Shown: positions 1 through 64,000 of the stretch, piece after piece
How positions within the stretch are numbered: position 1 is the stretch's first letter
Layout of the letters: each line of letters opens with the position of its first letter
Origin: Gemmatimonadota bacterium
Lineage (GTDB): Bacteria > Gemmatimonadota > Gemmatimonadetes > Longimicrobiales > Gaopeijiaceae
Assembly (NCBI GenBank): GCA_030428885.1
Contig: JAUIEJ010000003.1
Coordinates: 62,001-126,000, forward strand
DNA: 64,000 nt
Direction: 5' to 3'
The notes under the pieces: model-generated
The model's database searches: none
What the model saw: the letters and a program-made list of their open reading frames with translations, nothing else
Told to the model about the DNA's origin: nothing
Program-made: the position numbers and the translations under genes

Positions 1-2
1 TG

Positions 3-1220
3 CGGGACATCGAGGGCGGTGTGCCCTGCGAGCCCATGGACGCCGAGGACAACCTCTTCGTGCTCTACACCTCGGGAACCACGGGCAAGCCCAAGGGCGT
101 GGTCCACACCACCGGGGGGTATCTCACCCAGGCCTACGCCACCACGAAGTGGGTGTTCGACCTCAAGGAGGACGACCGCTTTTGGTGCACCGCCGACGTG
201 GGGTGGATCACGGGGCACAGCTACATCGTGTACGGGCCCCTGGCCAACGGGTCCACCGTGTTCATGTTCGAGGGCGCGCCCGACTGGCCCAACCGGGGCC
301 GCTTCTGGCACCTCTGCGAGAAGTACGGCATCACGGTGTTCTACACGGCGCCCACCGCCATCCGGGCCTTCATGCGGTGGGGGGAGGAGTGGCCCGAGAA
401 GTACGACCTGTCGCAGTTGCGACTCCTGGGGACCGTGGGCGAGCCCATCAATCCCGAGGCGTGGATGTGGTACCACGAGGTCATCGGCAAGAAGCGCTGC
501 CCCATCGTGGATACGTGGTGGCAGACCGAGACCGGGGCCATCATGATCACGCCGCTCCCCGGGGTCACCGAGACCAAGCCCGGCACGGCCACCACGCCGT
601 TCCCGGGGATCCGGGCCGAGATCCGCAACGAGGCCGGAGAGGGGGTCCAGGCCGGGTACCTGGCCATCACCCACCCCTGGCCGTCCATGCTCCGGACGAT
701 CTGGGGCGACGATCAGCGCTTCCGGGACACCTACTGGTCGAAGTGGGACGGGACCTACTTCCCCGGGGACGGCGCCCGGACCGACGACGACGGCTACTTC
801 TGGATCCTGGGCCGGGTCGACGACGTCCTGAACGTGGCGGGGCACCGGATCGGCACCATGGAGGTGGAGAGCGCCCTGGTGGACGACCACCGGGTCGCCG
901 AAGCCGCGGTGGTGGGGAAGCACCACGAAGTGAAGGGGCAGTCCATCGCCGCCTTCGTGACCCTCAAGGAGGGCCATGCCGCCTCCGACCTCATGGCCGA
1001 CGAGCTCAAGCAGCACGTGGTGGAGAAGATCGGGGCCATCGCCCGTCCCGAGGCGATCCTCTTCACGGCCGACCTCCCCAAGACCCGGTCCGGGAAGATC
1101 ATGCGCCGCCTGCTCCAGGACATCGCCGAGGGGCGGGCCGTGGGCGACACCACCACCCTGGCCGACCCCGAGGTGGTGCGGCAGTTGAAGCAGCGCTACG
1201 AGGAGGGCTCGGCGGGCTGA
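3..1220 (+). CDS. acsA: Acetyl-CoA synthetase, C-terminal part (5' end outside window)
   Basis: AMP-forming enzyme that activates acetate to acetyl-CoA through acetyl-AMP in the cytoplasm. The open frame runs in from the window edge, so about the last 406 residues are seen, against roughly 650 for the family. Visible landmarks in order are the adenylate-forming P-loop [10 protein letters not shown] at about 35-90, the acetyl-CoA synthetase signature DTWWQTETG at about 510, the hinge region [16 protein letters not shown] and the C-terminal catalytic lysine in [12 protein letters not shown]. That lysine is the usual target of reversible acetylation. The last 25 bp overlap the stop region of the convergent molybdoenzyme gene. 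The family assignment is secure; only acetate specificity rather than propionate is inferred from the motifs. Confidence 0.95.
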
Positions 1221-2257
1221 AGCAGGGGGGACAGCCCCACCCGGTGGACCTCGTTGTTGCCGTAGCCCAGGTCGTTGGTCCAGGTCTCCAGGGGTTGGAC
1301 GGCGCCGAAGGCGTCGGTGGCCCGAGCCACCACGGACGGGGTCGGTCCCTCGGGGGCCGGCCCGGTCCAACTCCAGCGCTGGGCGGTCCACCGCTCCCGG
1401 GGGGGCTCGACCTGGGCGGGGGTCCAGGTCGTGCCGCCGTCCACCGACACCGCCACCTCGGTGACCGGCGCGGCGCCGCTCCAGGCGATGCCCGAGGCCG
1501 CGAGGGAGTCCCCTTCGGGAACCGGGTCACCCTCCGCCGGATCCAGGACCAGAGCCCGGACCTTCATGCGGGTCACGGGCCCCAGCACCGCGCCGTCCCG
1601 GACGTAGAGGTAGCGATCGGTCTGGAAGCGGCCCTGGAAGGGCTCGGTGAGGGCTTCGACACCCACGAGCCACTTCACCGACGCCACCGCGTACCACCCC
1701 GGCACCACCAGCCGCACCGGCGCACCGTGGCGCAGCGTCAGGGGGCGGCCGTTCAGGGCCCAGGCCAGGAGCGGGCCGTCGGGCCCCGGGGTCACCGCCT
1801 CGGCGGGAAGGGATCGCTGGAAGGGCACCGTGCCCCAGGGTCCGGCCTCACCCACGTCCGCGCCGGTGAAGCACCACTCCACCACGTCGGCGCCGACCCC
1901 GCTCCGGGCCAGCACCTGGGCCAGGGGCACGCCCGTGAAGACCGCCGTCCCCGTGGCGCCCAGGGTCCAGGGCGTGCCCGACACCGGCGGCTCGATGAAG
2001 GAGCGTCCGTTTCCGGCGCACTCCAGGGTGACGGTGCGCTCCAGCGTGGAGCCCAGGGCCTGGAGCTCGTCCAGGGACCAGCGGCGGGGCGTCTCCACGG
2101 CGCCGCCGATCTCGAGACGCCATGCCTGGGGGTCGAGGCGCGGTTCGGGGAAGTTGCTCCGGACGTAGAGGGACTCCAGGGGGGTGACGGGGGAGCGCAG
2201 GGCCGCCAGAGGCGCTTCGCCGTTGAAGGGCACCTGGGAGAGGGGATCGAGGGGCAC
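1196..2257 (-). CDS. Sulfite oxidase-family molybdopterin-dependent oxidoreductase
   Basis: 353 residues. The sulfite oxidase Mo-pterin fold occupies about 30-230, with the Mo-ligating cysteine C80 in [11 protein letters not shown]. The C-terminal dimerisation domain (about 240-345) has the usual beta-sandwich pattern, including [10 protein letters not shown]. There is no twin-arginine or Sec signal, so the protein looks cytoplasmic, unlike periplasmic YedY or SorA. The GTG start at 2257 follows a GGAGAAGG ribosome site eight bases upstream and lies 1 bp after the stop of the acyltransferase gene, so the two are probably cotranscribed. The substrate is not readable from sequence: sulfite is possible, but S-/N-oxides or protein Met-sulfoxide are alternatives. 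The moaC gene at 7.8-8.3 kb supplies one step of cofactor synthesis. The 3' end overlaps acsA by 25 bp on the other strand. Confidence 0.88.
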
Positions 2258-2258
2258 G

Positions 2259-3116
2259 TCAGCCTTCTCCGGCTTCGTCGTCGGCCACCACGTCGTCGGC
2301 GGCCAGGGGATCGGGTCGGGCCGGGGGGCGGGCGGCGAGGGCGTCGGCGGGCTTCTCCTTCATGGGCCGGGCCGGGATGCCCACGTAGACCCACCGGGGG
2401 TCGGTGTCCCGGGTGAGGACGGCCTGGGCGCCCACCATGGAGTCCTTCCGGACGGTGAGTCCGGCCAGGATCGTGGCGTGGTAGGTGATGCGGACCCCGT
2501 CCTCCACCACCGTCTCGGGCGTGTAGACCTCCCGGCCGTCGACGATGTCGTGGGTGTGGCTGTAGATGTTGGCGAAGTCCGACACCGACACGCCGTTGCC
2601 CAGCCGGATTCCGCCCCGGTCGTCCAGGAGGACGTGGCGATGGATCACCACGTCGTCGCCCACCTCGAGGTTGTACCCGAACGACACCCGCACGTACGGG
2701 AAGGCCTTGAAGTTGTGGCCGCAGCGCCGGAAGACCCGCTCGGCCAGGAGACGGCGGAATCCGATGCCCAGGGGGACGTTCTCGCCGGCGGGGCTCCGGT
2801 CGAACATCTCCCACATCCAGAGCAGGGGCTTCACCCGGGCGTAGCGCTCCACGTCGGTCTCCCGGTAGTACTCGGGCTCCAGGGCCACGTTGCGCGGGTC
2901 GAGCTGGTCCAGGAGGATGCGGGAGGTGGGGTCGAGATCGTCGGGATTCTCGCCGGCCAGCCGGGGAACGTACAGGCCCGACAGCACGGTTCGGCAGAGG
3001 TCGTTGCGGTCCACCGACGGATCGTCGAGGCGGTCTTCGATCTCACCGAGCCAGCGGGCGTTGCGCCGCGTCGTGGCGTCCGGGAGGGGGACGGGACGGA
3101 GGGGGAGGAAGGCCAT
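2259..3116 (-). CDS. Left-handed beta-helix (hexapeptide) acyltransferase
   Basis: 285 residues. The C-terminal half (about 128-250) is a hexapeptide-repeat acyltransferase of the Maa/NodL/LacA type, with the likely catalytic histidine in YSHTHDI (H187 or H189) and the typical closing GIPARPMK. It probably transfers acetyl or another acyl group from CoA to a sugar or sugar-like acceptor. The first ~125 residues are a charged helical region not typical of the short acetyltransferases and with no domain I recognise; the last ~30 are Ala/Pro/Asp-rich. I chose ATG 3116; an in-frame GTG at 3125 is possible. A TACTAT -10-like box (3127-3132, minus strand) lies so close that the mRNA would be nearly leaderless. 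It precedes the molybdoenzyme gene by 1 bp. The acceptor is unknown. Confidence 0.8.
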   Translation of the reverse strand: MAFLPLRPVPLPDATTRRNARWLGEIEDRLDDPSVDRNDLCRTVLSGLYVPRLAGENPDDLDPTSRILLDQLDPRNVALEPEYYRETDVERYARVKPLLWMWEMFDRSPAGENVPLGIGFRRLLAERVFRRCGHNFKAFPYVRVSFGYNLEVGDDVVIHRHVLLDDRGGIRLGNGVSVSDFANIYSHTHDIVDGREVYTPETVVEDGVRITYHATILAGLTVRKDSMVGAQAVLTRDTDPRWVYVGIPARPMKEKPADALAARPPARPDPLAADDVVADDEAGEG

Positions 3117-3248
3117 GGCCGTCACGATAGTAGGCGGGTCGGGCCGAGTCGAGTCCTCGCGGCGTCGGCGCACCCGAGGCGAACCCGGTCGCCCCGGGAA
3201 GCCGTACGGCGCTATGTTGGTGTCCTCCGATCCCCCAACGGCACGCCC

Positions 3249-3623
3249 ATGCACGACGTCCTCCGGCAGCGCCTGCTCCGGCGCATCGAGTCCCTTCCCG
3301 AAGCCCAGGTCTACCAGGTGCTCGACTACATCGAGTTCCTGGAGTCGAAGTACGCCCGGGACGCCCAGGTGGAGGCGTCGGGGCTGCAGAAGCTCGCCGA
3401 GAACCTCCAGGACCGGATGCGGAAGAAGGCCATGAACCCCGAGACGCTCCGGGAGGCGTTCCAGCTCATCTCGGTGGCCGATCGGGCTCTCTCCGGCGTC
3501 TCCTCGGCGGGGCGTCAGATTCTGAAGGATCTCGGCACCGCCATCGACCCGCCCGACGAGCGGGAACGGCCGTCCACGCCCATCCGCGGGGAGGGGGGAA
3601 CGGAGGGCGGGAACGGGGCTTGA
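3249..3623 (+). CDS. Small helical protein, DUF2281-like N-terminus
   Basis: 124 residues, function unknown. Residues about 8-37 ([20 protein letters not shown] and on) resemble the helical motif of DUF2281/antitoxin-like small proteins, where LPE is followed by a VLDFIEFLxxK pattern. The middle is amphipathic helix and the last 25 residues are charged and Gly-rich, likely disordered. There is no signal peptide and no membrane segment. ATG 3249 is chosen because the shared motif begins near it and the upstream reading frame is low-complexity. A TATGTT box at 3213-3218 could be a -10 element, but no good -35 is visible. No toxin partner is adjacent, so I do not call it an antitoxin. It stands alone upstream of guaB. 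Confidence 0.6.
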
Positions 3624-3649
3624 CACCCTGCGGCGGCTCCGGATACCCT
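3620..3649 (+). promoter_or_regulatory. Putative sigma-70 promoter of guaB
   Basis: A perfect TTGACA (3620-3625) is followed after 18 bp by TACCCT (3644-3649); GATACC at a 16-bp spacing is an alternative. The expected start near 3656 coincides with an ATG at 3655. The same TTGA..-17/18-TAnnnT layout occurs before purD, lepA and mrp in this window, which supports it as a housekeeping pattern. Confidence 0.5.
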
Positions 3650-3654
3650 TCGCC

Positions 3655-3789
3655 ATGAATGCACCCGTTCGCCCTCGCGAGCGATTCGCGCCCGCTCTCT
3701 CCGCGTCCCCCGGGACCGTGTCGGAGGGCGGGCGCGATCACATATGGACGCCCCCGTTTCGGGGGAGCCTCCCAGGACCGACTCCATGA
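3655..3789 (+). CDS. Possible leader peptide overlapping guaB start (speculative)
   Basis: A 44-codon reading frame begins at ATG 3655, six bases after the putative -10 box, so it would be leaderless. It ends at TGA 3787-3789, which overlaps the proposed guaB ATG (3786-3788) as ATGA, a classic translational-coupling arrangement. The peptide is Arg/Pro-rich and ends in PGPTP before the stop. No run of a single amino acid suggests classical attenuation. In 70 % GC DNA an open frame of this length is expected by chance, so this is a hypothesis only. The alternative is an ordinary untranslated guaB leader, or an N-terminal extension of GuaB from ATG 3744. Confidence 0.25.
3688..3765 (+). promoter_or_regulatory. 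Structured guaB leader: two inverted-repeat stems
   Basis: First stem: GCGCCCGC (3688-3695) pairs with GCGGGCGC (3728-3735), with an inner CTCC (3699-3702)/GGAG (3723-3726) and a small GTCCC/GGGAC helix at the tip. Second stem: CCCCCG (3751-3756) pairs with CGGGGG (3760-3765) across a TTT loop, 20 bases before the guaB ATG. No U-run follows, so it is not a standard terminator. I match it to no known riboswitch class. GC-rich DNA forms such stems often, so significance needs conservation evidence. Confidence 0.35.
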
Positions 3790-5264
3790 CCGATTTCCGT
3801 GACGGACGCGGCGCCCACGTGCTCAAGGAAGGGCTCACCTTCGACGACGTGCTGCTGGTGCCGGGCCACTCCACGGTCCACCCGAAGGACACCGACGTCG
3901 CCTCGCGACTGACTCGGACGATCTCGCTCCGGCTTCCCCTGCTCTCGGCCGCCATGGACACGGTCACCGAGGCCCGCATGGCCATCCAGATGGCCCGGGA
4001 AGGGGGGATGGGCATCATCCACAAGAACATGCCCGTGGACCGGCAGGCCGGTGAGGTGGATCGGGTCAAGCGCTCCGAGAGCGGCATGATCCTGAACCCC
4101 ATCACCCTTCCCCCCGACGCCACGCTCCGGGACGCCCACGCCCTCATGTCCCGCTTCTCCATCAGCGGCGTACCCATCGTGGAAGGCGACGGACGGCTGG
4201 TGGGCATCATCACGAACCGGGATCTCCAGTTCGAGACGAACCTCGACCAGCCCATCCGGGCGGTCATGACGTCGGACAACCTGGTGACGGTGCCCGTGGG
4301 CACGACGCTGGACGACGCCGAGCGGATCCTCCACGAGCACCGGATCGAGAAGTTGCCCGTGGTGGACGGGGAGGGGCAGCTCAAGGGCCTCATCACCGTC
4401 AAGGACATCTTCAAGCGCCGCCAGTTTCCCAACGCCTGCAAGGACGAGCACGGCCGGCTCCGGGTGGGCGCGGCGGTGGGCGCGTCGTCGGCCGACCTGG
4501 ACCGGGCCCGGGCCCTGGTGGAGGCCGGAGCCGACGCCCTCATCATCGACACGGCCCACGGGCACTCCGAAGGGGTGCTGGGGGCGGTGGAACGCACCCG
4601 GGCGGCCTTTCCCGACGTCCAGCTCATCGCCGGCAACGTGGGCACGGCCGAGGCGGCCCGGGCCCTGGCCGAGCGGGGCGCCGACGCCGTGAAGGTGGGG
4701 GTGGGGCCCGGCTCCATCTGCACGACCCGGGTGGTGACGGGGGTGGGGCTGCCCCAGCTCACCGCCATCATGGACGCCGTGGACGGCCTGAACGGCGAGG
4801 TGCCGGTCATCGCCGACGGCGGAATCCGCTATTCGGGCGACATCGTGAAGGCCCTGGCCGCGGGGGCCGATTCGGTCATGATGGGGAGCATGTTCGCCGG
4901 CACCGAGGAATCGCCGGGGGAGGCCTTCCTCCTGGAGGGCCGGCGCTACAAGACGGTGCGGGGCATGGGGTCGCTGTCCGCCATGGAGGAGGGCTCGGCC
5001 GACCGCTATTTCCAGGAAGGCCAGGAGGCCCGCAAGCTCGTGCCCGAAGGCATCGAGGCCCGGGTGCCGTACAAGGGCCCGGTGGGCGACGTGATCTTCC
5101 AGCTCATCGGGGGACTCCGGAGCGGCATGGGCTACGTGGGGGCCGGCGATCTCGCCGAACTCCGGAGTCGGGGCCGATTCATCCGGGTCACTACCGGTGG
5201 TCTGCGGGAGTCCCATCCCCACGATGTGACCATCACCCGGGAAGCGCCGAACTACCACCTGTAG
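3786..5264 (+). CDS. guaB: Inosine-5'-monophosphate dehydrogenase
   Basis: NAD-dependent oxidation of IMP to XMP, the committed step to guanine nucleotides. From ATG 3786 the protein has 492 residues, close to the usual 485-490. The motif [12 protein letters not shown] lies near the N-terminus, a CBS-domain pair is inserted at about 100-220, the catalytic cysteine C312 sits in [13 protein letters not shown], the phosphate loop is [14 protein letters not shown] and the flap region follows [12 protein letters not shown]. An in-frame ATG at 3744 would add 14 residues unlike the family; 3786 is preferred because AGGA sits eight bases upstream and length fits. It has its own likely promoter at 3620-3649 and an unusually structured leader. 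The next gene follows after about 68 bp on the same strand. Confidence 0.96.
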
Positions 5265-5332
5265 GGCGGTGTAGACGTCGGTCTGTGGTCCGACGTCACC
5301 CGCCCCTTCTCCGACCCCCCAGACGCGTCGCC

Positions 5333-6451
5333 ATGCTCCTCGACGACCTCCGTCCCCGCTTGCTCCTGGGCCCCGGCCCGTCGCCCGTGGCGCCCCGGAT
5401 CCTGGACGCGTTGGGGCGTCCCACCGTGGGGCATCTCGATCCCCAGTTCCTGGCGATCATGGACGACGTGGGCGACGGGCTGCGCCACGTGTTCGGCACC
5501 GATCACACCATGACGTTTCCGGTGTCGGGCACGGGATCGGCGGCCATGGAAGCCTCCCTGGCCAACGTGCTGGAGCCGGGAGACACGGCCATCGTCGGGG
5601 TGAACGGCGTGTTCGGCGGGCGTCTGGCCGAGATGGCGCGCCGCATGGGGGCCGAAGTGGTCACCGTGGAGGCGGAGTGGGGACGCATCGTCGAGCCGGA
5701 GCGGATGATCGCCATCCTGCGCCAGCACCCCCACGCTCGGGTCCTGGCCGTGGTGCTGGCCGAAACCTCCACCGGTGTGGAGCAGCCCCTGGCCGAGATC
5801 GGCGCCGCCGTGGCCGGGACCGAGACCCTCTTCGTGGTGGACGCCGTCACCGCCGTGGGGGGGACCCCCGTGGAGGTCGACCGCAACCGCATCGACATCG
5901 CCTACGCCGGCACCCAGAAGTGCCTCGGCGTGCCCCCGGGACTGGCGCCGGTGACCTTCTCGGAGCGGGCCATGGAGCGGATCCGCACCCGGACCACGCC
6001 CTGCCAGAGCTGGTATCTGGACGTGTCCCTCCTGGCCGGGTACCTGGGCTCGGAGCGCAAGTACCATCACACCGCCCCCATCAACATGGTGTACGCCCTC
6101 CACGAGGGCCTCACGGCCATCCGGGAGGAGGGGCTCGAGGCCCGCTACGCCCGCCACGCGCGCATCGGGGCCCGGCTCCAGGGGGCCCTGGTGGAGCGGG
6201 GCTTCCGGCTCTTCGCCCAGGAGGGGCACCGCCTGCCCCAGCTCACGTCGGCCCTTCTTCCCGAGGGCAGGGAAGAGGGACCGCTGCGGGCCCGTCTCCT
6301 GGAGGAGCACGGCATCGAGGTGGGGGGCGGGCTCGGGTCGGCCAAGGGCAAGCTCTGGCGCATCGGCCTCATGGGGCACGGCGCCACCGACGAGAGCGTG
6401 GACCGCCTTCTGGCCGCCGTGGACGACGTCCTGGGGACGCGGGGCGCATGA
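5333..6451 (+). CDS. Class V aminotransferase (serine/alanine-glyoxylate type)
   Basis: 372-residue PLP enzyme of the class V family that includes alanine-glyoxylate and serine-glyoxylate/serine-pyruvate aminotransferases. N-terminal LLLGPGPSPVAPRIL and HLDPQF are family landmarks, SGTGSAAMEA binds the cofactor phosphate, and the PLP lysine is K196 in IAYAGTQKCLG. The probable role is transamination between serine or alanine and glyoxylate (glycine/serine balance), in the cytoplasm. The ATG at 5333 is chosen over the GTG at 5285 because the conserved N-terminal motif starts just after it. The stop overlaps the next gene as ATGA, so the two are translationally coupled. The exact amino donor is not readable. 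Confidence 0.88.
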   Translation: MLLDDLRPRLLLGPGPSPVAPRILDALGRPTVGHLDPQFLAIMDDVGDGLRHVFGTDHTMTFPVSGTGSAAMEASLANVLEPGDTAIVGVNGVFGGRLAEMARRMGAEVVTVEAEWGRIVEPERMIAILRQHPHARVLAVVLAETSTGVEQPLAEIGAAVAGTETLFVVDAVTAVGGTPVEVDRNRIDIAYAGTQKCLGVPPGLAPVTFSERAMERIRTRTTPCQSWYLDVSLLAGYLGSERKYHHTAPINMVYALHEGLTAIREEGLEARYARHARIGARLQGALVERGFRLFAQEGHRLPQLTSALLPEGREEGPLRARLLEEHGIEVGGGLGSAKGKLWRIGLMGHGATDESVDRLLAAVDDVLGTRGA

Positions 6452-7806
6452 CGCTGCGCCGCGGGATCCGGGCCGCGTCCCTGGCCGCGGTCGTGGTCTC
6501 CATGGCGGCCTGCACCCGCGTGGGCTCCCACGCGGTGCCCGACTTTCCCGCGCCGGTCCCCGAGCCCGTGGTGGAGGTGTCGGCGCCCACGGCCCCCGAC
6601 GAGGGGCCTCGCCGGCCCGCGCCGGCGCCCCCGGCCGAGGGCATGCCCCGGGACCCGATCCTCCACTCCCGCTGGACGCTCCACCCGGTGATCCGGGAGC
6701 GGGTCGACTATTGGACCGACCGGTACGCGGTGCGGGACGGCCACGCCTTTCCCCAGTTCCTGGAGCGGATGTCGGCCTACGAGGCCCTGGTGGATTCGGC
6801 GCTGGCCGCCGAAGGACTGCCCCGATCCCTCCGGTACGTGCCCATCATCGAAAGCGGCTACATCCCTTCGGCCACCAGCCCCGTGTCGGCCGTGGGGCTC
6901 TGGCAGTTCATGGCGCCGGTGGCCCGGTCGTTCGGCATGCACGTCTCGACCCTGGTGGACGAACGCCGCGATCCGGTGAAGTCCACGGTGGCGGCGGCCC
7001 GGTACCTGCGAAGCCTCGACGAGCGCTTCGGGTCGTGGTTCCTGGCGCTGGCCGCCTACAACAGCGGGCCCAACCGGGTGGACCGCCTGATCCGGGAGCA
7101 TGCGCCCCTGGCGCCCCTGGGGGATTCCCTGTACACGGTGATCTTCCCCCATCTGCCCCGGGAGACCCGGGACTTCGTGCCCAAGCTCATCGCCGTGGGA
7201 TCGGTGGCGGAGCGCCTGGACGACTGGGGGCTGGACACGCCCCGTCGGGCCGAGCCCTACGCCTTCGACGAGGTGGAGCTGCCCGACGCCACCTCGTTCG
7301 ACGTGGTGGCCGAGGCCGCCGGGGTGGAGGAGGATCTGATCCGGCGCCTCAACCCCCACATCGTCCGGGGCCTCACGCCCCGGGGGCGTCCCACTCCGGT
7401 GCGCCTGCCCCCGGGAACGGCGACCCGCTTCGCCGCCGCCTACGCCGAGATTCCCCCGGACCGCCGCGTCACCGTCACCGAACACGTGGTGGCCTCGGGA
7501 GAGACCCTCGGGGGGATCGCCGGGCAGTACGGGGTGAGCCTCTCCGACCTCCGGGCCGCCAACCCTGGGATCCAGCCCCGCCGGATGCGCATCGGTGCGC
7601 GCCTGGTGGTCCCCCGGGACGGGGCGCGGGGCGGGGCGGCCTCGGCTGCGGCGCCCTCCAGCGGCGAACATGTGGTGCGGAGCGGCGAGAGCCTGTGGAT
7701 CATCGCCCGGCGCTATGGCCTCACGGTGTCCCAGCTCCAGCGGTGGAACGGCCTGGGCCAGGGCGCGGTGCTCCAACCCGGCGACCGGATCCGCGTGGCG
7801 GGCTGA
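6448..7806 (+). CDS. MltD-like membrane-bound lytic murein transglycosylase with LysM repeats
   Basis: 452 residues. An N-terminal lipoprotein signal ends in a lipobox at C22 (SMAAC). A Pro/Glu-rich linker of about 45 residues follows, then an SLT lytic-transglycosylase domain (about 80-225) with catalytic glutamate E135 in VPIIESGYIP, the GLWQFM motif and ALAAYNSGPNRV. Two LysM domains are visible at about 343-390 and 405-452, with a region in between that may be a weaker LysM. The enzyme should cleave the MurNAc-GlcNAc bond of peptidoglycan to 1,6-anhydroMurNAc, anchored to the outer membrane. It overlaps the aminotransferase gene by 4 bp and converges on moaC with 10 bp between stops. The pairing with an aminotransferase has no obvious functional logic. 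Confidence 0.9.
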   Translation: MTLRRGIRAASLAAVVVSMAACTRVGSHAVPDFPAPVPEPVVEVSAPTAPDEGPRRPAPAPPAEGMPRDPILHSRWTLHPVIRERVDYWTDRYAVRDGHAFPQFLERMSAYEALVDSALAAEGLPRSLRYVPIIESGYIPSATSPVSAVGLWQFMAPVARSFGMHVSTLVDERRDPVKSTVAAARYLRSLDERFGSWFLALAAYNSGPNRVDRLIREHAPLAPLGDSLYTVIFPHLPRETRDFVPKLIAVGSVAERLDDWGLDTPRRAEPYAFDEVELPDATSFDVVAEAAGVEEDLIRRLNPHIVRGLTPRGRPTPVRLPPGTATRFAAAYAEIPPDRRVTVTEHVVASGETLGGIAGQYGVSLSDLRAANPGIQPRRMRIGARLVVPRDGARGGAASAAAPSSGEHVVRSGESLWIIARRYGLTVSQLQRWNGLGQGAVLQPGDRIRVAG

Positions 7807-7816
7807 GCGGGCCCCT

Positions 7817-8302
7817 CTACTCCGCCGACCACGACCCGCTGGCGCCGCCCTCCTTCGAACGCAGGCGCACCGCTTCCATCACCATGCCCCGGTCGAGGGC
7901 CTTGGCCATGTCGTACAGGGTCAGCAGCGCCACGGAGACCGCCGTGAGGGCCTCCATCTCCACCCCGGTGCGACCCCGGTAGCGGGCCTCGGCCGTCACC
8001 ACCACACCGGGGAGCGCCGGGTCGGGCTCCAGCTCCACGGTCACCGAGGCGCCGGGGAGGGCGTGGCAGAGGGGGATCAGGTCGGCGGTCTTCTTTCCGG
8101 CCTGGATCCCGGCCAACCGAGCCACGGCGAAGGCCTCGCCCTTCTCCAGGGAACCGTCCACCAGGGCCTGGAGGGTGGCGGGGGCCATGCGGATCCGGCC
8201 TTCGGCCACGGCCCGACGCACCGTCTCGTCCTTGGGGGTGACGTCGACCATGCGGGCCTGTCCCCGGTCGTCGAGGTGGGTGGGGCGGCGGGGCTCAGAC
8301 AC
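7817..8302 (-). CDS. moaC: Cyclic pyranopterin monophosphate synthase
   Basis: 161 residues, the usual MoaC length. The protein converts the MoaA product (3',8-cyclo-7,8-dihydro-GTP) to cyclic pyranopterin monophosphate in molybdenum cofactor synthesis. Visible signatures are [12 protein letters not shown] near the N-terminus, the active-site [11 protein letters not shown] and [20 protein letters not shown] with the downstream lysine. GTG 8302 is the start and overlaps the stop of holB by 8 bp, so it is the last gene of the long minus-strand run. The molybdoenzyme at 1.2-2.3 kb is a plausible customer. No other moa gene is in the window. Confidence 0.95.
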
Positions 8303-9485
8303 GGGTGGCCTCCGGGGCGGCCGGCCGCACGAGGGAGCGGCGCAGGTCGCTCACCAGCCCGGACACCAGGAGCTGGGGGTTCACGTTGCCCCGGGCCTGG
8401 AGGGCGGCCTCGTCGACCCGAGCCAGGGAGCGGGCCACGGCGTCGGCGGTGAGCCCCGCTTCGTCGACCTTTCGGGTCATCCACGGGACCGCGTCCTGGT
8501 TCACGGCCCGCTCGGGCGATCCCGAGGCCACCGCCGCCAGGTCCCGGAGCCAGAGCTCCAGGGCGTCCAGCAGTCCCAGGAGCCCCCGGGCGCCGCTGAC
8601 CTTCTGCTCCAGACCGGCCCGGAACGCGGGCCCGTGCCGGCTCGAGAGCGCCGCCCGCAGCAGTTGGAAGGCCTCGCGCCGGCGCTGCTCCAGGGGCCCC
8701 TCCTCGGGGTCGTCGCCGGGCTTCTCGCCCTCCGAGACCCGGAGAAAGCCCAGGGCCCGTCCGATGGAGCCGCCCGAGAGCCGGGCCGCGGCCTCGGCGG
8801 CTTCCCGATCCACGTCGTGCTCCTCCAGGAAGGCCACCACCTCTTCCCGGGGCAGGGGCTTCACCAGGAGGGGCACCGTGCGGGAGCGAATGGTGTCCAG
8901 CAGGCTGCCGGGCTCGGACGAGGTGAGGATGAACCGGGTGTCCCGGGGGGGCTCCTCCAGGAGCTTGAGCAGGGCGTTGGCCGCCTCGGGACTCGCCTCC
9001 TGGGGCACCAGCGTTTCGGCGTCTCCGATGATGAACACCTGACGGGGGGCCATGGAGGGGCGGTTCTGGGCCCGGCGTCGGAGCGACCGGGCGGCGGCCA
9101 GGTAGATCCCCGTGGGGCCGTCGGCCCCCGCCACCTGGAGCGGCGCTTCCCGGATCTCGGACAGGCGGGCGTAGCGGGCCTCCTCCAACGCCTCGGCCAT
9201 CTTCTCGGGCGACGACGCGCCGGTGGGGCGGGGCAGGGGGAAGTACCAGTGGGCGTCGGGGTGCTCCAGGCGAAGCACCATGCGGCAGTCCCGGCAGGTG
9301 CCGCAGGGGCCCTCGGGCCCCGGGGCGCCGCAGAGGTCCAACTGGGCGATCCAGAGGGCCAGGCGCTGCTTGCCCACGCCCCGGGGGCCGTGGAGGAGGA
9401 GGGCCGCCGGAAGGGTGTCCCGGCTTCGCGCCCGGGCCACGGCGTGGCGCAGTTCCTCGTGCCCCCGCACCGGGTGGAGGCTCAC
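8295..9485 (-). CDS. holB: DNA polymerase III delta' subunit
   Basis: 396-residue AAA+ clamp-loader subunit. The P-loop-like GPRGVGKQ is at about 33-40 and a four-cysteine zinc module (C52, C61, C64, C67) follows, as in DnaX/HolB proteins. The sensor/SRC-like segment [21 protein letters not shown] marks the clamp-loader family. In the complex it helps load the beta clamp on primed DNA. Distinction from DnaX rests on the modified P-loop, the lack of a long C-terminal tau extension and the overall length. It overlaps the EnvC-like gene by 4 bp upstream and moaC by 8 bp downstream. Confidence 0.87.
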
Positions 9486-10684
9486 GGCGCCCCTCCCCGG
9501 GACCGGAGCCAGCGGAGGGGGTCCTGGGCCGTGGGCACCCCCTCGGCGGAGGGGGCCCGGATCTGGAACTCGATGTGGGGACCCTCGGGGGTCCCTCGCC
9601 CGCCCACGGTGCCCACAACCTGGCCCGCCACCACCCGGCGTCCCTGGACCACCCCGATGTCCTCGAGATAGAGGTAGAGGGTGTAGAAGCCCCCGCCGTG
9701 GCTCACCACCACCGTGGGCCCGTAGCCCTCGAAGGGCCCGGCCAGCACCACGGTGCCGTCGCGGACCGCCTGCACCGGGGTGCCCGGGCGGGCCGACAGT
9801 CCCACGCCGTTCCAGCGCAGCGAGGTGCCGTTGGGTTGGGTCTGGACCCCGAAGCGGTAGATCACGGCGCCGTCCAGGGGCCAGTCCAGGCCGCCGGCGT
9901 CGTCCAGGCTCAGGGTGGGGGCCACGGGCTCGGCGCCGGCGTCGTCGGCGACCCGGGTCTCCTCCAGGTCGGCGATGAGGCCTGCGAGGCGGGCCTGGTC
10001 CTCGGCCAGGACGTCCAGACGGGAGCGGGTGGTGCGTTCGCTGGTGCGGAAGCGCTGGAGCGTCGACTGGCGGTCCTCCTCCACCGACTGGAGCGAGGAC
10101 ACCTCGCCCAGGCGCCGCTGGCGGAGCCGGGACAACTCCCGGAGGCTCTCCCGGAGTTCCGTGTCCTGGTCGGTGAGGGACTGCTCCAGGGTGGAGATCT
10201 GGTCCACCAGCGCCCGGTCCGACGACGCCATCATGCGGAGGTAGCGATACCGGGTCAGGAGGTCGGCGAAGGACTCGGCGCCCAGGAGCACCCGCACGGT
10301 GTGGAGGGGCCCGAGCTTGTAGATCTGGCGGAGGCGGCCGCCCAGGGCCTCGGCGCTGCGCCGCAACCGGTCCCGGGTGTCGGCCAGGAGCTGGGTGTTC
10401 TCGGCCACCCGCTCCTGGGTCGCCTCGGCCTGGAACTCCAGTTCGGCGAGGACCGATCGGGAGGCGCTGAGCTGCCGCTCGATGTTGCGCAGTTCCGCCG
10501 ACACGTCGGCGACCCGCCCCCGGACCATCTGGAGGTCGTTCTGAAGTCGGGCCCGCTCCTCCCGGATCTCCTCCAGGCGGCGCCGGCTCTCCTGGATCTG
10601 CTGGTCCAGGGTCGGGTCCTGGGCCTGGACGGCCGCCGGCGCTCCCGCCGCGACGGCCAGGAGCAGAACCAGCAGGACCCTCAC
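9482..10684 (-). CDS. EnvC-like degenerate LytM protein (amidase activator)
   Basis: 400 residues: Sec signal (about 1-22), a long coiled coil (about 25-245) and a C-terminal LytM/M23 domain (about 266-395). Most zinc-ligand positions of active M23 enzymes are replaced: H to W291 and D to G295 in the HxGxD motif, H to Y339, and the second H of HxH to E372; H370 remains. EnvC has the same kind of loss and works by activating periplasmic amidases under FtsEX control. The GTG start at 10684 overlaps the ftsX stop, and AAGGAGGTGA lies immediately upstream, the best Shine-Dalgarno in the window. It directly follows ftsE-ftsX, which supports the EnvC reading over a catalytic endopeptidase. Confidence 0.88.
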   Translation of the reverse strand: MRVLLVLLLAVAAGAPAAVQAQDPTLDQQIQESRRRLEEIREERARLQNDLQMVRGRVADVSAELRNIERQLSASRSVLAELEFQAEATQERVAENTQLLADTRDRLRRSAEALGGRLRQIYKLGPLHTVRVLLGAESFADLLTRYRYLRMMASSDRALVDQISTLEQSLTDQDTELRESLRELSRLRQRRLGEVSSLQSVEEDRQSTLQRFRTSERTTRSRLDVLAEDQARLAGLIADLEETRVADDAGAEPVAPTLSLDDAGGLDWPLDGAVIYRFGVQTQPNGTSLRWNGVGLSARPGTPVQAVRDGTVVLAGPFEGYGPTVVVSHGGGFYTLYLYLEDIGVVQGRRVVAGQVVGTVGGRGTPEGPHIEFQIRAPSAEGVPTAQDPLRWLRSRGGAP

Positions 10685-11541
10685 GTCACCTCCTTCAGGT
10701 GGCGCCGCACCGCCTGGATCGAGGCGAGCCCGCCCAGGATCCCACCGGCCAGCAGTCCCGCAAGGAGCCATCCCGCCGGGAGCCACTCGATGCGGAACAG
10801 GAACCGGGAGACCACGCGCCACGCCACCGCCGTGAGGACGATGGCCACCACGCCTCCGGCGAGCCCCGTGAGGAATCCCTCCAGGAGGAACGGGCGGCGG
10901 ATGAAGGCGTCCCGAGCCCCCACCAGCCGCATGACGTAGATCTCGTCGCGCCGGGCGAAGATGGCGATGCGCAGCGCCGTGCCGATGATGAGGGCGGCCA
11001 CCAGGGCGAAAGCCAGCCCCAGACCGGCCGAAGCGGCGCCGGCCAGGCTCCGGAGGGTGTCGAGGCGATCGACCCATTCGCGTCCGTACTGGACGTCTTC
11101 CACGACCGGAATGACCTCGGCGATGGAGGCCAGCAGTTCCACCGTCTCGGGTCCCCGATTCCCTTCCGAGAGCTGGATCTCGAGGGAGGCGGGGAGGGGG
11201 TTGGACTCCAGACCCCGGAACACCTCCTCGAAGTCCGAGAGGTCGCGCCGGGCCCGAGCCAGGGCCGAGTCCTTGGACACGAAGATCACCGACTCCACCT
11301 CGGGCTGGTCCCGGAGGCCCGCGACGGCGTCCTCGATGTCGGTGGCCGAGGCGTCGTCCCGGAGGTAGGCCACCACCTCCACCCGGGACTCGATCTGGGA
11401 GAGGGCCACCTGGAGATTGTGGGTCACGAGCCCGAAGAGGCCCACCACGAAGAGGGCGAGACCCACCATGGCCGCCGCCAGCCCCGTGAGCACCGGGGCC
11501 CGCTTGAAGCCCGCCAGGGCCTCCCTCAGGACGTAGTTCAC
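10681..11541 (-). CDS. ftsX: Cell-division permease-like protein FtsX
   Basis: 286 residues with the FtsX layout: cytoplasmic N-terminus, TM1 at about 20-40, a periplasmic loop of about 120 residues (RVEVVAYLRDDASATDI onward), then three TM segments in the C-terminal half, the last followed by a short tail ending LKEVT. With FtsE it forms the type VII ABC complex that transmits ATP hydrolysis to a periplasmic EnvC-type hydrolase activator. Its start overlaps the ftsE stop by 4 bp and its stop overlaps the EnvC-like start by 4 bp. That arrangement implies stoichiometric coupled translation of the three. Confidence 0.93.
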   Translation of the reverse strand: MNYVLREALAGFKRAPVLTGLAAAMVGLALFVVGLFGLVTHNLQVALSQIESRVEVVAYLRDDASATDIEDAVAGLRDQPEVESVIFVSKDSALARARRDLSDFEEVFRGLESNPLPASLEIQLSEGNRGPETVELLASIAEVIPVVEDVQYGREWVDRLDTLRSLAGAASAGLGLAFALVAALIIGTALRIAIFARRDEIYVMRLVGARDAFIRRPFLLEGFLTGLAGGVVAIVLTAVAWRVVSRFLFRIEWLPAGWLLAGLLAGGILGGLASIQAVRRHLKEVT

Positions 11542-12236
11542 ACCTCACCCCCGTCCGAGCCTGCGGGCACCGTGGCCGAGTCGTAGACCAGACGGCCCTG
11601 GTCCAGCTCCAGGGTCCGGGCCCGGGGGTAGGACTTCACCAGGTCCAGGTCGTGGGTGGCCATGATCACCGCCATCCCCAGGGCGTTGATGTCCCAGAAC
11701 AACTCCATGATGCCCCGGGTCGCCCGGTCGTCGAGGTTGCCCGTGGGTTCGTCGGCCAGGAGCACCACCGGGTCGGTGACCAGGGCCCGGGCGATGGCGA
11801 CCCGCTGCTGCTCCCCGCCCGAGAGTTCGTGGACCAGGGCGGCGGACTTGGCCGCCAGCCCCACCTGGCTCAGGAGGCGCTGCGCCCGGGGCACGACCTC
11901 CTCTCGACGGGCGTCGGTCACTTCCAGGGCGAAGCCCACGTTCTCCAGGGCGGTCCGGCCCCGGAGCAGCCGGAAGTCCTGGAACACCATCCCCACCCGC
12001 CGGCGCAGCTTCCAGATCTCCCCCTCCTTCACCATGTCGGAGCTGAATCCCGACACCCGCACTTCGCCGGCGGTTGGCCGCTCGGCCAGGTGGATGAGCC
12101 GCAGGGTGGTGCTCTTGCCCGACCCCGAGTGCCCCGTGAGGAAGACGAACTCGCCCTTCCGGACGTGAAAGGACACGTCCCTGAGGGCGGGCCCCCGGCG
12201 GGCATATTCCTTGGAAACCTTCTCGAGCTTGATCAA
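11538..12236 (-). CDS. ftsE: Cell-division ATPase FtsE
   Basis: 232-residue ABC ATPase. Walker A GHSGSGKST is at about 35-43, the signature is LSGGEQQR, and Walker B VVLLADEPTGNLD is followed by the H-loop ATHD. It pairs with FtsX and, by context, with the EnvC-like gene just downstream. The C-terminal tail of about 25 residues is somewhat longer than in E. coli FtsE. A 69-bp gap separates it from pdxA upstream and holds a GGGGCCCC palindrome but no convincing promoter, so it may be read through from pdxA or start internally. Confidence 0.95.
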   Translation of the reverse strand: MIKLEKVSKEYARRGPALRDVSFHVRKGEFVFLTGHSGSGKSTTLRLIHLAERPTAGEVRVSGFSSDMVKEGEIWKLRRRVGMVFQDFRLLRGRTALENVGFALEVTDARREEVVPRAQRLLSQVGLAAKSAALVHELSGGEQQRVAIARALVTDPVVLLADEPTGNLDDRATRGIMELFWDINALGMAVIMATHDLDLVKSYPRARTLELDQGRLVYDSATVPAGSDGGEV

Positions 12237-12305
12237 CGGAAAACGAGCCGGGGGAGGGAGCCTGCGACGACCGGTCGGGAGGGGGCGGGGCCCCTACTGA
12301 AAAAG

Positions 12306-13241
12306 CTAGACGGGGGCCCGGTGGCGCGCCAGCCGCGCGGCCAGTTCCAGGGCTTCGAACATGGACGACGCGTCGGCCCGTCCGGTGCCCGCGATGTCGA
12401 AGGCCGTGCCGTGATCGGGCGAGGTGCGAGGGAAGGGGAGCCCCAGGGTCACGTTGACGCCGCCGCCGAACGAGGCCGTCTTGAAGGCCGCCATGCCCAC
12501 GTCGTGGTAGGGGGCCACCACGGCGTCGAAGGTCCCCCCCAGGGCCCGGGTGAAGACCGTGTCGGCCGGGAGCGGGCCCGTGACGTCCACGCCTCGGGCC
12601 CGGCAGGCCTCCACGGCGGGTCCCAGCACCCGCGCCTCCTCGTCGCCGAAGAGCCCGCCGTCGGAGGCGTGGGGGTTCAGGGCGCAGAGCGCCAGGCGGG
12701 GGCGGGGCAGGTGCCACCCGTCCCGCAGGGACCGATGAAGGAGCTCGATCTGGGACTCCAGAAGGGGCCGGGTCACGGCGTCGGGGACCTGGCGCAGGGC
12801 GAGGTGGGTGGTGGCCAGCAGTACCCGGAGTGCGCCCCCGAGGCGGGTGGACTCGGCCGCCATGAGCATCCCCACCCGGGACACTCCCGTGAGACGTTGG
12901 AGGAACTCGGTGTGCCCGGGTTCGGCCACCCCCGCGGCCCGGAACGCGGGCTTGTGGATGGGGCCCGTCACCAGGGCGTCGGCCTCGCCGGCCAGGATGC
13001 CCCGGACCGCCTCTTCCACTGCGGCTCGGGAGACCTGCCCCGCCTCGAGCTCGGCCCCGTGGAACGGGCCCGTGACTTCCACGGCGTCGGCGGGCGTGTC
13101 GGGAAGGGGGGCCCCCAAGACCCGGATGCCCACCCCGGGGTAGCGGGCCCGGAACCGCGTCAGGGCGGCCCGGACCACCTCGGGGCCGATGCCCCGGGGG
13201 TCGCCCGTGGTGACGGCCAGCCGGAGAGGAGGGGCCTCCAC
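12306..13241 (-). CDS. pdxA: 4-hydroxythreonine-4-phosphate dehydrogenase
   Basis: 311 residues. The enzyme oxidises 4-phosphohydroxy-L-threonine in the DXP-dependent pathway to pyridoxal phosphate. Family landmarks are TTGDPRGIGPEV near the N-terminus, the metal-binding stretch GPIHKPAFRAAG followed by GHTEFLQRLTG, and the C-terminal YHDVGMAAFKTASFGGGVN and TSPDHGTAFDIAGTG. The gene lies 13 bp downstream of surA, the same gene order as surA-pdxA in enterobacteria, so cotranscription with the chaperones is likely. Confidence 0.95.
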   Translation of the reverse strand: MEAPPLRLAVTTGDPRGIGPEVVRAALTRFRARYPGVGIRVLGAPLPDTPADAVEVTGPFHGAELEAGQVSRAAVEEAVRGILAGEADALVTGPIHKPAFRAAGVAEPGHTEFLQRLTGVSRVGMLMAAESTRLGGALRVLLATTHLALRQVPDAVTRPLLESQIELLHRSLRDGWHLPRPRLALCALNPHASDGGLFGDEEARVLGPAVEACRARGVDVTGPLPADTVFTRALGGTFDAVVAPYHDVGMAAFKTASFGGGVNVTLGLPFPRTSPDHGTAFDIAGTGRADASSMFEALELAARLARHRAPV

Positions 13242-13254
13242 CGCGCCCCCGGCC

Positions 13255-14622
13255 TCAGAAGCGGATGTCGACGTACGACCGGTCCCGGAGCCGCTGCCAG
13301 ATTCGCTCGAGGTTCTTCTGCTGGGCCAGCCCTTCGCGGATCTGGTCTTCCACGTCCTCGAAGGTGAACTCGCCGGCTTCCCGGATCTCGGGCACCTTCA
13401 CGATGGCGATGTACGGGCCGCCCAGGTTGATCTGGAACGGCTCCACGACCTCGCCTTCGGCGGCCCCCGCCAGGGCGGTGGCGTACTCGGGGGGGAGTCG
13501 CTCGGCGATGAACTCCCGCGACGCCCGGGGAAAGACCGTAGGGAGGCGCTCGTCGTGGCCGTACTCCACCGCCAGGCTGTCCACCGATTCGCCGGCCTCC
13601 ATGCGGGCCGCGATCTCCCGGGCCCGCTCCATGGCGTCGCCCAGGTCGTCGGGACCCGACTCGGGCCGGATGAGGATGTGGCGGGCCTTCACCTCGCCGG
13701 GACGCTGACGGTCCACCCGGATCACGTGCCACCCGTAGGGCGAACGGAAGGGCTCGCTCACCTGGTTGTCCGGGAGGTTGAACGCCACCCGATCGAACTC
13801 CGTCACCATGGTGCCCCGACGGAACCACCCCAGGTCGCCGCCGTTGGCGGCGGTCCCCGGGTCGTCGGACGACGCCGTGGCGAGTTCGGCGAAGTCGGCG
13901 CCGGCCAGGAGCTGGGCCCGAATGGAATCGAGCTCGGCCCGGGCCTGGTCCCACATGGAGTCCGGCGCGATCACGGGAATGACCACGTGCTCCAGGGCGA
14001 GGATCTCGGGCCGCTGTTGCAGCGCCGTGCGCTGCGCCTCGAAGAACTCCCGCATTTCGGCCTCGGTCACGGCCACGGGCGGGAGATTCTGGATCCGCGC
14101 CCGCAGGTAGAGTTCCTGCATGAGGTTTTCGCCGATCCGCTGGCGCAGGGTCTCCCGGTACTCGGTCAGGGTCATGCCGTCGGCCTCCAGCGCCGCCTGG
14201 AGCCCTTCGACCCCTCCGAGCTGCTGTTGCACCGCGTCGATCTGCGCCTGGACCCGGGCGTCGGTGGCGGAGGCGTCGAGTTCGAGGAGGGTGTCCCGGG
14301 CGGCGTCCTGCAGCAGGAGCTTCATGTTGACCATCTGATCCAGGATCTCCCGGGCCGCCTCCCGGAGGGAATCCGGGTCCTGGGGGAACTGGGTTCCCTG
14401 GGCGGACCGGAGAAGCATCTCGTTGGTGACCTCGCTGAGGAAGATCACCGAGTCCCCGGCCACCGCCACCACCCGATCCACCAGGTCCGGCGGCTCGCCG
14501 GGAATCTCCATGGTGAGGGGCTGGGCGGCCTGCTGCCCCGCCACGGCGGCGGGGAGGAGCAGGAGGGCGAGGCACGCCCTGGAGAAGGGGAATCGCCGGC
14601 GGGATTGGACCGGAGCCGTCAT
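13255..14622 (-). CDS. surA: Periplasmic chaperone / peptidyl-prolyl isomerase SurA
   Basis: 455 residues. A Sec signal ends near residue 30 (AVAGQ). A SurA-type N-terminal helical domain (about 35-170, including VGDSVIFLSEVTNEML) precedes two parvulin PpiC-type domains. The first lies at about 178-275, with DLGWFRRGTMVTEFDR and PYGWHVIRVD. The second is weaker, at about 285-385. It should chaperone outer-membrane beta-barrel precursors through the periplasm. A second PpiC protein is encoded next to it upstream and pdxA downstream. A strong hairpin lies in the 134-bp gap before its start. Confidence 0.9.
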   Translation of the reverse strand: MTAPVQSRRRFPFSRACLALLLLPAAVAGQQAAQPLTMEIPGEPPDLVDRVVAVAGDSVIFLSEVTNEMLLRSAQGTQFPQDPDSLREAAREILDQMVNMKLLLQDAARDTLLELDASATDARVQAQIDAVQQQLGGVEGLQAALEADGMTLTEYRETLRQRIGENLMQELYLRARIQNLPPVAVTEAEMREFFEAQRTALQQRPEILALEHVVIPVIAPDSMWDQARAELDSIRAQLLAGADFAELATASSDDPGTAANGGDLGWFRRGTMVTEFDRVAFNLPDNQVSEPFRSPYGWHVIRVDRQRPGEVKARHILIRPESGPDDLGDAMERAREIAARMEAGESVDSLAVEYGHDERLPTVFPRASREFIAERLPPEYATALAGAAEGEVVEPFQINLGGPYIAIVKVPEIREAGEFTFEDVEDQIREGLAQQKNLERIWQRLRDRSYVDIRF

Positions 14623-14677
14623 CGGGTTCGTCGGGGACGGGGTACGGATCGACCGACCCGGGGGTCGGATGCGAGAC

Positions 14678-14707
14678 GGGCCGGCACCGCCGCAGCGGCG
14701 CCGGCCC
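14678..14707 (-). terminator. Strong hairpin between the PpiC lipoprotein gene and surA
   Basis: GGGCCGGC (14678-14685) pairs with GCCGGCCC (14700-14707), and GCCGC/GCGGC stack inside, giving a near-continuous 13-bp stem. No T-run follows on the minus strand, so it is not a canonical intrinsic terminator. It could terminate weakly, stabilise the upstream message 3' end, or attenuate surA. Confidence 0.4.
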
Positions 14708-14756
14708 GATGCGACTGGTAAACCGTCGCGCGGGAGGGGGTTCCCCTGGAGGCCGT

Positions 14757-16205
14757 CTAGTTTCCGCCGGTGGGACCGCCGCCGGGGGCGGTGGGCTCGG
14801 TCTCCACCTGGCCCGGGGTGCCCGGGGGCGGCGGCGCCGGACCCCGGACCCGGGCCACGCCCTGGACCACGGCCACCGCGGCGTTGTCGAAGACCTGGGC
14901 CGAAGCCTCCTCCCGGAGCCCGGTGGCCACCATGCCCAGGGGAATCACGTCCTGCTGCCCCGACACGATGCGACGGAGGAGCGCCTCCACGGCCCGGTCG
15001 ATGGCCTGATCCATGGACTCCGTGCCCTCGGGCTGGACGTTGCGCAGCCCCAGCACCTCGGCGGCTTCGCCGAGCTGGGTGCGGACCGCCTGGGTGAGGG
15101 AGTCCACGTACTCCTGCTGGGGTTCGAAGCCCTCCTCCCGGGCCCGCTCCACCAGCAGCTCCCGCTGGGTCAGCCCCGTGAGGACGTTGTCCACCAGGAG
15201 GGAGTCCGGCGCCTGGGCCAGCCGCATCCGCCCTTCGGGGAGCTGGCCCTGCATGAAGGTCTGGAGTTCGCCCACGGTGAGGGTGCCGCCGTCGTAGCGC
15301 ACCAGCACCCGGCCCCGGGCGCGCCGGGCCAGGGAGACCGTCGGGTCCTCCACCATGCGCCGCACCACCTCGGTGACATCGTCCTGGAAGTCGAAGTTGG
15401 CCGAGTCACGCATCTGGGCCACGTAGAGGGACTCGGCCCGCTGGCCCCGTTGCTGGAGCATCTGCTGGCGGAAGAGGGGAGCCACGTCGTCGAAGGTGGG
15501 CACTTCCTTCTCTTCGGTGAGGATGACGTGGTACCCCATGGGGGTCTCCACCACCTCGCTCACTTCGCCGGGCTCGAGGCGGAAGGCCGCGTCGGCGAAG
15601 GGCTCCACCATGTCGTTGCGCCCGAAGAATCCGAGGTCGCCCCCGTTGGAGGCGCTGCCCGGGTCCTGGGAGTACTGGCGGGCCAGCGCCTCGAAGTCCT
15701 CGCCCGCCGCCGCCCGGTCCCGGAGGGACTGGGCCTGGGCCAGCACGCTGTCGCGCTGGGCGTCGGTGGCCTGGAGGGGGAAGCCCAGGAGAATGTGCCG
15801 GGCCCGGACCTGGGCGCCCGGCGCCTGGGTCTCGAACATCTCCCGGAGCTCGGCGTCGGTGATGACCGTGTCGGCCAGGATCACCGAGTCCCGGAGGGCC
15901 GTGATCATCTCCTGCTCCAGGCGGCCCGTGAGCATGGGCTCGATGTCCACGTCGGCCAGAGTGGAGTCTTCCGCCATGGTGGAGGCCAGGAGGGTGTAGT
16001 CGATCCACAGCCCGGCCAGGGCCGTGACCACCTGGGGGTCGTTGGGCAGGTCGGGCTGGCCGGCCAGGAGGCGGACCGCCTCGTCCACGGTGAACGAATG
16101 GCTTCCGGCCCGGGCCAGGATGCCCTCCGAGCTGCCGTCGTCCCCACAGGCCGCCGCCACGAGCACGGCGGCGAGGGTCCCGATGCGCAATGCGAACGTC
16201 TTCAC
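14757..16205 (-). CDS. PpiC-domain lipoprotein (PrsA/SurA-like foldase)
   Basis: 482 residues. The lipobox is at C20 (VAAAC) after a short signal, so the protein is a lipoprotein. A helical N-terminal region is followed by a parvulin domain at about 125-235, with VRARHILLGFP, NGGDLGFFGRNDMVEPF and PMGYHVILTEEKE. A second long helical region of about 200 residues follows, then a Pro/Gly-rich disordered tail. The likely role is envelope protein folding as a membrane-anchored partner of the neighbouring SurA. It begins 34 bp after the mfd stop. Substrates are unknown. Confidence 0.85.
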   Translation of the reverse strand: MKTFALRIGTLAAVLVAAACGDDGSSEGILARAGSHSFTVDEAVRLLAGQPDLPNDPQVVTALAGLWIDYTLLASTMAEDSTLADVDIEPMLTGRLEQEMITALRDSVILADTVITDAELREMFETQAPGAQVRARHILLGFPLQATDAQRDSVLAQAQSLRDRAAAGEDFEALARQYSQDPGSASNGGDLGFFGRNDMVEPFADAAFRLEPGEVSEVVETPMGYHVILTEEKEVPTFDDVAPLFRQQMLQQRGQRAESLYVAQMRDSANFDFQDDVTEVVRRMVEDPTVSLARRARGRVLVRYDGGTLTVGELQTFMQGQLPEGRMRLAQAPDSLLVDNVLTGLTQRELLVERAREEGFEPQQEYVDSLTQAVRTQLGEAAEVLGLRNVQPEGTESMDQAIDRAVEALLRRIVSGQQDVIPLGMVATGLREEASAQVFDNAAVAVVQGVARVRGPAPPPPGTPGQVETEPTAPGGGPTGGN

Positions 16206-16239
16206 ACGAACTCCTTGCTGGGGAGGGGCACTCCCCGGT

Positions 16240-19200
16240 TCAGTTCCGGGCCGCCTCGGCGGGCTCCGGGTGTTGTTCCACTAGGACGGACAGGGCCTGG
16301 ATCAGCGTTGCCGTGAGGGGCTCCACTCCCTGTTGTCCCAGGGAGAGGGAGAGAGGCGACATGCGGCGCACCTCCACGCTGATCTGGCGGTCCGACAGGG
16401 GGCTCTGGAGCGCCTGGAGCCGCGGCACCACGCCGGCCCGGAAGTTGAGGCGGGCGGTGCGACCACGGACCAGAATCCGTTCGATCCCCAGCCTCTTACC
16501 CAATAGACGGAGGGTCGCGGCGTCAAGTAGGCGGGCCACCTCCGGGGGCATGTCGCCGAACCGGTCCACCAGTTCGGCCCGCATCTCCTCCACCTCGCCG
16601 TGGGCCCGGATCCGGGACAGCCGACGGTAGAGGTGGAGCTTCTGACCCGGATCGGGAACGTACGTCTCGGGGAGGTAGGCCGAGCCCGCCAGGGAGATCT
16701 CGGGCTCGGGATGGTCGGTCCCGCCGGCCTCCTCCTCCTGAAGGCGCTGAACGGTGCGCTCCAGGAGGCGCAGGTAGGCGTCGATCCCCACCACGTGGGC
16801 GAAGCCGGACTGGTCGGCGCCCAGGAGGTTGCCGGCCCCCCGGAGCTCCAGGTCCCGGAGGGCCACCGAGTAGCCGCTGCCCAGTTCGGTGTAGTGTTCC
16901 AGCACCCGCAGTCGTTTCCGGGCGTCTTCGGTGATGCCGTCGGGGGTGATGAGGTAGCAGTACGCCCGCCGGTCGGAGCGACCCACCCGCCCCCGGATCT
17001 GGTAGAGCTGGGACAACCCGAACCGATCGGCCCGGTCGACGATGAGGGTGTTGGCGTTGGGCACGTCCAACCCGTTCTCGATGATGGCCGACGCCACCAG
17101 GACGTCGATCTCCCCGTCCACGAACGCCGTCATCACCCGGTCGAGTTCGTGGGCGCCCATCTGCCCGTGGGCCACGTCGATCTTCGCCTCGGGCACCAGG
17201 GTCCGGATCCGCTCCGCCGCCGTGTGGATGGTCTCCACCCGATTGTGGAGGACGAACGCCTGGCCGCCCCGGTCCAGCTCCCGGTGGATGGCCTCGGCCA
17301 CCAGCCCGTCGCTCCACGGCAGCACGTGGGTGATGATGGGCATGCGGTCCCGGGGAGGAGTGCGGATGACCGTGAGGTCCCGGATCCGGGAGAGGGAGAG
17401 GTAGAGGGTGCGGGGGATCGGGGTGGCGCTCAGGGTCAGGACGTCCACCGAGTTCTTGAGGTGCTTCAGGCGCTCCTTGTGCTTCACGCCGAAGCGCTGC
17501 TCCTCGTCGACGACCAGGAGTCCCAGATCCCGGAACACCACGTCCTGGGACAGCAGCCGGTGCGTGCCGATGACGATGTCCACGTCTCCCGACTCCACCC
17601 GCTCCAGGAGCTCGGCGGTCTCCTTGGGCGAGCGGAATCGGCTCAGGGCCCCCACCCGCACCGGGTAGTCGGCCAGCCGCTCGTCGAAGGTGTGACGGTG
17701 CTGCTCCGCCAGGATCGTGGTGGGGGCCAGGACCGCCACCTGCTTGCCGTCCTGCACCGCCTTGAACGCCGCCCGGATGGCGATCTCGGTCTTGCCGTAG
17801 CCCACGTCGCCGCAGATCAGACGGTCCATGGGGCGGGCCGACTCCATGTCGCGCTTCACATCGGTGGTGGCGGTGCGCTGATCCGGCGTGTCCTCGTAGA
17901 GGAACGACGACTCCATCTCCTTCTGCCACCGGGTGTCGGGGCCGTACGCGTAGCCGCTGGCCGCCTCCCGCCGGGCGTAGAGCTCCAGCAGCTCGGCGGT
18001 CATGCGGGCGATGGCCTCCTCGGTCTTCTTCCGGAGGGCCTTCCACTTCCGGCCCCCGATCTTGTGGACCTGGGGCGGGGTGGCCTTGTCGTCCTCGCCG
18101 ACCCAGCGCTCCACCAGGTCGAGGCGGTACACCGGGACCCGCAGCACCTCGCCCCCGGCGTACTCGATGGCCAGGAGTTCGATCTCCTCGCCCCCCACCT
18201 CCAGCTTCTCCATGCCCCGGAACTGACCCACGCCGTGGTCCATGTGCACCACGTAGTCCCCCGGCGTCAGTTGAGCGAGGGACTCCAGGGAGACGGCTCC
18301 CCGGAAACGCCGGCCGCGGCGGAGCCGCCGGGACCGCCGGAAGATCTCGTGGTCGGTGAGAACCCGGAGGGGAGGGGTCGCCCGGGGCAGGAGGAAGCCC
18401 CCTTCCAGCGACCCGATGGCCACCTGGGCCCCGGGGGGGAGGCCGCTCTTCGCCTCCAGGATCTCTTCGAGGCGATGGGCCTGGCCCTCGTTGTCGCAGA
18501 GCAGGAGCGTGGTCTCGCCCCGGGCCGCGCCCTCCCGCAGAAGGGCCTGCAGCCGCTTCATGTCCCGCTCCACCGCCGGTGGAGGCTCGGCCCCCAACGA
18601 CACGTCGGCGTCGGGTTCGTTGCGGAGTTCAAGGCGGGGGAACGCCGCCAGGGCCCGGATGGCCTGCTCCGGCGGAAGGAGCAGCGTCTGGGGCGGCACC
18701 AGCGAGCGCATGCCCGAGGTCCGGAGTTCCTGGTGGACCCGCACGGCGTGTTCCCACGCCCGGGTCACCAGGGCGGCCCAGCCGTCGCCGCCGAAGTCCA
18801 CCAGGAGGGCGTCGGAGCCCAGGAGTTCCAGGAGGGCCCGGGGCGCCGTGGCCGCGGCGTCGCCGTGGGACGAGAAGTCCACCGGGAGCACGTGGACCTC
18901 GTCCCGGGGGCCCGTGGAGCGCTGATCCAGGACGTCGAAGGCCCGGATGGACTCGATCTCGTCGCCCCAGAACTCCACCCGCACCGGGTCGGGGGAGCCG
19001 AAACTGAAGAGATCGACGATGCCCCCCCGGACGGCGAACTGCCCCACCTCTTCCACCAGGGGCACCCGCTCGAATCCCCGCTCCTCCAGGGCGTCGACCA
19101 GGGTCTGGAATCCCGCCTCCTCGCCCACCCGCAGGGTGAGGCGCAGTTGGGCGATCCCCTCGGGGACGGGCACCCGTTCCTGGAGCGCCCGCACCGTGGT

Positions 19201-19572
19201 CACCAGGATCCGGGCCCGCCCGGTGAAGAGGGCCTCCACGGCCTCGACCCGGAGTCCCCCGATCTCCAGATGGGGTTCGTCGGACTCGTAGGGCAGGGCC
19301 TCCCGCTGGGGGAACAGCACCGAGTGGCCGTCGCCCAGGAGGCTCTCCAGGTCGGCTTCCACCGCCGCCGCGCCGCCGGGGTCGGGGAGCACGGCCACCA
19401 GGAGGCGGTCCGGGTGCCGTCGGTGGAGCGACGCCACGGCGGCGGCCCCCACGGAGCCGGCGATGCCCGACACCCGCAGGGCCGAACCGGGCGAGGGGAG
19501 ACGCCTGGAGAGATCCTGGAAGCCCGGGGTGGTCTCCAGGGCTTCGAGGATGCGGTGGTCGGTGGGGGGCAC
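16240..19572 (-). CDS. mfd: Transcription-repair coupling factor
   Basis: 1110 residues. It displaces RNA polymerase stalled at DNA lesions and recruits UvrA. Domains in order: UvrB-like N-terminal module (about 1-330), RNA-polymerase-interacting Tudor-like domain (about 440-510, near LTPGDYVVHMDHGVGQF), the RecG-like helicase with Walker A GDVGYGKTE at about 590 and DEEQ box VVDEEQRFGVKHKE at about 690, and the C-terminal TRCF domain. The reading frame extends far upstream, but the residues there are low-complexity. GTG 19572 is chosen because it lies 8 bp after the stop of the BatA-like gene and is followed by a plausible Mfd N-terminus. No ribosome site is visible. Confidence 0.94.
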   Translation of the reverse strand: MPPTDHRILEALETTPGFQDLSRRLPSPGSALRVSGIAGSVGAAAVASLHRRHPDRLLVAVLPDPGGAAAVEADLESLLGDGHSVLFPQREALPYESDEPHLEIGGLRVEAVEALFTGRARILVTTVRALQERVPVPEGIAQLRLTLRVGEEAGFQTLVDALEERGFERVPLVEEVGQFAVRGGIVDLFSFGSPDPVRVEFWGDEIESIRAFDVLDQRSTGPRDEVHVLPVDFSSHGDAAATAPRALLELLGSDALLVDFGGDGWAALVTRAWEHAVRVHQELRTSGMRSLVPPQTLLLPPEQAIRALAAFPRLELRNEPDADVSLGAEPPPAVERDMKRLQALLREGAARGETTLLLCDNEGQAHRLEEILEAKSGLPPGAQVAIGSLEGGFLLPRATPPLRVLTDHEIFRRSRRLRRGRRFRGAVSLESLAQLTPGDYVVHMDHGVGQFRGMEKLEVGGEEIELLAIEYAGGEVLRVPVYRLDLVERWVGEDDKATPPQVHKIGGRKWKALRKKTEEAIARMTAELLELYARREAASGYAYGPDTRWQKEMESSFLYEDTPDQRTATTDVKRDMESARPMDRLICGDVGYGKTEIAIRAAFKAVQDGKQVAVLAPTTILAEQHRHTFDERLADYPVRVGALSRFRSPKETAELLERVESGDVDIVIGTHRLLSQDVVFRDLGLLVVDEEQRFGVKHKERLKHLKNSVDVLTLSATPIPRTLYLSLSRIRDLTVIRTPPRDRMPIITHVLPWSDGLVAEAIHRELDRGGQAFVLHNRVETIHTAAERIRTLVPEAKIDVAHGQMGAHELDRVMTAFVDGEIDVLVASAIIENGLDVPNANTLIVDRADRFGLSQLYQIRGRVGRSDRRAYCYLITPDGITEDARKRLRVLEHYTELGSGYSVALRDLELRGAGNLLGADQSGFAHVVGIDAYLRLLERTVQRLQEEEAGGTDHPEPEISLAGSAYLPETYVPDPGQKLHLYRRLSRIRAHGEVEEMRAELVDRFGDMPPEVARLLDAATLRLLGKRLGIERILVRGRTARLNFRAGVVPRLQALQSPLSDRQISVEVRRMSPLSLSLGQQGVEPLTATLIQALSVLVEQHPEPAEAARN

Positions 19573-19580
19573 GGGACGAT

Positions 19581-21509
19581 CTACGACGGGGACGGAACGG
19601 GGGTGGCCGACGAACGCCGCTGGCCGCCCGAAGCGGCGACCCAGGTCTCCAGGAGGAGGAGCACCAGGGCCAGGGCCAGGAGGATTCGCCACGACTCGTA
19701 GCCCTGCCGCCGGGTGAACGTTTCCCGGGACCAGCGATCGGGGTTGTCGACCCAGGCCATCTCGCCCAGGCGCGCCTCGGCCTCGTCTTCGGTGAGGGCG
19801 GCGAGCATGGACTCGGAGACGGGCGGATTCACGGCCAGGAGTTCCAGGAGGGAGTCCCCCCGGAAGGCGCGGTAGATCCCGGCGAGGCGGGTGGTGCGCA
19901 ACTCCAGGGACCCGTCCACCGGGAGGCGGGTGCCGTCGGGGGTCTCGACCTCGGTGGCGGCGGAGGGGAGGGGCAGGGCGCCGCCCACCTGGGTGGGGGC
20001 CCGCACGCCGCCGGCGCCCCAGCCCGTGACGATCCACTCCACCAGGGGAACCATGGCCGCGTCCACCGGCAGGGACGACGCCTGGTCGTCCAGGGGCGAG
20101 CCCACCAGGAGCAGGGGTGCCCGACCCCCGTTCACGGCCACGATCCACGGGGTGCCGTCGCTCAGGCGCACCAGGACCGTGCCCGGGGTGCCCGCCGGCG
20201 CCTCCAGGAGGTAGCGCTGCCGGACCCGCACCGCGTCCAACTCCACGGGCACGGCGCTCTCGGCGATGCCGGCCTCGCCGCCTCCGGCGTCGGCCCGGAG
20301 CCGCCAGTCCAGCCCCGCGTCGGCCAGGCGCCGATTCACCGCCGGCAGGAGCGAGGGGTCGGCGGGAGCCAGGACCACCCGCCGGGCGTCGGGCACGGCG
20401 TCGAGTCCGGCGCCGGCGGGCGCCAGAAGGACGTCGGCGGACGCGGGAGAGCCCACCCGGGCCCGGCCGGCATCGGTGAGCACGTCCAGCGCCGACGAGA
20501 CGAAGACGCCGGCGTCGCCGCTCAGGGCCACGGTGGGCGGAGGCCGGACCGGGACGGCGAACCACCGCCGATCGTCGTCCCGGAGGGCATCGGGATCGGC
20601 TTCCACGTAGCCCTCGACCCACCCCGGAGGGAAGGGGCCCACCGGGAGGACGGCAGCCGCCCCGGGCACCACCGCCGCCGCCCCCCGCACGCGGCCGTCC
20701 ACGAAGAGCCGGACGGGCACCTCGCCGCCCTGGGGATCCCCGCCCGCCAGGGTCACGGCGATCTCGGTGCGGCGGTTGGCCAGAGGCGGGAGTCCGCCTC
20801 CGATCTCGGCCTCCAGGAGGTACCGGTTGTCGGCGGGCCCGGCCTCGAGACCGGCCCACACCACCACCGGCACGTCGGCGCCCTCGGCCTCGGGGGTCTC
20901 CCGGGGGGTCGGGTCGAAGCCCGACGCCTGGAGGTCGGACACCAGGTGCACCTCCCCCGCCGCCATGTCGGCGTCGGCCACGAGCTGGCGGGCCCGGCGC
21001 ACCGCCGACTGGAGGTCGCCCCGGGCTCCCGAGGGCTCGGTGGTGCGGATGCGCACCCGGGCTTCGTCGGGGGTGGCCGGGACCGCCACGTCCCACGGCT
21101 CCCCGGCCCGAAGCACCCAGACCCGATCTTCGGGGGTGGCGGCGGCCAGCCCGTCCAGCGCCGCGGCCTTCAGCCGGTCCAGCACCCGGTCCTCGCCCAG
21201 GACCCGTCCCGAACTCAGGGAGTTGTCCAGGATCACCACCACCGCCGTGGGGGGGTGGGCGGCGCCCCGCCCCGACACCACCAGGCGCGCCCCCGCCAGA
21301 GCCAGGAGCACCACCACGGCGCACCGCAGGAGCAGGAGGAGGAGCTGGCGCAGCCGAATCCGTCGTGCGTGCTCCTTCTCGGTGCGCAGGAGGTAGCGCA
21401 GGGCGGGGAAGACCACCCTCCGGCTCTCGTGGCGATGGAAGAGGTGCAGGGCCAGGGGGACGGCCACCGCGGTGGCGGCCAGGAGGAACCACGGGCTGAG
21501 AAAGCTCAT
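19581..21509 (-). CDS. BatA/vWA-type membrane protein (aerotolerance regulator N-terminal)
   Basis: 642 residues. The N-terminus has a BatA-type module with two membrane segments (about 4-24 and 57-76) separated by the LFHRHESRRVVFPALRYL stretch. A von Willebrand-A-like domain follows (from about 82), with ILDNSLSS in place of a strict DxSxS metal site. A long beta-rich extracytoplasmic region of unknown fold comes next, and a single TM near 610-628 closes the protein. The ATG overlaps the DUF58 stop as ATGA. Such proteins usually occur with a MoxR ATPase and DUF58 protein and are thought to act in envelope or metal-centre maturation. No MoxR gene is adjacent here. The function is inferred only from family context. 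Confidence 0.8.
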   Translation of the reverse strand: MSFLSPWFLLAATAVAVPLALHLFHRHESRRVVFPALRYLLRTEKEHARRIRLRQLLLLLLRCAVVVLLALAGARLVVSGRGAAHPPTAVVVILDNSLSSGRVLGEDRVLDRLKAAALDGLAAATPEDRVWVLRAGEPWDVAVPATPDEARVRIRTTEPSGARGDLQSAVRRARQLVADADMAAGEVHLVSDLQASGFDPTPRETPEAEGADVPVVVWAGLEAGPADNRYLLEAEIGGGLPPLANRRTEIAVTLAGGDPQGGEVPVRLFVDGRVRGAAAVVPGAAAVLPVGPFPPGWVEGYVEADPDALRDDDRRWFAVPVRPPPTVALSGDAGVFVSSALDVLTDAGRARVGSPASADVLLAPAGAGLDAVPDARRVVLAPADPSLLPAVNRRLADAGLDWRLRADAGGGEAGIAESAVPVELDAVRVRQRYLLEAPAGTPGTVLVRLSDGTPWIVAVNGGRAPLLLVGSPLDDQASSLPVDAAMVPLVEWIVTGWGAGGVRAPTQVGGALPLPSAATEVETPDGTRLPVDGSLELRTTRLAGIYRAFRGDSLLELLAVNPPVSESMLAALTEDEAEARLGEMAWVDNPDRWSRETFTRRQGYESWRILLALALVLLLLETWVAASGGQRRSSATPVPSPS

Positions 21510-22417
21510 CCCAGCCGTTCCCGCTTCCGGAGGTAGGCCCGGAGCGCCAGGGAGAGGGGGCGGCCCGTGTCCACCACCTCGTAGTCGATCCCGTGGGGTC
21601 TGAGACTCCGCTCCCATTCGGCCAGGGCGTCGGTGACCGCGGCCCGGTATTCGGAGCGCACGTCGGCCACCGAGACCTGGAGTTCGGCGTCGGTTTCGGG
21701 GTCGACGAAGCGGGCGTCGGCGGCGGCAGGGAGTTCCCGTTCCCCGGGATCCAGGAGGTGGAACACGAGCACCTCGTGCCCCCGGTGCCGAAGGAAGCGG
21801 AGCGCCGTCCGGGTCTGCTCCGGGTCCACCAGGAGATCGGAGAGGAGGATCACGAGCCCCCGCCTCCGGAGGCGGACCGCCAACTCCCGGAGCGCCGTCT
21901 GGGCCTGGGTCCCCCCCGTGGCCTCCAGGCCCGAGAGTCTACGGACGAGTTCGTGCCACTGCCGGCGCCCGCCCCGGGGGGGGAGGCGATCCACCACCTC
22001 GTCGTGGAAGGCCGACAGCCCCACCGTGTCGCCCTGGCGCAGGAGGATCAGGCTGAGGGCCGCCGCCAGGTGGCGGGCGTACCACAGTTTCGTGGGCAGC
22101 GCCGGGGGGTCCGAGCTCCACCCCATGGACGCGCTGACGTCGACCAGGAGGTAGGCCCGGAGGTTGGTCTCCTCCTCGAACTGCTTCACGTAGAAGCGGT
22201 CGGAGCGGCCGTACATGCGCCAGTCGATGTAGCGCAGGTCGTCGCCGGGCTGGTACATGCGCAGTTCGGCGAACTCGGCCGAAAACCCCCGGTGGGGCGA
22301 GCGATGGAGCCCCATGAGGAACCCCTCCACCACCTCCCGGGCCACCAGTTCCACCCCGCCGAGCTGGGCGAGCGTGGACGGGTCCATCAGGTCGGGGCGG
22401 CGGCGGGATCGAACCAT
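21506..22417 (-). CDS. DUF58 domain protein
   Basis: 303 residues, cytoplasmic by appearance. N-terminal family motifs include GFSAEFAELRMYQPGDDLRYIDWR with RMYGRSDRFYVKQFEEE, followed by a vWA-like core with VDVSASM as the metal-binding DxSxS site. DUF58 proteins normally partner with MoxR AAA+ ATPases and Bat-type vWA membrane proteins. Here the BatA-like partner follows with a 4-bp overlap, but the MoxR gene is missing from the neighbourhood. ATG 22417 is chosen; ATG 22387 is also possible. It is the first gene of the long minus-strand run and diverges from the DUF4384 gene across 252 bp. Confidence 0.85.
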   Translation of the reverse strand: MVRSRRRPDLMDPSTLAQLGGVELVAREVVEGFLMGLHRSPHRGFSAEFAELRMYQPGDDLRYIDWRMYGRSDRFYVKQFEEETNLRAYLLVDVSASMGWSSDPPALPTKLWYARHLAAALSLILLRQGDTVGLSAFHDEVVDRLPPRGGRRQWHELVRRLSGLEATGGTQAQTALRELAVRLRRRGLVILLSDLLVDPEQTRTALRFLRHRGHEVLVFHLLDPGERELPAAADARFVDPETDAELQVSVADVRSEYRAAVTDALAEWERSLRPHGIDYEVVDTGRPLSLALRAYLRKRERLG

Positions 22418-22610
22418 GGAGACACGGCGGGGGGGAAGAGGGACCCCGTAATGTGGTGGGTTTCGGCGAGAGCGCCATGGAGGGAGGCGACGGACGGTGT
22501 CCACGGCGCGTACGACCCCGTGTCCCACGACGAGGACGGTGCAGGGGTCGGCGTGGCGTCCGAATCGGGAAACGGCGCGGCGGGTCGCCACGTCCGCCGG
22601 ACCCCCGAGC

Positions 22611-22627
22611 CTGGCACGACCCGTGCT
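22611..22627 (+). promoter_or_regulatory. Near-consensus sigma-54 (-24/-12) promoter
   Basis: CTGGCACGACCCGTGCT matches the RpoN consensus YTGGCACG-N4-TTGCW at 12 of 13 specified positions, with the invariant GG (22613-22614) and GC (22625-22626) at the exact spacing. Transcription would begin near 22638, leaving about 32 nt of leader with GGAGG at 22661-22665 before the ATG at 22670. The activator gene is not in the window. Confidence 0.55.
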
Positions 22628-22669
22628 CCACACGGACGGCAGTCCCACGTGCATTCCCCCGGAGGCCCC

Positions 22670-24385
22670 ATGTCCCCATCCCCCACCCATCCCGTCGCCG
22701 GCCCGCGGTCCCGTGGCCGTGGTCGAGGATTCCGGAGTGCCGTGGCGGGGCTCGTGGCCCTGGGCGCCCTCCCCCTGGCGGCTCAGAACGAGGAGTGGGT
22801 GGACTACGGCGACCCCTACGCCGAGCAGGGGTACTACGCCGATCCCGGGGCGCTGACGACCCGGATCTGGCTCGACCGGGGAGACGATCCGGTGCTGGAG
22901 CGGGGCGAGCGGGCCCGGATCTACTACCGGGCGTCCCACGACGCCTTCATCGCCCTCTTCCACATCGACACCAACGGCACCGTCCGTCTCATGTATCCCC
23001 GGTCCCCCGAGGAGAACCACTACGTCCGCGGGGGACGGGACTTCCGATTGGTGTTTCCCGAGTCGTCGTACTGGCGGGTGACCGACGATCCCGGCGTGGG
23101 CTACTTCTTCGCCGTGGCGTCGCCCGAGCCCTTCGACTTCCGGGACTTCCGCTACTCCCCCTACGCCGGGGGGTGGGACCTCTCGTCGGTGGGGCGCCGG
23201 GTCTTCAGCGATCCCTACGTGGCCATGGACGAGTTCGTGGCCCGGCTGATCCCCGACTGGGACGTGGTGCCGTACGCCCTGGACTTCGTGTCGTACCACG
23301 TGGAGCAGCGCTACGACTATCCGCGTTTCCTCTGCTACGACTGCCACGGCTTCCGTCCGTACCAGTCGTGGAATCCCTACCTTGCGAGCTGCACGAGCTT
23401 CCGGGTGGTGGTCTACTCCGACCCCTACTACTACCCGGCCACCCGGTATCGGGGCACCCGGGTCGTGTACGTCCGCCCGTCCCAGCCGGGGCTGCCCCGG
23501 TTCGAGTTCAAGGAGCGGGCCCGGGGCGAGGCCGCGGCGCCCCTGGTGGTGGAGCGGAGCGCCGTGCCTCGTTCCGGGTCGGTGGCGCCCAGCGGGGATC
23601 GACGGGGTGCACCGGTCCCGTCGTCGGTGCCGGCACCGGGCGTGGCGCCCCGGACCGGGGCGCCGGGGGCATCCCCGGCGCCCACACGCACCCGGCCGTC
23701 GCAGGTGCTTCCGGGGCGGGGGGTGGGTGCGACGCCGCCCACCCGCTCCGGAACCCCGGTCCCCTCCACCCGACCCACGCTGGAGCGGCGCACCCCCACG
23801 ACCTCCACGCCGCCCACCGCGCGGTCGGGAGGGGGAGGGGGCACGACACCGCCGGTGACGCGGCCGCCCACCACGCGGTCGGGGGGCGGGGGCGGGACGA
23901 CGCCGCCGGTGGCGCGGCCGCCCACCACGCGGTCCGGGGGGGGCGGCGGGACCACGCCGCCGGTGACGACCCGCCGGGGGGGTGGGGGCGGCAGTTCTCC
24001 GCCGGCCACGACCCGGCCGCCCACCCGCTCGTCGGGGGGCGGCGGGACCACGCCGCCTGTGACGACCCGCCGGGGGGGCGGGGGTGGCGATCCCCCGCCC
24101 GCCACGACGCGGCCGCCCACCCGTTCGTCGGGGGGCGGCGCGGTGCGGTCGACTCCCACGCGCTCCACGCCGGCCCGGGCCACGCCCACCCGCTCGTCGG
24201 GGGGCGGCGGGGCGGCGCGGTCCGCGCCCACCCGCTCGACCCCGGCTCGGGCCACGCCCACCCGTTCCTCGGGGGGCGGCGGGGCGACGAGGGCGACGCC
24301 CACGCGCACGACACCCACCCGTTCCTCGGGGGGCGGGGCCGCGACCCGGACGACGCCGACCCGGCGGGGCGGAGGCGGCGGCTGA
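22670..24385 (+). CDS. Secreted DUF4384 protein with long Pro/Thr/Arg/Gly-rich tail
   Basis: 571 residues. A signal peptide ends at about 43 (LPLAAQ). Residues about 55-150 fit DUF4384, a beta-rich domain with GERARIYYRASHDAFIALF and an RLMYPRSPEENHYVRGG segment. A Tyr-rich region with three to four cysteines (FLCYDCHGF, LASCTSF) follows. The last ~270 residues are a basic, low-complexity tail built from repeats such as RPPTTRSGGGGGTTPPV and TPTRSTPARATPTRSS. The start is set by GGAGG four bases before ATG 22670. A sigma-54-like promoter lies upstream. The tail looks like a disordered surface or peptidoglycan-contacting stalk, by inference. It may be a structural envelope or surface-contact protein; the function is unknown. 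Confidence 0.75.
   Translation: MSPSPTHPVAGPRSRGRGRGFRSAVAGLVALGALPLAAQNEEWVDYGDPYAEQGYYADPGALTTRIWLDRGDDPVLERGERARIYYRASHDAFIALFHIDTNGTVRLMYPRSPEENHYVRGGRDFRLVFPESSYWRVTDDPGVGYFFAVASPEPFDFRDFRYSPYAGGWDLSSVGRRVFSDPYVAMDEFVARLIPDWDVVPYALDFVSYHVEQRYDYPRFLCYDCHGFRPYQSWNPYLASCTSFRVVVYSDPYYYPATRYRGTRVVYVRPSQPGLPRFEFKERARGEAAAPLVVERSAVPRSGSVAPSGDRRGAPVPSSVPAPGVAPRTGAPGASPAPTRTRPSQVLPGRGVGATPPTRSGTPVPSTRPTLERRTPTTSTPPTARSGGGGGTTPPVTRPPTTRSGGGGGTTPPVARPPTTRSGGGGGTTPPVTTRRGGGGGSSPPATTRPPTRSSGGGGTTPPVTTRRGGGGGDPPPATTRPPTRSSGGGAVRSTPTRSTPARATPTRSSGGGGAARSAPTRSTPARATPTRSSGGGGATRATPTRTTPTRSSGGGAATRTTPTRRGGGGG
23820..24375 (+). repeat. Degenerate tandem repeats encoding the Pro/Thr/Gly tail
   Basis: Units of about 36-60 bp recur, built around ACGCGGTCGGGGGGCGGG and CACGCCGCCGGTGACG in the first half and around CCCACCCGTTCGTCGGGGGG and CGGCCCGGGCCACGCCCAC in the second half. 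All keep the reading frame. The G-runs (for example near 23880-23900) could form G-quadruplexes on the coding strand. Copy number is likely to vary between strains and to be error-prone in assembly. Confidence 0.75.
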
Positions 24386-24393
24386 CCGGGCGA

Positions 24394-24423
24394 TTGAGGG
24401 CGATCCCCGGTTCCGGTTAGCTT
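24394..24423 (+). promoter_or_regulatory. Putative sigma-70 promoter of the lepA operon
   Basis: TTGAGG (24394-24399) is followed after 18 bp by TAGCTT (24418-24423). It lies between the DUF4384 stop and the lepA start, leaving a leader of about 30 nt. Confidence 0.35.
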
Positions 24424-24459
24424 TCGGGCTTCCTGCCCGCTCCAACCCCCGGGACGCCC

Positions 24460-26262
24460 GTGCGCCTCGACCACATCCGCAACTTCTGCATCGTCGCCCA
24501 CATCGACCACGGCAAGTCGACCCTGGCCGATCGGCTCCTGGAGCAGACCGCCACCCTGGATCGTCGTCAGATGCGGGAGCAGGTCCTCGACTCCAACGAG
24601 TTGGAGCGTGAGCGGGGGATCACCATCAAGCTCCATGCGGTGCGCATGGACTACCGGGCCGCCGACGGCGAGGCGTACGAGTTCAACCTCATCGATACGC
24701 CGGGGCACGTGGACTTCACCTACGAGGTGTCCCGCTCCCTGGCGGCGTGCGAAGGGGCGATCCTCGTGGTGGACGCCACCCAGGGCATCCAGGCCCAGAC
24801 CCTCTCCAATCTCTTCCTGGCCCTGGACGCCGACCTGGAGATCATCCCGGTCCTGAACAAGATCGACCTTCCCGGGGCCGAGCCCGAGAAGCGCCGGGAC
24901 GAGGTGTGCGAACTCCTGGGCGTCGACCCCGACACGGTGATCCTGGCCTCGGCCAAGGAAGGCATCGGCATCGACGAGATCCTGGAGGCCGTGGTGGCCC
25001 GGGTGCCTCCCCCCGAAGGGCGGGCCGACGCGCCCCTCCGGGCCCTGATCTTCGATTCGTACTACGACAAGTATCTGGGCGCGGTCCCCTCGGTACGGGT
25101 GGTCGACGGCACGCTCCGGCCCGGACAGACCATCTCCTTCGGTGCCGTGGACGCCGAGTACGAGGTCACCGAGGTGGGGTACATGCGCCTGAAGCGCGTG
25201 CCCCAGAAGGAACTGGGTCCGGGCGAGGTCGGCTATGCCGTGGCCGCCATCAAGGAGGTGTCCCATACACGCCCCGGGGACACCATCCTGGACGTCGACG
25301 ACCGGGCCACCGAACTCCTGCCGGGCTATCAGGAAGTCCGGCCCATGGTCTTCGCCGGCCTCTATCCCACCGATACCGACGACTACGAGGAACTCCGGGA
25401 CGCCCTGGAGCGCCTGAAGCTCAACGACGCCTCCCTCCACTTCGAGCCCGAGACCTCCGCCGCCCTGGGCTTCGGCTTCCGCTGCGGATTCCTGGGACTC
25501 CTCCACATGGAGATCGTCCAGGAGCGCCTGGACCGGGAGTTCGGCGTCGACCTCATCACCACGGTCCCCAACGTGGAGTACCACGTGGACCTCACCGACG
25601 GGGAGTCGGTGGAGATCGAGAGCCCCACGGCCATGCCCGAGCGGGGCCGCATCGAGCGGATCGCCGAGCCCATGGTCCGGGTGCGCATCATGGTCCCGTC
25701 GGAGTACATCGGGAACGTCCAGAAGCTGGCCCACGACCGGCGGGGCATCTTCAAGGGCATGCAGTACCTGGACCGGGAGCGGGTGGAGCTGGACTACGAG
25801 CTGCCCCTGGCCGAGATCGTCCTGGACTTCTACGACAAGCTGAAGAGCGGCACCCGGGGGTACGCGGCCATGGACTACGAGTTCATGGAGTACCGGGCCG
25901 CCGACCTGGTGAAGCTCGACGTGCTGGTCAACGGCGATCCCGTGGACGCCTTCAGCGTCATCATCCACCGGGACAAGGCCTACGAGCACGGGCGCGATCT
26001 CACCCGGCGGCTCAAGGAGCTGATTCCCCGGCAGCAGTTCGAGGTGGCGCTCCAGGCGGCCATCGGGCAGAAGATCATCGCCCGGGAATCGGTGAAGGCG
26101 CTCCGGAAGAACGTGACGGCGAAGTGCTACGGCGGCGACATCAGCCGAAAGCGCAAGCTCCTGGAGAAGCAGAAGGAAGGCAAGAAGCGCATGAAGCAGG
26201 TGGGCTCGGTGGAGATCCCCCAGGAGGCCTTCCTGGCGGTCCTGAGCCTCGGCGAGGGCTGA
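24460..26262 (+). CDS. lepA: Elongation factor 4 (LepA)
   Basis: 600 residues, the usual length. It is a translational GTPase that binds the ribosome and is linked to initiation and back-translocation. G1 is AHIDHGKST at about 14-22, the switch II region is DTPGHVDF, and NKID is the G4 motif. The LepA-specific [14 protein letters not shown] and the C-terminal [22 protein letters not shown] are both present. GTG 24460 fits the family N-terminus ([18 protein letters not shown]). It heads a tight operon, followed 9 bp later by the heptosyltransferase gene. Confidence 0.97.
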
Positions 26263-26271
26263 CCCCGGGCC

Positions 26272-27321
26272 GTGGCGCAACGGGGCCGCGGGCCGGCGAT
26301 CCTCGTGGTGGGACCGGCGTGGGTCGGGGACATGGTCATGTGCCAGAGCCTCTTCATGACCCTCCGCCGGCGGTGGCCCGACGCCCGCATCGACGTGTTG
26401 GCGCCGGACTGGACCCGGCCCCTCCTGGAGCGGATGCCCGAGGTGGATCGAGCCGTGGCCCTTCCCGTGGGTCACGGTCGCCTTCGACCCCTGGTGCAAC
26501 TCCGCACCGCCGCGCGGGTCCGGTCGGAGCGGTACGACCGGGCCGTGGTGACTCGTCGCTCCTTCAAGGCGGCCCTGGTTCCGTTCCTGGCCCGGATCCC
26601 GGTGCGCACCGGAATCCTGGGGGAGTCCCGCCACCTCCTCATCAACGACGTCCGGGCGGTGAACGGCGACTCCCACCCCTTCGCGGTGGAGCGCCTGGCG
26701 GTGCTGGGCATGGAGCCCGGCGCCCACCCCGGCCTGGACGGTGTGCCCTGGCCCCGCCTCGCCGCCGACCCGGACGCCGGGACGGCGCTGGAGGTTCGCC
26801 TGGAACTCGAGGGCCCGGGATCGGTGGTGGGGTTGGCCCCGGGGGCGGCCTTCGGGCCCGCCAAGCGGTGGCCCCAGGAGCGGTGGGAGGCCCTGGCCGC
26901 ACGGTTGGGCGCCCAGGGCCGGCGCGTCTGGGTGTTCGGCGCCCAGGGGGAAGCCGAGGAGGGCGCGGCCATCGCCGCCGCCGGGGGCGCGGGCGCCCGG
27001 AGCCTGTGCGGGCGCACGAGCCTCGGGGACGTGGTGGATCTCATGGCCCGGTGCACCCACGTGGTGACCAACGACTCGGGGCTGATGCACGTGGCCGCGG
27101 CGTCGGGCCCCCGGGTCGTGGCGCTCTTCGGCTCCACGTCCCCCCGCAACACGCCGCCGCTGGACGCCCGGGCCCGGGTGATCTGGCACGAGCTGGAATG
27201 CAGTCCCTGCTATGCACGGACGTGCCCTCTGGGCCATCTTCGGTGCCTCACGGGCATCGGGGTGGACGAGGTGATGGACGAACTGCGGGACGACGGGGGC
27301 GACCCCGAGGAGACGTCATGA
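26272..27321 (+). CDS. waaF: Glycosyltransferase family 9, heptosyltransferase II-like
   Basis: 349 residues with the WaaF/WaaC GT-B layout. The N-terminal VVGPAWVGDMVMCQSLFMTL is the acceptor-side motif. The C-terminal nucleotide-sugar half has LAPGAAFGPAKRWPQERW and the THVVTNDSGLMHVAAASG signature. It should add L-glycero-D-manno-heptose from the ADP-sugar to the LPS inner core at the cytoplasmic face of the inner membrane. The cysteine cluster near the end (ELECSPCYARTCPLGHLRC) is typical of WaaF-type enzymes. The GTG at 26272 is chosen for proximity to lepA. The stop overlaps the ROK gene as ATGA. Confidence 0.87.
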   Translation: MAQRGRGPAILVVGPAWVGDMVMCQSLFMTLRRRWPDARIDVLAPDWTRPLLERMPEVDRAVALPVGHGRLRPLVQLRTAARVRSERYDRAVVTRRSFKAALVPFLARIPVRTGILGESRHLLINDVRAVNGDSHPFAVERLAVLGMEPGAHPGLDGVPWPRLAADPDAGTALEVRLELEGPGSVVGLAPGAAFGPAKRWPQERWEALAARLGAQGRRVWVFGAQGEAEEGAAIAAAGGAGARSLCGRTSLGDVVDLMARCTHVVTNDSGLMHVAAASGPRVVALFGSTSPRNTPPLDARARVIWHELECSPCYARTCPLGHLRCLTGIGVDEVMDELRDDGGDPEETS

Positions 27322-28319
27322 GCGCCGAACAGTGGATCGTCGGGGTGGACATCGGCGGCACCAACCTGGTGGTGGGACTCGTCCCCGCTGCCGGGGGCGA
27401 GCCCCGGGGTCTCCGGATCCGGGCCACGGCGGCCGAGCGGGGGCCCGAGGCGGTGGTGACCGACATCGTCCGCATGGCGCGGGAGTCGGTGCGGGAGACG
27501 GGCGAGGAGATGGGGGGGGCGCCCCTCGACGTGGTGGGACTGGGGGCGGGATGCCCCGGCCCCATCGATCGAGCCGCCGGCGTGGTGATCGAAAGCCCCA
27601 ACCTCCAGTGGCGGGAATTCCCCCTACGGGATCGGATCGAGGCCCTGGTGGACTGGCCCGTCACCGTGGACAACGACGCCAACTGCGCCACCTACGGCGA
27701 GTGGTGGCAGGGGGCCGGGCGTGGTGTGTCGTCGCTGGTGGGGGTGACCATCGGCACGGGCATCGGCGGCGGATACATCCTGGACGGGCGCCTGGTCCAC
27801 GGGGCCAGCGACGGGGCGGGGGAGGTGGGCCACACCACGGTCAACGTGTCGGGGCGTCGGTGCGCCTGCGGCAACGACGGCTGCCTCGAGGCCTACGCCT
27901 CGGGTCCGGCCATCGCCAACCGGGCCCGGGAGGGCCTGGCGGCCGGGGGCGACTCCCTCCTGACCCGCCTGGTGGACGGCGAGCTGTCGCGCATCACGGC
28001 GGCCACGGTCTACGAGGCCGTGGTGAGCGGCGACCCCTACGCCACCGAGGTCCTCACCGAGGCGGCGAAATTCCTGGGGGCCGGCATCGCCAATCTCGTG
28101 AACATCCTCAACCCCGAGGCCGTGGTGATCATGGGGGGGGTGACCCGGGCCGGCGAGCACCTCTTCGTGCCGCTGAAGGCCGAGGTGCGGCGCCGCGCCT
28201 TCCGGGCCCTGGTGGAAGCCTGCCGGATCCTCCCGGCCCGACTGCCCGAGACGGCGGGCGTCGTGGGGGCCGCCGGGATCCTGGCCGCGCATCTTTCGGG
28301 GGACCCCTCCACGACATGA
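27318..28319 (+). CDS. ROK-family sugar kinase (glucokinase-like)
   Basis: 333 residues. N-terminal VGVDIGGTNLVVGLV is the ATP phosphate-binding loop, the catalytic aspartate lies in VDNDANCATYGEWW, and the ROK zinc site is GHTTVN..CACGNDGCLE. The most likely reaction is ATP-dependent phosphorylation of glucose or a related hexose or hexosamine. There is no DNA-binding domain, so it is a kinase rather than a ROK repressor. The ATG overlaps the heptosyltransferase stop by 4 bp, and its own stop overlaps the PfkB gene as ATGA. The sugar specificity cannot be read. Confidence 0.9.
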   Translation: MSAEQWIVGVDIGGTNLVVGLVPAAGGEPRGLRIRATAAERGPEAVVTDIVRMARESVRETGEEMGGAPLDVVGLGAGCPGPIDRAAGVVIESPNLQWREFPLRDRIEALVDWPVTVDNDANCATYGEWWQGAGRGVSSLVGVTIGTGIGGGYILDGRLVHGASDGAGEVGHTTVNVSGRRCACGNDGCLEAYASGPAIANRAREGLAAGGDSLLTRLVDGELSRITAATVYEAVVSGDPYATEVLTEAAKFLGAGIANLVNILNPEAVVIMGGVTRAGEHLFVPLKAEVRRRAFRALVEACRILPARLPETAGVVGAAGILAAHLSGDPSTT

Positions 28320-29314
28320 CCACCGCCCGGCGCAAACGGCTCGGGGTGGTGGGGACCCTCGTCTGGGACACCATCCACGCCCGGGAGGGACGAACCGAGC
28401 CCGTGGAGGAGTGGGGAGGCATCGCCTACGCTCTCGGCTCCCTGTCGGCGGCCCTCCCCGACGACTGGGAGGTGGTGCCCCTGGTGAAGGTGGGGGCCGA
28501 CCTCTCGGAGCGGGCCCTCCGGTTCCTCCGGGAGCTGCCCCGGGTGGACGTGGACAGCGGCGTGCTGTCGGTGCCCGAACCCAACAACCGGGTGGAGCTC
28601 CGCTACGTGGATCGGGACCGGCGCACCGAACACCTGAGCGGGGGCGTTCCCCCCTGGCTGTGGGCCGAGCTGGCCCCGGCCGTGCGCACCTGCGACGCAC
28701 TCTACGTCAATTTCATCTCCGGATTCGAGATGACCCTGGACACGGCCCGCTCCCTGCGCGCCGGCTTCCAGGGGCCCACCTACGCCGATCTCCACTCCCT
28801 CTTCATGGGGGTGGAGAAGACCGGTCTGCGGGTGCCCCAGGAGCTTCCGTCGTGGGGGGCCTGGCTGCGGTGCTTCGACGCGGTGCAGATGAACGAGGTG
28901 GAGTTCGACCTCCTGGGGCGGGCGTGGGGCGATTCGTGGCGGCTGGCCGCCGACGTCGTGGGGCCCGAGTTGAAGCTCATCGCCGTGACCCTCGCCGATC
29001 GGGGGGCCGCCTGGGTGGCGGGTCCCGGGTTCGACCCCGATCCCTTCCGGTGGCCCGTCACCCGCCACGCCGTGGGGGTGGCCGGGGCGAGCCGCAGCGG
29101 GCGGGCGGCGCCGGCCCACGGGACCCTCGACGGGGATCCCACCGGTTGCGGAGACGTGTGGGGGGCCGCTTTCTTCGCTCGGCTCCTGGCCGGCGACGGA
29201 CTGGACGGTGCGCTGGTCGCCGCCAACCGTTTCGCCGGCCGCAACGTGCTCCACCGGGGCGCCCGGGGCCTCCACCATCACCTGTTGGGCCGCCTGTCCG
29301 AGAGGGAGCGTTGA
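28316..29314 (+). CDS. PfkB-family carbohydrate/nucleoside kinase
   Basis: 332 residues, ribokinase fold. N-terminal RLGVVGTLVWDTIH and EEWGGIAYALGSLSAAL are the substrate-side motifs. The C-terminal PfkB signature is DGDPTGCGDVWGAAFFARLL, with catalytic Asp in GCGD, where most members have GAGD. The substrate is unclear; the family covers ribose, adenosine, fructose-type and heptose kinases. Heptose is tempting beside waaF, but nothing in the sequence proves it. The start overlaps the ROK gene and the stop overlaps the TTG start of the STAS-GHKL gene, so translation of the set is chained. Confidence 0.85.
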   Translation: MTTARRKRLGVVGTLVWDTIHAREGRTEPVEEWGGIAYALGSLSAALPDDWEVVPLVKVGADLSERALRFLRELPRVDVDSGVLSVPEPNNRVELRYVDRDRRTEHLSGGVPPWLWAELAPAVRTCDALYVNFISGFEMTLDTARSLRAGFQGPTYADLHSLFMGVEKTGLRVPQELPSWGAWLRCFDAVQMNEVEFDLLGRAWGDSWRLAADVVGPELKLIAVTLADRGAAWVAGPGFDPDPFRWPVTRHAVGVAGASRSGRAAPAHGTLDGDPTGCGDVWGAAFFARLLAGDGLDGALVAANRFAGRNVLHRGARGLHHHLLGRLSERER

Positions 29315-30201
29315 ACGTCCTCGCCCTGCCGTCGAGTCTGGATCACCGGAGCGTCGACGACGTCCTCGATGCCGCCGCCCGCGCCCCCGACGGGCGCATC
29401 CTCTTCGACGCCCGCCACGTGCGCTGGGTCGATCCGGCGGGCATGCTGGGGCTGCTCTCCGGCGGCCGGTTCCTTCGGGACCGGAACGGGGTGGCCCCCC
29501 GCCTCCAGCTCCCGGAGCATGCCGACGTCCCGGGCTACATGGCCCGCATGGGGTTCTTCCGGGCGGCCGAGGAGGTGTTCGAACTCGACCAGCGACCTCC
29601 GCGCCGGGCCAAGGGCGACACCGACGTGCTCCTGGAGGTGACGCCCATCACCACCAACAGCGACGTCCACGAGGTGGTGGACCGGGTGCAGCGTTCGGCC
29701 GGGACGATCCTCACCCGGACGCTCCACTACCCCATGACGGCCGTGGTCCAGTTCTCGGTCATTCTCTCGGAGGTCTGCCAGAACATCCTGGAGCACGCCG
29801 AGGCGCCGGGGTGGGTGAGTGCCCAGGCCTACAACTGGCAGAAGCGCCTGGGGCGCCACGTGCTCATCGTGGCGGTGTCCGACCTGGGGCGGGGCTTTCG
29901 GGGCTCCCTGGCCGACGAGCACTCGGCTCGCTTCGGCGATCGCTGGGGCGACGCCACGGCGCTGGAGGCCGCCTTCATCCACGGCCTCACCCGGTTCCCC
30001 GACACGGGCCGCGGGCAGGGCATCCAGCAGATGCGGAAGCAGGTCCGGAAGTGGAACGGGGCCATCGCCATCCGCAGCGGCACGGCGCGCATCGCCGACG
30101 TCCCCGACTGGGACGACTCGCCGCCGCTCCGGGAGGGCATGGCTTCGTTCCCCGGCGCCCACATCCACCTGTTGCTGCCCGGGATGGACGCCCATGGCTG
30201 A
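29311..30201 (+). CDS. STAS-like plus GHKL (HATPase) fusion, anti-sigma-kinase type
   Basis: 296 residues. The first ~95 are STAS-like (RILFDARHVRWVDPAGMLGLL), the fold of anti-sigma-factor antagonists. After a linker, residues about 120-290 form a GHKL ATPase with N-box SEVCQNILEHA (153-163), G1 box DLGRGF (191-196) and G2 box GRGQGI (233-238). No membrane segment and no phospho-acceptor histidine domain are seen, so an RsbW/SpoIIAB-like serine kinase is more likely than a sensor kinase. The TTG start at 29311 overlaps the PfkB stop by 4 bp. The next gene, a STAS protein, overlaps by 8 bp and is the obvious partner. No sigma factor lies nearby; the target is unknown. Confidence 0.75.
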   Translation: MNVLALPSSLDHRSVDDVLDAAARAPDGRILFDARHVRWVDPAGMLGLLSGGRFLRDRNGVAPRLQLPEHADVPGYMARMGFFRAAEEVFELDQRPPRRAKGDTDVLLEVTPITTNSDVHEVVDRVQRSAGTILTRTLHYPMTAVVQFSVILSEVCQNILEHAEAPGWVSAQAYNWQKRLGRHVLIVAVSDLGRGFRGSLADEHSARFGDRWGDATALEAAFIHGLTRFPDTGRGQGIQQMRKQVRKWNGAIAIRSGTARIADVPDWDDSPPLREGMASFPGAHIHLLLPGMDAHG

Positions 30202-30772
30202 CCGGGCTCCCGACCCCATCCGCATCGACGTCGGCGCGCTGGTCCAGCGCTCGGTGGCGTCGCTCTACGCCCACCTCGTGACCCGTCCCACGGGGCGCGC
30301 CGTCCGCCTGGCCATCGAGACCCAGCTCGCCGAGGCCGGCGAACCCACCGTCTCCCTCATCGACCTCACGGAAGTCACGATCCTGGACTTCTCCTGCGCC
30401 GACGAGGTGGTGGCCAAGCTCCTGCAGCGCTTCCTGGGCGCCGATCGCCCCCGGAACGCCTTCTTCGTCTTCCGGGGCGTCCAGGTGCGCCATCGGGACC
30501 CCATGGAGGCGGTCCTGGAGCGCCAATCCCTCGTGGCCGTGGCCCAGCGGGAGGATGGAGGGTTCGAGCTGCTCGGGCCCGCCACGCCGGCGGAGCGAGA
30601 CGCCTGGCACCGGGTGGAGCGGGCCGGCCGGATCCCCTCCGACGGGCGGGACCACCATTTCGGCGACCCGAATCTCTCCAGCGGCCTCGCCGGCATTCTC
30701 TCCCGCCGCCTGGTGTTCGAGGCGCCCGGCAGCGGTGATCTCGTGGCCTTGAGCCGCCTCGTCCACGGCTGA
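30194..30772 (+). CDS. STAS-like protein, partner of the GHKL protein
   Basis: 192 residues. The core (about 50-110) has a STAS pattern: VSLIDLTEVTILDFSCADEV, where the serine after the second strand is at the position phosphorylated in SpoIIAA-like antagonists. The N-terminal ~45 residues (DVGALVQRSVASLYAHLVTR) and the C-terminal ~70 are additions that I do not recognise; DUF4325-type STAS-like proteins are a possible relative. It overlaps the STAS-GHKL gene by 8 bp and is followed 13 bp later by a PLP enzyme gene. It is likely the phosphorylatable switch of a partner-switching pair. Confidence 0.65.
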   Translation: MADRAPDPIRIDVGALVQRSVASLYAHLVTRPTGRAVRLAIETQLAEAGEPTVSLIDLTEVTILDFSCADEVVAKLLQRFLGADRPRNAFFVFRGVQVRHRDPMEAVLERQSLVAVAQREDGGFELLGPATPAERDAWHRVERAGRIPSDGRDHHFGDPNLSSGLAGILSRRLVFEAPGSGDLVALSRLVHG

Positions 30773-30785
30773 ACCGGAGTCCCCC

Positions 30786-31949
30786 ATGACCCTGTCCCCC
30801 GACGCCGGCCTCTCCACACTGGGCATCCACGGCGGAGCCGAACCGACCCGCCCCGGAGACCCGGTGGTGCCCCCCCTCGTCCAGAGCGCCACCTTCCACG
30901 GCGGCCGCCGGGACGACGCCCTGCTGTACTCCCGGTACGGCAACAACCCCCTCCAACGGCTGGTGGGGCGGAAGGTGGCGGCGCTGGAGGGCACCGAGGC
31001 GGGGCTGGTGCTGGGAAGCGGGATGGGGGCCATATCGGCCACCCTCCTGGCCCTCACCGAGGCCGGCGACCACATCGTCGCGTCGGAACACCTCTACGGG
31101 GCCACCCGGGAACTCCTGGAGGTGGAGCTCCCCCGCCGGGGCGTGACCACCACCTTCGTGGACCCGGATCGGTCCGGCGCCTGGGCCGACGCCGCCGAGG
31201 AGCGGACCCGGGTGTTCTACCTGGAGGCCCCCACCAACCCCACGCTCCGGGTGGTGGACCCCCGGGCCGTGGTGGCCCAGGCCCGGGGACGGGACGTCAC
31301 CGTGGTCATGGACGCCACCTTCGCCACTCCGGTGAACCTGCGGCCCGCGGCCCTGGGCGTGGACGTGGTGATCCATTCGGCCACCAAGTACATGGGCGGC
31401 CACTCCGACGTCATCGCCGGCGTGGTGGCGGGGTCGGAGGCCACGGTGGACGCGGTCACCACCATGATGAAGCGGTACGGGGCCGCCGCCGATCCCCACA
31501 TGGTCTGGCTCCTGGACCGGGGGCTGCGCACCCTCGACGTCCGGGTGCGACGGCACAACACCAACGCCCTGGCCGTGGCCCGCTTCCTGGAGGGGCGGCC
31601 CGAGGTGGCTCGGGTGCTCTATCCCGGCCTCGAGTCCCACCCCGACCACGCCCTCGCCGCCGACCTCCTCCTGGGGGCCGGGGGCATGGTGTCGTTCGTG
31701 GTGAACGGGGGCGGCGAGGCGGCCGACCGGGTCATGGACGGCCTGGAATTGATCCACGTCGCCCCGTCGCTGGGGGGGGTGGAGAGCCTGGTGAGCCAGC
31801 CCCGCTACACCTCCCATCGGGCCATGGACGAAGCCCGGCGCACCGCCCTGGGGATTCCCGACGGATTCCTGCGGCTCTCGGTGGGCATCGAGGATCCCCA
31901 CGATCTGACCGCCGACCTGGGTCGGGCGCTGGAACGCGCCTTCGACTAG
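30786..31949 (+). CDS. Cys/Met-metabolism PLP enzyme (cystathionine gamma-synthase/lyase or methionine gamma-lyase type)
   Basis: 387 residues. The fold-type-I transsulfuration family is clear: YSRYGNNPLQRLVGRKVAALEG at the N-terminus, the cofactor-stacking tyrosine in EHLYGATREL, DATFATP and the PLP lysine K201 in HSATKYMGGHSD. The reaction could be cystathionine gamma-synthase, gamma-lyase, O-acetylhomoserine sulfhydrylase or methionine gamma-lyase; motifs do not decide. A second paralogue lies at 53.9-55.0 kb. CCGGAG sits before the ATG. It is the last gene of the lepA operon by spacing (13 bp). Confidence 0.85.
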   Translation: MTLSPDAGLSTLGIHGGAEPTRPGDPVVPPLVQSATFHGGRRDDALLYSRYGNNPLQRLVGRKVAALEGTEAGLVLGSGMGAISATLLALTEAGDHIVASEHLYGATRELLEVELPRRGVTTTFVDPDRSGAWADAAEERTRVFYLEAPTNPTLRVVDPRAVVAQARGRDVTVVMDATFATPVNLRPAALGVDVVIHSATKYMGGHSDVIAGVVAGSEATVDAVTTMMKRYGAAADPHMVWLLDRGLRTLDVRVRRHNTNALAVARFLEGRPEVARVLYPGLESHPDHALAADLLLGAGGMVSFVVNGGGEAADRVMDGLELIHVAPSLGGVESLVSQPRYTSHRAMDEARRTALGIPDGFLRLSVGIEDPHDLTADLGRALERAFD

Positions 31950-31955
31950 AATCCC

Positions 31956-31985
31956 GGCACAATCGGTGGGGTGCGGCGGTATCAT
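31956..31985 (+). promoter_or_regulatory. Putative promoter of the first plug-protein gene
   Basis: GGCACA (31956-31961) and TATCAT (31980-31985) are 18 bp apart; the -10 matches consensus at five of six positions. The leader (from about 31992) contains a GGGGCC (31995-32000)/GGCCCC (32005-32010) hairpin before the ATG at 32035. Confidence 0.4.
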
Positions 31986-32034
31986 GCGGGTCCAGGGGCC
32001 GGCGGGCCCCTCCCGTTCCACCAGCACCCGATCC

Positions 32035-33477
32035 ATGCGTCTTCGGTCTTCTCTTCTCCGTTCCGCCCGCTGGGGCGCCGCCACCGTTCTCGCCCTGACG
32101 GCCCTGTCCGCGGCGGCGCCGGCGTCGGCCCAATCCGTGGTGGGCTCCCTGGTGAGCGCCGACGACGGCGCGCCCCTCGTCGACGTCCAGGTGGTGCTCC
32201 TGAGCATGGACGGCGTTCCCGTGGCCGACACCCGCTCCGACGGCGAGGGCCGATTCGAGCTGCGGGCGCCCTCGGAGGGAGACTACATGGTGCTTCTGGA
32301 CCAGCCCGGGTACGCCAACCAGTTGTCCGGCGCCCTCTCCCTCACCGAAGCGGCGCCGGCGCGTCTCGACCTCACGGTGGCGGTGCAGCGGGTGGGGGAG
32401 ACGGGGGTCACCCTGGACACCCTGGAGGGCGCGGCCCTCCTCCAGGCCGCCATCGCCGACGCCTGCCGGGACGAGTTCGTGCCGGCCTTCCACGGCATCC
32501 TCTTCGGCGCCATCCGGGACGAGTCCACGGGCACGCCCATTCCCGGCGCCGGGGCCCGTCTCCGGTGGCGGGAGGCGGGCATCGGCGTGCCTCCCTCCGA
32601 AGCCCGGGCGGGCTCCGACGATTCGGGGGCGTATCTGATCTGCGACGCCCCGGCCTCCCGCACCATCGAGATCCGGGCGGACCTCCAGGGCATCGATGGC
32701 GAGGCTCAGGACGTCACCCTCACCGCCGGCACCATGCGGCGCCTCGATCTGTTCATTCCCCTGAGCGATCCGAGCCAGGGCGGCAACCTCCTGGGTCGGG
32801 TCCTGGACTCCAGGAACGGCAATCCCCTCACCGGCGCCCGGGTCCATCTCCGGGAGGCGGACCGGGACGCCGTCACCAACGAGCGCGGCGTGTTCGTGCT
32901 CCGGGACGTGACGTCGGGCCCGGACGTGATCACCATCGAGATGCTGGGCTACGCCGACCAGGAGCAGGTGATCCAGGTGTTGGGCGGGCGGGCCCAGGAC
33001 GTGGAGATCCGTCTCACCACCGAACCCATCGAACTCCAGCCCATGCTGGTGGAGGTCCGGCCCCGGAGCTGGTTCTCCGACCGGGCCGACCTGGAGACCC
33101 GCATGCTCTCGGGCAACGGGGTGATCTTCGCCCGGGAGGACCTGGAGGAGTTCCAGCCCCGGGTGCTGGGCGACGTCATGCGCCAGGTTCCCGGGGCCCA
33201 GGTGCGCACCACCGGAAGCCCCATGTCCGGCACCTGGTCGGTCCAGTTCCGGGGAGCCGCCAACATGCTCAACCAGGCGTGCAATCCGGTGATCTGGCTC
33301 GACGGGACCAAACTCGGCAACGACCCCGTGGTCTTCCGGGAGATCCTGGGCCCCGAAATCGACGCCGTGGAGGTGTACCGTGGAGCCGCCGAAGTGCCCG
33401 GGGAGTTCTCCGGAGGCGACGCCCGGTGCGGGGTCGTCGTGGTGTGGACCCGGCGGGGGCGCATCATCGGCGACTGA
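32035..33477 (+). CDS. Secreted carboxypeptidase-regulatory/TonB-plug protein, paralogue 1
   Basis: 480 residues. The signal peptide ends at about 33 (ASAQ). Three carboxypeptidase-regulatory-like beta-sandwiches follow (about 35-118, 155-240 and 250-330), for example GRVLDSRNGNPLTGARVHL. A TonB-receptor plug-like domain (about 360-470) closes the protein, with VLGDVMRQVPGAQV and DAVEVYRGAAEVP. No beta-barrel follows, so it is not a complete receptor. Four cysteines (C144, C203, C416, C465) are shared with the two downstream paralogues. The start at ATG 32035 gives a proper signal peptide; the GTG at 31966 would not. It may be a periplasmic or outer-membrane accessory protein; the function is unknown. 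Confidence 0.8.
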   Translation: MRLRSSLLRSARWGAATVLALTALSAAAPASAQSVVGSLVSADDGAPLVDVQVVLLSMDGVPVADTRSDGEGRFELRAPSEGDYMVLLDQPGYANQLSGALSLTEAAPARLDLTVAVQRVGETGVTLDTLEGAALLQAAIADACRDEFVPAFHGILFGAIRDESTGTPIPGAGARLRWREAGIGVPPSEARAGSDDSGAYLICDAPASRTIEIRADLQGIDGEAQDVTLTAGTMRRLDLFIPLSDPSQGGNLLGRVLDSRNGNPLTGARVHLREADRDAVTNERGVFVLRDVTSGPDVITIEMLGYADQEQVIQVLGGRAQDVEIRLTTEPIELQPMLVEVRPRSWFSDRADLETRMLSGNGVIFAREDLEEFQPRVLGDVMRQVPGAQVRTTGSPMSGTWSVQFRGAANMLNQACNPVIWLDGTKLGNDPVVFREILGPEIDAVEVYRGAAEVPGEFSGGDARCGVVVVWTRRGRIIGD

Positions 33478-33591
33478 GGCCCGGGAGAAGGGGGACTCCG
33501 GTCCGACACGTGTAGTAGGCTGGCGCGAACCGGGGGGTGGATCCTACTCTGGATCACGCGCGCACTCTGCGACCTCCCTCCGGAGCCCGCC

Positions 33592-34944
33592 ATGTCGCCC
33601 TCCTCACGCCGGCTCGTTCGCCCCGCTGTGATGGCTGCAGTGGGACTCGCCGCCTCGCTTCCCTGCGGGGCCCAGACCATCTCGGGGGCGGTGCGCAGCG
33701 ACGGGTCGGGGGCCGTCCTCCCGGGGGCCACGGTGCGCCTCCTGGACGAGGACGATCGCGAACTGGCCCGGGTTCGGGCCGACGCCGACGGGCGTTTCGC
33801 GGTGCGGGTCGACGAGGCCGGGCGGTACTTCGTCCTGGTGGAGGCCCCGGGGTACGCCGCCACCCTCTCCGACCCCATTCCGGTCCAGGGCCGGGGACTC
33901 GTGGACCTCCCGGTGCGGATGGTCCGGCTGGGGACCCCGGTGGAGCCCGTGGCCGTGGTGGAGGCCGCCGACCTGGCCCGGGCCTGTGGGGCCCGGACGG
34001 GGCGGGGGGAGGGAGGCATCGTGGTCGGGCAGGTGCGGGACGCGGACGGGGGCACCCTCCGGGGCGTCTGGGTCAGCGCCGAATGGCGCAGCGGGGGACT
34101 GCCCGTTCGGCGGGAGGTGCGCTCCGGCGTCGACGGCCTGTACTTCTTCTGCGGGCTGCCCGCCGGATCCGCCGTCACGCTCCGGGCCGCGGCCACCGAC
34201 CGGGTGGGGCCCGGAACCCCGGTCACCCTCCACGCCGACGCCGTACACCGGTTCGACGTGGCGCTCCCGGAGCGCGTGTCAGACCGTCCCGGTCGGGTGC
34301 TGGGCCGCATCGTCGACGTGGGGACCGGCGAGGGGCTGGCCTCGGCCGAACTCACCATCCAGGGCACCCGCCTCCGCTTCTGGACCGACACCCACGGTCA
34401 CTTCGCCATGGACTCGGTGCCCCCGGGCCTCCACACGCTCCGGGTGGACCACTTCGCCTACGCGGCCCGGGAGGTGGGGATCGTGGTGGCGCCCGACGGC
34501 GCCCACGGACTCCACGTGCCCATGGCCCACGAGGCCATCGAGCTCGCTCCCGTGGTGGTGACGGTGCGGAGCACCCGGTGGTACGGCGACATGCGCGCCT
34601 TCCAGCGCCGCATGCTCCTGTCGGCGGGGGCGTTCTTCACCCGGGAGGACATCCGCCGCTACCAGCCCACGCGCCTCGTGGATCTGCTCCGGGAGGTGCC
34701 GGGGGTGGACGTCCACGACGGCCCCGAGGGGCCGCCGGTGGTCCGCATGCGCGGACGCACCTGCGACCCCGATCTGGTGGTGGACAAGGTGCGGCGCCGG
34801 GACCGGGCCATCCTCACCGAACTCCGGGGCGAGGACATGGAGGCGGTGGAGGTGTACCGCAGCGCCGCCGAAAACCCCGGCGAGGTCGTGGGCTCGGCGG
34901 CGTGCGGTGCGATCCTCGTGTGGACCCGGCGATCCGTGGTCTGA
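33592..34944 (+). CDS. Secreted carboxypeptidase-regulatory/TonB-plug protein, paralogue 2
   Basis: 450 residues. The signal peptide ends near 28 (CGAQ). Three regulatory-like beta-sandwiches lie at about 29-112, 142-228 and 235-315. The plug-like domain is at about 335-445, with RLVDLLREVPGVDV and EAVEVYRSAAENPGE. Conserved cysteines are C132, C187, C391 and C438, aligning with the other two paralogues; there is no barrel. GGAG precedes ATG 33592. It ends at TGA overlapping the next ATG by one base (TGATG), so paralogue 3 is translationally coupled. The 114-bp gap before it holds an AGTAGG/CCTACT inverted repeat (33514-33519 and 33543-33548). Confidence 0.8.
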   Translation: MSPSSRRLVRPAVMAAVGLAASLPCGAQTISGAVRSDGSGAVLPGATVRLLDEDDRELARVRADADGRFAVRVDEAGRYFVLVEAPGYAATLSDPIPVQGRGLVDLPVRMVRLGTPVEPVAVVEAADLARACGARTGRGEGGIVVGQVRDADGGTLRGVWVSAEWRSGGLPVRREVRSGVDGLYFFCGLPAGSAVTLRAAATDRVGPGTPVTLHADAVHRFDVALPERVSDRPGRVLGRIVDVGTGEGLASAELTIQGTRLRFWTDTHGHFAMDSVPPGLHTLRVDHFAYAAREVGIVVAPDGAHGLHVPMAHEAIELAPVVVTVRSTRWYGDMRAFQRRMLLSAGAFFTREDIRRYQPTRLVDLLREVPGVDVHDGPEGPPVVRMRGRTCDPDLVVDKVRRRDRAILTELRGEDMEAVEVYRSAAENPGEVVGSAACGAILVWTRRSVV

Positions 34945-36314
34945 TGTCCGGGGCGCCTGCCCGCTTCGCCGCGATTCTCGCCGCGGTGCTCCTCGCCGCC
35001 CCCGTGGCGGCCCAACCCGTCACCGGGGTCGTGGTGGACGCCCGCACCGGGGAGCCTGTGGAGCAGGCCGAGGTGGTTCTCCTCGATGCCGACCTCACCC
35101 CTGTGGCCACCCTGTCCGTGGGCCTGGAGGGCCGGTGGGGCGTCGACGCCTCCGGGGCCGCGGGCGTGCGCCGGGTCGGGGTGTCCGCCCCCGGGTATGC
35201 GGCGTGGCTCTCGGAGGAACTGGATGCCGGCGAGCGGGGACTCCGCATCCGACTGGTCCGCCTGGGCGACACCCCGCCTCCCCCCGCCGTCGAGGTGACG
35301 GCCGCCGAGGTGGCGTCGTGGTGCGGTGCGGGTCTCGATCCGGACGCCCACGGCGTGGTGGTGGGTCGGGTGGTGGACCGGGCCACGGGGGAGGGCCTGG
35401 CCGGGGTCGAGACCGTAGCCGAGTGGGGGGAGGCCGACACGCCCCGACTCACCATCGGGGCCCGGGCCGGGCCGCCGTATCGGGTGACCACCACCGGCGA
35501 CGACGGCCTGTTCCTCTTCTGCGATCTCCCCGGCGGAGAAGAGGTGGCGGTGCGGACCCGGGTGGGCGACGTACCCGGCGACACGGCCCGCCTCGCGCTC
35601 CGGGCCGGGAGCGTGCATCGGGCGGATCTCAGCCTCGCCCTGGTCCGCCCGGGAGAACCGGCCGGGTTGTTCGGCACGGTGGTGGACGCCCGCACCGGCG
35701 AGCCCATGGCCGGGGTGCGGGTCCAACTGGCCGACGCGCCCCCGGTCTCCACCAACGACCGGGGGTTCTTCTCGGTGGACGTGGCCCCCACGGGGCTGCA
35801 GCTCGCGACGTTCCACATGCTGGGATACACGTCGAGGGACGTTCCCGTGGTTCTTCAGCCGGGACAGGCCGGCGAGGTGCGGGTCGAGATGGCCGAGGGC
35901 GCGGTGGAACTGCCGCCCCTCACCGTGACCGTGCGGAGCGTCTCCCGCCTGCGGGACATCCGCATGTTCGAGCACCGGCGGGCCATGGGGTTCGGCACGT
36001 TCTTCACCCTGGACGACCTGGAGCGCCGGAATCCGTGGGCGCTGGCCGATGTGGTCCGGGACACACCGGGGGTGCACCTGCGCCAGTTCGGAGGGCCGCT
36101 CGGCCCGATCCTGGTGCGGAGCCGGGGGAAGGTGTGCTCGCCCTACGTGTGGGTCGACGGCCTACGCTGGCGCGGGGGGAACCCCATGACCGAGATCCTC
36201 GGGCTGGAGTTGGAGGCGGTGGAGGTCCACAAGGGCATCCCACCGGCCGAGTTCTACACCGTGGGCTCGGAGGACTGCATCACGGTGGTGGCCTGGACGA
36301 AACGGGGGCGCTGA
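34944..36314 (+). CDS. Secreted carboxypeptidase-regulatory/TonB-plug protein, paralogue 3
   Basis: 456 residues. The signal peptide ends at about 24 (VAAQ). Regulatory-like domains start with VTGVVVDARTGEPVEQAEVVL (25-45); the later ones are at about 137-232 and 240-318, including GTVVDARTGEPMAGVRV. The plug-like domain (about 345-450) has ALADVVRDTPGVHL and LEAVEVHKGIPPAE. Shared cysteines are C127, C193, C398 and C445. There is no barrel and no membrane segment after the signal. It is coupled to paralogue 2 through TGATG. It faces the convergent proline-catabolism gene across 40 bp. Confidence 0.8.
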   Translation: MSGAPARFAAILAAVLLAAPVAAQPVTGVVVDARTGEPVEQAEVVLLDADLTPVATLSVGLEGRWGVDASGAAGVRRVGVSAPGYAAWLSEELDAGERGLRIRLVRLGDTPPPPAVEVTAAEVASWCGAGLDPDAHGVVVGRVVDRATGEGLAGVETVAEWGEADTPRLTIGARAGPPYRVTTTGDDGLFLFCDLPGGEEVAVRTRVGDVPGDTARLALRAGSVHRADLSLALVRPGEPAGLFGTVVDARTGEPMAGVRVQLADAPPVSTNDRGFFSVDVAPTGLQLATFHMLGYTSRDVPVVLQPGQAGEVRVEMAEGAVELPPLTVTVRSVSRLRDIRMFEHRRAMGFGTFFTLDDLERRNPWALADVVRDTPGVHLRQFGGPLGPILVRSRGKVCSPYVWVDGLRWRGGNPMTEILGLELEAVEVHKGIPPAEFYTVGSEDCITVVAWTKRGR

Positions 36315-36354
36315 CGCGCCGGAGCGGTCGCGCCGCGCCCCCCGGGACGTCCGG

Positions 36355-37983
36355 CTACTTCTCCCCCATGAAGGGGTAGCGGTAGTCCGTGGGCGGATCG
36401 AAGGTCTCCTTGAGGCTCCGTGCGCTGATCCAGCGCAGGAGATTCATGGCCGACCCCGCCTTGTCGTTGGTGCCCGAGGCCCGAGATCCGCCGAAGGGCT
36501 GCTGCCCCACCACGGCCCCCGTGGGCTTGTCGTTCACGTAGAAGTTGCCCGCGGCGTGTCGCAGGGCGTCCATGGCGTGGCGGGCCGCCGCCCGATCCTC
36601 CGAGAAGATCGCCCCGGTGAGGGCGTAGGGCGACGTGGTGTCGCACAGCTCCAGCGTCTGCTCCCACTGGTCGTCGGGGTAGACGTGGATGGTGAGGATC
36701 GGTCCGAAGAGCTCCTCGCACATGGTCTCGTACTTCGGATCGTGGGCCAGGAGCAGGGTGGGCTCGATGAACCATCCGGTGGAGTCGTCGTGGCCCCCGC
36801 CGGCCAGGATCTCCACCCCGTCGGCGTCCCGGGCCCGATCGAGATAGCCCGACAGCTTCCGGAACGCCTTCTCGTCGATGACGGCGCCCATGAAGTTGCG
36901 GAAGTCGGTGGGGTCGCCCATGGCGATGCCCTTGGTCTCCGCCACGAGGGAGTCCTTCATGACGGCCCAGACGCTCTCGGGGACGTAGGCCCGGGAGGCG
37001 GCGGAGCACTTCTGACCCTGGTACTCGAAGGCTCCCCGGATCATGGCGGTGCGGAGCGCGTCGGGATCGGCCGAGGGATGGGCCACGATGAAGTCCTTCC
37101 CCCCGGTCTCGCCCACGATGCGCGGGTAGGAGCGGTAGTTGGCGATGCCGCCGCCGATGCGCTGCCAGAACATCTGGAAGACGCCGGTGGACCCGGTGAA
37201 GTGCAGTCCCGCGAAATCCGGGTGGTCCAGGAGGGCGTCGGTGATGGCCACCGAATCTCCGGGAATGAAGTTGATGACGCCCGGAGGGAGTCCCGCCGCC
37301 TCCAGCACCCGCATGACGAAGTAGTTGCTCAGGACCGCGGTGTGGGACGGCTTCCAGAGCACGACGTTGCCCAGGAGCGCCGGAGCGCCGCAGAGGTTCC
37401 CGCCGATGGAGGTGAAGTTGAAGGGCGACACGGCGTAGATGAAGCCCTCCAGGGGGCGGTACTCGGAGCGGTTCCACATGCCCGGCGCCGAACGGGGTTG
37501 ATCGGCGTAGATGCCCTCGGCGAAGTGGCAGTTGAAGCGCCAGAAGTCCACCAGTTCGCAGGCCGCGTCGATCTCGGCCTGATGCACCGTCTTGCTCTGC
37601 CCCAGCATCGTCGAGGCGTTGACGGTGTCGCGCCACGGGCCGGCCAGCAGGTCGGCGGCCCGGAGGAACACCGCGGCCCGGTCGACCCACGCCATCCGCG
37701 ACCACGTCTCCCACGCTTCGCGACTCGCCTCGATGGCCCGGGCCACGTGCTCGGGGCCCGCCCCGTGATACGTGCCCAGGACCAGGGAGTGGTCGTGGGG
37801 CGCCACGATCTCGTGGACGTCGCCGGTGCGGATCTCCTCGCCGCCGATGATGCAGGGCACCTCGGTGGGGGAGGCGGCGAGTTCGGCGAGGCGAGCCTTG
37901 AGCGACGCCTTCTCGGCGCTGCCGGGGGCATAGCCGCGAACGGGCTCGTTGATGGGAGCGGGGATGCGGATGGAACCGTTCAT
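36355..37983 (-). CDS. pruA: L-glutamate gamma-semialdehyde (delta-1-pyrroline-5-carboxylate) dehydrogenase
   Basis: 542 residues, matching the ~540-residue type 1 P5C dehydrogenases. It oxidises glutamate gamma-semialdehyde to glutamate with NAD+, the second step of proline degradation. Landmarks are YAVSPFNFTSIGGNL, the general base E292 in GETGGKDF, the catalytic cysteine C326 in YQGQKCSAAS and the C-terminal QPFGGSRASGTNDKAG. No proline dehydrogenase gene is adjacent. A 7-bp perfect inverted repeat (38001-38024) sits 18 bp upstream of its start, in the divergent region shared with mrp, and may be an operator. Confidence 0.94.
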   Translation of the reverse strand: MNGSIRIPAPINEPVRGYAPGSAEKASLKARLAELAASPTEVPCIIGGEEIRTGDVHEIVAPHDHSLVLGTYHGAGPEHVARAIEASREAWETWSRMAWVDRAAVFLRAADLLAGPWRDTVNASTMLGQSKTVHQAEIDAACELVDFWRFNCHFAEGIYADQPRSAPGMWNRSEYRPLEGFIYAVSPFNFTSIGGNLCGAPALLGNVVLWKPSHTAVLSNYFVMRVLEAAGLPPGVINFIPGDSVAITDALLDHPDFAGLHFTGSTGVFQMFWQRIGGGIANYRSYPRIVGETGGKDFIVAHPSADPDALRTAMIRGAFEYQGQKCSAASRAYVPESVWAVMKDSLVAETKGIAMGDPTDFRNFMGAVIDEKAFRKLSGYLDRARDADGVEILAGGGHDDSTGWFIEPTLLLAHDPKYETMCEELFGPILTIHVYPDDQWEQTLELCDTTSPYALTGAIFSEDRAAARHAMDALRHAAGNFYVNDKPTGAVVGQQPFGGSRASGTNDKAGSAMNLLRWISARSLKETFDPPTDYRYPFMGEK

Positions 37984-38000
37984 GAGGGCCTTGAATCGAG

Positions 38001-38024
38001 GGTGAGAGATGCCGGAATCTCACC
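38001..38024. promoter_or_regulatory. Inverted repeat between pruA and mrp
   Basis: GGTGAGA (38001-38007) and TCTCACC (38018-38024) form a perfect 7-bp inverted repeat with a 10-bp spacer. It lies 18 bp upstream of the pruA ATG, a good place for an operator or a 5'-leader hairpin. Confidence 0.4.
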
Positions 38025-38082
38025 CCGTTCCGGGGGCCTCCGCAACCGTTCCGGAGCCCGCTCCCGGGCTGTCGCCGTCGTG

Positions 38083-38111
38083 TTGAAGGCCGTCCCCGGC
38101 AAGGGTATGTT
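38083..38111 (+). promoter_or_regulatory. Putative sigma-70 promoter of mrp
   Basis: TTGAAG (38083-38088) and TATGTT (38106-38111) are exactly 17 bp apart, the best -35/-10 pair in the window. A CGGGG/CCCCG hairpin (38113-38117 and 38126-38130) would sit at the 5' end of the transcript. Confidence 0.5.
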
Positions 38112-38155
38112 CCGGGGCTTCGAATCCCCGTTCCACCGGCCTCCCGTGGCACTCC

Positions 38156-39271
38156 ATGACTGCTGATTCCCCGACCCTCAAGACCGCCGTCCTGGCCGCC
38201 CTCTCCCGGGCCGTCGCCCCCGGCGCCGACGACCCTGTGCGCAGTGGCCAGGTCCACGAACTGGAGGTGGACGCCGACGGGGCCGTGCGGTTTTCGGTGC
38301 AGCTCAAGGGCGACGATCCGGGATCGCTGGTGAAGGATCTGCGCAGCGCCGCCGAGGGGGTGGAGGGCGTGTCGTCGGTGAAGGTGAACGTCCAACTGCC
38401 CCGGAGCCCGGCCGCCGGGGGGGCTCCGTCGGCCGGGGGAGGGGGGCTGCGTCCCGGCACGGTTCCCGCGCCCACGCCCCGCCCCGGGATCCTGGCCGAC
38501 ACCGATCACATCGTGGCCGTGAGTTCGGGAAAGGGCGGGGTGGGGAAGTCCATGGTGTCGTCCAACCTCGCCGTGGCCCTGGCCCGCACCGGATTGAGGG
38601 TGGGACTCCTGGACGCCGACATCTACGGCCCGAACATCCCCCTCATGTTCGGCGAGACCCGCCGGCCCCGGGTGGTGGGAGGAAAGGGTCAGGAGCGGAT
38701 CGAGCCGTTGGAAGCCCACGGCGTGAAGCTCATGAGCCTGGGCTTCCTCCTGGAGAAGGAGCAGCCCGCCATCATGCGCGGACCCCTCATTGCCGGGATC
38801 CTGAAGCAGTTCCTGGAGCAGGTGGAGTGGGGGTCGCTGGACGTCATGGTGGTGGACATGCCCCCGGGAACCGGCGACGCCCAGCTCTCCCTGGTCCAGA
38901 CCATCGACCTGGACGGAGCCGTCATGGTGACCACGCCTCAGGAGGTGGCCACCGGCGACGTCCGCCGGGGCGTGAAGATGTTCGAGCGGGTCAACACCCG
39001 GGTGCTGGGCATCGTGGAGAACATGAGCGGGTTCACCTGCCCCTCGTGCGGCGACACCCACGACCTCTTCGGCCGGGGCGGGGGGGAGCGCCTCGCCGCG
39101 GAGCTGGGCCTGGACTTCCTCGGGCGGGTGCCCATCGATCCGGCGGTCCGGGTGGCGGGCGACGAAGGCGTGCCCACCGTGGCCGGGGCCCCGGAGTCGG
39201 CGGCGGCGGCGGCCCTGACGGCGGTGGCCGAGCGGGTCCTGGGGGCGATCCGGGACGGCGAGCCCGAGTGA
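38156..39271 (+). CDS. mrp: Mrp/ApbC-family Fe-S cluster carrier ATPase
   Basis: 371 residues. An N-terminal DUF59/MIP18-like domain (about 5-82) is joined through a Gly/Pro linker to the P-loop NTPase, with the deviant Walker A GKGGVGKS at 125-132, the Mrp signature LLDADIYGPNIPLMFG, VVDMPPGTGDAQLSL, and the Fe-S-binding CPSC in FTCPSCGDTHDLFG. It should carry and deliver Fe-S clusters in the cytoplasm. A good promoter lies at 38083-38111. The stop overlaps the next GTG by 4 bp. Confidence 0.95.
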   Translation: MTADSPTLKTAVLAALSRAVAPGADDPVRSGQVHELEVDADGAVRFSVQLKGDDPGSLVKDLRSAAEGVEGVSSVKVNVQLPRSPAAGGAPSAGGGGLRPGTVPAPTPRPGILADTDHIVAVSSGKGGVGKSMVSSNLAVALARTGLRVGLLDADIYGPNIPLMFGETRRPRVVGGKGQERIEPLEAHGVKLMSLGFLLEKEQPAIMRGPLIAGILKQFLEQVEWGSLDVMVVDMPPGTGDAQLSLVQTIDLDGAVMVTTPQEVATGDVRRGVKMFERVNTRVLGIVENMSGFTCPSCGDTHDLFGRGGGERLAAELGLDFLGRVPIDPAVRVAGDEGVPTVAGAPESAAAAALTAVAERVLGAIRDGEPE

Positions 39272-40056
39272 CCCCCGGGGACCCGCCCCCGCCGGTGGTG
39301 CTCCTCACCGATTTCGGGACCGCCGACGGGTACGTCGCCGCCCTGAAGGGGGTCCTGGCCACCCGGGCGCCCGGCGTGCCGCTCGTGGATGCCACCCACG
39401 ACGTGCCCCGGGGCGACCCCGGGGCCGGCGCGCGGGCCCTGGGGCGATTCTGGCGTCTCTTTCCCTCGGGCACCGTCTTTCTCTGCGTCGTGGATCCGGG
39501 CGTGGGGACCCCCCGCCGGCCCATCGCCGTGCGGGCCGACGGCCGCCTCGGGGTCGGGCCCGACAACGGCCTCCTCGGCCCCATGCTCGAGGCGCCGGAC
39601 GCGCGGTGCGTGGTTCTCCGGGGGCAGGACCCTCCCGGGGTCCCCTCGGCCACCTTCCACGGACGGGACGTCTTCGCGCCCGCCGCGGCCCATCTCGCCG
39701 CCGGTGGGCCCTTCGAGGCCCTGGGAGAGCCGGTTCTGGATCCCGTGCCGGGGCCCGGGGTCCCGGAGGCCCGGGGGGAGCCCGGCCGCGCCCAGGGGGT
39801 GGTCACCGGAGTGGATCGGTTCGGCAACCTCGCCACCAACGTTCCCGGGTCCTGGCTCCGGGGGGCGGCGTGGGTGGAGATCGGCCGGCGTCGGGTGCCC
39901 GTGGCCCGAACCTACGGCGACGTGGCTCCGGGCGAGGGACTGGCCCTGGTGGGGTCCGATGGCTACGTCGAGGTGGCGGTGCGAGACGGCTCGGCCGCCG
40001 CCGACTTCTCCGCGTCGGTGGGGACCCGGGTGGGCGTCGTGCCGGAGAGCGCCTGA
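39268..40056 (+). CDS. SAM-hydrolase/adenosyl-chloride-synthase family protein (DUF62)
   Basis: 262 residues. The family (S-adenosyl-L-methionine hydroxide adenosyltransferase, related to fluorinase and chlorinase) is shown by VVLLTDFGTADGYVAALKGVL at the N-terminus, VVDPGVGTPRRPIAV and GPDNGLLGPM, with GRDVFAPAAAHLA. A C-terminal beta-barrel with VDRFGNLATNVP follows. Most bacterial members hydrolyse SAM to adenosine and methionine; nothing here argues for halide use. The GTG at 39268 overlaps the mrp stop by 4 bp. The link to Fe-S carriage is not obvious. Confidence 0.87.
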   Translation: MTPGDPPPPVVLLTDFGTADGYVAALKGVLATRAPGVPLVDATHDVPRGDPGAGARALGRFWRLFPSGTVFLCVVDPGVGTPRRPIAVRADGRLGVGPDNGLLGPMLEAPDARCVVLRGQDPPGVPSATFHGRDVFAPAAAHLAAGGPFEALGEPVLDPVPGPGVPEARGEPGRAQGVVTGVDRFGNLATNVPGSWLRGAAWVEIGRRRVPVARTYGDVAPGEGLALVGSDGYVEVAVRDGSAAADFSASVGTRVGVVPESA

Positions 40057-40100
40057 GGGTCCTCGACAGGGCGCGATTTCGCCGTCGACCCGCGGTCTCG

Positions 40101-40135
40101 TAAGAGTAAAGTGATTATAGCGTAATTACTGGCAG
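40101..40135 (+). promoter_or_regulatory. AT-rich island upstream of the propeller lipoprotein gene
   Basis: About 35 bp with GC content near 40 % stand out in ~70 % GC surroundings. The island contains GTGATTA (40111-40117) and the perfect palindrome GTAATTAC (40122-40129). It ends about 25 bp before the gene and is probably a promoter or regulator site; TATAGC (40116-40121) is a candidate -10 without a clear -35. Confidence 0.4.
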
Positions 40136-40159
40136 TCATCCCCTTCACCGGAGTCTGCC

Positions 40160-41461
40160 ATGCCCCGCCGTACCCTCCTGCCCGTCTGCTCCAGCCTCGC
40201 CGTGGGCGCCCTGATCGTCGCCTGCGGCGGCGACGGAGGCCCCACCGGCGCCGAACCCGTCGACACCACGCCGCCCCCGCCGCCCTCGGTCCGGCCCCGC
40301 ACCGTGGAGGCCCACGACATCGGCAACCAGGGCTCGGCGGGCGATCTGGAAGTCCGGTTTCAGCGGGCCCGGGACCACCTCCAGGCCACGGCCTACCGGA
40401 TCCTGGTGGAGCCGGCGCCGGCGGCCCTCACCGTGAGCGAGGCCCTGGCTCTGGGCCCGGACCGGTATCGGGAGGTGGAGGTGCCGTCGGAGGGGGCGCG
40501 CGTCGTCCTGGACGGCCTGACCGCCACCGACGGGTCGCCCGTGGTGGAGGGGGAGGACTACGCGGTCCGAGTGCTGGGTGTGGCGGCCCAGGCCGACAGC
40601 CTGAGCCAACTGTCCACCGCCGCCTCGGCCCGGCTGGCCGACGCCGCCGTGGTCCGCACCCTGGGCCCGGGGGTGGTGGGGGGCACGGGAGGGCTGGCCA
40701 TCGCCGGCGACGGCACGGTCTTCATGGCCGACTTCGTGAGCACGGTCTACCGGATCGCCCCCGGTGGGGAGCCCGAAGTGTTTTCAGAGGGCCACGCCAC
40801 GCCGTCGGGCAACCTGGTCCTGGCCGACGGCTCGCTGCTCCAGTCGAACTACGCCGACGGCAGCATCGATCGCATCGCCCCCGACGGAACGGTCTCGCCG
40901 TACGTGGAAGGCCTCGTGGGGCCGGTGGGGATGACCCTGGCCCCGGACGGGGCCGTGCTGGTGGTGGACTGCAACGTCAACGAGGTGCGGCGGGTGGCCG
41001 ACGACGGCACCTTCACCACCTTCGCCGAGTCCCCGCTCCTGCTGTGCCCCAACAGCATCACCACCGACGGGAGCGGCACCTTCTGGGTGGTGAACTTCCG
41101 GGACGGGGCGGTCCTGGAGGTGAACGACGCCGGCGACGTGTCGGTCCTGGCCCGGGTCCCGGGCACGAACAACGGGCACATCGTCCATCACGACGGCGCC
41201 CTGTGGCTCACGTCGCTGGAGACCCGGCGGATCTACCGGGTGACCCTGGACGGGTCGGTGGAGGCGGTGGCGGGTTCGGGGGCCATCGGCATGTCCGACG
41301 GCCTGGCCCTGGAGGCGGAGATGGCCCGGCCCAACGGGATCGTCATCGACGCCGAGGGCCGGTTCCTGTACTGGAACGACCACTTCGGGGACGCCCTCAA
41401 CGCCTACGCCGACGGGCCGGCGGTGCTGCGGCGCCTGGAGTTTGCCCGGGAGGGGGGATGA
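40160..41461 (+). CDS. Beta-propeller (NHL/SMP-30-like) lipoprotein
   Basis: 433 residues. The lipobox cysteine is C22 (LIVACGG). After a Pro-rich linker, an FN3-like beta domain occupies about 45-150. Six-bladed-propeller-like repeats follow from about 170 on, each of the type GSIDRIAPDGTVSPYVEGL or GMTLAPDGAVLVVD. No catalytic residues can be assigned; SMP-30 lactonase-like or pure binding roles are both possible. GGAG precedes ATG 40160 by eight bases. The upstream 100 bp include an AT-rich island. It converges on the 77-residue membrane protein gene with only 7 bp between stops. Confidence 0.75.
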   Translation: MPRRTLLPVCSSLAVGALIVACGGDGGPTGAEPVDTTPPPPPSVRPRTVEAHDIGNQGSAGDLEVRFQRARDHLQATAYRILVEPAPAALTVSEALALGPDRYREVEVPSEGARVVLDGLTATDGSPVVEGEDYAVRVLGVAAQADSLSQLSTAASARLADAAVVRTLGPGVVGGTGGLAIAGDGTVFMADFVSTVYRIAPGGEPEVFSEGHATPSGNLVLADGSLLQSNYADGSIDRIAPDGTVSPYVEGLVGPVGMTLAPDGAVLVVDCNVNEVRRVADDGTFTTFAESPLLLCPNSITTDGSGTFWVVNFRDGAVLEVNDAGDVSVLARVPGTNNGHIVHHDGALWLTSLETRRIYRVTLDGSVEAVAGSGAIGMSDGLALEAEMARPNGIVIDAEGRFLYWNDHFGDALNAYADGPAVLRRLEFAREGG

Positions 41462-41468
41462 GGGAGCC

Positions 41469-41702
41469 TCAGTCGCCCTCGAGCCAGCGTTGGTCGGCGG
41501 CGCTGAGCCGGCCGTTGGAGCGGCGGTCCAGGAGCTTCACCACGACCCACCCCACCAACATGACCGGCGCCACCTTGAAGAGGAGGAAGGCGGCCAGAGA
41601 GCCCACCAGGCCGATGACCGACCCGACGATGGACAGCACGACCCCCGCCACGATCAACGTGGCCAGGGCCACGGCGAAAAAAGTCAGCAGTGTACCGAGC
41701 AT
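41469..41702 (-). CDS. Small two-helix membrane protein
   Basis: 77 residues with two hydrophobic segments (about 4-30 and 34-55) and a charged C-terminus (RRSNGRLSAADQRWLEGD). The function is unknown. The ATG at 41702 is chosen because GGGAGGA lies four to five bases upstream, one of the few strong ribosome sites here; the longer frame from 41744 is less likely. It follows the DUF4097 gene by 113 bp on the same strand and may belong to the sigma-factor operon. Confidence 0.65.
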   Translation of the reverse strand: MLGTLLTFFAVALATLIVAGVVLSIVGSVIGLVGSLAAFLLFKVAPVMLVGWVVVKLLDRRSNGRLSAADQRWLEGD

Positions 41703-41815
41703 CGTTCCTCCCTTCGGACGTCGAGCGTCCGCGTCGAACCACATGAGATCCTTCGAACGTCCCTACGTCGTGGGACGGGTGAAAGATTCGTGCCGCGGGG
41801 AGGAAACCGCCAGTC

Positions 41816-42664
41816 TCAGCGCACCCAGACGACGTCGATGGAGCCGAAGGCGGCCTGGACGTCGACGGTGATCCGGCGCTCGGCGGAGGACCAGTCGGCG
41901 GAGTACCACGCGTCTCCGTCGCGGTCCATCTCCGGGGCATCGAGGTCGGTGAGGAACGACTCCTTCACCAGCTTCACCCCGATGCCCCGGGGAATCCGGA
42001 GCTCCAGGGCGCCGAGCCCCATGTCCACCTCGATGTCCAGGTCGCGGCGCAGCTCGCCCGTGAGGTCCAGGGTGACCTCGCCCACGCCGGCTTCCACCGA
42101 CAGGTGCCGGACGTTGAGGTTGCCGAGGCGGCGGGCGTCGAACTGGGCGGCGCCCACGGCGATGCGAGCCTCGTCGAGCCCTTCCGGGTTGGGGCGGGAC
42201 ACGTCGAGGCGGGTCTCGGAGGCGCCGGTCTGGATGTCCAGATCCGTGAGGCGCAGCCCCCCCAGGTCCACCTCGGCCCGACCGGCGCCGAACTCCAGGG
42301 AGAGTTCCATGGGGACACGGGTGGACAGCTCCACGTCCATCTCGGCGGCCTGCCGGTCCTTCTTGAGCCGGATGTCCCGTCCCCGACTCTCCACGCCCAG
42401 GGCCAGATCGTCGCCGTCGAAGTCGGCCACGGGGTCGAAGAGATCGGCGTCGTAGCTCAGGTCCATGGCGTAGAGCATGGACCCTTCCGAGGGACTCAGG
42501 CGCAGGGTCCCGGCCACGTGGCTCAGGGCCACGTCCAGGTGGGCCTGTCCCGAGAACTGCCTGGAGACGGCCATGGTGCGCCAGTCCTGGGCGGCCGCCG
42601 GTGCGGCGAGCCCTCCGAGGAGGGTGGCGGCCAGGGCCCCGACGACGAAGCGCCGGTCAGTCAT
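41816..42664 (-). CDS. Secreted DUF4097 (toastrack-like) protein
   Basis: 282 residues. The signal peptide ends at about 25 (APAAAQ). The rest is a repetitive beta structure of the DUF4097/toastrack type: short strands alternating Val/Leu with Asp/Gly, for example EFGAGRAEVDLGGLRLTDLD and RHLSVEAGVGEVTLDLTGEL. Such domains are found with LiaF-like and bactofilin-like envelope-stress proteins. It overlaps the upstream membrane-protein gene by 8 bp, so coexpression is near certain. No enzymatic motif is visible. Confidence 0.75.
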   Translation of the reverse strand: MTDRRFVVGALAATLLGGLAAPAAAQDWRTMAVSRQFSGQAHLDVALSHVAGTLRLSPSEGSMLYAMDLSYDADLFDPVADFDGDDLALGVESRGRDIRLKKDRQAAEMDVELSTRVPMELSLEFGAGRAEVDLGGLRLTDLDIQTGASETRLDVSRPNPEGLDEARIAVGAAQFDARRLGNLNVRHLSVEAGVGEVTLDLTGELRRDLDIEVDMGLGALELRIPRGIGVKLVKESFLTDLDAPEMDRDGDAWYSADWSSAERRITVDVQAAFGSIDVVWVR

Positions 42665-44477
42665 GGGGGTCCCCGCGCCGGGAGTCCCAGTCGTCGCCCA
42701 CGGCGTCGTCCGCCGCCTCGGCTGCGTCGTCCAGGGCCTCGTCCACCGCATCGGTGACGTCGTGCACCGCGTCGTCCACCGCGTCGGCGACCTCGTCGAG
42801 GGCGTCGTCCACGGCGTCCACGGCGTCGTGGGCCGCGTCGCCGGCGGCATCCACGGCCTCGTCCACCACCTCCGCCACCTCATCGGCCGCGGCTTCCACG
42901 TCGGCCCACACCGACTCGTCGGCGGCGCTGTCGGGGCCGGGGCCCGAGCGGGGCCGCCGGGGCTCCCAACCGCCGAAGAGGTCGTCGTCGAAGAACTCGG
43001 GCTTGCGACCGGCCCGGGTGAGGAGTACGGCGCCGAAGCCCATGAGGCCCACCACGGCCGAGAGCACGAAGGCCGTGGTCCGAAGCACCACTTCCAGCGC
43101 CCCGGTCCAGGGGAACACGCTCACCAGTTCGGCGGCGATGGAGGGGGCGGCCACGGCCAGGGCTCCGCCGGCCACCAGGGTCACCGGGTTCGTGATCCGG
43201 ACCCATCCCAGGTAGGGGAACCGCTGGCGGGCCACCCACACGCCCAGGTTCCGGAAGACGGCCAGGTATCCGAGACCGCCGCCCAGGATCACCGCCACGG
43301 GGAAGAGGGGGATCCAGAGGATCAGCGCCGGAATCCCGATGATGGAGATGGCCAGGGCCACGATGCCCAGGACGAAGGCCGGGAGCACCAGGAAGGCGCC
43401 GGCCGTCCCCACCACCAGGGCCCGCCCCGGCGTCCGGCGGGCCGTCTCGGCCACGGCGTCGAGGTTGGGCCCGGCGAAGTGGACCACCAAGGCGCCGACG
43501 AACGCCACCACCAGCACCGTGAAGAGGCGGCCCAGTGCGCCACCCACGCCTCCGAAGGCGCGGCCCACGATGGAATCGCCCCGGTGATCCCGGTCCCGGG
43601 TCGCGGCCCGGATCTCGCTCCGGATCTCGGAGCGGATCTCGTCGCGGATCCGGCGTTCCATCTCCCGGTCCACCGTCTCCACCCGCACGATGTCGCCGTC
43701 CACCCGTCCGCCCTGATCCACCACCGTGCCGTCGGCGTAGCGCACGTCGCCGTCGATCCGCCCCCCGGGAGCGAGGCGCACGTCCCCATCCACCACCACC
43801 ACGTCGCCCCGCACCCGTCCCGCCACCTCCAGGTCCCCGTCCACGACCAGCACCGTGCCGTCGACGTCCTCGCCCTCCCGGATGGTGAGGTCTTCACCCA
43901 CCGAGAGACGCACGTCGTCCAGGTCCACGTCGTCCAGGGCCTCGGCGAGCCCGGCCAGGGCGTCGGTCCGGTCCAGGAGGGACACCAGCGACCGGAGGGC
44001 CAGGGAGGCGTCGGGCGCCGCCGGGGCCTCGGCCACCTCGGGAATCTCGGGCAGCTCCGGGACCTCCTGGAGGAACGCCTCTTCCAGGGCCTCGTCGATG
44101 CGCAGGGCCAGGTCGGCCGACGCGTCGGGGAGGTCGTCGGGGGGCGACCAGTCGGCGAGGGTCCGGGCCAGGGGCCCGTCGTCCAGGGCCACGGCGAAGC
44201 CCAGGAGGGTCCGCCAGGCCGAGTCCAGGGCGTCGCCGGCCTGGAAGGTTCCGACCTGCTCTCCGTCGATGCGAACGCGGCCCTCGGTGAGGGCCACGTT
44301 CAGCGTCTCGCCGTCCTCGAACTCGAGCTGGAGCGACGCGGCGTCCCGCCCGACCGAGACGGACTTGGAGACGACGTCCCGCACGGACTGGGCCGCAGCG
44401 GGCGCCGCCGTGAGGAGGGCCGCCAGGCCCGCGGTGAGGGCCAGGAGGCCGCGGCGAGGATCAGCGAGAATGCGCAT
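42657..44477 (-). CDS. Polymer-forming (bactofilin-like) multi-pass membrane protein with acidic helical tail
   Basis: 606 residues. The signal peptide ends at 30. A region with beta-strands and acidic helices follows (31-195), then a bactofilin/polymer-forming-like right-handed helix (about 195-270: GTVLVVDGDLEVAGRVRGDV and GRIDGDV-type repeats). Next come a charged helix with IRSEIRSEIR and five hydrophobic segments (about 317-335, 352-375, 376-402, 434-450 and 460-486). The last ~80 residues (523-600) are an Asp/Ala/Val-rich amphipathic helix in a near-heptad pattern. The start overlaps the anti-sigma gene by 17 bp and the stop overlaps the DUF4097 gene by 8 bp. It could be a membrane scaffold that senses or resists envelope stress; this is inferred. 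Confidence 0.72.
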   Translation of the reverse strand: MRILADPRRGLLALTAGLAALLTAAPAAAQSVRDVVSKSVSVGRDAASLQLEFEDGETLNVALTEGRVRIDGEQVGTFQAGDALDSAWRTLLGFAVALDDGPLARTLADWSPPDDLPDASADLALRIDEALEEAFLQEVPELPEIPEVAEAPAAPDASLALRSLVSLLDRTDALAGLAEALDDVDLDDVRLSVGEDLTIREGEDVDGTVLVVDGDLEVAGRVRGDVVVVDGDVRLAPGGRIDGDVRYADGTVVDQGGRVDGDIVRVETVDREMERRIRDEIRSEIRSEIRAATRDRDHRGDSIVGRAFGGVGGALGRLFTVLVVAFVGALVVHFAGPNLDAVAETARRTPGRALVVGTAGAFLVLPAFVLGIVALAISIIGIPALILWIPLFPVAVILGGGLGYLAVFRNLGVWVARQRFPYLGWVRITNPVTLVAGGALAVAAPSIAAELVSVFPWTGALEVVLRTTAFVLSAVVGLMGFGAVLLTRAGRKPEFFDDDLFGGWEPRRPRSGPGPDSAADESVWADVEAAADEVAEVVDEAVDAAGDAAHDAVDAVDDALDEVADAVDDAVHDVTDAVDEALDDAAEAADDAVGDDWDSRRGDPHD

Positions 44478-45396
44478 AGGGACGATCCGCAGGTTGCGAA
44501 GCGATCAGGAAGCGATAGACCACCCAGAGGGCGGCGAAGAGGAGGCCCGAGGCCATGGTGGCGGCACCGGCGGCCACCGGAGGCGACTGGAGGGCATCCA
44601 GGGCGGCCCGGGCCGCCGGCTCCAGCCCCGCGGCCTGTACCAGCGATCCGACCTGGGCCAGAAGGGCGCCCATGCCGTCGGCCATCTTCAGGCGGAAGAA
44701 GGCCACCAGGTTGCCCACCGTCACCAGGGGGCTGGAGAAGACGGCCTGGATGATCAGGACCGCCACTACGGCCGGGGCCGTGGCCACGCCCAGGGCGGCG
44801 GCCCATCCCTGCCGACTGGAGGGGGCATGGGCCCGGGCCCACGCCGCCACCCGACCCCACCGCGTGGTGGGAGCCATGGCCACCCGGGTCAACTGCTCCA
44901 CCCGCCACGTCGCCATGACCCGCTCCCCGAAGTCGGGGGTCGGCGCCAGATGGCCGAGCTCGTCCAGGGCCAGGGACACCCGGCGCAGGGCGGCCAGTTC
45001 GGACCGACACACGGCGCAGGTGTCCAGGTGCTCGTCGATGCGGGTGGAGACCCGCGCCGCCAGTCGACCCTCCAGGTGGTCCTGGAGACGGCCCGACGGC
45101 ACGTGGTCGCCCACCACCGAGGCGGATCCGGCGGCCCGCCGCTTCCGGGCCCGGCCGTCTCCCGCCACGGGAGCCGACTCGAGGATCCGGGCGCGGAAGG
45201 ACGCCGACGGCGCGAGCACCGGCAGCTCGCCGAGCTCGTCGAAGAGGGCCTCCCAGGCGTCGAGCTCCGACCGGCACCGGGGGCACCCATCCACGTGAGC
45301 CTTCACGGAGGCCGCGTCCTCACGGGTCAGATCCCCGTCGAGGAACGCCTGCATCCGCTCGGCGCTCAGGTGGTCGAAACTGGGTCGGGTGCTCAC
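44461..45396 (-). CDS. Anti-sigma factor with two tandem zinc-finger (ZAS) domains
   Basis: 311 residues. Two zf-HC2 modules are visible: H34-x3-C38-x2-C41 and H123-x3-C127-x2-C130. The ~67-residue stretches around them align with each other (ERMQAFLDGDLTREDAASVK against GRLQDHLEGRLAARVSTRID, then DELGELPVLAPSASF against DELGHLAPTPDF), so the second arose by internal duplication. TM segments lie at about 200-220 and 277-298. It should hold the ECF sigma factor at the membrane. GTG 45396 is the start. The sigma gene lies 91 bp upstream and the membrane-scaffold gene overlaps downstream. Confidence 0.87.
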   Translation of the reverse strand: MSTRPSFDHLSAERMQAFLDGDLTREDAASVKAHVDGCPRCRSELDAWEALFDELGELPVLAPSASFRARILESAPVAGDGRARKRRAAGSASVVGDHVPSGRLQDHLEGRLAARVSTRIDEHLDTCAVCRSELAALRRVSLALDELGHLAPTPDFGERVMATWRVEQLTRVAMAPTTRWGRVAAWARAHAPSSRQGWAAALGVATAPAVVAVLIIQAVFSSPLVTVGNLVAFFRLKMADGMGALLAQVGSLVQAAGLEPAARAALDALQSPPVAAGAATMASGLLFAALWVVYRFLIASQPADRPYAHSR

Positions 45397-45487
45397 TGCA
45401 TCGGTCCTGCCGGAGGTTCGTTCTCTACGGCCGTCCCTACGGAACGGTGCGCGTCACGGTTTCGTCGCGGCCCTGCGGAATCCGCCC

Positions 45488-46162
45488 TCATGGCGCCAGA
45501 TGGGCCAGGGTGTCCTTCAATTCGTGCCGCGCACGATGGATGTAGGTCTTCACCGTACCCAGGGGGAGTTCCAGCGTGTCGGCGATCTCGTCGTAGCTGT
45601 ATCCCTCCACGTGGCGGAGGAGAATCACCGTGCGGTACTCGGGGCGGAGGCGGCCGATGGCCTCCTCGATTTCGGCCCCGAGCTCGCGGTTCTCCACGAA
45701 GGCGTCGGGTCGCTCGTGGGAGTCCTCCAGCACCAGGCTCGTGCGGGCCTCCTCCTGGGCGTTGGACGCGTGGGGCGACCCGTGGATCGAGATCGTGTCG
45801 AGTTTCCGCTTGCGCAGATAGTCGATGGTATGGTTGTTGGCGATCTTCAGGATCCAGTTCGAGAACTTGAACGAGGGGTTGTACGATCCGATGGCGTTGA
45901 ACGCCCGGATGAACGACTCCTGCGCCAGATCCTCGGCCAGGGAGCGGTCCCGAACCATGCGGAACACGAGGGAGAACACCGGTCGCTCGTAGCGCGACAG
46001 GAGTTCCCGGAATGCGCCCTCACGACCCTGGCTCGCCTGGGCGGCGAGGGCACGGTCTTCGAGGGAGGAGTAGTCGCTGGCGGACAGGTCGGCCGCTCCC
46101 CGTGCGGTGGTCGTCGCGTGGGACAGGGACCCGTCGGCCGTGGTCGCGGATGGGTTGGCCAT
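45488..46162 (-). CDS. ECF (RpoE-type) RNA polymerase sigma factor
   Basis: 224 residues. Region 2 runs through FRELLSRYERPVFSLVFRMV, AEDLAQESFIRAFNAI and FSNWILKIANNHTIDYLRKRK. Region 4 has RTVILLRHVEGYSYDEIADTLELPLGTVKTYIHRARHELK. A linker of about 45 acidic residues separates them. ATG 46162 gives a 35-residue Ser/Thr/Ala N-terminal arm; the longer frame to 46291 is unlikely because it crosses the divergent ubiE promoter region. It heads the operon with its anti-sigma factor, the membrane scaffold and the DUF4097 protein, and is likely autoregulated. A 7-bp inverted repeat lies 30 bp upstream. Confidence 0.92.
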   Translation of the reverse strand: MANPSATTADGSLSHATTTARGAADLSASDYSSLEDRALAAQASQGREGAFRELLSRYERPVFSLVFRMVRDRSLAEDLAQESFIRAFNAIGSYNPSFKFSNWILKIANNHTIDYLRKRKLDTISIHGSPHASNAQEEARTSLVLEDSHERPDAFVENRELGAEIEEAIGRLRPEYRTVILLRHVEGYSYDEIADTLELPLGTVKTYIHRARHELKDTLAHLAP

Positions 46163-46191
46163 GGCATGGGGTCCTACGGAGGGATTCCCTC

Positions 46192-46218
46192 CCGGGTTTC
46201 GCCCGGTGTGGAACCCGG
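46192..46218. promoter_or_regulatory. Inverted repeat in the sigma/ubiE divergent region
   Basis: CCGGGTT (46192-46198) and AACCCGG (46212-46218) are perfectly inverted across 13 bp. The right arm overlaps the putative ubiE -35, so a bound protein could affect both divergent genes. Confidence 0.35.
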
Positions 46219-46237
46219 TCTTCCGTTCGGGTAGGAT
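46209..46237 (+). promoter_or_regulatory. Putative promoter of ubiE
   Basis: TGGAAC (46209-46214) and TAGGAT (46232-46237) are 17 bp apart. The GGAAC core also resembles the -35 of ECF sigma promoters, but no matching ECF -10 is evident. The leader to the ATG at 46291 would be about 47 nt. Confidence 0.35.
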
Positions 46238-46290
46238 GGAAGCTTCCCGAACGCCGTACCTCGAAGGTATTTCCCCCGTCCCCCACTGCA

Positions 46291-47043
46291 ATGCCCACCA
46301 TTCCCGACGCGGTCCCGTCGCAGGGAGCGGACCGCGAGAAGCAGGTCCGGACGATCTTCTCCGATATCGCGCCGCGGTACGACCTGCTGAACCACGTCCT
46401 GTCCATGAACGTCGACCGGGCGTGGCGGCGCAGGGCCGTCGACACCCTCGGCTGGACGGACCGTCCCGGGGGCACCTACCTGGACGCCTGCGCCGGCACC
46501 TTCGACCTCGGTCTGGAACTCGCTCGGCGGGGCGCGTTCCAGGGCCGGATCGTGGCGTCGGACTTCGCCCGGCCCATGCTGGTGGCGGGACGGGACAAGC
46601 TCGAGGGCGCGGCGGTGGCCCCCGTCTGCGGCGATACCCTGAGGCTTCCGTTCCCCGACGCGTCGTTCGACGGCGCCACGGTGGGGTTCGGGGTGCGCAA
46701 CCTCTCCGACCTCGACGCCGGGTTCCGGGAATTCCATCGGGTCCTGAAGCCCGGCGCCCGCCTGGTCGTCCTGGAGTTCACGGTGCCGCCCAACCCCGTG
46801 GTGCGGGCCGGATACATGCTCTACTTCACCAGGATCCTGCCCGTGGTGGGTCGGATCGTCTCGGGGCACCCGTGGGCCTACACCTACCTGCCCGAATCGG
46901 TGAAGGAGTTTCCGGGGCCCGACGAACTCGCGGCGAAGCTGGAGTCCGCCGGGTTCGCCGAGTCGGGCTACGCGCTGGTCACTTTCGGGATCGCGGCGAT
47001 CCACTGGGCCCGGAAGGAAGGCCCTCGGGGTCCAGGATCGTGA
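46291..47043 (+). CDS. ubiE: Demethylmenaquinone/ubiquinone C-methyltransferase
   Basis: 250 residues. A SAM-dependent class I methyltransferase with the UbiE signatures YDLLNHVLSMNVDRAWRRRAV and the motif I region YLDACAGTFDLGLELA, where the usual GTGD is replaced by AGTFD. VGFGVRNLSDLDAGFREFHRVLKPGARLVVLEF is also present. In a Gemmatimonadota-like cell it would methylate demethylmenaquinone, since menaquinone is the usual quinone of that phylum (inference). It is expressed from its own promoter opposite the sigma gene. Its last 65 bp overlap the 3' end of the convergent M16 gene. Confidence 0.92.
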   Translation: MPTIPDAVPSQGADREKQVRTIFSDIAPRYDLLNHVLSMNVDRAWRRRAVDTLGWTDRPGGTYLDACAGTFDLGLELARRGAFQGRIVASDFARPMLVAGRDKLEGAAVAPVCGDTLRLPFPDASFDGATVGFGVRNLSDLDAGFREFHRVLKPGARLVVLEFTVPPNPVVRAGYMLYFTRILPVVGRIVSGHPWAYTYLPESVKEFPGPDELAAKLESAGFAESGYALVTFGIAAIHWARKEGPRGPGS

Positions 47044-48493
47044 CCGGGCCGAGTCCCAGGGACTCCAGGGAGCCGTCGAAGGCGTCGGGGTTTCCCACCA
47101 CCAGAATGGTCCAGCGCCCGGGCTCCATGTGGTCGGCGAAGACACGCCGCACGGCCTCGGGGTCCACCTCCTGGATGCCGTCCACGTAGCGAGCGAGCCA
47201 GTCCGCCGGAAGATCGGCGGCCTCGTAGCTCATGCGGCGCACCACGACGCTGGCCGGTGAGTCGAAGGCGAAGACGAACCCGTTGACGAATTCGTCCACG
47301 GCGTCCCTCACCTCGGCCGGTTCGGGCGCCGCCTCGCCCATGCCCCGGAAGATCTCCAGGATGGTGCGGAGGGCCGCCACCGTGGTGCCCGATCGGGTGC
47401 GGGTGGTGGCGCCCAGCAGGCCGTCGTAGTCCTGGGGCGTGGTCCACAGCGACGACGCCGAGTAGGCGTATCCCTCTTCGGTGCGGAGGCGGGCCAGGAG
47501 CCGGCTCGAGAATCCACTGGCCCCCAGGATCGCGTTGCCGATCCGGGACGCGAAGAACGCCGGGTCGGCGGCCTGTCGGAGGGAGGTGGAGTGGGCCAGG
47601 ACCACGGTGCTCTGGTCCAGGGTGCGGGGGATCACGAAGACGCCGCCGGCGTGGCGCACATCGGGGTCCGGGGAGTCGGGGACCGGGCCGGGGCACGAGG
47701 GAAGGGACTGCACCATGGCCCGGATCCGGGGCTCCATGTCGGCCCAGGCCACGGCGCCCGCCACCCCCAGCACCAGGTTCTCGCGACACACGATGCGCCG
47801 GTGGAGGCCGTGGAATCGCTCCGGGGACACCGCTTCGGGCTCCAGATCGTCGGCGGTCATCTCCCAGCCGATGGGGTGGTCGCCGTACATGAGCCGGTTG
47901 AACTCGGAGAAGGCCAGCCGACCGGGATCGTCCGTGCGGCGCAGGATCGACTCGAGCTGGCGCTCCCGCCAGACCGCCACGGCGGCGGTGTCGAAGCCGG
48001 GGCGGCTCACCATCTCCCACCACAGCTCCAGGGCCGGGTCCAGAGTGGTGAGGAGGGTGTTGAGGGACGCCGACACGGCGCCTCCCGACCCCCCGAAGCT
48101 GGTCTGGAGGGCCAGGGACTCGAGGCGGACGTCCACGCTGTCGGGCGGCAGCGTTTCGGTGCCCCCGGCTCGGAGCAGCCCCGGGAGGGCCGTGCCCGCG
48201 GCGTAGTTCTCCCGCCCGAAGCGGGCGTACCCGCCCTCGAAGCGGGCGTAGACGTCCACCAGGGGGAGGGCCCGGTCCAGGACGTGGAAGACCCGCACCC
48301 CGTCCACCTCCCGGACGTCGGGCTCGGGGGGGTCGAAGCGGAGAGGCTCGAAGACCAGGGCCTCCACGGCGTCCCGCCCCGATGCCGGGACCTGGCCCGC
48401 GGCCGGGGCTGCCAGGACCAGGGCCGCCAGGACCGGGGCTGCCGGCACGAAGGCCGCCGCCGTCGCGAGGGCGGCCCGGACCCGGCGCCTCAC
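46979..48493 (-). CDS. M16-family protein lacking the zinc motif (partner subunit)
   Basis: 504 residues. The signal peptide ends near 33 (PAAG). The two-domain M16/insulinase fold is seen, but the HxxEH zinc site of active members is absent (the aligned stretch is AAGTALPGLLRAGG, about 98-111). The C-terminal half has the R/Y pair region GYAYSASSLWTT typical of the second half of the peptidasome. The protein is therefore likely the inactive partner of the active M16 gene just upstream, with which it overlaps as GTGA. GTG 48493 is the start. The 3' end overlaps ubiE by 65 bp on the opposite strand. Confidence 0.85.
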   Translation of the reverse strand: MRRRVRAALATAAAFVPAAPVLAALVLAAPAAGQVPASGRDAVEALVFEPLRFDPPEPDVREVDGVRVFHVLDRALPLVDVYARFEGGYARFGRENYAAGTALPGLLRAGGTETLPPDSVDVRLESLALQTSFGGSGGAVSASLNTLLTTLDPALELWWEMVSRPGFDTAAVAVWRERQLESILRRTDDPGRLAFSEFNRLMYGDHPIGWEMTADDLEPEAVSPERFHGLHRRIVCRENLVLGVAGAVAWADMEPRIRAMVQSLPSCPGPVPDSPDPDVRHAGGVFVIPRTLDQSTVVLAHSTSLRQAADPAFFASRIGNAILGASGFSSRLLARLRTEEGYAYSASSLWTTPQDYDGLLGATTRTRSGTTVAALRTILEIFRGMGEAAPEPAEVRDAVDEFVNGFVFAFDSPASVVVRRMSYEAADLPADWLARYVDGIQEVDPEAVRRVFADHMEPGRWTILVVGNPDAFDGSLESLGLGPVTILDPEGLPSGPSGSPRSRK

Positions 48494-50031
48494 GGCCGGC
48501 CTCCGTGGGCCGTGGGGACCAGGGTCGCCACGGTGAGGGTGGTGGGGTCGAACCAGCGCCGGGCCACCCGCTGCACGTCGGCGGGGGTGACCTCGGTGAG
48601 CCGTTCCGTGAGGCGGAACGTTTCCCGCCAGTCGCCCAGGGCCGAGGCCGACGCGGCGAGCTGGAGGGCGAGCCCCAGGTTGGAACGGAGGCGCCGCACA
48701 CGGCCGCTCTCGATCTGGACCCGGATCCGGGCCAGCTCGGCCTCGCTGGGCGGGGTCTCGGCCAGGGCCGCCAGTTCCTCCAGCACCGCGGCCTCCAGCG
48801 AGGCCGGCGCATGGGGCGAGCGGGGCGTGGCGTCCACCGTGAAGAGCCGGGGGTAGCGGTCGCCCGGGCCCAGGGACGCGGTGACCGATGTGGCGATGCG
48901 GTCGTCCTGGACCAGTCGGCGATGGAGGCGGGAGGTCCGGCCCGCGGTGAGGAGGGTGGCCAGGACCGCCAGGGCCGGGGCGTCGTCGTGGAAGAGGGAA
49001 GGCACGGGCCACCCCATGCGGAGGGCCGGCTGGGCGTCGAAGACCACCTCCACCTCTCGGCGCCCCCGCTGCTCCGGCTCCCGGGTCAGGACGGGTGGAG
49101 GCTGATCGCCGGGGGGAAGATCGCCGAAGTACTCCCGGGCCCACCCGGCGAAGCGGTCGGGGTCCAGATCGCCCACGATGGCCACGGTGGCGTTCCGGGG
49201 GCCGTAGAACCGCCGGTAGTACTCCTCGACCTGGGCCCGGGTGAGGACCTGGAGGTCGGCCATGGTCCCGGCCACGGGCTGGCCGTAGGGGTGGATGGTG
49301 AAGGCCGACGCCAGATGGGCTTCGTACAGCAACCCGGCGGGGTTGGTGTCGATGCGCATGCGCCGTTCCTCCATGACCACGTCGCGCTCGGCGTAGAACT
49401 CCCGGAACACCGGGGCTCGCATGCGGTCGGACTCCAGGGCGAACCAGAGTTCGGCCCGGTTGGCCGGCAGCTCCACGAAGTAGGTGGTGGCCTCCGAGGC
49501 CGTGGTGGCGTTCAGGCCCCGGGCTCCGTTCCGGGAGAGGATCCGGTCGAACTCGTTGGGCACGACCAGGGCCCGGGCCGAATCCTCCAGGGCGGCGATG
49601 CGGGACTCCAGGCCGGCGATCCGGCTCGAGTCGGGTCGGGGGGCGCCCCGCTCGGCCAACACCGTGTCGTGGACGGCGTCCATGCGGGCGAACCACGAGC
49701 GCTCGGCCTCCACGTCGGTGGTGCCGATGGAGGTCGTGCCCTTGAAGAGAAGGTGCTCCAGGAGGTGGGCGATCCCGGTCCGGCCCGGGAGCTCGTCGAC
49801 GCCCCCCACGGCGTACTCCACCACGAAGGCCACGGTGGGGGCGCCGGGGCGGGGGAGGAGCACGAACCGCATGCCGTTGTCCAGGACCACCTCCCGCACC
49901 GGGAGGTCGAGTCCCGAGCGGGGGGGCGGGTCCTGGGCCCGGGCCCCGGCCGGAGTCCAGCCCGCCACGCCGGCGGCCGCCAGGACCACCCGGGCCAGGC
50001 GAAAGAGGCGGTGGGTCGGGAGAGATCTCAT
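48490..50031 (-). CDS. M16-family zinc metallopeptidase (active subunit)
   Basis: 513 residues. The signal peptide ends near 32 (GARAQ), so the protein is periplasmic. The inverted zinc motif HLLEH is at 89-93, with the third ligand glutamate in the downstream ELWFALESDRM. The second half has the conserved DLDPDRFAGWAREYFGDLP region. It probably degrades peptides or unfolded proteins as a heterodimer with the following inactive paralogue. ATG 50031 overlaps the mutM stop by 4 bp, so it lies in the same transcript as mutM. It has a longer helical insert (about 110-150) than typical members. Confidence 0.9.
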   Translation of the reverse strand: MRSLPTHRLFRLARVVLAAAGVAGWTPAGARAQDPPPRSGLDLPVREVVLDNGMRFVLLPRPGAPTVAFVVEYAVGGVDELPGRTGIAHLLEHLLFKGTTSIGTTDVEAERSWFARMDAVHDTVLAERGAPRPDSSRIAGLESRIAALEDSARALVVPNEFDRILSRNGARGLNATTASEATTYFVELPANRAELWFALESDRMRAPVFREFYAERDVVMEERRMRIDTNPAGLLYEAHLASAFTIHPYGQPVAGTMADLQVLTRAQVEEYYRRFYGPRNATVAIVGDLDPDRFAGWAREYFGDLPPGDQPPPVLTREPEQRGRREVEVVFDAQPALRMGWPVPSLFHDDAPALAVLATLLTAGRTSRLHRRLVQDDRIATSVTASLGPGDRYPRLFTVDATPRSPHAPASLEAAVLEELAALAETPPSEAELARIRVQIESGRVRRLRSNLGLALQLAASASALGDWRETFRLTERLTEVTPADVQRVARRWFDPTTLTVATLVPTAHGGRP

Positions 50032-50852
50032 GGAGCCGGTTGGCACGCGGGGCAGAAGAAGGCCGAGCGGTTGCCGAATACGGTCCGCTCCACGGCGGTG
50101 TTACACCGCACGCAGGGTTCGCCTTCCCGACCGTACACCTGGAGCCGCCGAACGAACGTCCCGGGTTCGCCGTCGGCGTTCCGGTAGTCCCGGATGGTGG
50201 TGCCCCCGGCCTCCACCGCGGCCCCCAGAACGTCCCGGATGGCGGCGTGGAGCGCTCGGGCCCGGGCTTCGTCCACGGTATGGGCCCGCTGGGCCGGATG
50301 GATGCCGGCCCGGAAGCAGGCCTCGCAGGCGTAGATGTTGCCCACCCCCGCCACCCGCCGCTGGTCCAGGAGCCAACTGCGCAGGGGACTCCGGGACGCC
50401 CCCAGGGCGGCCTGGAGTCCCGGGATCGTGAAGTCCGGGCTCAGGGGTTCGGGTCCCAGGGCGTCGCTCCGCCGGCCCCACTCGTCCGGGTCGAGGGCTT
50501 CCACGCAGCCGAAGCGACGGACGTCGTCGAAGACCAGGCGACCCTCGTCCAGGCGGAAGGTCACGGCGGGGTGGGTGGGGCGGGGGGGCCGCCGGCCCGC
50601 CACGCCCAGGGGCGCGAGCCAGCCCGTCATGCCCAGGTTCACCACCAAGACACCGTCGTCGAGCACCAGGACGACGTTCTTCGCCCGCCGGGTCACCGCC
50701 TCGATCCGGCGGCCCCGGACCCGGGCCCGGAACGCCCGGGCCGGCACCCGCAACACGTCGGCGTGGTGGATCCGGGCCTGTTGGATGCGGCGGCCGGTGA
50801 GGACGGGCCGGAGCCCCCGGACCAGGGTCTCCGCTTCGGGAAGCTCCGGCAC
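50028..50852 (-). CDS. mutM: Formamidopyrimidine-DNA glycosylase
   Basis: 274 residues. N-terminal PELPEAETLVRGL supplies the catalytic proline (P2 before processing) and Glu3. A lysine-containing beta-strand region and the C-terminal zinc finger follow, with C247, C250, C267 and C270. It removes 8-oxoguanine and formamidopyrimidine lesions and cuts the strand by beta,delta elimination. It differs from endonuclease VIII in the finger and in VYGREGEPCVRCN. The ATG is 4 bp downstream of the YbjQ-like stop, and the M16 gene overlaps it downstream. Confidence 0.95.
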   Translation of the reverse strand: MPELPEAETLVRGLRPVLTGRRIQQARIHHADVLRVPARAFRARVRGRRIEAVTRRAKNVVLVLDDGVLVVNLGMTGWLAPLGVAGRRPPRPTHPAVTFRLDEGRLVFDDVRRFGCVEALDPDEWGRRSDALGPEPLSPDFTIPGLQAALGASRSPLRSWLLDQRRVAGVGNIYACEACFRAGIHPAQRAHTVDEARARALHAAIRDVLGAAVEAGGTTIRDYRNADGEPGTFVRRLQVYGREGEPCVRCNTAVERTVFGNRSAFFCPACQPAP

Positions 50853-50856
50853 CCGC

Positions 50857-51180
50857 TCAGGGCTCCAGGGTCACGGCGGTGCCGGCGCAGGTCACCATGA
50901 GCATGCCGTTGCCGGCGCCGAGTACCTCGTAGTCCAGGTCCATGCCCAGAACCGCGTCGGCCCCCCGCTCCTGGGCCCGTTCGGCCATCTCCCGGATCGC
51001 CTGCTCCCGGGCGTCGTGGAGGGCTCGCTCGTAGGCGGCGGAGCGCCCGCCCACGATGTCGCGCACCGTGGCGAGGAAGTCCTTCAGGATGTTGGCGCCG
51101 ACGATGGTCTCGCCGGTGACCACGCCCAGGTACTCGCGGACCGGGCGACCTTCGATCTGGGGCGTAGTGGTGATGATCAC
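50857..51180 (-). CDS. YbjQ/UPF0145-family protein
   Basis: 107 residues, the usual length. Family features: N-terminal [20 protein letters not shown], the central [20 protein letters not shown] and the [24 protein letters not shown] strand ([14 protein letters not shown]). The family forms pentamers, but its biochemical role is not established. The GTG at 51180 is the start. It lies between purD (66 bp upstream) and mutM (4 bp downstream). Confidence 0.87.
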
Positions 51181-51246
51181 GACAGGGGACTCCGTTGAAG
51201 GCTCCAGGGGATCGGACCGCAGATACGGACCGCCTCGGGTGGGTCT

Positions 51247-52527
51247 TCAGTCGGCCGACCGCTCCAACTCGCGCCAGCCGATGTCGCGGCGGTACTGGGC
51301 CCCCTCGAACCGAACCGCCGCGGCCGCCTCCCGGCTCCGAGCGGCGGCTTCGGGGAGGGTGGCCCCCAGACCGGTGCAGGCCAGAACCCGCCCCCCGGAC
51401 GTCTCCAACCCCGTCCCGCCGAGCCGGGTGCCGGCGTGGAAGACCACCACCTCGTCGGACTCGTCCACGCCCGAGAGATCGATGGGCACGCCCTTCTCCA
51501 CCGGTCCGGGATACCCGGCCGACGCCACCACCGTGGTGACGGCCGCCCCTTCCCGGAAGCGGGGCCGCATCCGACCCAGTCCCGTGCCGTCGGCCGCAGC
51601 CACCAGCAGATCCAGGAGGGAACTGGCCAGAAGGGGGAGCACCACCTGGGCCTCGGGGTCGCCGAAGCGGCAGTTGAACTCCACGACCCGGGGTCCCCGG
51701 GGCGTCATCATGAGTCCGGCGTAGAGGAGTCCCTGAAACACCGCGTCCCGCCGCGCCATGCCCTGGAGGACCGGGCGGAAGACCCGCTCCCGGATCTCGG
51801 TCAGCAGGGGAGGGGTCGCGATGGAGACCGGGGCGTACGCGCCCATCCCTCCCGTATTGGGCCCCGTGTCGCCCTCGCCGATGCGTTTGTGGTCCTGGGA
51901 GGGAAGGAGCAGCACCACGTCCTCGCCGTCGGTGACCCCGAAGACCGAGAGTTCTTCGCCCTCCATGAACTCCTCCACCACCACCTCCCGCCCCGCCTCT
52001 CCGTAGGCGAAATCGTCCAGCATGGAGCGCGCGGCCGCCACGGCCTCGTCGACGGTGGTGCACACCACGGCGCCCTTGCCCGCGGCCAGCCCCGACGCCT
52101 TCACCACGATGGGGGCCCCCTGGTCCCGGATCCACGCCTCTGCGGCGTCGCCGTCGGTGAAGACCCGGTAGTCGGCCGTGGGCACGCCCTCCTCCCGCAT
52201 CAACTCCTTGGCGAAGGCCTTGGAGCTCTCGATGCGAGCCGCAGCCCGGGAGGGTCCGAACACGGGCAACCCCTTGGCCCGGAAGCGATCCGCGAGTCCC
52301 ATGGCCAGCGGCGCCTCGGGTCCCACGATGGTGAGATCCACCCCCCGGGAAGCGGCGAACCCCGACAGCGCCTCCACGTCGGTGGGGGCGATCTCCACGG
52401 GTTCGCAGAGGGGCGCCATGCCCCCGTTGGGACGGGTGGCGTAGACGACGGCGTCGGGGGCGTCCCGGCGGAGCTTCCAGAGAAGGGCGTGCTCCCGCCC
52501 TCCGTTGCCCACGAGGAGGATGCGCAT
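51247..52527 (-). CDS. purD: Phosphoribosylamine-glycine ligase
   Basis: 426 residues, the family length. ATP-grasp enzyme that joins phosphoribosylamine and glycine to make GAR in de novo purine synthesis. Landmarks are MRILLVGNGGREHALLWKL, the ATP-grasp lysine in PIVVKASGLAAGKGAVV, GPNTGGMGAYAP and the C-terminal domain with VVASAGYPG. It has a likely promoter with perfect TTGACA at 52608-52613 (minus strand). The only other purine gene in the window is guaB; they are far apart, but both have a perfect -35. Confidence 0.96.
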   Translation of the reverse strand: MRILLVGNGGREHALLWKLRRDAPDAVVYATRPNGGMAPLCEPVEIAPTDVEALSGFAASRGVDLTIVGPEAPLAMGLADRFRAKGLPVFGPSRAAARIESSKAFAKELMREEGVPTADYRVFTDGDAAEAWIRDQGAPIVVKASGLAAGKGAVVCTTVDEAVAAARSMLDDFAYGEAGREVVVEEFMEGEELSVFGVTDGEDVVLLLPSQDHKRIGEGDTGPNTGGMGAYAPVSIATPPLLTEIRERVFRPVLQGMARRDAVFQGLLYAGLMMTPRGPRVVEFNCRFGDPEAQVVLPLLASSLLDLLVAAADGTGLGRMRPRFREGAAVTTVVASAGYPGPVEKGVPIDLSGVDESDEVVVFHAGTRLGGTGLETSGGRVLACTGLGATLPEAAARSREAAAAVRFEGAQYRRDIGWRELERSAD

Positions 52528-52584
52528 GATGGAAGTTCAGGATGGATCCGGACCGGAGACCGGCGGCCCGGGAGCCGGCCCCGG

Positions 52585-52613
52585 ACGCTATCCGAGCGCC
52601 CCGCCCCTGTCAA
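52585..52613 (-). promoter_or_regulatory. Putative sigma-70 promoter of purD
   Basis: On the minus strand TTGACA (52613-52608) and TAGCGT (52590-52585) are 17 bp apart. The same layout occurs before guaB. The leader is about 50 nt. Confidence 0.45.
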
Positions 52614-52689
52614 AGAGGAAGTGCCTCGTACCGGGCCGCTGAGGAGGGAGGTCGCGTTGGAGAGGTTCGTGGGACGGCCGCGGCCGCAG

Positions 52690-52709
52690 GCCGCGAAGCG
52701 AAGCGCGGC
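52690..52709 (-). terminator. Hairpin downstream of the M48 gene
   Basis: GCCGCG (52690-52695) and CGCGGC (52704-52709) pair across an 8-base loop, AAGCGAAG. There is no T-run on the minus strand, so termination is uncertain. The rest of the 232-bp gap 52528-52759 holds the purD promoter and nothing else I recognise. Confidence 0.3.
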
Positions 52710-52759
52710 TCACGAAGGTCTCCACCGGGGCCTCCCTCTCGCCCATGGCCCGTCAGGGG

Positions 52760-53761
52760 CTACTTCCGGAAGCCCCCGAAAAAGCTCTCCCCCATCCGCT
52801 TCGCCGCACCCGCCATCTGGTCCAGGAGGTCCCGGGCGCCCTCGGCGTAGGCCTGGGCCGCTTCCTTGAGATCGTCCTGGTAGGCCGGGTCGGGATCGGC
52901 GCGACGGGCGTACTCGCCCCGGAGCGTCCGGTCGTACGCTCCGGTCTCGATCCAGGCCCGGAGCTCGGAAAGCCGCAGCACCCAGAACGGATGGGTCGTG
53001 CCCATGAGGTTCAGGATCTTGAACACCTGATCGGCCACGTCGCCGCTGTCCCGGTACTCCTCGGCCTGACGGATGAACTCGTCGAGGTTCATCTCGTCGG
53101 TGTGGCCGCCGCCGGCCATCTTCAGCATGGTTCCCATGACCACCTGGGGATCCTGGACCGTGAGGAGACCCGCCCGGTCGCACGACAGCTCGGCTTTCCG
53201 GCCCCACTCCAGGAGCGCCACCAGCACCGCCCGGGCCGCGATCCCCACGATGGGGAAGCCCATGCCCGCGAGCTGGATCAGGAGCACGGTCATGGTGCGG
53301 TAGAGCACGTGATCCGAGAGGATGTGCCCGAGTTCGTGACCCAGGATGTAGCTCAGCTCGTCGTCGTCGAGGAGGGTCACCGTCCCGGAATTCAGGATGA
53401 TGAACGGCTTCTCCATCCCGTAGGCGCCGGCGTTGACGATGGGCGTCTGGGACACGAAGAGATCGTACTCGATCTCGCAGTCCAGCGTCCGGAGCGCGTC
53501 CTTGTAGAGGCCGTAGATCCGGGGAAACTGGTTCTCCGACACCTTCACGGCGTTGGCCTGGAAGGCCAGGCGAATGGGCTTCTCGCCGAAGAACCCGAAG
53601 AGCTTTCGCAGCACGTCGTCGAAGACCGGGAGCTTCCGCAACGCCGCCAGCGCGGCCTTGTCGGCGGGGTGCTCCCACGCCCGGGGGGCGATGTCGGTGA
53701 GGACCCGGCGGGCCCGAGCCCCCTGGGTGTCGCCGGGGCCGGTGCGGTCCTGATCGTCCAT
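52760..53761 (-). CDS. M48-family zinc metallopeptidase
   Basis: 333 residues. The zinc motif HELGH is at 142-146, with the family's GSxxL-like strand (NSGTVTLLDDDELSYILG) before it and the third ligand region in RKAELSCDRAG. A hydrophobic segment near 160-185 could be membrane-embedded or a buried helix; there is no clear signal peptide, so the protein may be cytoplasmic or membrane-associated like HtpX. The C-terminal ~60 residues are helical. A role in membrane protein quality control is inferred from the family. It is alone on its transcript by spacing (115 bp to the next gene upstream). Confidence 0.87.
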   Translation of the reverse strand: MDDQDRTGPGDTQGARARRVLTDIAPRAWEHPADKAALAALRKLPVFDDVLRKLFGFFGEKPIRLAFQANAVKVSENQFPRIYGLYKDALRTLDCEIEYDLFVSQTPIVNAGAYGMEKPFIILNSGTVTLLDDDELSYILGHELGHILSDHVLYRTMTVLLIQLAGMGFPIVGIAARAVLVALLEWGRKAELSCDRAGLLTVQDPQVVMGTMLKMAGGGHTDEMNLDEFIRQAEEYRDSGDVADQVFKILNLMGTTHPFWVLRLSELRAWIETGAYDRTLRGEYARRADPDPAYQDDLKEAAQAYAEGARDLLDQMAGAAKRMGESFFGGFRK

Positions 53762-53875
53762 CGTAGCCTCGTGAAGACGGTGTCCAGTGGTTCACGCGCC
53801 GGGTGAAGCCCGGTGCGAACGTCCGATCCTACGGTAGCCGTTCGGGTCGTGTTTCAGCCAACTCGCCCCGTCGGC

Positions 53876-55042
53876 TCAGCGCTCCAGCGCCCGATCCAGG
53901 TCGGCCAGGAGGTCGTCGATCTCCTCGATGCCCACACTGAGGCGGACCAGACCGTCGGTGACCCCCATCCGCTCCCGAAGGTCCTTGGGGACCGAGGCGT
54001 GGGTCATGAGGGCCGGTACGCTCACCAGCGATTCCACCCCGCCCAGACTCTCGGCCAGTTGGAAGAGGCGGGTGTGCTCCACCACCGCCCGGGCCCGGTC
54101 CAGCGTCCCCACGTCGAAGGACACCATGCCGGTGAAGCCCTTCATCTGCCGCTTCGCCAGGTCGTGTTGGGGGTGGGATGGGAGTCCCGGGTAGAAGACG
54201 GCGTCGACCTTGGCATGCCCCTCGAGGTGGCGGGCCACCGCGAGCCCCGCGGCGTTGTGCTGGCGCATGCGCACGTGGAGCGTCTTGGCGCCCCGGAGGC
54301 ACAGCCAGGCGTCCATGGGGCCGGGCACGGCGCCGGTGGATTTCCGGACGAAGCGGATCTCCTCGGCCAGGGCGTCGTCCCGCACCACCAGCGCCCCGCC
54401 GATGATGTCGGAATGACCGTTGAGGTACTTGGTGGCGGAGTGGACCGTGATGTCCGCCCCCAGCTCCAGGGGGCGCTGGTTGTACGGCGAGGCGAAGGTG
54501 TTGTCGACCATGAGGAGGGCGCCGGCGTCCCGGGCCACCTCGGACACGGCCCCGATGTCGCACAGGCGCATCATGGGATTGGTGGGCGTCTCCACGTGGA
54601 TCAGCCGCGTCTCGGGCCGCACCGCCGCCGCCACCGCCTCGGGGTCCCGGGAATCCACGAAACTGAAGTCGATGCCCAGACGGGCCAGCACCCGGGTGAA
54701 CATGCGGGTGGTCCCACCGTAGGTGTTCTCCTCGCTCACCACGTGATCGCCGGCCGACAGGGTCTTGAGGACCGACTCGATGGCCGCCAGCCCGCTGGCG
54801 AACGCTACACCGTGGGCCCCACCCTCCAGGGCGGCCAGGTTGCGTTCCAACGCCTCCCGGGTCGGGTTGGCCACCCGGGCGTAGTCGTAGATCCCCCCCA
54901 GGGGCTCGGCGATGGCCGGCTGCACGTAGGTGGACGTCTGGAAGATCGGGGGCATGATGGCGCCCGTGGAGGGTTCGGGAGACTGCCCGCCGTGAATGGC
55001 GAGGGTGCCGAAACCCGGGGCGTCGGACGAGTCGAGGGCCAT
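53876..55042 (-). CDS. metB: Cystathionine gamma-synthase-type PLP enzyme
   Basis: 388 residues, transsulfuration family. Landmarks are YDYARVANPTREALERNLAALE, the cofactor tyrosine in EENTYGGTTRMF, DNTFASPYNQRPLE and the PLP lysine K205 in HSATKYLNGHSD. The sequence is closer to classical MetB/CGL proteins than the paralogue at 30.8 kb, so I use metB as a working symbol; cystathionine gamma-lyase is equally possible. It diverges from glmM across 125 bp. A TAGATT -10-like box lies at about 55084-55089 (minus strand) without a good -35. Confidence 0.82.
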   Translation of the reverse strand: MALDSSDAPGFGTLAIHGGQSPEPSTGAIMPPIFQTSTYVQPAIAEPLGGIYDYARVANPTREALERNLAALEGGAHGVAFASGLAAIESVLKTLSAGDHVVSEENTYGGTTRMFTRVLARLGIDFSFVDSRDPEAVAAAVRPETRLIHVETPTNPMMRLCDIGAVSEVARDAGALLMVDNTFASPYNQRPLELGADITVHSATKYLNGHSDIIGGALVVRDDALAEEIRFVRKSTGAVPGPMDAWLCLRGAKTLHVRMRQHNAAGLAVARHLEGHAKVDAVFYPGLPSHPQHDLAKRQMKGFTGMVSFDVGTLDRARAVVEHTRLFQLAESLGGVESLVSVPALMTHASVPKDLRERMGVTDGLVRLSVGIEEIDDLLADLDRALER

Positions 55043-55101
55043 GGGGAACCGGGTGTGGGGAAACGGGAACGCAACACCGCAAATCTAGCCCCCTGGCCGC
55101 G

Positions 55102-55131
55102 TTGACGCTTCCCCCGTTCGGGGGCGACATT
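55102..55131 (+). promoter_or_regulatory. Putative promoter of glmM with palindromic spacer
   Basis: TTGACG (55102-55107) and GACATT (55126-55131) are 18 bp apart. The spacer contains CCCCCG (55111-55116) followed by CGGGGG (55119-55124), a perfect palindrome that could bind a dimeric regulator. The leader to ATG 55168 would be about 30 nt. Confidence 0.35.
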
Positions 55132-55167
55132 CCCGGATCCCCCCCCGCATTCCACCGTGGTTTCGCC

Positions 55168-56553
55168 ATGCCTCTCCACCTCCCCCCCGGCCTCATGGTC
55201 TCCGTCTCCGGTATCCGGGGACGGGTCGGCGACCCTCTCACTCCCGAGCTCGTGTGTGGTGCCGCCGCCGCCTTCGGAGCGTTCCTCCGCTCCGAGGGAG
55301 CCCAGGGGCCCGTGGTGGTGGGCCGGGACTCCCGCACGTCGGGGCCCATGTTGCGGGCCGCCGCCGTGGCGGGCCTCCAGTCGGTGGGCGTGGACGTCAT
55401 CGACGTGGGGATCGTGCCCACGCCCACGGTGCTTCTGGCCGTGGAGCATCACCACGCCGCCGGGGGCATGGCCATCACGGCCAGCCACAATCCCGCCGAG
55501 TGGAATGCCCTCAAGCTGGTCACCGCCGAGGGCATGTTCCTGGACGCCGACGCGTCGGCCCGGTACCGCACGGCGCTGCGGGAGAGCGACCCTCCCCGGG
55601 CTCCGTGGGACTCCCTGGGGGAGGTGAGCACCGACGACGGGGCCATCGACCGTCACCTCGACGCCATTCTCGCCCTGGATGTCCTGGACGTGGAGGCCAT
55701 CCGGGCCGCGGCCCTGCCCGTGGCCCTGGATTGCGTGCGAGGTGCCGGGGGCCTGGTGATTCCCCGCCTCCTCGAGACCCTGGGCTGCACGGTGACGGCC
55801 ATCCACACCGAGGCCGACGGGCGCTTTCCCCGGGACCCCGAACCCACCGCCGCCCACCTGGCCGAACTGGGCGAGGTGGTGCGGAGGAGCGGGGCCGTGG
55901 TGGGGCTGGCCGTGGACCCGGACGTGGACCGCCTCTCCCTGGTGGACGAACACGGCGAGGCGGTGGGGGAGGACCTCACCCTGGCCCTGGCGGTGGACGT
56001 GGTCCTTCGCCGCACCCCCGGCGCGGTGGTCACCAACCTGTCCACCTCCCGGGTGGTGGCCGACGTGGCGGCGGCCCACGACGCCCCGGTGGTCCGGGCG
56101 CCGGTGGGGGAGATCAACGTGGCCCGGCGCATGCAGGCCGAGGGGGCCGTGGTGGGGGGGGAGGGCAACGGCGGCGTGATCCTGCCGGCGCTCCACCACA
56201 CCCGCGACGCTCCGGTGGCCGTGGCCCTGATCCTCCAGCACCTCGTCGACGTGGGGACGGCCCTCTCGGGAGCCGTGGGGCGCTGGCCGGAGTATCACAT
56301 CGTGAAGACGAAGGTCAGCTTCGATCGATCGGCGCTGGACGCGGCCTACGCCGCCCTGGCCGCCGACCTCGGTGCCGACGCCGAGGATCGCAGCGACGGC
56401 CTCCGACTTGCATGGGAGGGACGGCGAGCCTGGCTCCACGTCCGGCCCTCGGGCACCGAGCCCATCGTGCGCCTCATCGCCGAGGCGCCCGAGGAGGCCG
56501 CGGCCCGGGCGCTGGTGGATCGAGCCGGCGCCGTTCTCGACGGCGTGGTGTGA
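55168..56553 (+). CDS. glmM: Phosphoglucosamine mutase
   Basis: 461 residues, alpha-D-phosphohexomutase fold. VSVSGIRGRVGDPLTPEL is at the N-terminus, the phosphoserine is S106 in ITASHNPAEWNALK, the metal loop is DPDVDRL, the sugar-binding loop is GEGNGGVI, and the phosphate-binding RPSGTEPIVRLIAEA is near the end. It converts glucosamine-6-P to glucosamine-1-P. Phosphomannomutase activity cannot be excluded by motif, but glmS 58 bp downstream favours GlmM. ATG 55168 is chosen over 55102, which would add low-complexity sequence. Confidence 0.88.
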   Translation: MPLHLPPGLMVSVSGIRGRVGDPLTPELVCGAAAAFGAFLRSEGAQGPVVVGRDSRTSGPMLRAAAVAGLQSVGVDVIDVGIVPTPTVLLAVEHHHAAGGMAITASHNPAEWNALKLVTAEGMFLDADASARYRTALRESDPPRAPWDSLGEVSTDDGAIDRHLDAILALDVLDVEAIRAAALPVALDCVRGAGGLVIPRLLETLGCTVTAIHTEADGRFPRDPEPTAAHLAELGEVVRRSGAVVGLAVDPDVDRLSLVDEHGEAVGEDLTLALAVDVVLRRTPGAVVTNLSTSRVVADVAAAHDAPVVRAPVGEINVARRMQAEGAVVGGEGNGGVILPALHHTRDAPVAVALILQHLVDVGTALSGAVGRWPEYHIVKTKVSFDRSALDAAYAALAADLGADAEDRSDGLRLAWEGRRAWLHVRPSGTEPIVRLIAEAPEEAAARALVDRAGAVLDGVV

Positions 56554-56611
56554 AGGGCGGACGGGCTACCTTTTCCGCGCCTCCGGGCGTCCACGAAGTG
56601 AGTGAGATCAC

Positions 56612-58450
56612 ATGTGTGGTATCGTAGGCTACCTGGGGCACCGTGAGGCCGCACCCATCCTCCTGGAAGGTCTCCGCCGTCTCGAGTACCGGGGGTACGA
56701 CTCGGCGGGCATCAGCGTCATGTCCGAAGCCGGCGAACTCGTCACGGTGCGCCGGTCCGGGAAGCTGGCCGAGCTCGAGAATGCCATCGCCGACCAGCCG
56801 CCCCGGGGGCGCGTTGGCATCGCCCACACGCGGTGGGCCACCCACGGTCCGCCCACCGAGGCCAACGCCCATCCCCACACGAGCCGGGACGGCCAGATCA
56901 CGCTGATCCACAACGGGATCATCGAGAACGCCGGAGTCCTCAAGAAGAAGCTCGAGGAGCTCGGGTATCCGTTCACCTCCGATACCGACACCGAGGTGGT
57001 GGTCCACCTCATCGACCACCTCTGGCCCGAAACGGGCCGTCTGGAAGAGGCCGTGGCCGCGGCCCTGGGTCAGGTGGAGGGCGCGTACGGCATCGCCGCC
57101 ATCTCGTCCCGGGATCCGTGGAAGATCGTGGTGGCGCGGAACGGGAGTCCCCTGCTCCTGGGCATCGGGGCCGACGGCGAACTCATGGCCGGCTCCGACG
57201 TGGCCGCCGTCGTGGGGGTCACCCGGGACGTGGTCTACCTGGACGACGGCGACGTGGGCGTTCTCGACCGCACCGCCTACCGCACCTTCCACCTGGAGCG
57301 GGGCTCGGTGCGCCGCCAGGTGCACCAGGTGACGTGGGATCTGGAGGCCATCGAGAAGGGCGGCTACGAGCATTTCATGCTCAAGGAGATCCACGAGCAG
57401 CCCCAGTCGCTCCGGGACGTGATGCGGGGGCGCCTGCTGCCCGAAGAGGGGATCGCCCGTCTCGGCGGCATCACGGTCTCCGACGCCGACCTGGCCAAGG
57501 TGGAGCGCATCACCATCACGGCCTGCGGCACGTCGTGGCATGCGGGACTCCTGGGCGAGTACCTCCTGGAGGACCTGGCCCGGATCCCGGTGGACGTGCA
57601 GTACGCCTCGGAGTTCCGCTACAAGAACCCGGTCATCGAGGACAACACCCTGATCCTGGCCATCAGCCAGTCGGGGGAGACGGCCGACACCCTGGCCGCC
57701 CTGCGGGAGGCCAAGCGCCGGGGCGCCCCCACCATGGGGATCGTCAACGTCGTGGGGAGCTCCATCGCCCGGGAGACGGACTTCGGCATGCACCTCCACG
57801 CCGGCCCCGAGATCGGGGTGGCGTCGACCAAGGCGTTCACGAGCCAGATCGTGGCCCTGGTGCTGTTCAGCCTCTACATGGGCCGCCGCCGCAGTCTCTC
57901 GGTCCTGGAGGGACGGGAGCTGGTGGAGGCCCTCCTGCGACTCCCCGACCAGGTCGAGGAGATCCTGGCCCAGACCGACGAGATCCGGGACTTGGCCCAG
58001 GAATACGCCCCCTCCAACAACTTCCTCTATCTGGGGCGGGGCTACCAGTTCCCGGTGGCGCTGGAAGGGGCGTTGAAGCTCAAGGAGGTGAGCTACATCC
58101 ACGCCGAGGGGTACCCGGCGGCAGAGATGAAGCACGGCCCCATCGCCCTCATCGACGACGACATGCCGGTGGTGTTCCTGGCGCCCCGGGACCCGGTGTA
58201 CGCCAAGGTCGTGTCCAACATCGAAGAGGTGAAGGCCCGTCACGGGCGCGTGATCGCCGTGGTGAGCGACGACGCCCCCGAGCTCCAGGGCAAGGTGGAC
58301 CACCTGATCCGGGTGCCCCAGACCGTGCCGGCGCTGCTGCCGATCCTCACCACCATTCCCCTCCAGCTCCTGGCGTACCACGCCGCGATCCTCCGGGAAT
58401 GCGACGTGGATCAGCCGCGCAACCTCGCCAAGTCGGTGACGGTGGAGTAG
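56612..58450 (+). CDS. glmS: Glutamine-fructose-6-phosphate aminotransferase (isomerising)
   Basis: 612 residues, the family length. Cys2 nucleophile in CGIVGYLGHREAAPILLEGL (after Met removal), class II glutamine amidotransferase domain (about 1-240), then two SIS domains. TACGTSWHAGLLGEY and AISQSGETADTLAALREAK are in the first, and LGRGYQFPVALEGALKLKEV in the second. The C-terminal tail DQPRNLAKSVTVE is classic. It makes glucosamine-6-P, the feed for GlmM. The 58-bp gap has no strong promoter, so it is likely cotranscribed with glmM. No glmS ribozyme-like element is visible in the 58 bp. Confidence 0.97.
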   Translation: MCGIVGYLGHREAAPILLEGLRRLEYRGYDSAGISVMSEAGELVTVRRSGKLAELENAIADQPPRGRVGIAHTRWATHGPPTEANAHPHTSRDGQITLIHNGIIENAGVLKKKLEELGYPFTSDTDTEVVVHLIDHLWPETGRLEEAVAAALGQVEGAYGIAAISSRDPWKIVVARNGSPLLLGIGADGELMAGSDVAAVVGVTRDVVYLDDGDVGVLDRTAYRTFHLERGSVRRQVHQVTWDLEAIEKGGYEHFMLKEIHEQPQSLRDVMRGRLLPEEGIARLGGITVSDADLAKVERITITACGTSWHAGLLGEYLLEDLARIPVDVQYASEFRYKNPVIEDNTLILAISQSGETADTLAALREAKRRGAPTMGIVNVVGSSIARETDFGMHLHAGPEIGVASTKAFTSQIVALVLFSLYMGRRRSLSVLEGRELVEALLRLPDQVEEILAQTDEIRDLAQEYAPSNNFLYLGRGYQFPVALEGALKLKEVSYIHAEGYPAAEMKHGPIALIDDDMPVVFLAPRDPVYAKVVSNIEEVKARHGRVIAVVSDDAPELQGKVDHLIRVPQTVPALLPILTTIPLQLLAYHAAILRECDVDQPRNLAKSVTVE

Positions 58451-58452
58451 GC

Positions 58453-58893
58453 GTGCGGGTCGTCCTCCAGCGGGTGTCCCGGGCCCAGGTCCGGGTCGAC
58501 GGGCGGGTCGTGGGTTCGGCCGGGAAGGGGTTCCTGATCCTGGTGGGATTCACCGAGGGAGACGACCGGCCCGGCCTGGAGTGGATGGCCGACAAGATCG
58601 TGGGACTCCGGGTTTTTCCCGACGACGAGGGCCGCATGAACCGCGACCTCGAAGAGGTGGGGGGCGACCTCCTGGTGGTGAGCCAGTTCACCCTGTACGG
58701 AGACACCCGGAAGGGCCGCCGCCCGTCGTTCGTCCACGCCGCCGGTCCCGAGACCGCCGTGCCCCTCTACGAGTCCTTCGTGGCGCTCCTCCGGGAGCGG
58801 GCCCCGGGGCGGGTGGAGACGGGGGAGTTCGGCGCCATGATGGACGTGGAGCTGGTGAACGACGGCCCCGTCACCCTCGTGCTGGAGCGGTGA
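58453..58893 (+). CDS. dtd: D-aminoacyl-tRNA deacylase
   Basis: 146 residues. It hydrolyses D-aminoacyl-tRNA to prevent D-amino acid incorporation. MRVVLQRVSRAQVRVDG starts the protein, SQFTLYGDTRKGRRPSF is the first active-site motif and NDGPVT the Gly-cisPro motif. The GTG at 58453 is 2 bp after the glmS stop. The stop overlaps the maf start by 4 bp. Confidence 0.95.
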   Translation: MRVVLQRVSRAQVRVDGRVVGSAGKGFLILVGFTEGDDRPGLEWMADKIVGLRVFPDDEGRMNRDLEEVGGDLLVVSQFTLYGDTRKGRRPSFVHAAGPETAVPLYESFVALLRERAPGRVETGEFGAMMDVELVNDGPVTLVLER

Positions 58894-59516
58894 AGGCCCC
58901 GGCCCTGGTCCTGGCCTCGGCCTCGCCCCGGCGGAGCGAACTCCTGCGGCAGGTGGGGTTGAGCCACGAGGTGCTCCCGGCGCACGTCGACGAGACGCCC
59001 GGCGCCCGTGAGACGCCGGCGGGCCACGTGGAGCGCCTCGCCCGGGAGAAGGCCCGGGCCGTGGCCACCCTCCGCCCCGACGCCCTGGTCCTGGCCGGAG
59101 ACACGGTGGTGGTGCACGACGGGCGGATCCTGGGCAAGCCCGCCCACGGGGACGAGGCCGTGGCCATGCTCATGGCGCTGTCCGGGCGGGAGCACCAGGT
59201 GCTGTCGGGGCTGGCCCTGGCCGTTCCCGGCCGACCCGCCGCGCTCCATTCCCGGGTCGACGCCACCGACGTGCGCTTCCGGCGGTTCGACCAGGCCGAG
59301 GCCCGGGCCTACGTCGCCACCGGCGAGCCCATGGACAAGGCCGGGGCCTACGGGATCCAGGGAAGGGGAGGCGCGTTGGTGACGGGGATCACGGGGGACT
59401 ACACTACGGTCGTGGGACTCCCCATCTCCGGCCTCGTGGAGCTCCTGCACGCAGCGGGGTGGACCCTTCGCGCCGGCGAGCTCCATCCCAGGGTTCGAGT
59501 CGACCAACGGGAGTAG
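58890..59516 (+). CDS. maf: Maf-family nucleotide pyrophosphatase
   Basis: 208 residues. It hydrolyses non-canonical or modified nucleoside triphosphates (dTTP/UTP or modified-base type). LASASPRRSELLRQVG is the phosphate-binding N-terminal motif, EKARAVA and LAGDTVV the core, and DKAGAYGIQG the conserved loop. The GTG at 58890 overlaps the dtd stop by 4 bp. The glycerol kinase gene follows after 3 bp. Confidence 0.92.
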   Translation: MKAPALVLASASPRRSELLRQVGLSHEVLPAHVDETPGARETPAGHVERLAREKARAVATLRPDALVLAGDTVVVHDGRILGKPAHGDEAVAMLMALSGREHQVLSGLALAVPGRPAALHSRVDATDVRFRRFDQAEARAYVATGEPMDKAGAYGIQGRGGALVTGITGDYTTVVGLPISGLVELLHAAGWTLRAGELHPRVRVDQRE

Positions 59517-59519
59517 GTC

Positions 59520-61022
59520 ATGGCCGTACGTGCCGTCGCCGCCGTGGACCAGGGCACCACCGGGTCCACGGTCCTGATCGTGGGAGAGGACGGCCGGGTG
59601 CTGGCCCGGGCCTATTCGGAGTTCACCCAGCACTTCCCCCGGCCCGGATGGGTGGAGCACGACGCCGGCGAGATCTGGTCCGTGACCCGCGACGTCCTGG
59701 CGCGAGCCCTGGTCGATGCCGTCGCGGCAGGGGCCCGGGTCGAGGCCCTGGGCATCACCAACCAGCGGGAGACGGTGGTGCTCTGGGACCGGGAGACGCT
59801 GGAGCCGGTCCATCGGGCCATCGTCTGGCAGGACCGCCGGACCACCCCCCTCTGCCGACGGTTGAAGGAGGCGGGACACGAACCCGAGGTGCGCCGCCGG
59901 ACCGGGTTGGTCCTGGACCCGTACTTCACCGGCACGAAGCTGACCTGGCTGCTCGAGGAGCACCCCGACCTCCGGGCTCGGGCCGAGGCCGGGGACCTGG
60001 CATGCGGCACCATCGACGCCTGGCTGGTGGCCCGCCTCACCGAGGGCCGGGTTCACGCCACCGACCCCACCAACGCCTCCCGCACCCTTCTCTACGACCT
60101 TCACGAGCGGGCGTGGTCCGACCCCCTTCTCGATCTCTTCGGCGTGCCCGCCGCCCTCCTCCCGGAAGTGCGCCGGAGCAGCGGGGCCTTCGGGGTGACC
60201 CGGGGCGATGCGGCGGGGGTCGAGGTGCCGATCCTCGGCGTCGCCGGCGATCAGCAGGCGGCCCTCTTCGGCCAGGGGTGCTGGCGGCCGGGGTTGGCGA
60301 AGAACACCTACGGCACCGGGGCCTTCCTCCTGCTCCACACCGGCGGCGAGGCGGTGGCGTCGAACCACGGGCTCCTCACCACGGCCGCCGTGGCGGAAGA
60401 CGGCGGGCACGCCTACGCCCTGGAGGGGTCGATCTTCGTGGCCGGAGCCGCCATCCAATGGCTCCGGGACGGTCTGGGCATCCTGGAGCACGCCGAGGAG
60501 TCCGAGGCCCTGGCCGCGTCCCTGGAGGACAACGACGGCGTGTACCTGGTGCCCGCCTTCGTGGGGTTGGGCGCGCCCCATTGGGACCCGGAAGCCCGGG
60601 GGACGGTGGTGGGGCTCACCCGGGGCAGCGGTCGGGCCCACCTGGCCCGGGCCGCTCTGGAGGCCATGGCCTACTCCACCGCCGACGTCCTCCACGCCAT
60701 GGAGGCCGATTCGGGGGTGACGGCCCGGGAGCTCCGGGTCGACGGGGGCGCCGCCGACAACGACTGGCTCATGCGGTTCCAGGCGGGCATCGTGGGCCTG
60801 CCGGTGCTTCGCCCGCCGGTGGTGGAGACCACGGCGCTGGGCGCGGCGGGCCTCGCCGGGCTGGCCGCGGGGGTCTGGCCCGAGGCCGAGGCGTTCCGGG
60901 CCTCCCTGGGCGAACCGGTGCGGTTCGATCCCGATCTCGATCCCGAGCGACGGACTCGACTGGTGGCGGGGTGGGAGCGGGCGGTGGCCGCGGCTCGGGC
61001 CTGGTCCGGCGCGGGCGACTGA
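59520..61022 (+). CDS. glpK: Glycerol kinase
   Basis: 500 residues, FGGY family. N-terminal VDQGTTGSTVLIVGEDG, YFTGTKLTWLLEEHP, the substrate-binding NASRTLLYDLHERAWSD, YGTGAFLLLHTG and the C-terminal DGGAADNDWLMRFQAGIV are all present. It phosphorylates glycerol to glycerol-3-phosphate in the cytoplasm. It is the last gene of the glmM-glmS-dtd-maf-glpK run by spacing. The next gene, ccmE, lies 187 bp away. Confidence 0.95.
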   Translation: MAVRAVAAVDQGTTGSTVLIVGEDGRVLARAYSEFTQHFPRPGWVEHDAGEIWSVTRDVLARALVDAVAAGARVEALGITNQRETVVLWDRETLEPVHRAIVWQDRRTTPLCRRLKEAGHEPEVRRRTGLVLDPYFTGTKLTWLLEEHPDLRARAEAGDLACGTIDAWLVARLTEGRVHATDPTNASRTLLYDLHERAWSDPLLDLFGVPAALLPEVRRSSGAFGVTRGDAAGVEVPILGVAGDQQAALFGQGCWRPGLAKNTYGTGAFLLLHTGGEAVASNHGLLTTAAVAEDGGHAYALEGSIFVAGAAIQWLRDGLGILEHAEESEALAASLEDNDGVYLVPAFVGLGAPHWDPEARGTVVGLTRGSGRAHLARAALEAMAYSTADVLHAMEADSGVTARELRVDGGAADNDWLMRFQAGIVGLPVLRPPVVETTALGAAGLAGLAAGVWPEAEAFRASLGEPVRFDPDLDPERRTRLVAGWERAVAAARAWSGAGD

Positions 61023-61136
61023 CGCGGCTCGTCCGCCACGCCGGGGATCGCGCGCCTGCGGGGAATCTCCCGACGACGGATCGGGAACCTTCCCATCTTG
61101 CGCGGGTCGGACCGAATCAGGAAGTTTTCGGGCACG

Positions 61137-61181
61137 GTCCGGCCATTCGACTTGCTCCCCAGAGGTCCCTCCCGGCCGGAC
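61137..61181 (+). promoter_or_regulatory. Inverted repeat in the ccmE leader
   Basis: GTCCGGCC (61137-61144) and GGCCGGAC (61174-61181) are a perfect 8-bp inverted repeat with a 29-nt loop, ending 28 bp before the ccmE ATG. It is likely a leader stem; chance occurrence in GC-rich DNA is possible. Confidence 0.3.
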
Positions 61182-61209
61182 GACCTCGCCAACGAACAGG
61201 TGACGACCG

Positions 61210-61644
61210 ATGAAGCAGAACGGCCGTTTCATGGTGGGGCTCGTGGGTGTCGCAGCCGTGGTGACCTATCTGGTCTGGACCGGCGTGAGCGACACGATGG
61301 TGTACTACCTCACCCCCTCCGAGCTCATCGCGAAGATCGACGAAGACCCGACGTTCCGGGAGGTCGGGGTCAAGGTGAGCGGGCGCCTCGTGGTGGACAG
61401 CCACGAGCAGACGCCCGGCAGCCTCGAGCATCACTTCGTCGTCCACGACCTGGAAGACGAGAGTGTGACGTTCCCGGTGGTCTACCGCCGGCCCCTTCCC
61501 GACACCTTCACCGATTCCCCCGAGATGGTGGTGGACGTGGTTCTGGAGGGGCGCTTCAACGACGCCGGCGTCTTCGAGGCCCAGACGGTCCTGACGAAGT
61601 GCGGTAGCCGGTACGAAGCGACTCCGGAGGAACTCCGCACGTGA
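61210..61644 (+). CDS. ccmE: Cytochrome c maturation heme chaperone CcmE, Cys variant
   Basis: 144 residues. One N-terminal TM anchor (about 8-26) is followed by the periplasmic OB-fold beta-barrel, including YYLTPSELIAKID and VKVSGRLVVDS. The heme-attachment site is C131-GSR-Y135, i.e. CxxxY instead of the usual HxxxY. Ccm systems with a cysteine-type CcmE are known in some archaea and deltaproteobacteria, often lacking CcmH. AGGTGA lies before ATG 61210. The stop overlaps the ccmF GTG by 4 bp. Confidence 0.92.
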   Translation: MKQNGRFMVGLVGVAAVVTYLVWTGVSDTMVYYLTPSELIAKIDEDPTFREVGVKVSGRLVVDSHEQTPGSLEHHFVVHDLEDESVTFPVVYRRPLPDTFTDSPEMVVDVVLEGRFNDAGVFEAQTVLTKCGSRYEATPEELRT

Positions 61645-63704
61645 ACGTCCTGGGCGAACTCGCCCTCTGGATCGCCCTCCCCGTTTCCCTCTGGGGGATG
61701 GTGCTGGGCTTCGCCGGGGGCCGGAAACAGCGGGGTGACCTGACCCTGTCGGCGGAGCGGAGCGTCTACGCCGTCTTCTTCCTGACGATCATCGCGAGCC
61801 TCGGGGTCGTCGACGCGTTCCTCAACGACCGCTTCGAATACTGGTACGTGGCGAACTATTCCAGTCGGAATCTCGCCACCTACTTCAAGGTCTCGGGGCT
61901 GTGGGCCGGTCAGCGGGGTTCGCTGCTCTTCTGGCTCCTCCTCCTGTCGTTGTTCGCCACCATCGCCGTGTGGTCCAACCGGCGGAAGAACCGGGAGTTC
62001 ATGCCCTACGTGGCGGGCACGCTCCTCACCATCACGTCGTTCTTCCTGGTGGTGCTGCTCTTCGCCGACGTGAACCCCTTCGAGACCCTGGGATTCACGC
62101 CGGCCGACGGGGCGGGGCTCAATCCCCAGCTCCAGAATTACTGGATGACGATCCACCCGCCCACGCTGTACCTGGGCTTCACCGCGTTCACCATTCCCTT
62201 CGCCTTCGCGGTGGCGGCACTCCTCAACGGGCGCCTGGATTCCCGCTGGATCGTCCTCACCCGGAAGTGGACCCTGCTGTCGTGGTTCTTCCTGGCCAAC
62301 GGAATCATCTTCGGGATGCGGTGGGCCTACGAGGAGCTGGGGTGGGGCGGCTACTGGTTCTGGGACCCGGTGGAGAACGCCTCCCTGCTTCCGTGGCTCA
62401 CGGCCACGGCGTTCCTCCACAGCATCCAGATCCAGGAAAACCGGGGCATGCTGAAGGTGTGGAACATGGGGTTGGTGATCCTCACCTTCCTCCTGACCAT
62501 CTTCGCCACCTTCCTCACCCGCTCGGGGCTCATCGAGTCGGTCCACACCTTCGCCCAGGAACTGAAGATCGCCTTCATCTTCCTCGGCTTCATGGCGTCG
62601 ATCCTCATGGCCGGGCTGGTGTTGGTGTTGTACCGCCTGCCCAAGCTGAAGAGCGAAAACCAGATCGAATCGTTCGTCAGCCGTGAGGCGGCCTTCGTCT
62701 TCAACAACCTGATCCTCCTGGGCGCCACCTTCGCCGTCATGTGGGGCACGCTCCTGCCCCTCATCAGCGAAGGGTTCACCGGTCAGGAGATCACCGTGGG
62801 CCCGCCGTTCTTCAACCGGGTCAACCTTCCCATCGGCCTGGCTCTCCTGGCCCTCATGGGGATCGGCCCCGTCATCGCCTGGCGCCGGGCCTCCAAGAAG
62901 AACCTGAAGAAGAACTTCCTCTGGCCCCTGGTGGTCGGGGTGGTCACCGCCGCCGGCCTCTGGGCCGCCGGTGCGCGCCATGGCATGGCCCTCCTGACGT
63001 TCGGCATCTCGGCCTTCGTCATGGCCATCATCGTGGTGGAGTTCTGGAAAGGCACCCGGGCCCGGGCCCGCATCGAGGGCGAGGGGGTGGTGAAGGCCTT
63101 CTACCACCTGGTGGCCCGGAACCGGCGCCGGTGGGGGGGCTACATCGTCCATGTGGGGGTGGTGTTCGTCTTCACCGCCTTCGCCGCGGCGCCGTGGTAC
63201 GGCGAATTCCTCCAGACCCTGGAGCCCGGCGAGACCATGACGGCGGAGTCGCCGCTGGGGCACACCTACGAGATGACCTACGAGGGCATCTCCACCAACA
63301 TCCGGGATCCCGACAAGAACCTGCAGTGGCAGGCTACGGCCCTGGTGAGCGTGCGCCGCGACGGGGAGCCCCTCGGGACGTTCACCACCGAGAAGCGCCG
63401 CTACATTCGCCCGGAAGCCCAGATCGTCACCGAGGTGGGGATCAAGTCCTTCCCCATGGAGGACCTCTACATCATCCTGGCCGACGCCGATCTCGACCGG
63501 ATCCTCCAGGGTGACGCCGGCGGTCAGGCCGTGACCTTCAACGTGCTGGTGAAGCCCCTCATCGCCTGGATCTGGGCCGGGGGACTCATCATCACCCTGG
63601 GCAGCCTCATCTCCATGTGGCCCAGTGCGGGCGCGGTCCGGGCGCCCACGGCGGCCCGGGGCCGGGGCACCACCGGGGCCGAGCCCCTCCCGGCAGGAGA
63701 CTGA
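61641..63704 (+). CDS. ccmF: Cytochrome c heme lyase subunit CcmF
   Basis: 687 residues, a multi-pass membrane protein with about 14-15 TM helices. The WWD heme-handling motif WGGYWFWDPVENASLLPW is at about 233-252, and conserved histidine-bearing loops include WMTIHPPTLYLGFTAF. A large periplasmic beta domain (about 520-635) precedes the last TM. It transfers heme to apocytochrome c in the CcmF-type heme lyase. The GTG at 61641 overlaps the ccmE stop. The next gene begins 3 bp after its stop. Confidence 0.95.
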   Translation: MNVLGELALWIALPVSLWGMVLGFAGGRKQRGDLTLSAERSVYAVFFLTIIASLGVVDAFLNDRFEYWYVANYSSRNLATYFKVSGLWAGQRGSLLFWLLLLSLFATIAVWSNRRKNREFMPYVAGTLLTITSFFLVVLLFADVNPFETLGFTPADGAGLNPQLQNYWMTIHPPTLYLGFTAFTIPFAFAVAALLNGRLDSRWIVLTRKWTLLSWFFLANGIIFGMRWAYEELGWGGYWFWDPVENASLLPWLTATAFLHSIQIQENRGMLKVWNMGLVILTFLLTIFATFLTRSGLIESVHTFAQELKIAFIFLGFMASILMAGLVLVLYRLPKLKSENQIESFVSREAAFVFNNLILLGATFAVMWGTLLPLISEGFTGQEITVGPPFFNRVNLPIGLALLALMGIGPVIAWRRASKKNLKKNFLWPLVVGVVTAAGLWAAGARHGMALLTFGISAFVMAIIVVEFWKGTRARARIEGEGVVKAFYHLVARNRRRWGGYIVHVGVVFVFTAFAAAPWYGEFLQTLEPGETMTAESPLGHTYEMTYEGISTNIRDPDKNLQWQATALVSVRRDGEPLGTFTTEKRRYIRPEAQIVTEVGIKSFPMEDLYIILADADLDRILQGDAGGQAVTFNVLVKPLIAWIWAGGLIITLGSLISMWPSAGAVRAPTAARGRGTTGAEPLPAGD

Positions 63705-63707
63705 GCC

Positions 63708-64000
63708 GTGGCGCTTCTGGGGGCTCTCCTGCTGGTGGCGGCCGTGGTGCTCTTCATTCTCCTTCCCGTGGCCCGGGGGCAGCACGCCTCCCTGACCCGT
63801 GAAGACGACGAGATGACCGAGGCCGAAGCCCGGCGCCGGGTGACGCTCCTCGCCCTCCGGGACGTGGAGTACGACTACCACACGGGCAAGCTCGACGAGG
63901 CCGACTACATGGCGCTGCGGAAGGAACTGTCCGCCGAGGCCCTGGCGGCGCTCCGGGCGTTCGAGGGTGAAGAGGGCGCCACGGACGTGGACATCGAGGC
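63708..64000 (+). CDS. CcmI-like cytochrome c biogenesis protein, N-terminal part (3' end outside window)
   Basis: Only 97 residues are seen. An N-terminal TM (about 2-20: ALLGALLLVAAVVLFILLPV) is followed by a charged helix with the motif YDYHTGKLDEADYMALR, typical of the first cytoplasmic/periplasmic segment of CcmI-like proteins. The GTG at 63708 is 3 bp after the ccmF stop. The family call rests on this short motif and on gene order. Confidence 0.6.
   Translation, partial: MALLGALLLVAAVVLFILLPVARGQHASLTREDDEMTEAEARRRVTLLALRDVEYDYHTGKLDEADYMALRKELSAEALAALRAFEGEEGATDVDIE

Follow-up and report, generated by a model that had tools for sequence, protein, structure and literature searches.

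A CapK/CapS-like pair of kinase and winged-helix protein genes as a probable core switch in a class of Gemmatimonadota

The question raised by this locus is what can be controlled by two overlapping genes, one for a STAS-GHKL protein and one for a second STAS protein, that directly follow two sugar-kinase genes in a 64,000-nucleotide stretch of Gemmatimonadota DNA (hereafter, the window). In a preliminary description, the arrangement was read as a partner-switching layout with no sigma factor nearby, and a link to sugar or LPS pathways was inferred. The evidence presented below indicates that the pair is probably a kinase/DNA-binding-protein switch of the type named CapK/CapS by Chambers et al. 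(EMBO J 2026; PMC13373217), kept as a core gene pair in its class and not as a mobile immune regulator.

The genes concerned are arranged head to tail, all on the + strand, in the order lepA (24460-26262), GT9, ROK kinase (27318-28319), PfkB-type kinase (28316-29314), gene 1 (29311-30201, 296 amino acids), gene 2 (30194-30772, 192 amino acids, ATG start) and a Cys/Met-metabolism PLP enzyme (30786-31949), the last separated from gene 2 by a gap of 13 bp. Overlaps of 4 bp were noted between GT9 and ROK, between ROK and PfkB and between PfkB and gene 1. The overlap of the two sugar-kinase genes, the 8-bp overlap of gene 1 with gene 2 and the TTG start of gene 1 (29311) inside the TGA of PfkB (29312-29314), all described previously, were read directly in the sequence. 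This TTG start is supported by most orthologues, in which a start codon occupies the corresponding position of the alignment. The PfkB assignment is weak for the window gene itself (E=1e-4) but clear in orthologues. A promoter and terminator scan near the pair was negative. By eye, a recurring promoter-like pair, TTGA...GTTAGNTT, was seen upstream of lepA (window 24460) in several relatives.

Pfam matches of gene 1 to STAS_2 (E=1e-4) and HATPase_c (E=1.5e-4) were both below the curated cut-offs; among 30 orthologues, STAS_2 was matched by 22 and HATPase_c by all 30. Gene 2 alone gave no Pfam match. AlphaFold2 models of each protein, a check proposed at the outset, were built from orthologue alignments and were confident (pLDDT 91.3 for gene 1 and 92.5 for gene 2). 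The model of gene 1 contained both a STAS and a GHKL fold, in agreement with the fusion described initially. Foldseek alone ranked folds low or misleadingly, and the ranking was settled with VIA alignments. Thus ranked, the first 94 residues of gene 1 (29311-29592) resembled anti-sigma antagonists (TM1442, 1vc1; Z 11.1, 1.8 Å, 88 residues) and the kinase half (residues 103-294, 29617-30192) was closest to SpoIIAB (1til; Z 14.2, 2.6 Å, 134 residues), with RsbW (6m36) at Z 11.5. A PADLOC match of gene 1 residues 76-264 to DrmA (E=1.4e-14) was rejected as a sign of DISARM membership, as it spanned only model positions 77-248, or about 170 of 1750; the DrmA model may contain a similar N-terminal domain.

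The STAS domain of gene 2 (residues 27-128, 30272-30577), which contains the motifs LVTRxTGR and DFSCADE, aligned with RsbS (6jhk; Z 8.3, 3.1 Å, 103 residues). Gene 2 had been correctly described as a separate STAS protein with a key serine, but the description as STAS-only missed a C-terminal domain (residues 132-191, 30587-30766) that was modelled as three helices and two short strands in winged-helix order and that in some orthologues matched TrmB, AsnC-type and MarR models. This winged helix points to DNA as the output of the pair.

Residue conservation was counted over 124 distinct gene 1 and 120 distinct gene 2 sequences. The kinase motifs were located as claimed: an N-box, SEVCQN..EHA (E154-x3-N158-x3-H162, 29770-29796), that was invariant (124/124), an invariant G1 box, D191-x-G-x-G195 (29881-29895), and a G2 box, G233-R-G-Q-G237 (R234 to G237, 30010-30021). 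Invariant positions of gene 1 were E154, N158, D191, G193, G195, G235 and G237, and those of gene 2 were T30, R31, G34, D65, S67, A69, D70 and E71. The codon of Ser67, the predicted phospho-acceptor, occupies 30392-30394 and encoded serine in 120/120 sequences. By contrast, position 43 in the STAS domain of the kinase itself, which by eye aligns with the phosphoserine of SpoIIAA, was serine in only 6 of 124 orthologues, which makes Ser67 of the partner protein the likely substrate as judged from sequence. Analysis of inter-protein coupling in 116 pairs was set aside as dominated by shared descent, a single position (S72) appearing coupled to many.

Gene 1 was found in 89 of 97 close relatives and gene 2 in 86 of 94. 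The presence of gene 1 in 280 of 298 genomes sampled from the phylum argues against chance. All of these finds may be set against 292 genomes of its own class (280/292, approximately 96%, mostly in single copy), and gene 1 was absent from all six genomes of another class and from both genomes of family f5. Among 120 loci compared, gene 2 followed gene 1 within 2 kb at 117 of the 117 that were testable, though these loci came partly from identical or close genomes and linkage counts are therefore not independent. The two genes of family f3 are separated by approximately 0.5-1.4 kb (L074-L077, L206 and L208), and the insert, as read in L074-L077, includes a gene for a cyclophilin-type prolyl isomerase. 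Two other observations concern the distribution of these genes. Diverged second GHKL paralogues were noted in genus g41 (L210:6935-7756 and L211:6937-7773), with no adjoining STAS-winged-helix partner seen and, in L210, with Asp in place of the N-box Glu. The Gemmatimonadota pair and its synteny were also present in MAGs with Gammaproteobacteria titles (L114, L123, L124, L128 and L130), which are probably mislabelled bins.

Homology of the kinase to CapK was evident from an hhalign comparison of gene 1 with the CapK profile (E=1.1e-17, 271 columns) that covered both the STAS and GHKL domains. The match of gene 2 to CapS by sequence alone was weak (direct E=0.006), with two intermediates at 1e-6 and 4e-5. 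In these alignments, Ser67 of gene 2 corresponds to CapS S54 and N158 of gene 1 to CapK N218, which is required for phosphorylation of CapS (PMC13373217). A conserved patch of gene 1 (Y174, W176, R179 and R182) maps to the strand in which, by alignment, CapK has its ssDNA-groove lysines.

With tblastn, distant relatives of gene 1 were detected on Nostoc, Citrobacter and Cytobacillus plasmids and, with the Citrobacter protein as query, on plasmids of Enterobacter, Vibrio, Acinetobacter and Sphingobium; a tblastn search of plasmids with gene 2 returned no matches. At the plasmid loci examined, a STAS-winged-helix gene was next to the kinase gene. The pair was followed by a multiubiquitin/ThiF operon (Bub, ubiquitin-like) in L238, L241 and L244, by ThiF/DUF6527 in L239 and by a SAVED/nucleotidyltransferase CBASS operon in L240. 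Overall, the CapK/CapS-like pairs of L239, L240, L242 and L243 adjoin ThiF/DUF6527, CBASS or unknown genes, with an ISAba1 insertion downstream of that of L243. Repeated TTAA-type palindromes were present in the gap that follows the second gene in L238, L240, L241 and L242, with 18 half-sites (at most one mismatch) as opposed to a mean of 0.36 in shuffled gaps, a descriptive comparison since these gaps were also the source of the motif. L241 shares the residue numbering of the published Enterobacter pair (W68, N218, K237 and K239; S54 and N145) and carries the identical published 36-bp operator, indicating that L241 is either that CapK/CapS pair or one nearly identical to it. PDB entries 9z71 and 9z72, two distinct sequences, strongly matched the second gene of Citrobacter. 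In a tree of kinase domains, class versions and plasmid CapK fell on separate sides of branches; the direction of recruitment was not read from this tree, in which long branches blur the order of groups.

The published experiments suggest how the window pair may work. In the CapK/CapS system, which responds to DNA damage by switching on immune genes, ssDNA-activated CapK phosphorylates CapS at S54, the CapS dimer separates and repression is lifted (PMC13373217). By analogy, the STAS-GHKL protein of the window would act as a serine kinase, binding the partner protein through its STAS domain and using ATP to phosphorylate that domain at Ser67, and gene 2 would be a dimeric STAS-winged-helix DNA-binding protein whose phosphorylation would break the dimer, free the DNA and shift expression of target genes. 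The partner-switching-like chemistry proposed initially is supported to this extent.

An arrangement like VapKSC, in which the kinase would act on Ser67 but the STAS protein would control an enzyme or toxin and the winged helix would serve as a protein-interaction module, is unlikely. It would account for the low conservation of the winged helix, the least conserved domain of gene 2 (entropy 2.41 bits versus 1.53 for the STAS core) and one that is cut down in a few orthologues (e.g., L079, 143 amino acids), and it agrees with the lack of an N-terminal HTH in gene 1 as in VapK. However, VapS has no winged helix (PMC13373217), the C-terminus of gene 2 is full length in most orthologues (at least 170 amino acids in 117 of 120 distinct sequences) and no VapC/PIN gene was present among the neighbours identified at pair loci.

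Control of the local operon, with the pair acting either on the lepA-ROK-PfkB-CysMet genes or on sugar-kinase activity, is distinctly improbable. The genes overlap and their order is conserved, PfkB being upstream of the pair in 106 of 118 testable loci and ROK in 91 of 114; the PLP enzyme gene was a common downstream neighbour (86/111) and lepA, which lies outside the switch, a conserved one no more than 9 kb upstream (106/108). Nevertheless, the pair was kept without PfkB in 12 loci (e.g., L070, L096, L097, L102 and L209) and likewise survives without ROK or CysMet, and inspection by eye showed no apparent inverted-repeat operator either ahead of lepA or beyond the pair in the window or relatives. 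The search of Gemmatimonadota genomes proposed in the preliminary description thus confirmed linkage of the pair but not that the kinases always travel with it, and the constant unit is the pair, linked without exception while the sugar kinases vary. A role in a sugar or LPS pathway is rated low for the same reason, since the sugar kinases are dispensable and the heptosyltransferase-like GT9 is only a sporadic neighbour.

The absence of a linked sigma factor was borne out: no sigma domain was found among window proteins scanned between 12306 and 44477, and the nearest sigma-factor gene among those scanned (45488-46291) is unlinked. SpoIIE-type phosphatases are present in the genome of the window, and most genomes have a PP2C phosphatase. 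Five pair-bearing genomes from two genera, however, gave no matches to the SpoIIE and PP2C_2 families; these genomes are approximately 2 Mb in size and 92-94% complete, and they retain other STAS ORFs. The pair therefore probably does not depend on a canonical cycle with reset by a PP2C phosphatase, although incomplete genomes or other phosphatases could matter. Retention of the pair in these genomes is consistent with the main text of the CapK/CapS paper, in which no cognate phosphatase is named (PMC13373217). Elsewhere in the genome of the window, a STAS/HATPase_c_2/SpoIIE cluster (G000:C5:121034-123368), apart from the pair, looks like a canonical RsbV-RsbW-RsbU locus. Classical partner switching, with gene 1 as anti-sigma factor, gene 2 as antagonist and the sigma factor and PP2C phosphatase encoded elsewhere, would fit the fold match of gene 1 to SpoIIAB and the SpoIIE-type phosphatases of the genome but is very improbable given that separate canonical-looking locus, the five genomes just described, the lack of a winged helix in RsbV and SpoIIAA and the lack of a linked sigma gene.

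Returning to the CapK/CapS-type switch, the initial suggestion that the system may be undescribed applies in part. The kind has been known since 2026, whereas the Gemmatimonadota version is absent from the main text of that paper (PMC13373217), and what is new, within the reach of our searches, is the placement of the pair as a core, non-immune system together with its altered input features. The fixed chromosomal position of the pair, near-universal in the class and away from immune genes, suggests a housekeeping use of the switch. The wider proposal, that a CapK/CapS-type switch serves one class as a near-universal core regulator with another input and a chromosomal regulon of its own, and may be ancestral to the immune versions, stands at about even odds in our judgement. 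With a core design that has invariant catalytic residues, it becomes possible to test whether immune regulators arose by recruitment of housekeeping ones or vice versa, and in a phylum that has received little study the pair is a candidate controller of a regulon.

Like SpoIIAB/SpoIIAA and RsbW/RsbV, the window pair combines a GHKL serine-kinase fold with a STAS acceptor serine; it differs in the extra STAS domain of the kinase, the winged helix of the substrate, the lack of a linked sigma factor and its retention in genomes where neither SpoIIE nor PP2C_2 was detected. VapK (PMC13373217) resembles gene 1 as a STAS-GHKL kinase without an N-terminal HTH and likewise has a STAS partner with a conserved Ser/Thr, but that partner, VapS, pairs with a VapC toxin, and gene 2 has the winged helix that VapS lacks. 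DUF4325, a STAS-like domain found beside or fused to GHKL ATPases, contains a serine (in SSSFADE) that aligns with that of gene 2 (SCADE) but is shorter and has no winged helix; DUF4325 (PF14213) weakly matched 2 of 30 gene 2 orthologues (best E=0.0086), and hhalign of gene 2 against DUF4325-containing fusions gave 4e-5. Single-protein STAS-GHKL-DUF4325 fusions, whose domain order mirrors that of the window gene pair, occur alongside the core pair in genus g11 of this class (L212:7604-8860 and L213:7350-8603), and a similar fusion is carried by a Nostoc plasmid (L235:1914-3158). Viral contigs contained no relative of the fused paralogue. The closest likeness is to CapK/CapS, defined as an accessory switch that responds to DNA damage and adjoins immune operons (PMC13373217), in that adjacent genes encode a STAS-GHKL kinase and then a STAS-winged-helix protein, with the N-box Asn and STAS Ser conserved in both. 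The N-terminal HTH of CapK, dispensable in the published assay (PMC13373217), is missing from gene 1, which begins with its STAS domain; the ssDNA-stacking Trp68 of CapK is replaced by a gap or Leu at the aligned site, and the DNA-binding Asn145 of CapS is not conserved in gene 2. In CapK/CapS, a palindromic TTAA operator lies between capS and an immune output operon, although 95 of 443 published pairs lack a known or predicted immune operon (PMC13373217), whereas no TTAA operator was apparent in the 13-bp gap of the window or in relatives and no immune operon lay downstream of the pair at the window or linkage loci. CapK/CapS is an accessory system, while the window pair is core, chromosomal and class-wide.
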